Assembly (NCBI GenBank): GCA_001871015.1
Contig: MNUO01000067.1
Span: forward strand, 1 to 13,130
Direction: 5' to 3'
DNA length: 13,130 nucleotides
Source of the DNA: Candidatus Desantisbacteria bacterium CG1_02_38_46
Lineage (GTDB): Bacteria; Desantisbacteria; UBA1551; UBA1559
Positions 1 to 13,130 of this stretch are shown piece after piece. Numbering within the stretch: the stretch's first letter is position 1; the number at the start of each line of letters is the position of its first letter. A program made the position numbers and the translations under genes. The notes beneath the pieces are model-generated. The model was given only the letters and a program-made list of their open reading frames with translations, made no database searches and had not been told where the DNA came from.

Positions 1-33
1 GCAGATGCAATTGAGAAAACAGTGAGGCAATAA
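1..33 (+). CDS. C-terminal end of an upstream gene (partial)
   Basis: Frame 1 is open from the window edge and ends in TAA at 31-33, giving the tail ADAIEKTVRQ. The stop overlaps the ATG of the next gene by one base (TAATG), the usual sign of translationally coupled operon genes, and a GAGG at 24-27 serves as ribosome site for that next gene. Ten residues are too few to identify a family. Corrinoid (B12-binding) proteins of methyltransferase systems often end in a short helix of this character and would fit the neighbours, but this is a guess only. Confidence 0.5.
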   Translation, partial: ADAIEKTVRQ

Positions 34-1082
34 TGAAAATAATGACTTCTCCGGAAAGAATAAATGCGGTATTGAGAGGCGAAATTCCTGACAGGGTGCC
101 GATTGCTGAATTGTCAGTTGACCATAAAGTCATTGAAGCATTATATCCGGGGCTTTCATATTATGCTTTTATTGAACAATCCGGCTATTACGATGCTGTT
201 TGTACTTATGCGGGCATCGTTCCTCCTAAAATTAACTGGGTTGACAAATCCAAAAAGATATTTCAGGATAAATGGGGCGCACTGCAACAATTTACTGAAG
301 AAGCTATACCTTTTGTAATACCACCGGTTCGCATTGAATCCGAGAGCGACCTTGCTTCTTATACTCCCCCTGACCCAGATGACCCTGATATTATCAATAC
401 TGTCCGGGAAATGGTGAAGCGATTTAAAGGGAAAAAAGCACTGGTCTTTGTAGGAGAAGGTGTTTTTGCTCCATCTCAATATTTGCGGGGAGGTTTGGAA
501 AATCTTTTTATTGATTATAAACTAAATCCTTCTTTAGTAAAGAAACTTGCAAAACTTGTTGAGGAATATCAGGTTGAATTGTATCGCAGTGTGATTAAGG
601 AAGGGATTGAAATCGTTATGCTTGGCGATGATTATGCTGGAAACAGCGGTCCTTTTATGTCTCCGGCTGACTTTGAAAGATTTATTCTGCCGGGGTTTCG
701 CACTATAGTCCGGGAAATAAAAAACGCAGGGGCTTATTGCATTAAACATACTGATGGCGATATCCGTAAGATATTAGATATGATTTTGGAAACAGGTGTT
801 GACTGTCTGGGTCCTTTGCAGGAAACCGGAGGAATGACCCTGGCGCAAATTAAACAGCAATATCCTGACAAAGTATCTGTTATGGGCAGTGTAAGCGTTG
901 ATTTACTTATAAGGGGTTCAACTGAAGAAGTCAGGCAGGCAACAAAAAAATGCATAGCTGAAGTATCGCCCGGAGGAAGGCATATACTGTCTTCAGCCAA
1001 TACAATTTCTTCCTCTGTTAAGCCAGAAAATCTTAAAATGATGATTAATACTGCTTTAGAATGTGGCAGGTATTCAATGTAG
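33..1082 (+). CDS. Uroporphyrinogen decarboxylase (URO-D)/MtaA-like family protein
   Basis: This 349-residue protein has the length and layout of the URO-D superfamily, which includes HemE and the corrinoid:coenzyme M/tetrahydrofolate methyltransferases MtaA, MtbA and CmuA. The N-terminus (SPERINAVLRGEIPDRVPI) is the typical opening of the non-HemE branch. The middle has GDDYAGNSGPFMSPADFERF, the common barrel segment, followed by KHTDG around residues 238-242. MtaA-type enzymes bind zinc with His-X-Cys plus a later Cys. Here His239 is kept, Asp241 stands where Cys is expected, and the later site reads SSANTI (320-325) without Cys. It is therefore unlikely to be a standard zinc-thiol methyltransferase and should not be called HemE. 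The start at 33 is favoured by the TAATG overlap and the GAGG at 24-27; ATG at 42 is possible. A corrinoid-linked methyl-transfer role is inferred from the MttB neighbour. The stop codon lies inside a REP-like repeat. Confidence 0.85.
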   Translation: MKIMTSPERINAVLRGEIPDRVPIAELSVDHKVIEALYPGLSYYAFIEQSGYYDAVCTYAGIVPPKINWVDKSKKIFQDKWGALQQFTEEAIPFVIPPVRIESESDLASYTPPDPDDPDIINTVREMVKRFKGKKALVFVGEGVFAPSQYLRGGLENLFIDYKLNPSLVKKLAKLVEEYQVELYRSVIKEGIEIVMLGDDYAGNSGPFMSPADFERFILPGFRTIVREIKNAGAYCIKHTDGDIRKILDMILETGVDCLGPLQETGGMTLAQIKQQYPDKVSVMGSVSVDLLIRGSTEEVRQATKKCIAEVSPGGRHILSSANTISSSVKPENLKMMINTALECGRYSM

Positions 1083-1108
1083 TGGCAGAGTTTACTCTGC
1101 TTAAATAA
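1079..1108 (+). repeat. REP-like hairpin repeat, family A copy 1
   Basis: GTAG (1079-1082) is followed by TG and the 16-base hairpin GCAGAGTTTACTCTGC (1085-1100): a perfect 7-bp stem with a TT loop. An AT tail TTAAATAA (1101-1108) follows. The TAG within GTAG is the stop codon of the preceding URO-D gene. A GTAG-type tetranucleotide 5' of a stem-loop is the hallmark of REP elements moved by REP-associated (Y1/IS200-like) transposases; that assignment is by analogy. Confidence 0.8.
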
Positions 1109-1162
1109 GTAGTGGCCAAAAGTAGCCGACTGTAGGCACTCTGGAAGTGGCACTCTGGAAGT
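1109..1162 (+). repeat. Degenerate REP-like stretch with a 14-bp tandem repeat
   Basis: A second GTAGTGG head at 1109-1115 is not followed by the family A stem but by a mixed stretch with further GTAG words at 1122-1125 and 1132-1135. The 14-mer GGCACTCTGGAAGT then occurs twice in direct tandem (1135-1148 and 1149-1162). The second copy can form GCACT/AGTGC (1150-1154 with 1160-1164) around a five-base loop. It looks like decayed or rearranged units related to the flanking repeats. Confidence 0.65.
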
Positions 1163-1186
1163 GCAGAGTTCACTCTGCTTAAATAA
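1163..1186 (+). repeat. REP-like hairpin repeat, family A copy 2 (head altered)
   Basis: GCAGAGTTCACTCTGC (1163-1178) has the same 7-bp stem as copy 1 but a TC loop, and the same TTAAATAA tail (1179-1186). The usual GTAGTG head is replaced by the end of the 14-bp tandem repeat. Confidence 0.8.
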
Positions 1187-1216
1187 GTAGTGGCAGAGTT
1201 CACTCTGCTTAAACAA
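1187..1216 (+). repeat. REP-like hairpin repeat, family A copy 3
   Basis: A complete unit: GTAG (1187-1190), TG, hairpin GCAGAGTTCACTCTGC (1193-1208, TC loop) and tail TTAAACAA (1209-1216), one base different from the tail of the other copies. It ends 43 bases before the MttB-like start codon. No T-run follows the stem, so it is not a standard intrinsic terminator. Confidence 0.8.
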
Positions 1217-1249
1217 TGTCGAGATTGCTCAACATTTGATAATTACGAG

Positions 1250-1255
1250 AGGAGA
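1250..1255 (+). promoter_or_regulatory. Ribosome binding site deciding the MttB-like start
   Basis: AGGAGA at 1250-1255 lies four bases upstream of ATG at 1260. The frame is open further upstream to a TTG at 1236, but that start would place the ribosome site inside the coding region. Confidence 0.7.
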
Positions 1256-1259
1256 GACT

Positions 1260-2726
1260 ATGTTTGAAATTTTAAAAGACAAGGACCTGGAGCCGTTATC
1301 AGAAGGAGTGTTCAGGGTGCTGGAAAAATTGGGGATGATTTGTGAAAATAAAGAGATGTTAAAAGCAGTAGAAAATATTGGAGCAGAGGTTGATTACGAA
1401 AAACAGATTGCAAAATTTCCTAAAAGGATTGTTGAGAATTTTATCAGCACAGTCAAAAAAGAGGATAAGGCAAAATGGGAGGAAGAAATAAAAGAAGAGA
1501 ATAAAAAAACTGTATTATCTGGATGGACTCCTTATGTGGAATGCCCGGCAACATTTAAAGCACCCTATGTTCCTTCTTTGTTTCATCAATTAGGTACTTT
1601 TTATTACGATGATGAGAAGAAAGAAAGAAGAAAAGGTTGTAAAGATGATTTTATAAAATTGATAAAATTCGGTGATGTTCTTCATCCTGAAGATGGTGTC
1701 GGGCATTGTCTTAATTTGTCTGATGTTTCCTCAGCAATTGAACCGCTGGAAGCTGCCGGGTTATTAATTGAATATGCGCATAAACCAATGGGCGTATATG
1801 TTCAGGACATGAGGCAGTTAGATTATCTGAAAGAAATAGAGCAAATTGCCGCTCTTAAAGACCCTTACTGGCACTGGTTGGCAAATATAAGTTTTGCTAC
1901 TCCTTTAAAATTAGGTAAAGAAATTTCTGACCGATTTGTTTATTTATCTAAATCCTGCAATTATCCGGCAAAAGTTTATACAATGGCTGTCAGCGGGGTT
2001 AATATGCCTGTTACAACTGCAGGATGTATTGTCGTAACCACTGCTGAATTTATTGCTCTGTGGATGTGTGCCCGTGCCTTAAATCCAAAAATTCCTCTGA
2101 CAGGTTTTATTCTTACGGGGTCAATGGACATGAGAAGCGGAGAAGTTAATTACTGGGGATATGATATGTTGATTCGCCGTCTCTCAACCTGTGAATTTAT
2201 CAGGAAGTTGACAGGAGTTGCGGTTTCTCCTGGGATAGGAGAGTTTTGTCAGGCAAAATATCCCGGTCTTTATGCTACGCTGGAAAAAGCATATCTTGCA
2301 ATGACAGTCGCTGCTTTTACTGGTTTTCATCCTGAGGTCGGGATAGGACATATTGAGCAGGGGCTTACCATCAGTTTAGCACAACTTTTACTTGACAGAG
2401 AAATTAACATGGGATTGAGGTTTTTAGAGAGCCCGGTTATTGATGAGGAAAATATTGCCCTTGAAACAATTTTGGATGTTGGGTATGGTATAAGCAGAAA
2501 TTATCTTGACACAGAACACACTTTGAGGAATTTCCGTTCTGCTTTATGGAAACCAGAATTTTTCGATTTAAGCGGAAGGGGAATTGAAAGCGAAGAAAAA
2601 TTAATGAAAAAAATAAATGAGAAAATAAATCAACTCATTTCTGAATATAAAAAACCGGAAGTTGACCCCGACAAAATTTCAAAAATACGCCAGGTTATTG
2701 AAAAAGCAAGAAGAAATCTTATATAA
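1260..2726 (+). CDS. MttB-family corrinoid methyltransferase, non-pyrrolysine
   Basis: The 488-residue protein matches the trimethylamine methyltransferase (MttB/COG5598) superfamily in length and layout. It has the N-terminal helix plus GAEVD (41-45), GSMDMRSGEVNYWG (287-300), LEKAYLAMTVAAFTG (341-355), GHIEQGLTISLAQLLLDREI (363-382) and the C-terminal HTLRNFRSALWKPEFFD (420-436). Archaeal MttB carries an in-frame amber codon read as pyrrolysine. This gene reads through without one, placing it with the bacterial relatives such as glycine betaine methyltransferase MtgB and other quaternary-amine demethylases. These enzymes pass a methyl group from a methylated substrate to a corrinoid protein; the substrate here is unknown. 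No MtxC-like corrinoid protein or corrinoid-reactivating enzyme is visible, so the partner must be outside the window. ATG at 1260 is chosen over TTG at 1236 because of AGGAGA at 1250-1255. It is cytoplasmic, with no signal peptide. Confidence 0.88.
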   Translation: MFEILKDKDLEPLSEGVFRVLEKLGMICENKEMLKAVENIGAEVDYEKQIAKFPKRIVENFISTVKKEDKAKWEEEIKEENKKTVLSGWTPYVECPATFKAPYVPSLFHQLGTFYYDDEKKERRKGCKDDFIKLIKFGDVLHPEDGVGHCLNLSDVSSAIEPLEAAGLLIEYAHKPMGVYVQDMRQLDYLKEIEQIAALKDPYWHWLANISFATPLKLGKEISDRFVYLSKSCNYPAKVYTMAVSGVNMPVTTAGCIVVTTAEFIALWMCARALNPKIPLTGFILTGSMDMRSGEVNYWGYDMLIRRLSTCEFIRKLTGVAVSPGIGEFCQAKYPGLYATLEKAYLAMTVAAFTGFHPEVGIGHIEQGLTISLAQLLLDREINMGLRFLESPVIDEENIALETILDVGYGISRNYLDTEHTLRNFRSALWKPEFFDLSGRGIESEEKLMKKINEKINQLISEYKKPEVDPDKISKIRQVIEKARRNLI

Positions 2727-2741
2727 GGAGGTTTAAATAAA

Positions 2742-3551
2742 ATGGGAATAAAACGCAGATTGAAAGATGTTGACTGGGTGTGGGAAGGGCAGGGATTTGA
2801 TCAAGGTGTAGAACCATCTATTTTTGGTGTTGGTGAAGGTGCTATTTATTTTGGTTTAAGTCGTGTCTGTTATATGTTTCATCCAAATACAGAATTTGCA
2901 ATGAAAAAATTGAGTAATTTTGAAGAGGTTGTCTGCGATATTTCTAAATGGAAATTTAAAGAAGTTGAGCGCGAAGGTAATGTTGCTTGTGGTATGAAAA
3001 ATTCTGTTGATGCTAAACCAGAAACAGTGAAAGAAGAAGCAGGGAATATTAGTAAACTTTCTCTTAAATTTCATAATATTACCGGTGCAATTCATGATGA
3101 TATGTTAGGATTATGTAAAAGAGAAAATTATACACCTCAGCAGTACGGGGAAATTTACAAGGCTTTACACAATGATAATTCTGAACTCAAACTCTGGGTA
3201 GTAGTTTATACGCATGAATTAGACCCGGCAAAATGGGAAGGCTTCCTACCTTATATAGATGTTGTTAATCTCTGGGTATGGGAAGCGCGCAATCTTACAA
3301 ATCTGGATGAGGACATCCAGAAGTGTAGAAAAATCTTTTCAAATAAGCCCATAATTTTAGGTTGTTACCTGCGCGATTATCCAACTGTAGCACCAGTGCC
3401 AATGGACTTGCTTCGCTGTCAATGGGAACGTATTCCACGGTATCTGGATGAGAAATTGATTGCTGGTTATTCTATTTTAGGGGCAGTCCTTATTGATGGT
3501 CAGCAGGAACAGGCAGAATGGGTTCGCGATTTCATCGCAAAGCATGATTAA
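2742..3551 (+). CDS. TIM-barrel-like protein of unknown function
   Basis: This 269-residue soluble protein has no signal peptide. Alternating hydrophobic strands and conserved-looking acidic/aromatic turns suggest a (beta/alpha)8 barrel: AIHDD (116-120), LWVVVYTHEL (151-160), LWVWEA (177-182), ILGCYLRDY (205-213). Such motifs at strand ends are typical of glycoside-hydrolase-like barrels in PVC-type genomes, and the CBM9-like and GH-like genes that follow support a carbohydrate link. I do not recognise a characterised family, so a catalytic function is not assigned. The ribosome site AAGGAGG (2725-2731) overlaps the stop codon of the MttB-like gene and is ten bases before the ATG. The gene overlaps the next one by eight bases. 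Confidence 0.75.
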   Translation: MGIKRRLKDVDWVWEGQGFDQGVEPSIFGVGEGAIYFGLSRVCYMFHPNTEFAMKKLSNFEEVVCDISKWKFKEVEREGNVACGMKNSVDAKPETVKEEAGNISKLSLKFHNITGAIHDDMLGLCKRENYTPQQYGEIYKALHNDNSELKLWVVVYTHELDPAKWEGFLPYIDVVNLWVWEARNLTNLDEDIQKCRKIFSNKPIILGCYLRDYPTVAPVPMDLLRCQWERIPRYLDEKLIAGYSILGAVLIDGQQEQAEWVRDFIAKHD

Positions 3552-4221
3552 AAAAATTTCTTATCCCTGTTATTTTACTTCAGAGAAAATGAAGGTAGAC
3601 GGCTCTTTTGATGAGCATATCTGGCAGAAAGCCAAAAATTTAAGATTTTTTGTTCCGGTAACCCTTAAAAAACCTTTAAGCAAAACAGAAGCCAAACTTC
3701 TCTGGGACAGAGATTATCTTTATGTTGGTTTTAAGGCTTACGACAAGGATATCTGGAGTTATTTCACCAAAAGAGATGCACTGACCTGCGATGAAGATGT
3801 TTTGGAAATTTTTCTAAAGACTGATCCTGAAAAAGAACCTTATTACAATTTTGAAATAAACGTTCTGGGTACAGTTTATGACGCATTCAATATTAAAAGA
3901 GAGGCAGGTGGTAGTGACCACCATCGCTGGAGCAAATGGAATTGCCAGGGTTTAAAAGTTGGTGTGAAAATTGAGGGAACACTGAATAACTGGGAAGATG
4001 AAGATGAATACTGGCAATTGGAAGTAGCCATTCCTTTTTCGAGTTTATCAACTTTAAAAGGTAAAATTCCCAGACCGGGAGATAAGTGGTTGTTTCATTT
4101 GTCCCGGTATGATTATTCGGTTTATCTCCCGAAAGGGGTGGAACTGAGTTCCTGTGCTCCCCTTTCAAGGGTCAATTTTCATTATTACGAAGATTGGATT
4201 TATTTGCAATTTGAAAGATAG
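3544..4221 (+). CDS. CBM9-like carbohydrate-binding domain protein
   Basis: The 225-residue product is essentially one family 9-like carbohydrate-binding (DOMON-like beta-sandwich) domain. It shows KVDGSFDEHIWQKA near the N-terminus, AKLLWDRDYLYVGFKAYD, DVLEIFLKTDPEKEPYYNFEI, WQLEVAIPFSSL and PRPGDKWLFHLSRYDYS, the usual strand order of this fold. CBM9-like domains usually bind reducing ends of glycans and are often secreted. This one has no signal peptide and no attached catalytic domain. It sits between two barrel proteins and may be a subunit or accessory of them (inference). ATG at 3544 is chosen because the domain begins straight after it and it overlaps the previous stop by eight bases, suggesting re-initiation. 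There is no clear Shine-Dalgarno. TTG 3493 or ATG 3496 would add about 17 residues unlike the family. Confidence 0.78.
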   Translation: MIKKISYPCYFTSEKMKVDGSFDEHIWQKAKNLRFFVPVTLKKPLSKTEAKLLWDRDYLYVGFKAYDKDIWSYFTKRDALTCDEDVLEIFLKTDPEKEPYYNFEINVLGTVYDAFNIKREAGGSDHHRWSKWNCQGLKVGVKIEGTLNNWEDEDEYWQLEVAIPFSSLSTLKGKIPRPGDKWLFHLSRYDYSVYLPKGVELSSCAPLSRVNFHYYEDWIYLQFER

Positions 4222-4236
4222 CAGGTCAATTATTGA

Positions 4237-4241
4237 GGAGG
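4237..4241 (+). promoter_or_regulatory. Ribosome binding site supporting a GTG start at 4247
   Basis: GGAGG at 4237-4241 is five bases upstream of GTG 4247, which is in frame with the following barrel protein. The frame stays open upstream to ATG 4154, inside the CBM9-like gene, but that start has no comparable site and would add 31 residues without domain character. Confidence 0.7.
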
Positions 4242-4246
4242 CTCAA

Positions 4247-5596
4247 GTGGATGTACGAAAAGAAATGAAAGTAGAAAGTGTAGAGGAAGATGAAGATAAG
4301 GTGACTGTGGCGACCACAGGAGCAAAATACATTATTGATAAATCCGGAAAGTTTGGAAAGATTTCTTGCTACCAGATGCTTAATGAAGAGCGATTGCTCG
4401 CTACAATTGAGTTTAATCATTCATTTTCTACTTTAAGTGTAGAAGGAAAGGACAACCTTAGCTGTGTTTTTCATCAACAGACTGGAGGAAAAATAAGTTG
4501 CAGCTTCTTGAGATTGCAGATAAATAGCGATTCCCTTCTTGATATTTATTCTACGCTCGGTTTAAACCTCTCTTTTTCAGGGAATTTTCTGGCTGAGTAT
4601 AGTGCCCAGAAAGATGGGAATGTTTTATTAATTGATAAAATTGGAGGAATAGGAATTTATCCTTATCAGGGATTTAAAAATATAGAACACACTAATTTTA
4701 CTGACAAAGAATGGAAAATTAATTATGTATTAAGTGGCTATTCTCGATTTTTCGTTTCTGTATTTCCTCCTCGAAAGTTTAATTTCCACCAGTCATTTGA
4801 AGAAAGAATTGTTCACCATGGTACAATCGGACCCTGGGTTGTTGACCCGCATCCGACAGATGAAATGCTTGAGGAAGCAAATAAATATGCCAATGTTCTT
4901 GTTTTACATGAAGGAATATGGCAGGGAAAATTAACGAGAATTGGAAAGCCACTTAAAACCCTGGAAGATATATATGCAGAATCTGCTTATTGTTGTTTTA
5001 ATTATTTGCCCGTAGATGAAAAAGAACTTATAAGAGTTGTAAAAAAAGCACACTCTCTAAAAATGAAAGTTATTCCTTATATGAGTCCTTTCTTTTCAAT
5101 GGCAAAAGGACAAGATTATCTGGAGCGGTTAAAAATAACATTAGATAAATATGAATTTGATGGAGTTTATTTTGATGGAATTTCTCAAGATATACTTTAT
5201 TCCTACCAGATGATTCAGGATGCAAGAGCATTATTAAAGGATAAAATTCTTTATGTTCATTGTACTTCTGACCCGATGAAGAGTGTAAATATTTACTGTC
5301 CTTTTATTGATACCTATGCTGATTATATCCTGCGTGCCGAAGGTCTTACCAGTTTTACAGATAAATATGTCCGTTATGTTATCTCCGGTTATAATATCAG
5401 CAACAGCATCGGTTATATTTGTTATTATCACCTCCCTTTGGATTTTATGCACAAGTTCATTGATAAAACCTTAAATGCTAATGCCAGATTTTACCTGGGT
5501 TCACCAGAAACAGAAAGAGAAAAACTTTTAAAGAAAGAATATTTTTCAAAATTACAAATTGAAAAGGAGAAACAATGGAAAAAGAAAAGTTGGTAG
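4247..5596 (+). CDS. Glycoside-hydrolase-like (beta/alpha)-barrel protein
   Basis: From the GTG start the product is 449 residues in two parts. The first (about 1-185) is a beta-rich N-terminal domain. The second is a barrel with strand-end motifs VLVLHEGIWQG, VIPYMSPFF, FDGVYFDGIS (Asp305 and Asp310), ILYVHCTSD and YADYILRAEG. FDGVYFDG resembles the strand-4 acidic motif of retaining alpha-glycosidase-type barrels, where the Asp is the nucleophile; Asp310 is the candidate. No signal peptide is visible, so a cytoplasmic glycosidase-like enzyme acting on an imported oligosaccharide or glycoside is inferred. I cannot assign a GH family. The lysine-rich C-terminus overlaps the next gene by 22 bases. 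Confidence 0.72.
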   Translation: MDVRKEMKVESVEEDEDKVTVATTGAKYIIDKSGKFGKISCYQMLNEERLLATIEFNHSFSTLSVEGKDNLSCVFHQQTGGKISCSFLRLQINSDSLLDIYSTLGLNLSFSGNFLAEYSAQKDGNVLLIDKIGGIGIYPYQGFKNIEHTNFTDKEWKINYVLSGYSRFFVSVFPPRKFNFHQSFEERIVHHGTIGPWVVDPHPTDEMLEEANKYANVLVLHEGIWQGKLTRIGKPLKTLEDIYAESAYCCFNYLPVDEKELIRVVKKAHSLKMKVIPYMSPFFSMAKGQDYLERLKITLDKYEFDGVYFDGISQDILYSYQMIQDARALLKDKILYVHCTSDPMKSVNIYCPFIDTYADYILRAEGLTSFTDKYVRYVISGYNISNSIGYICYYHLPLDFMHKFIDKTLNANARFYLGSPETEREKLLKKEYFSKLQIEKEKQWKKKSW

Positions 5597-6546
5597 ATAT
5601 GTTAAGACTGATGTATAAAATAAGGTTTTTCGAGGAAAGGGCAATAAAAATTTATAAAGAGAAAGGAATCGCCGGAGAATCTCTCGGTGCCCTTCATACT
5701 TATGTTGGAGAAGAAGCAATTGCAGCGGGAGCCTGTATTAATTTGAAAAAAGACGATTATGTTGTTTCTACTCATCGCGGTCATGGCCATTGTATTGCTA
5801 AAAGAGGAGATATAAAAAGAATGCTTGCTGAGATTATGGGTAGAGTTACAGGGTATTCTTGCGGTCGCGGTGGCTCAATGCATCTTTTTGATAAAGAAAC
5901 AGGATTTTTAGGAGGAAATGGAATTATGGGTGCAGGCATTCCTATTGCTTTAGGCGCAGCTTATCGCGCAAAATACAAAAATTCAAATCAGGTTTGCGTA
6001 TGCTTTTTTGGAGATGGTTCATCTACCCAGGGGACATTTCATGAATCTTTAAATATATCTGCGTTATGGAAATTACCTTTGATTTATATCTGTGAAAACA
6101 ATCTTTATGCGGTTTCCACTCCTGTTTCAGAAGAGGTTTCCATTCCCAATGTGGGAGACCGTGCCTGTGCTTACGGAATTCCTGGAAAAGTAATTGATGG
6201 CCAGGATGTTATAAAAGTTCATAATGCAGTGAATGAGGCAGTAAAAAGAGCAAGAGATGGTCAGGGACCAACTTTAATTGAATGTAAAACATACAGGTAT
6301 TATCCACATTGCATGATAATTAAAGAGACAAGACAGGAAGAAGAAATCAAAGAATGGAAAGAAAAGGATCCGATAGTTTCTTTTGAAAAAAAACTATTAA
6401 AAGAAAAAATGATTAGCTTGGGTGATTTAGAAAAAATGAAACAAGAATTAGAAAAAGAAATGGATGAAGCAGAAAATTTTGCCAGAGAAAGTCCGTATCC
6501 TGATGTAGAAAATTTTAAAAAAGAAATATCAGACCTGAAGGTCTGA
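5575..6546 (+). CDS. 2-oxoacid/acetoin dehydrogenase E1 component, alpha subunit
   Basis: The 323-residue protein is a complete E1-alpha subunit of a thiamine-diphosphate dehydrogenase. It has the N-terminal RFFEERA segment, LHTYVGEEAIAAG, STHRGHGHCIAKRG, GRGGSMHLFD, GAGIPIALGAA, and the TPP/Mg motif from GDG (146-148) to ENN (174-176). The THRGHGHCIAKRG stretch is closest in feel to acetoin/pyruvate-type enzymes. The loop after TYRYYPH (239-245) is odd: His245 of the phosphorylation-loop position is kept, but the usual SDP/SDD and YR residues are replaced by CMIIKETR. Substrate is therefore uncertain. E1 decarboxylates a 2-oxo acid (or cleaves acetoin) and passes the acyl group to lipoyl E2. 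No E2 or E3 is in the window. ATG 5575 follows AAGGAG (5564-5569). The last five codons and stop lie inside a REP-like hairpin. Confidence 0.9.
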   Translation: MEKEKLVDMLRLMYKIRFFEERAIKIYKEKGIAGESLGALHTYVGEEAIAAGACINLKKDDYVVSTHRGHGHCIAKRGDIKRMLAEIMGRVTGYSCGRGGSMHLFDKETGFLGGNGIMGAGIPIALGAAYRAKYKNSNQVCVCFFGDGSSTQGTFHESLNISALWKLPLIYICENNLYAVSTPVSEEVSIPNVGDRACAYGIPGKVIDGQDVIKVHNAVNEAVKRARDGQGPTLIECKTYRYYPHCMIIKETRQEEEIKEWKEKDPIVSFEKKLLKEKMISLGDLEKMKQELEKEMDEAENFARESPYPDVENFKKEISDLKV

Positions 6547-6551
6547 GTTAC
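6529..6551 (-). repeat. REP-like hairpin repeat, family B copy 1
   Basis: The hairpin CAGACCTGAAGGTCTG (6530-6545) has a perfect 7-bp stem and, in minus-strand reading, the head GTAACT (6546-6551) and a TC loop. It encodes Ser-Asp-Leu-Lys-Val and the TGA of the E1-alpha gene. A further GTAACT at 6552-6557 makes a perfect 12-bp palindrome with the head (6546-6557), as if an opposite copy had been truncated. Confidence 0.8.
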
Positions 6552-6559
6552 GTAACTAA

Positions 6560-6582
6560 TCAAACCTAAAGGTTTGAGTTAC
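6560..6582 (-). repeat. REP-like hairpin repeat, family B copy 2
   Basis: CAAACCTAAAGGTTTG (6561-6576) has a perfect 7-bp stem and, in minus-strand reading, a TT loop and the head GTAACT (6577-6582). Compared with copy 1, one stem pair has changed from G-C to A-T with both partners altered. Confidence 0.8.
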
Positions 6583-6593
6583 AACATACAGAT

Positions 6594-6616
6594 GTAACTC
6601 AGGACTTTAGTCCTGA
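6594..6616 (+). repeat. REP-like hairpin repeat, family B copy 3 (inverted)
   Basis: The head GTAACT (6594-6599) precedes CAGGACTTTAGTCCTG (6600-6615), a perfect 7-bp stem with a TT loop. It is in opposite orientation to copies 1 and 2, with its head facing that of copy 2. The heads can pair as GAGTTACA with TGTAACTC (6576-6583 with 6593-6600), as in paired REP elements (BIMEs). Confidence 0.8.
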
Positions 6617-6636
6617 AGATTATAGATAATTTTTGA

Positions 6637-6642
6637 TATAAT
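6637..6642 (+). promoter_or_regulatory. Possible promoter -10 upstream of E1-beta
   Basis: TATAAT at 6637-6642 is a perfect sigma-70-type -10 hexamer, 28 bases before the E1-beta ATG. The best -35 at a 17-base spacing (TGAAGA, 6614-6619) matches only three of six bases and overlaps the end of repeat B copy 3. In AT-rich DNA a chance match is possible. If real, it would give E1-beta transcripts independent of the upstream genes. Confidence 0.3.
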
Positions 6643-6670
6643 TTCCTTAGCTATTTAAAAAGGAGAAAAT

Positions 6671-7642
6671 ATGCGTGAAATAAGATATGTTGATGCCTTA
6701 AACGAAGCATTAAAAGAAGAGATGGAAAGGGATGAAAATGTTTTTCTTCTTGGAGAAGATATCGGACCACTTGGAGGAGCGTTTGGAGTGAGTAAAGGAC
6801 TATACGATAAATTTGGAGAAAAAAGAGTTCGCCAAACACCAATTTCTGAATCTGCAATTATTGGAACAGCCGTAGGAGCAGCAATGACCGGACTGCGACC
6901 AGTAGCAGAAATAATGTATATTGATTTTATTACTACAGCAATGGACCAGGTGGTTAACCAGGCAGCAAAATTATCTTTTATGTCCGGTGGTCAATTTAAA
7001 TTGCCTCTTGTAATTAGAACCCAGGGAGGAAGTGGAACAAGGGAATCCAGCCAGCATACCCAGAGTCTGGAAGCCTGGTTTGTGCATACACCGGGATTAA
7101 AAGTGGTAATGCCTTCCACTCCCTATGATGCTAAAGGATTACTAAAGACAAGTATCAGAGACAACGACCCGGTAATCTTTATTGAGCATAAACTTCTTTA
7201 TGATAAAAGAGGAGAAGTTCCTGATGAAGAGTACCTTATTCCTTTAGGAGAAGCAGAGATTAAAAGAGAAGGAAAAGACCTTACTGTTATAGCAACTTCT
7301 TTAATGGTTCATAAGGTATTAGAAGTGGCAGAAGAGATTTCTGATGAAATAAGTATTGAAGTGATTGACCCGCGAACCTTAGTTCCTCTTGATATAAATA
7401 AAATTATACAATCAGTAAAAAAGACAAACAAAGTTCTTATTGTCCATGAAGCCTGCACAAGAGCAGGTATCGGCGCAGAAATAGTCAGAGAAATTGTGGA
7501 AAACGCTTTTGATTACTTAGATGCACCACCAAAGGTTCTCGGTGGATTGAATACCCCTATTCCTTATTCTTCCTTTTTAGAAGATGTTTGTGTTCCCCAG
7601 AAGGAAGATATTGTTAAAACAATAAAAGAGATGATAAAATAA
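6671..7642 (+). CDS. 2-oxoacid/acetoin dehydrogenase E1 component, beta subunit
   Basis: The 323-residue protein is a full-length E1-beta, partner of the alpha subunit upstream in an alpha2beta2 heterotetramer. It shows LLGEDIG near residue 30, PISESAIIG with the TPP-activating Glu60, and GTRESSQHTQSLEAWF with the active-site His129. It also has HTPGLKVVMPSTPYDAKGLLK and a transketolase C-terminal domain with VIDPRTLVPLD and HEACTRAGIGAEI. SQHTQSLEAWFVHTPGLKV and the EHKLLYDKRGEVP stretch fit the pyruvate/acetoin branch. AAGGAG at 6660-6664 and just upstream provides a ribosome site. A 124-base gap with repeats separates it from the alpha gene, unlike the tight packing elsewhere. E2 and E3 are not in the window, so the complex must use partners encoded elsewhere or act without them. 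Confidence 0.92.
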   Translation: MREIRYVDALNEALKEEMERDENVFLLGEDIGPLGGAFGVSKGLYDKFGEKRVRQTPISESAIIGTAVGAAMTGLRPVAEIMYIDFITTAMDQVVNQAAKLSFMSGGQFKLPLVIRTQGGSGTRESSQHTQSLEAWFVHTPGLKVVMPSTPYDAKGLLKTSIRDNDPVIFIEHKLLYDKRGEVPDEEYLIPLGEAEIKREGKDLTVIATSLMVHKVLEVAEEISDEISIEVIDPRTLVPLDINKIIQSVKKTNKVLIVHEACTRAGIGAEIVREIVENAFDYLDAPPKVLGGLNTPIPYSSFLEDVCVPQKEDIVKTIKEMIK

Positions 7643-7660
7643 AGAGGCGTTGAGGAAAAA

Positions 7661-9595
7661 ATGAACAATAAAGAAAGCGGATTTACCAGGCGTGCTTTTA
7701 TTTTGGGAGCGTTATTTTCTTTTCTCATTGCTGTTGGTGTTCCATACGGCGAAGGTTACCTTAAAGGTTCTTATATGGCTTTAGATTTTTCTACCGGTGC
7801 AGCTATCTTTTTATTTTTTATTCTTGTTTTCGGGATAAATACAATTTTAAAAGCAGTCAATAAAAATTATGGATTAAATTCACAGGAACTTTTAACGGTC
7901 TACATAATGATGATTATTACCTGCACAATTCCTACAATGGGACTTACTTTTTACTGGTTACCACTAATGCCGGCTGCTTTTTATTATGCTACTCCTGAAA
8001 ATCGCTGGCAGGAAGTTATTCTCCCCCACATTCGTCCCTGGCTTACTCCAAAAGACCCTTTAGTTTTAAAATACTTTTATGAGGGAGCACCCAGAGGAAC
8101 AGGGGTTCCCTGGAATGCCTGGATTGGGCCACTTTTTGCCTGGTCTATTTTTCTTTTAGCACTTTATTTTGTGATGATTTGTATGATGAGTATTTTAAGA
8201 AAACAATGGGTTGAAAAAGAAAGACTCACCTTTCCTTTAGCGCAACTTCCTGTAGAAATGGCAAAAGAAGGCTCAAATTCAATTATTCCTTCTCTTTTCA
8301 AAAATAAATTAATGTGGATTGGTTTTATCATTACTTTTATTATTGGAACTTTCAATGGACTTCACCATTATTTTCATTTTTTCCCAAGAATAAATACACA
8401 GACCTTTATACCTATTTTCCGTCAAACCATTAAACTTGACTTTCGTCTGAGTTTTCCGATGATTGGTTTTACTTATTTAGTTCCTACCTGTGTTTCCTTT
8501 AGTATGTGGTTTTTTGCTCTTTTTTATATTATTGAAAGAGGAATATTTAATATCACAGGTTTTGGTATTAATGAGATTACTGATATATACACGCAGTCCT
8601 GTGGTGATGCCACCATTGGCCACCAGGGAGTAGGAGCAATTTTTGTTCTGGTAATAATGGGATTGTGGATTGGAAGAAAGCATCTTAAAGATGTTTTCTT
8701 AAAAGCAATTGGTAGAGGAAAAAATATTGATGATTCAGAAGAAATGCTTTCTTATTCTGTTGCTTTCTGGGGGATGATTACTGGACTTATTATTATGGGA
8801 ATATGGCTCTGGCTTTCTGGAATCTCTTTAATTGCTGTTGTTATCTTTTTATTTGCCTTGTTTGCTTTTTTCCTGGGAGTAACCAGAATTATTGCTGAAG
8901 GAGGAACTCCTTTAGCCAGAGCACCCAGCATTGCTTCCTTTTTTGTAATTTCTGGATTTGGAACATCAATTTTGGGTCCGGTTGGTCTTACCTCAATGGC
9001 TTTTTCCTGGATTTATGCCAGTGATACAAGGATATTTGTAATGGGTTCTGCAGCAAATGGATTAAAAATTGCTGAGGGAAGAAAAAGACTTCGTCCTTTA
9101 TTCTGGGCAATGATGCTCGCGGTCATTATTGGTGTTGCTGGTTCAGCCTGGATTACTTTAAAACTTGCCTATCAATATGGAGGAATAAATCTTAATTCCT
9201 GGTTTTTTCAGGGGGCACCCAACTATACTTTTAAATTTACCGCAAATAAAATTTTAAACCCTACCGGTCCTCACCCTGGTGGATGGGCCTTTACTATCCT
9301 GGGAGGAGCAGTAATGTGGAGCTTAATTTTTCTTTATCATCGTTTTCATTGGTGGCCATTACACCCTCTTGGTTTTCCTGCTGCAACGATTGAATTTATT
9401 CAATTAACCTGGATCAGCATCTTTGTTGCCTGGCTAATAAAAACAATTGTTTTAAGATATGGTGGACCAAAATTATATAAAGATTTAAAACCTTTATTCT
9501 TTGGATTAATTATCGGTCAATTTACTGTTTCCGGGGTGTGGTTGATTATTGACTGGATTGTTGGTGGACAGGGAAATATGCTTTTCTGGATTTGA
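7661..9595 (+). CDS. DUF6785/DUF6784 family polytopic membrane protein (OPT-like)
   Basis: This 644-residue inner-membrane protein has about 13-14 hydrophobic segments, roughly at residues 11-29, 43-63, 78-97, 155-179, 216-234, 264-290, 324-338, 364-386, 388-409, 424-452, 481-504, 543-560, 577-598 and 611-632. RKQWVEKERLTFPLAQLPVE (180-199), GVTRIIAEGGTPLARAP (406-422) and HRFHWWPLHPLGFP (560-573) are signatures I associate with the DUF6785 N-terminal and DUF6784 C-terminal regions. These are common in Planctomycetota/Lentisphaerota and resemble oligopeptide (OPT) transporters. No member with a proven substrate is known to me. Uptake of the compound degraded by the neighbours is inferred from position. 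GAGG (7652-7655) lies five bases before the ATG. The TGA overlaps the start region of the next gene. Confidence 0.83.
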   Translation: MNNKESGFTRRAFILGALFSFLIAVGVPYGEGYLKGSYMALDFSTGAAIFLFFILVFGINTILKAVNKNYGLNSQELLTVYIMMIITCTIPTMGLTFYWLPLMPAAFYYATPENRWQEVILPHIRPWLTPKDPLVLKYFYEGAPRGTGVPWNAWIGPLFAWSIFLLALYFVMICMMSILRKQWVEKERLTFPLAQLPVEMAKEGSNSIIPSLFKNKLMWIGFIITFIIGTFNGLHHYFHFFPRINTQTFIPIFRQTIKLDFRLSFPMIGFTYLVPTCVSFSMWFFALFYIIERGIFNITGFGINEITDIYTQSCGDATIGHQGVGAIFVLVIMGLWIGRKHLKDVFLKAIGRGKNIDDSEEMLSYSVAFWGMITGLIIMGIWLWLSGISLIAVVIFLFALFAFFLGVTRIIAEGGTPLARAPSIASFFVISGFGTSILGPVGLTSMAFSWIYASDTRIFVMGSAANGLKIAEGRKRLRPLFWAMMLAVIIGVAGSAWITLKLAYQYGGINLNSWFFQGAPNYTFKFTANKILNPTGPHPGGWAFTILGGAVMWSLIFLYHRFHWWPLHPLGFPAATIEFIQLTWISIFVAWLIKTIVLRYGGPKLYKDLKPLFFGLIIGQFTVSGVWLIIDWIVGGQGNMLFWI

Positions 9596-9609
9596 AAACA
9601 AGAGAAAGT

Positions 9610-9614
9610 GGAGG
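9610..9614 (+). promoter_or_regulatory. Ribosome binding site favouring a GTG start at 9619
   Basis: GGAGG at 9610-9614 is four bases upstream of GTG 9619. The alternative TTG at 9592 overlaps the previous stop (TTGA) and would add nine residues (TTG-encoded Met then KTRESGGR), but has no good ribosome site. Confidence 0.6.
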
Positions 9615-9618
9615 CAGG

Positions 9619-10671
9619 GTGGCTTACAGAGGTGTTTTAGAAGATATTAGGAAGTGTATTAATTTAGGCATTCCAGAAAGGGTGCCTGTTTTTGCTCTGG
9701 GCGAACTGTTTAATGTGCGGATGGCAGGAATCACTTATCGCGAGTATACGGACAATGTTAGCAAAATGGCTAAGTGTGAGGTAGATGCAGTAAAAAAATT
9801 TGATTATGACTGGGTTTATCTTAACCCTGATGACTACATAGAATTTGAGCCCCTCGGAATAAAAACAAAAGGCGAGGAAAATATACCGTTAGCTGCGTAT
9901 GAATATTTACCTGCTTCCATTGATAGAATTAAAAATTTAAAATTTCCAAACCCTCAAAAAGACGGAAGAATGCCTGCTTTTCTTGAAGCTGTAAGCAGGA
10001 TTAAAAAAGAATTGGGAGATAGCGTTTGTGTTACTGGCAGGGTCGCTGCCCCGTTTACATCTGTTTCTCTTTTATTTGGAGTTGAAAAAGCATTAACTCT
10101 TCCTTACGAAAATAATGAATTGCTCCTTAAATCAATGGATTTTTTGCTTGAACTTGCAGTTGAATGGGCAAAAGCACAAATTAGAGCCGGGGCTGATGCA
10201 ATCTGGGTGGGAGATTGTATTGCCTGTTCAGGTTTTGTCTCTTCAAAACACTATAATGAATTTGCCTTATCAGGAGCCTTAAAAATCAATGAAATACTAA
10301 AAAAGGAATCTTTTGTTTTTTACCATGCTGGTGAAAGTTCACTCCAGCACTTAGAACTAATGGCTGATTCTCATCCTGATGTTCTCAGTATTGGTGGGAA
10401 GATTGATATTGGAATTGCCAAAGAAACAGTGGGTAAAAGAGTATGCCTGATGGGTAATATCAGGGGTATGGAAGTAGTCCAGCGCGAGGTTCCAGAAAAT
10501 GTGGAAAAAGAAACAATTAGAATTATGGAAACTGGTAAAAAGAATGGTGGCTATATATTTAATTCTGAAGAAGGAATTCCCTGTGAAACACCAGAGGAAA
10601 ATATGAGAATAATGATGCAGGCGGCTAAAAAACATAGCCAGTATAATCAGGAGGAAAAAAGTGCGACTTAA
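9619..10671 (+). CDS. Uroporphyrinogen decarboxylase (URO-D)-like family protein, second paralogue
   Basis: From GTG 9619 the product is 350 residues and shares the URO-D/MtaA fold layout. It begins VLEDIRKCINLGIPERVPVF and has ALTLPYENNELLLKSMDFLL, RAGADAIWVGDCIACSGFVS, SSKHYNEFALSGALKINEI, then YHAGE (235-239) and VCLMGNIRGM. The C-terminal NSEEGIPCETPEENM corresponds to the family's GC(E/G)IPxxTPxEN motif. His236 is kept, but the Cys two residues later is Gly238, and the late Cys position is Glu. The protein is thus divergent from zinc-binding corrinoid:CoM methyltransferases and from the URO-D copy at 33-1082. A methyltransferase or non-redox decarboxylase role is possible; heme synthesis is unlikely from context. 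It overlaps the next gene by 11 bases. Confidence 0.83.
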   Translation: MAYRGVLEDIRKCINLGIPERVPVFALGELFNVRMAGITYREYTDNVSKMAKCEVDAVKKFDYDWVYLNPDDYIEFEPLGIKTKGEENIPLAAYEYLPASIDRIKNLKFPNPQKDGRMPAFLEAVSRIKKELGDSVCVTGRVAAPFTSVSLLFGVEKALTLPYENNELLLKSMDFLLELAVEWAKAQIRAGADAIWVGDCIACSGFVSSKHYNEFALSGALKINEILKKESFVFYHAGESSLQHLELMADSHPDVLSIGGKIDIGIAKETVGKRVCLMGNIRGMEVVQREVPENVEKETIRIMETGKKNGGYIFNSEEGIPCETPEENMRIMMQAAKKHSQYNQEEKSAT

Positions 10672-11434
10672 AAACAAAGTGGCAGTTATTACCGGGGCTG
10701 GTGGAGGAATAGGGCGAGCCGCAGCTCTGCTTTTCGCCAAAGAAGGTGCCCGGGTAGTGGTAGTAGATAATAATATTCAAAAAGGTGAGGAAACAGTGAG
10801 CAGGATTATTAAATCAAAAGGTGACGCCATTTTTTTTCCTGCCGATATTTCCAAAAGCGATGATGTTAAGAAAATTTTTAAGGTTACCGTGGAGAAATAC
10901 GGAGGTTTGCATATTCTTTATAACAATGCAGGTGTTTTTCTTTTAGGTGTTGATGGAATGGTAACCGAAATTACTGAGGAATCCTGGGATAAAATTATAA
11001 ATATTAATTTAAAAGGAACTTTTCTTTGTTGCAAGTACGGTATCCCTGAAATTATTAAAAGTGGAGGAGGTTCTGTAATTAACACTTCTTCCAGTGCTGG
11101 TATTATTGGTGTTCCAGAGTGCGATGCTTATACTGCTTCCAAAGGAGCAATAATTTCTTTAACCCGCTCAATGGCGGTTGAATATGCTTGCAAGAAAGTA
11201 CGGATAAACTGCATTGTTCCAACTGCGATTGCAACGCCAATGCTTGACCAGAGCAGTAGGAATAATCCTAAGTTTGATGAACAAAAGTTTTTATCCATAA
11301 CACCAACCAGAAGATATGGAAAACCAGAAGAGATTGCCAATATGGCTCTTTTTCTGGCTTCTGACGAATCTTCCTATGCTGTGGGCGGTATATTTGTAGT
11401 TGACGGAGGCGTGACAATAAGAACAATAGGATAG
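10661..11434 (+). CDS. Short-chain dehydrogenase/reductase (SDR), FabG-like
   Basis: The 257-residue protein is a classical SDR: TGAGGGIG (11-18) for dinucleotide binding, Asp36 at the end of strand 2 (NAD rather than NADP preference expected), NNAG (88-91), and a catalytic Asn116-Ser144-Tyr157-Lys161 tetrad (YTASK). The C-terminus ends with SSYAVGGIFVVDGG. It reduces a carbonyl or oxidises an alcohol; within a catabolic cluster oxidation of a hydroxy intermediate is more likely than fatty-acid synthesis, as no acyl-carrier genes are near. The GTG start at 10661 follows AGGAGG (10650-10655) and overlaps the previous stop, so translation is coupled. The stop lies two bases before the next ATG. 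Confidence 0.92.
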   Translation: MRLKNKVAVITGAGGGIGRAAALLFAKEGARVVVVDNNIQKGEETVSRIIKSKGDAIFFPADISKSDDVKKIFKVTVEKYGGLHILYNNAGVFLLGVDGMVTEITEESWDKIININLKGTFLCCKYGIPEIIKSGGGSVINTSSSAGIIGVPECDAYTASKGAIISLTRSMAVEYACKKVRINCIVPTAIATPMLDQSSRNNPKFDEQKFLSITPTRRYGKPEEIANMALFLASDESSYAVGGIFVVDGGVTIRTIG

Positions 11435-11436
11435 AG

Positions 11437-13032
11437 ATGAGGAAATACTCATTTTTTGATATTAATGGTTTAATCGGACAGCCAGTGTTTTCTGACAGCA
11501 GCGGAAAGATGAACCGGTATTTGAGTGCAGAAGAATTTATCAGAGATATGGACCATTGCGGTATTGACTGTGCTCTGGTTTCCCACTGGGAAGCAAAATA
11601 TAACTATCCTCCCTCTGGCAATAAAAAATTGATGGAAGAAATCAGGGGGCATAATCGTTTTTATCCATGCTGGTTTATTCTTCCCAGCATTACCGGTGAG
11701 ATGCCCCAGCCCAAAGAGCTAATACATCAGCTACATTCAAACAATGTAAGAGCAGTCCGTTTTTTCCCGGGAAGACACAATTTTAATTTAACAGAACAGT
11801 CTCTCGAGCCACTTTTTAAAGAACTTGAAAAGAATAATATACTTGCTATTGTTGAAGGATGGCCAGTAGAGCATTTTTGCTTAAGTTATCCAAAATTGAA
11901 GTTTGTTACCGACGGTTGCGGATTAAGGGATTTGTATCCCTTAATGGAAAGATGCAGAAATTTATATATCAGTCTTGAGCGTTTTCCCGAATCAAATATT
12001 ATTGAGGATTTATGCAAAAATTTTGGCGCTGAAAGGATTCTCTTCGGTACAATCCACGGAAGTTTTAATGCTTATGAACAAAGGGGAGAAATAATCTATG
12101 GACTTTCAGGAAGCGAAATCACAATGATTACATACGCCGATATAAGTGAAAAAGAGAAAAAGATGATTGCAGGAGAAAACCTGAAAAAAATATTAAATAT
12201 AAGCCATACCCCGTCCTGTAATTATAAGCCTACAAGCAGGATTCTGGATTTAGCGTTAAAAGGTAAAAAACAGGAAACTCCAATCATTGATTCGCATTTC
12301 CACCTGGGTCCTTATGCTGAGGCATATAAACCGGCAACGGGCGTTAAGGATATAATTAAGATTATGGATAAAGTTGGAGTAAGCAAGATTTGCGTAAATT
12401 CCGCCGGTGCTACAATGCAGGTGGAAAACCATTATACCGCAAATGAATATATTGCTTCTGTCTGTAAAAAGTACCCGCAAAGATTTATCGGATTTGCAGT
12501 TGTCAATCCAAATTTTGACAATGTAGAGGAAGAAATTAAAAAATATGTCCAGATGGGATTCAGGGGTGTGAAGGTTCATCCAAGAATTCACCAGTGCAAC
12601 CTTGATGACGAGAGATATGACTCTGTATGGAAAGCAGTTGACAGATATGGTTTAGTTGTTCTCTCCCATACAGGAGAGAATCAGCCTGGCTCAAGTCCCC
12701 ATTATTTTGAAAAAATATCAAAGGATTATCCCAGAGCCACATTTATTATGGGTCATTCTGGTGACAACCTGAAAGGTTTAAGGATATGCATTGAGCTTGC
12801 TAAAAAAAGAAACAATGTTTATCTGGAAATTTCAGATATTGTTTACGCTTACCCGCACATACTTGAATACACTGCGAAAGCAATCGGAGCAGACAGGATA
12901 CTTTTTGGTTCAGATTGGGCTTTTATAGATTTCAAATATTCGCTGGGTATTGTCCTTTTCTCGCGCTTAAGCGATGAAGACAAAGCCAAAATTTTAGGCC
13001 TGAATACAGCAAAAATATTAAAATTACATTAA
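11437..13032 (+). CDS. Tandem amidohydrolase-2 family protein with a degenerate N-terminal domain
   Basis: At 531 residues this is about twice the usual Amidohydro_2 length and contains two barrels. The C-terminal one (about 280-531) is intact: H287-F-H289 after IIDS, KVHP with His381, His411 (LSHTG), His440 (MGHSGDN) and Asp493 (FGSDW), the metal/catalytic set of metal-dependent hydrolases and decarboxylases (ACMSD/OMPDC-like). The N-terminal one (about 1-255) follows the same strand order but reads FDINGLIG for the HxH segment (Asn10, Leu12), Glu140, Asp159 and FGTI (Ile206) at the equivalent places, so it should not bind the metal. Its role may be structural or regulatory. The gene starts two bases after the SDR stop with only a weak ribosome site, implying coupling. 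Hydrolysis or decarboxylation of a small acid or lactone is inferred. Confidence 0.85.
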   Translation: MRKYSFFDINGLIGQPVFSDSSGKMNRYLSAEEFIRDMDHCGIDCALVSHWEAKYNYPPSGNKKLMEEIRGHNRFYPCWFILPSITGEMPQPKELIHQLHSNNVRAVRFFPGRHNFNLTEQSLEPLFKELEKNNILAIVEGWPVEHFCLSYPKLKFVTDGCGLRDLYPLMERCRNLYISLERFPESNIIEDLCKNFGAERILFGTIHGSFNAYEQRGEIIYGLSGSEITMITYADISEKEKKMIAGENLKKILNISHTPSCNYKPTSRILDLALKGKKQETPIIDSHFHLGPYAEAYKPATGVKDIIKIMDKVGVSKICVNSAGATMQVENHYTANEYIASVCKKYPQRFIGFAVVNPNFDNVEEEIKKYVQMGFRGVKVHPRIHQCNLDDERYDSVWKAVDRYGLVVLSHTGENQPGSSPHYFEKISKDYPRATFIMGHSGDNLKGLRICIELAKKRNNVYLEISDIVYAYPHILEYTAKAIGADRILFGSDWAFIDFKYSLGIVLFSRLSDEDKAKILGLNTAKILKLH

Positions 13033-13047
13033 ATTTCAGGAGGTAAA

Positions 13048-13130
13048 ATGATAAAGAAAGGAGCGGGGTTTATTTTGGTGGGTTTGTTTGTTTTTGGTTT
13101 CTGGGGTAGTCAGCAAAGCATAAAGGCTGA
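13048..13130 (+). CDS. N-terminus of an exported protein (partial)
   Basis: ATG 13048 follows a strong ribosome site AGGAGGT (13038-13044) and stays open to the window edge. The 27 complete codons encode MIKKGAG, a hydrophobic core (FILVGLFVFGFW) and GSQQSIKA. This is a Sec signal peptide with possible cleavage after the IKA. It lacks a lipobox cysteine in the visible part. The mature protein is outside the window, so its family is unknown. The 15-base gap suggests it continues the same transcription unit. Confidence 0.75.
   Translation, partial: MIKKGAGFILVGLFVFGFWGSQQSIKA

Follow-up and report, generated by a model that had tools for sequence, protein, structure and literature searches.

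The window, a 13,130-nucleotide stretch from Candidatus Desantisbacteria bacterium CG1_02_38_46, is contig C79 of a 1.73 Mb assembly in 133 contigs that is 88% complete. It carries a metabolic gene cluster with members of the URO-D, MttB, CBM9-like, E1 alpha/beta, DUF6785/6784 and short-chain dehydrogenase families. Short palindromes occupy two of its gene junctions, family 1 at 1079-1208 and family 2 at 6530-6615 (Table 1). The sequence confirms the positions of the six copies reported by the initial annotation, and each copy has the 22-base layout described there, with a four-base head, two linker bases and two 7-base stem arms closed by a TT or TC loop. The head was given as GTAG or GTAA (GTAR) throughout; this holds for five of the six copies, but the copy at 1157-1178 begins with GGAA. 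The stems differ between the families as claimed; however, paired changes also set the family 2 stems apart from one another, which makes the division into two families a simplification.

Table 1. Genes and repeat copies at the two junctions of the window, with neighbouring features.
Feature	Position	Strand	Sequence or remark
URO-D-family gene	33-1082		upstream of family 1; stop (1080-1082) is the TAG of the REP head at 1079-1100
Family 1 REP	1079-1100	+	GTAG-TG-GCAGAGT-TT-ACTCTGC
Degenerate family 1 copy	1109-1130	+	broken stem, GTAGTGGC kept (read from the sequence)
Tandem 14-mer	1133-1162		GGCACTCTGGAAGT, before the GGAA-headed copy
Family 1 stem and loop, GGAA-GT head	1157-1178	+	GGAA-GT-GCAGAGT-TC-ACTCTGC
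Family 1 REP	1187-1208	+	GTAG-TG-GCAGAGT-TC-ACTCTGC
E1-alpha-like gene	5575-6546		TGA stop (6544-6546) comes from the complement of the REP at 6530-6551
Family 2 REP	6530-6551	-	GTAA-CT-CAGACCT-TC-AGGTCTG
Family 2 REP	6561-6582	-	GTAA-CT-CAAACCT-TT-AGGTTTG
Family 2 REP	6594-6615	+	GTAA-CT-CAGGACT-TT-AGTCCTG; heads-together with 6561-6582
DUF6785/6784 membrane protein	7661-9595		70-76% identical to two more copies in the same genome

As evidence for the GGAA-headed copy, the sequence GGAAGTGCAGAGT occurs seven times in 503 kb of the same genome. The 14-mer GGCACTCTGGAAGT occurs 12 times in these 503 kb and is apparently a piece of a longer mosaic unit that includes a REP. The two further copies of the DUF6785/6784 protein lie on contigs C122 and C96 of the window's own genome (G000). 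No empty site was found for the window clusters; the repeat sites are not part of the operon paralogues compared.

To describe the repeats across the genome, we listed every perfect hairpin with a 7-bp stem and a 2-nt loop, leaving the head unconstrained, in 40 stretches that together make up 502,886 bp of this genome. Among the 452 hairpins found, the commonest tetramers two bases upstream are GTAG (69) and GTAA (62), and the next commonest at the same spacing occurs 16 times. A scan of linker, stem and loop lengths shows no other peak, apart from trivial extensions of the same elements. The 131 perfect elements of the form GTAR-N2-7bp-2nt-7bp compare with zero or one in each of five dinucleotide shuffles. 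A hold-out sample of twenty more stretches (197,668 bp, giving 701 kb for both samples together) adds 56 elements, every one with a TY loop, and the family 1 pattern has 157 exact matches genome-wide against none for its reverse. Because the GTAR counts far exceed those of the shuffles, with the hold-out and the reversed pattern as controls, the possibility raised at the outset that the pattern is no commoner than in shuffled sequence falls away, and the repeat plan is a real genome-wide feature. The family 1 pattern was matched in only seven of 290 genomes, and a narrow pattern combining both families had no match because its core was over-specific. The tip of the hairpin is highly restricted. 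Over both samples the loop is TT or TC in 183 of 187 elements, and the pair closing it is a 5' pyrimidine with a 3' purine in all 187 (T in 167, C in 20); background hairpins of the same genome are not restricted in this way and also close with A and G.

The stems fall into about 13 recurrent sequences, each tied to a head and linker. GTAG-TG is followed by GCAGAGT/C, GTCGAGT/C, GCAGACC or GGCGAGT, and GTAA-CT by CAGGACT, CAGACCT, CAAACCT, CAAAACT or CAGGGCT. A mixed minority combines GTAG-CT or GTAG-CG with C-initial stems or GTGCGAT. Counted by head and first stem base, 88 elements are GTAA with C, 84 are GTAG with G and 12 are GTAG with C. Compensated variants are common, as in the pairs CAGGACT/CAGGGCT, CAGACCT/CAAACCT and GCAGAGT/GCAGAGC. 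The initial annotation had offered two explanations for such a pattern, the first being one enzyme that tolerates any paired stem. A single resident enzyme of this kind would read the head and loop only and leave the stems to drift freely, in keeping with the constancy of head, linker length and loop over differing stems, with the pairing of some stems with both heads (for example GTAG-CT-CAGACCT) and with the in vitro tolerance of the Marinomonas Mb RAYT to a stem swap (PMC8266576). However, the stems here are few and each keeps to its head and linker; 52 of the 56 in the hold-out were already known and the other four are close variants. The same stems also recur in distant genomes, and RAYT clades A and B, described below, carry different stem styles, so we regard a stem-blind enzyme as improbable.

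Neighbours less than 80 bp apart stand in tandem in 51 cases, heads-together in 32 (mostly 0-2 nt apart) and tails-together in 20 (all 4-9 nt apart), in a loose scan that counts a few hairpins twice, once per strand. The stems of inverted neighbours nearly always differ, and their arrangement matches the dimer and heterodimer architecture of the GTAG REP superfamily (PMC3733652).

According to published work, REPs are the single-strand substrates of RAYT (TnpA_REP) HUH nucleases, and we compared the elements with RAYT genes in a tree of 88 RAYT domains. Two clades, A and B, separate in this tree with SH-aLRT values of 89% for A and 99% for B, and several deeper forks are open. TY tips are found in most of both clades, and other tree members have different loops, such as CTTGT and GC.

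Family 2 (GTAA-CT-CAnnnCT) belongs to clade A, which is similar to Bertels group 3 / subclass 2.5. G001, the only genome of the same order in the comparison set, has exact stems in common with the window genome and encodes two RAYTs of 163 aa in tandem (L107). Family 2 copies flank them directly, and seven of these copies stand in a 25-bp array. These flanking elements join GTAACT to CAAACCT, CAGACCT, CAGGGCT and CAGGCCT. The G001 RAYT scores above the NCBIfam REP-transposase cut-off and has a structural match in 4ER8, the TnpA_REP of E. coli. In G087 a stop-interrupted RAYT, 49% identical, is flanked by GTAACT-CAACCCT. Clade A stems mostly end in CT, and family 2 flanks only clade A RAYTs. 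The L107 proteins have the HUH motif MPDHLH (DH[LF]H type), the motif YIFNNP (Y-x3-NP type) and short REPs, as expected of group 3 / subclass 2.5, whose short REPs have a foot of 1-2 nt. They are at most a variant of it, because the GTAA-associated clade A proteins carry WH in place of the WQ motif that other clade A members have. Viral contigs and plasmids yielded no useful further family 2 RAYT, and phylum-wide searches for more of them were limited to 2 and 4 genomes.

Family 1 (GTAG-TG-GCAGAG/GTCGAG) is most likely part of clade B, which is similar to group 4 / subclass 2.4, though the connection is indirect. An exact family 1 element within a RAYT was found only in a clade B gene, L193 of G116, where GTAGTG-GCAGAGC-TT-GCTCTGC lies inside the reading frame and a degenerate copy stands at the 3' end. 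Other clade B RAYTs carry GTAG-CT-GCAGGGC (G001), GTAG-TT with GCCTCAT and GCCTGAT (G116) and GTAG-GG-GTCGGAT (G290 and others); the GCCTGAT element is also present in the window's genome. Clade B stems start with G, like those of family 1. These RAYTs fall below the NCBIfam cut-off and resemble group 4 to different degrees: L193 combines the NH[IFV]H and WQ motifs with an in-gene REP, L199 has WQ and an in-gene element with THIH, and L194 has WQ with DHLH and no in-gene element. The subclass 2.4 TnpA_REP proteins (PMC6006769) are like L193 in NHIH, WQ and the frame-preserving in-gene REP, whereas their published REPs are long or double-foot and the elements here are 22 nt.

The in-frame REPs of L193 (1624-1645) and L199 (1618-1639) occupy nearly the same position in RAYT genes whose products are about 50% identical, and their stems (GCAGAGC and GCTCAAT) are unrelated, which would fit an exchange of the stem with head and tip retained. 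On contig C111 of G001, the RAYT L112 (7510-8073) is flanked by GGAA-G-CCTCAAC-TT-GTTGAGG, which is another head type with the same TT tip.

Stems are known to change across RAYT evolution (PMC3686654), and this genome might reflect what that study calls an 'orthoswitch', in which a single lineage, of clade A or B, exchanged both its stems and its heads. Mixed forms of the kind GTAG-CT/CG with C-initial stems do exist here, orthologous RAYTs with several REP classes have been described, and the window's own assembly holds neither RAYT that could decide the matter. Such a switch is nevertheless unlikely, given that family 2 and the exact family 1 element each keep to RAYTs of one clade, with the stem styles described above, and that G001 has RAYTs of both clades together with elements of both families. 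Two diverged RAYT-REP lineages, the second explanation initially offered, are thus favoured over one stem-blind enzyme, because family 2 adjoins clade A RAYTs and family 1 fits a separate clade. We consider it highly probable that both families are REP elements copied by RAYT (TnpA_REP) enzymes, family 2 by those of clade A and family 1 most likely by those of clade B.

The window's own genome has three Y1 (PF01797) matches, none of them directly flanked by GTAR elements. The RAYT-like genes of this genome form a third group in the tree (100%) that is essentially without REPs. Those on C60 and C109 were rejected as cognate enzymes, having terminal inverted repeats and falling in a TIRYT-like clade, and so was the match on C53, an IS200-type fragment that lies at the end of a contig, about 300 bp from the nearest REPs. 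The proposal to cluster the stems and match them to RAYTs gave recurrent stems and RAYT flanks in other genomes, but the cognate RAYT of neither family was found in the 88%-complete assembly. REP classes without their RAYT are common in Pseudomonas (PMC3686654), and the elements here are probably relics of lost RAYTs, or else of RAYTs encoded in the 12% that the assembly lacks. The RAYT-like genes L001 (1423-2130) and L002 (1402-2445) lie between inverted repeats (GGGGACG.., GGGTCAGACCTCAACATCT..); one of the pair is frame-broken, with TAA inside, and the other has a DnaA-like C-terminal part. Identical 22-base REP classes occur in G000, G001, G087, G116 and G290 (L069), genomes of different higher groups, and their distribution suggests that RAYT-REP sets have been transferred between distant lineages.

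Compared with published REPs, the elements are short, (near-)perfect palindromes with a small loop, present in high copy number, mainly extragenic and arranged in inverted doublets and arrays. A cognate RAYT flanked by the same element is found for family 2 in G001 and G087, not in its own assembly. Earlier publications on GTAG REPs already describe unrelated stems under a common head and TY loop. The GTAG REP superfamily (Di Nocera 2013, PMC3733652; 24 families) has in common with the elements here an unpaired 5' tetranucleotide, a 6-9 bp stem, loops that often fit TY, an unpaired dinucleotide spacer in some families, hetero-dimers in both inverted arrangements, intergenic location and linkage to RAYTs. 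It differs in that the head GTAA of family 2 is a string absent from the paper's text and that the host here is an isolated uncultured lineage. The Pseudomonas REP orthogroups (Nunvar 2013, PMC3686654) similarly keep one head, linker and loop layout with different stems on orthologous RAYTs; however, their heads are GT[AG]G only, and their linker and stem lengths are different. The elements also match the one TY-tip RAYT substrate that has been dissected biochemically, that of the Marinomonas MWYL1 REPtron Mb, a group 3 TnpA_REP system (PMC8266576). Its substrate, GTAG-N2-stem-TTTA, resembles the elements here in GTAG, two nucleotides, a perfect stem and a T-TY-A tip, and differs in a stem of 5 bp plus a T-A pair, against 7 bp here, and in its GTAG head, against GTAA in family 2. 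T12, T13 and A15 are essential, position 14 is free and a whole-stem swap is moderately harmful (PMC8266576); the T required at the second tip position also appears there in the window-genome elements. A change-tolerant stem and a head that would guide the cut site are further likenesses. The features constant here (Y-TY-R tip, head and distance) correspond to the requirements of the Mb enzyme, and the variable part is the stem.

In published RAYT biochemistry, the enzyme binds the hairpin of one strand only, as single-stranded DNA, and the tetranucleotide serves it for contact and guidance (PMC8266576). By analogy, both families would be non-autonomous single-strand DNA hairpins that RAYT (TnpA_REP) HUH-tyrosine nucleases have presumably copied and spread round the chromosome. 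The common 22-base layout would then be the enzyme family's reading of its substrate: a 5' tetranucleotide contact and guide, a role that GTAA would share, a fixed 9-nt arm and a Y-(TY)-R tip. The stem would be the class-specific part, altered by compensatory mutations during the co-evolution of each RAYT lineage with its REPs. An isolated uncultured lineage would thus hold the products of two RAYT branches that impose one ruler (head, 9-nt arm and TY tip) on unrelated stems.

The positions of the elements relative to genes bear on a further alternative, RNA elements under selection at gene ends, such as terminators or mRNA 3' protection, rather than mobile DNA. ORFs take up 85% of the 503-kb sample, yet 111 of its 161 elements fall entirely between them. 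Of 80 clusters, 17 overlap a stop codon, many sit just downstream of genes, and REPs elsewhere act in RNA (PMC3733652). The copies occur in both orientations relative to genes, form tandem arrays and adjoin RAYT genes, all of which argues against selection at the RNA level. As single strands they are predicted to be modestly stable (-4.8 to -5.4 kcal/mol, DNA parameters), and an Rfam search with them gave no match. The Y-TY-R tip rule and the unpaired 5' head suit the substrate of a DNA nuclease, and we know of no RNA reason for them. An RNA element as such is very improbable, and RNA use of mobile REPs after insertion is possible. Seventeen genes in the 503-kb sample end inside a REP, mostly with the TAG or TAA of a GTAR head on the gene's own strand as their stop; these could be truncating insertions or reflect a preference for gene ends.

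Published REP definitions require the head GTAG or GT[AG]G. Family 1 agrees with this, with GTAG in most copies and GGAA in one window copy. Family 2 does not, as there are about 100 perfect copies whose stems begin with C and 88 of these have GTAA as their head, and we therefore file it as a REP-like GTAA-headed variant rather than a strict member. No description of a GTAA-headed REP or RAYT was found in the literature searched. Mb guide mutants cut at the sites expected from base 4 together with base 2 or 3, namely CC for GTGG and GA/GT for GTAC (PMC8266576); by the same rule, the predicted cut site for GTAA is TT or TA, not CT or CA. E. coli Q95 is listed among the residues contacting GTAG (PMC8266576). 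The equivalent position is Gln in 72 of the 88 RAYTs and His in both GTAA-associated G001 RAYTs, and reading onward through the G087 fragment gives His at the same place. L252 (G077) also has His, with an in-gene GTAA element; it is not counted as proof, because this is a single copy and the start of the contig truncates the gene. L149 combines WH with a GTAG-like hairpin, which counts against a universal WH-GTAA rule. In view of L252 and L149 the association of His with GTAA is a lead, not a result. Our tentative proposal, which we think somewhat doubtful, is that family 2 has a re-coded guide, in which GTAG changed to GTAA together with Gln to His (WQ to WH) and the cut moved from CT/CA to TT/TA. 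The GTAA-headed class with a His-bearing RAYT may be new; the rest is mostly known biology. If GTAA REPs were cut at TT/TA through the His at the WQ position, head base 4 and one residue would form a pair of specificity determinants open to testing in this family of single-strand nucleases, with the GTAA head as a natural guide mutation on offer. In a scan of the flanks for a cut-site signature, GTAG copies show none, and 53% of GTAA copies (25/47) have TT or TA right after the hairpin, which may simply be part of the element.
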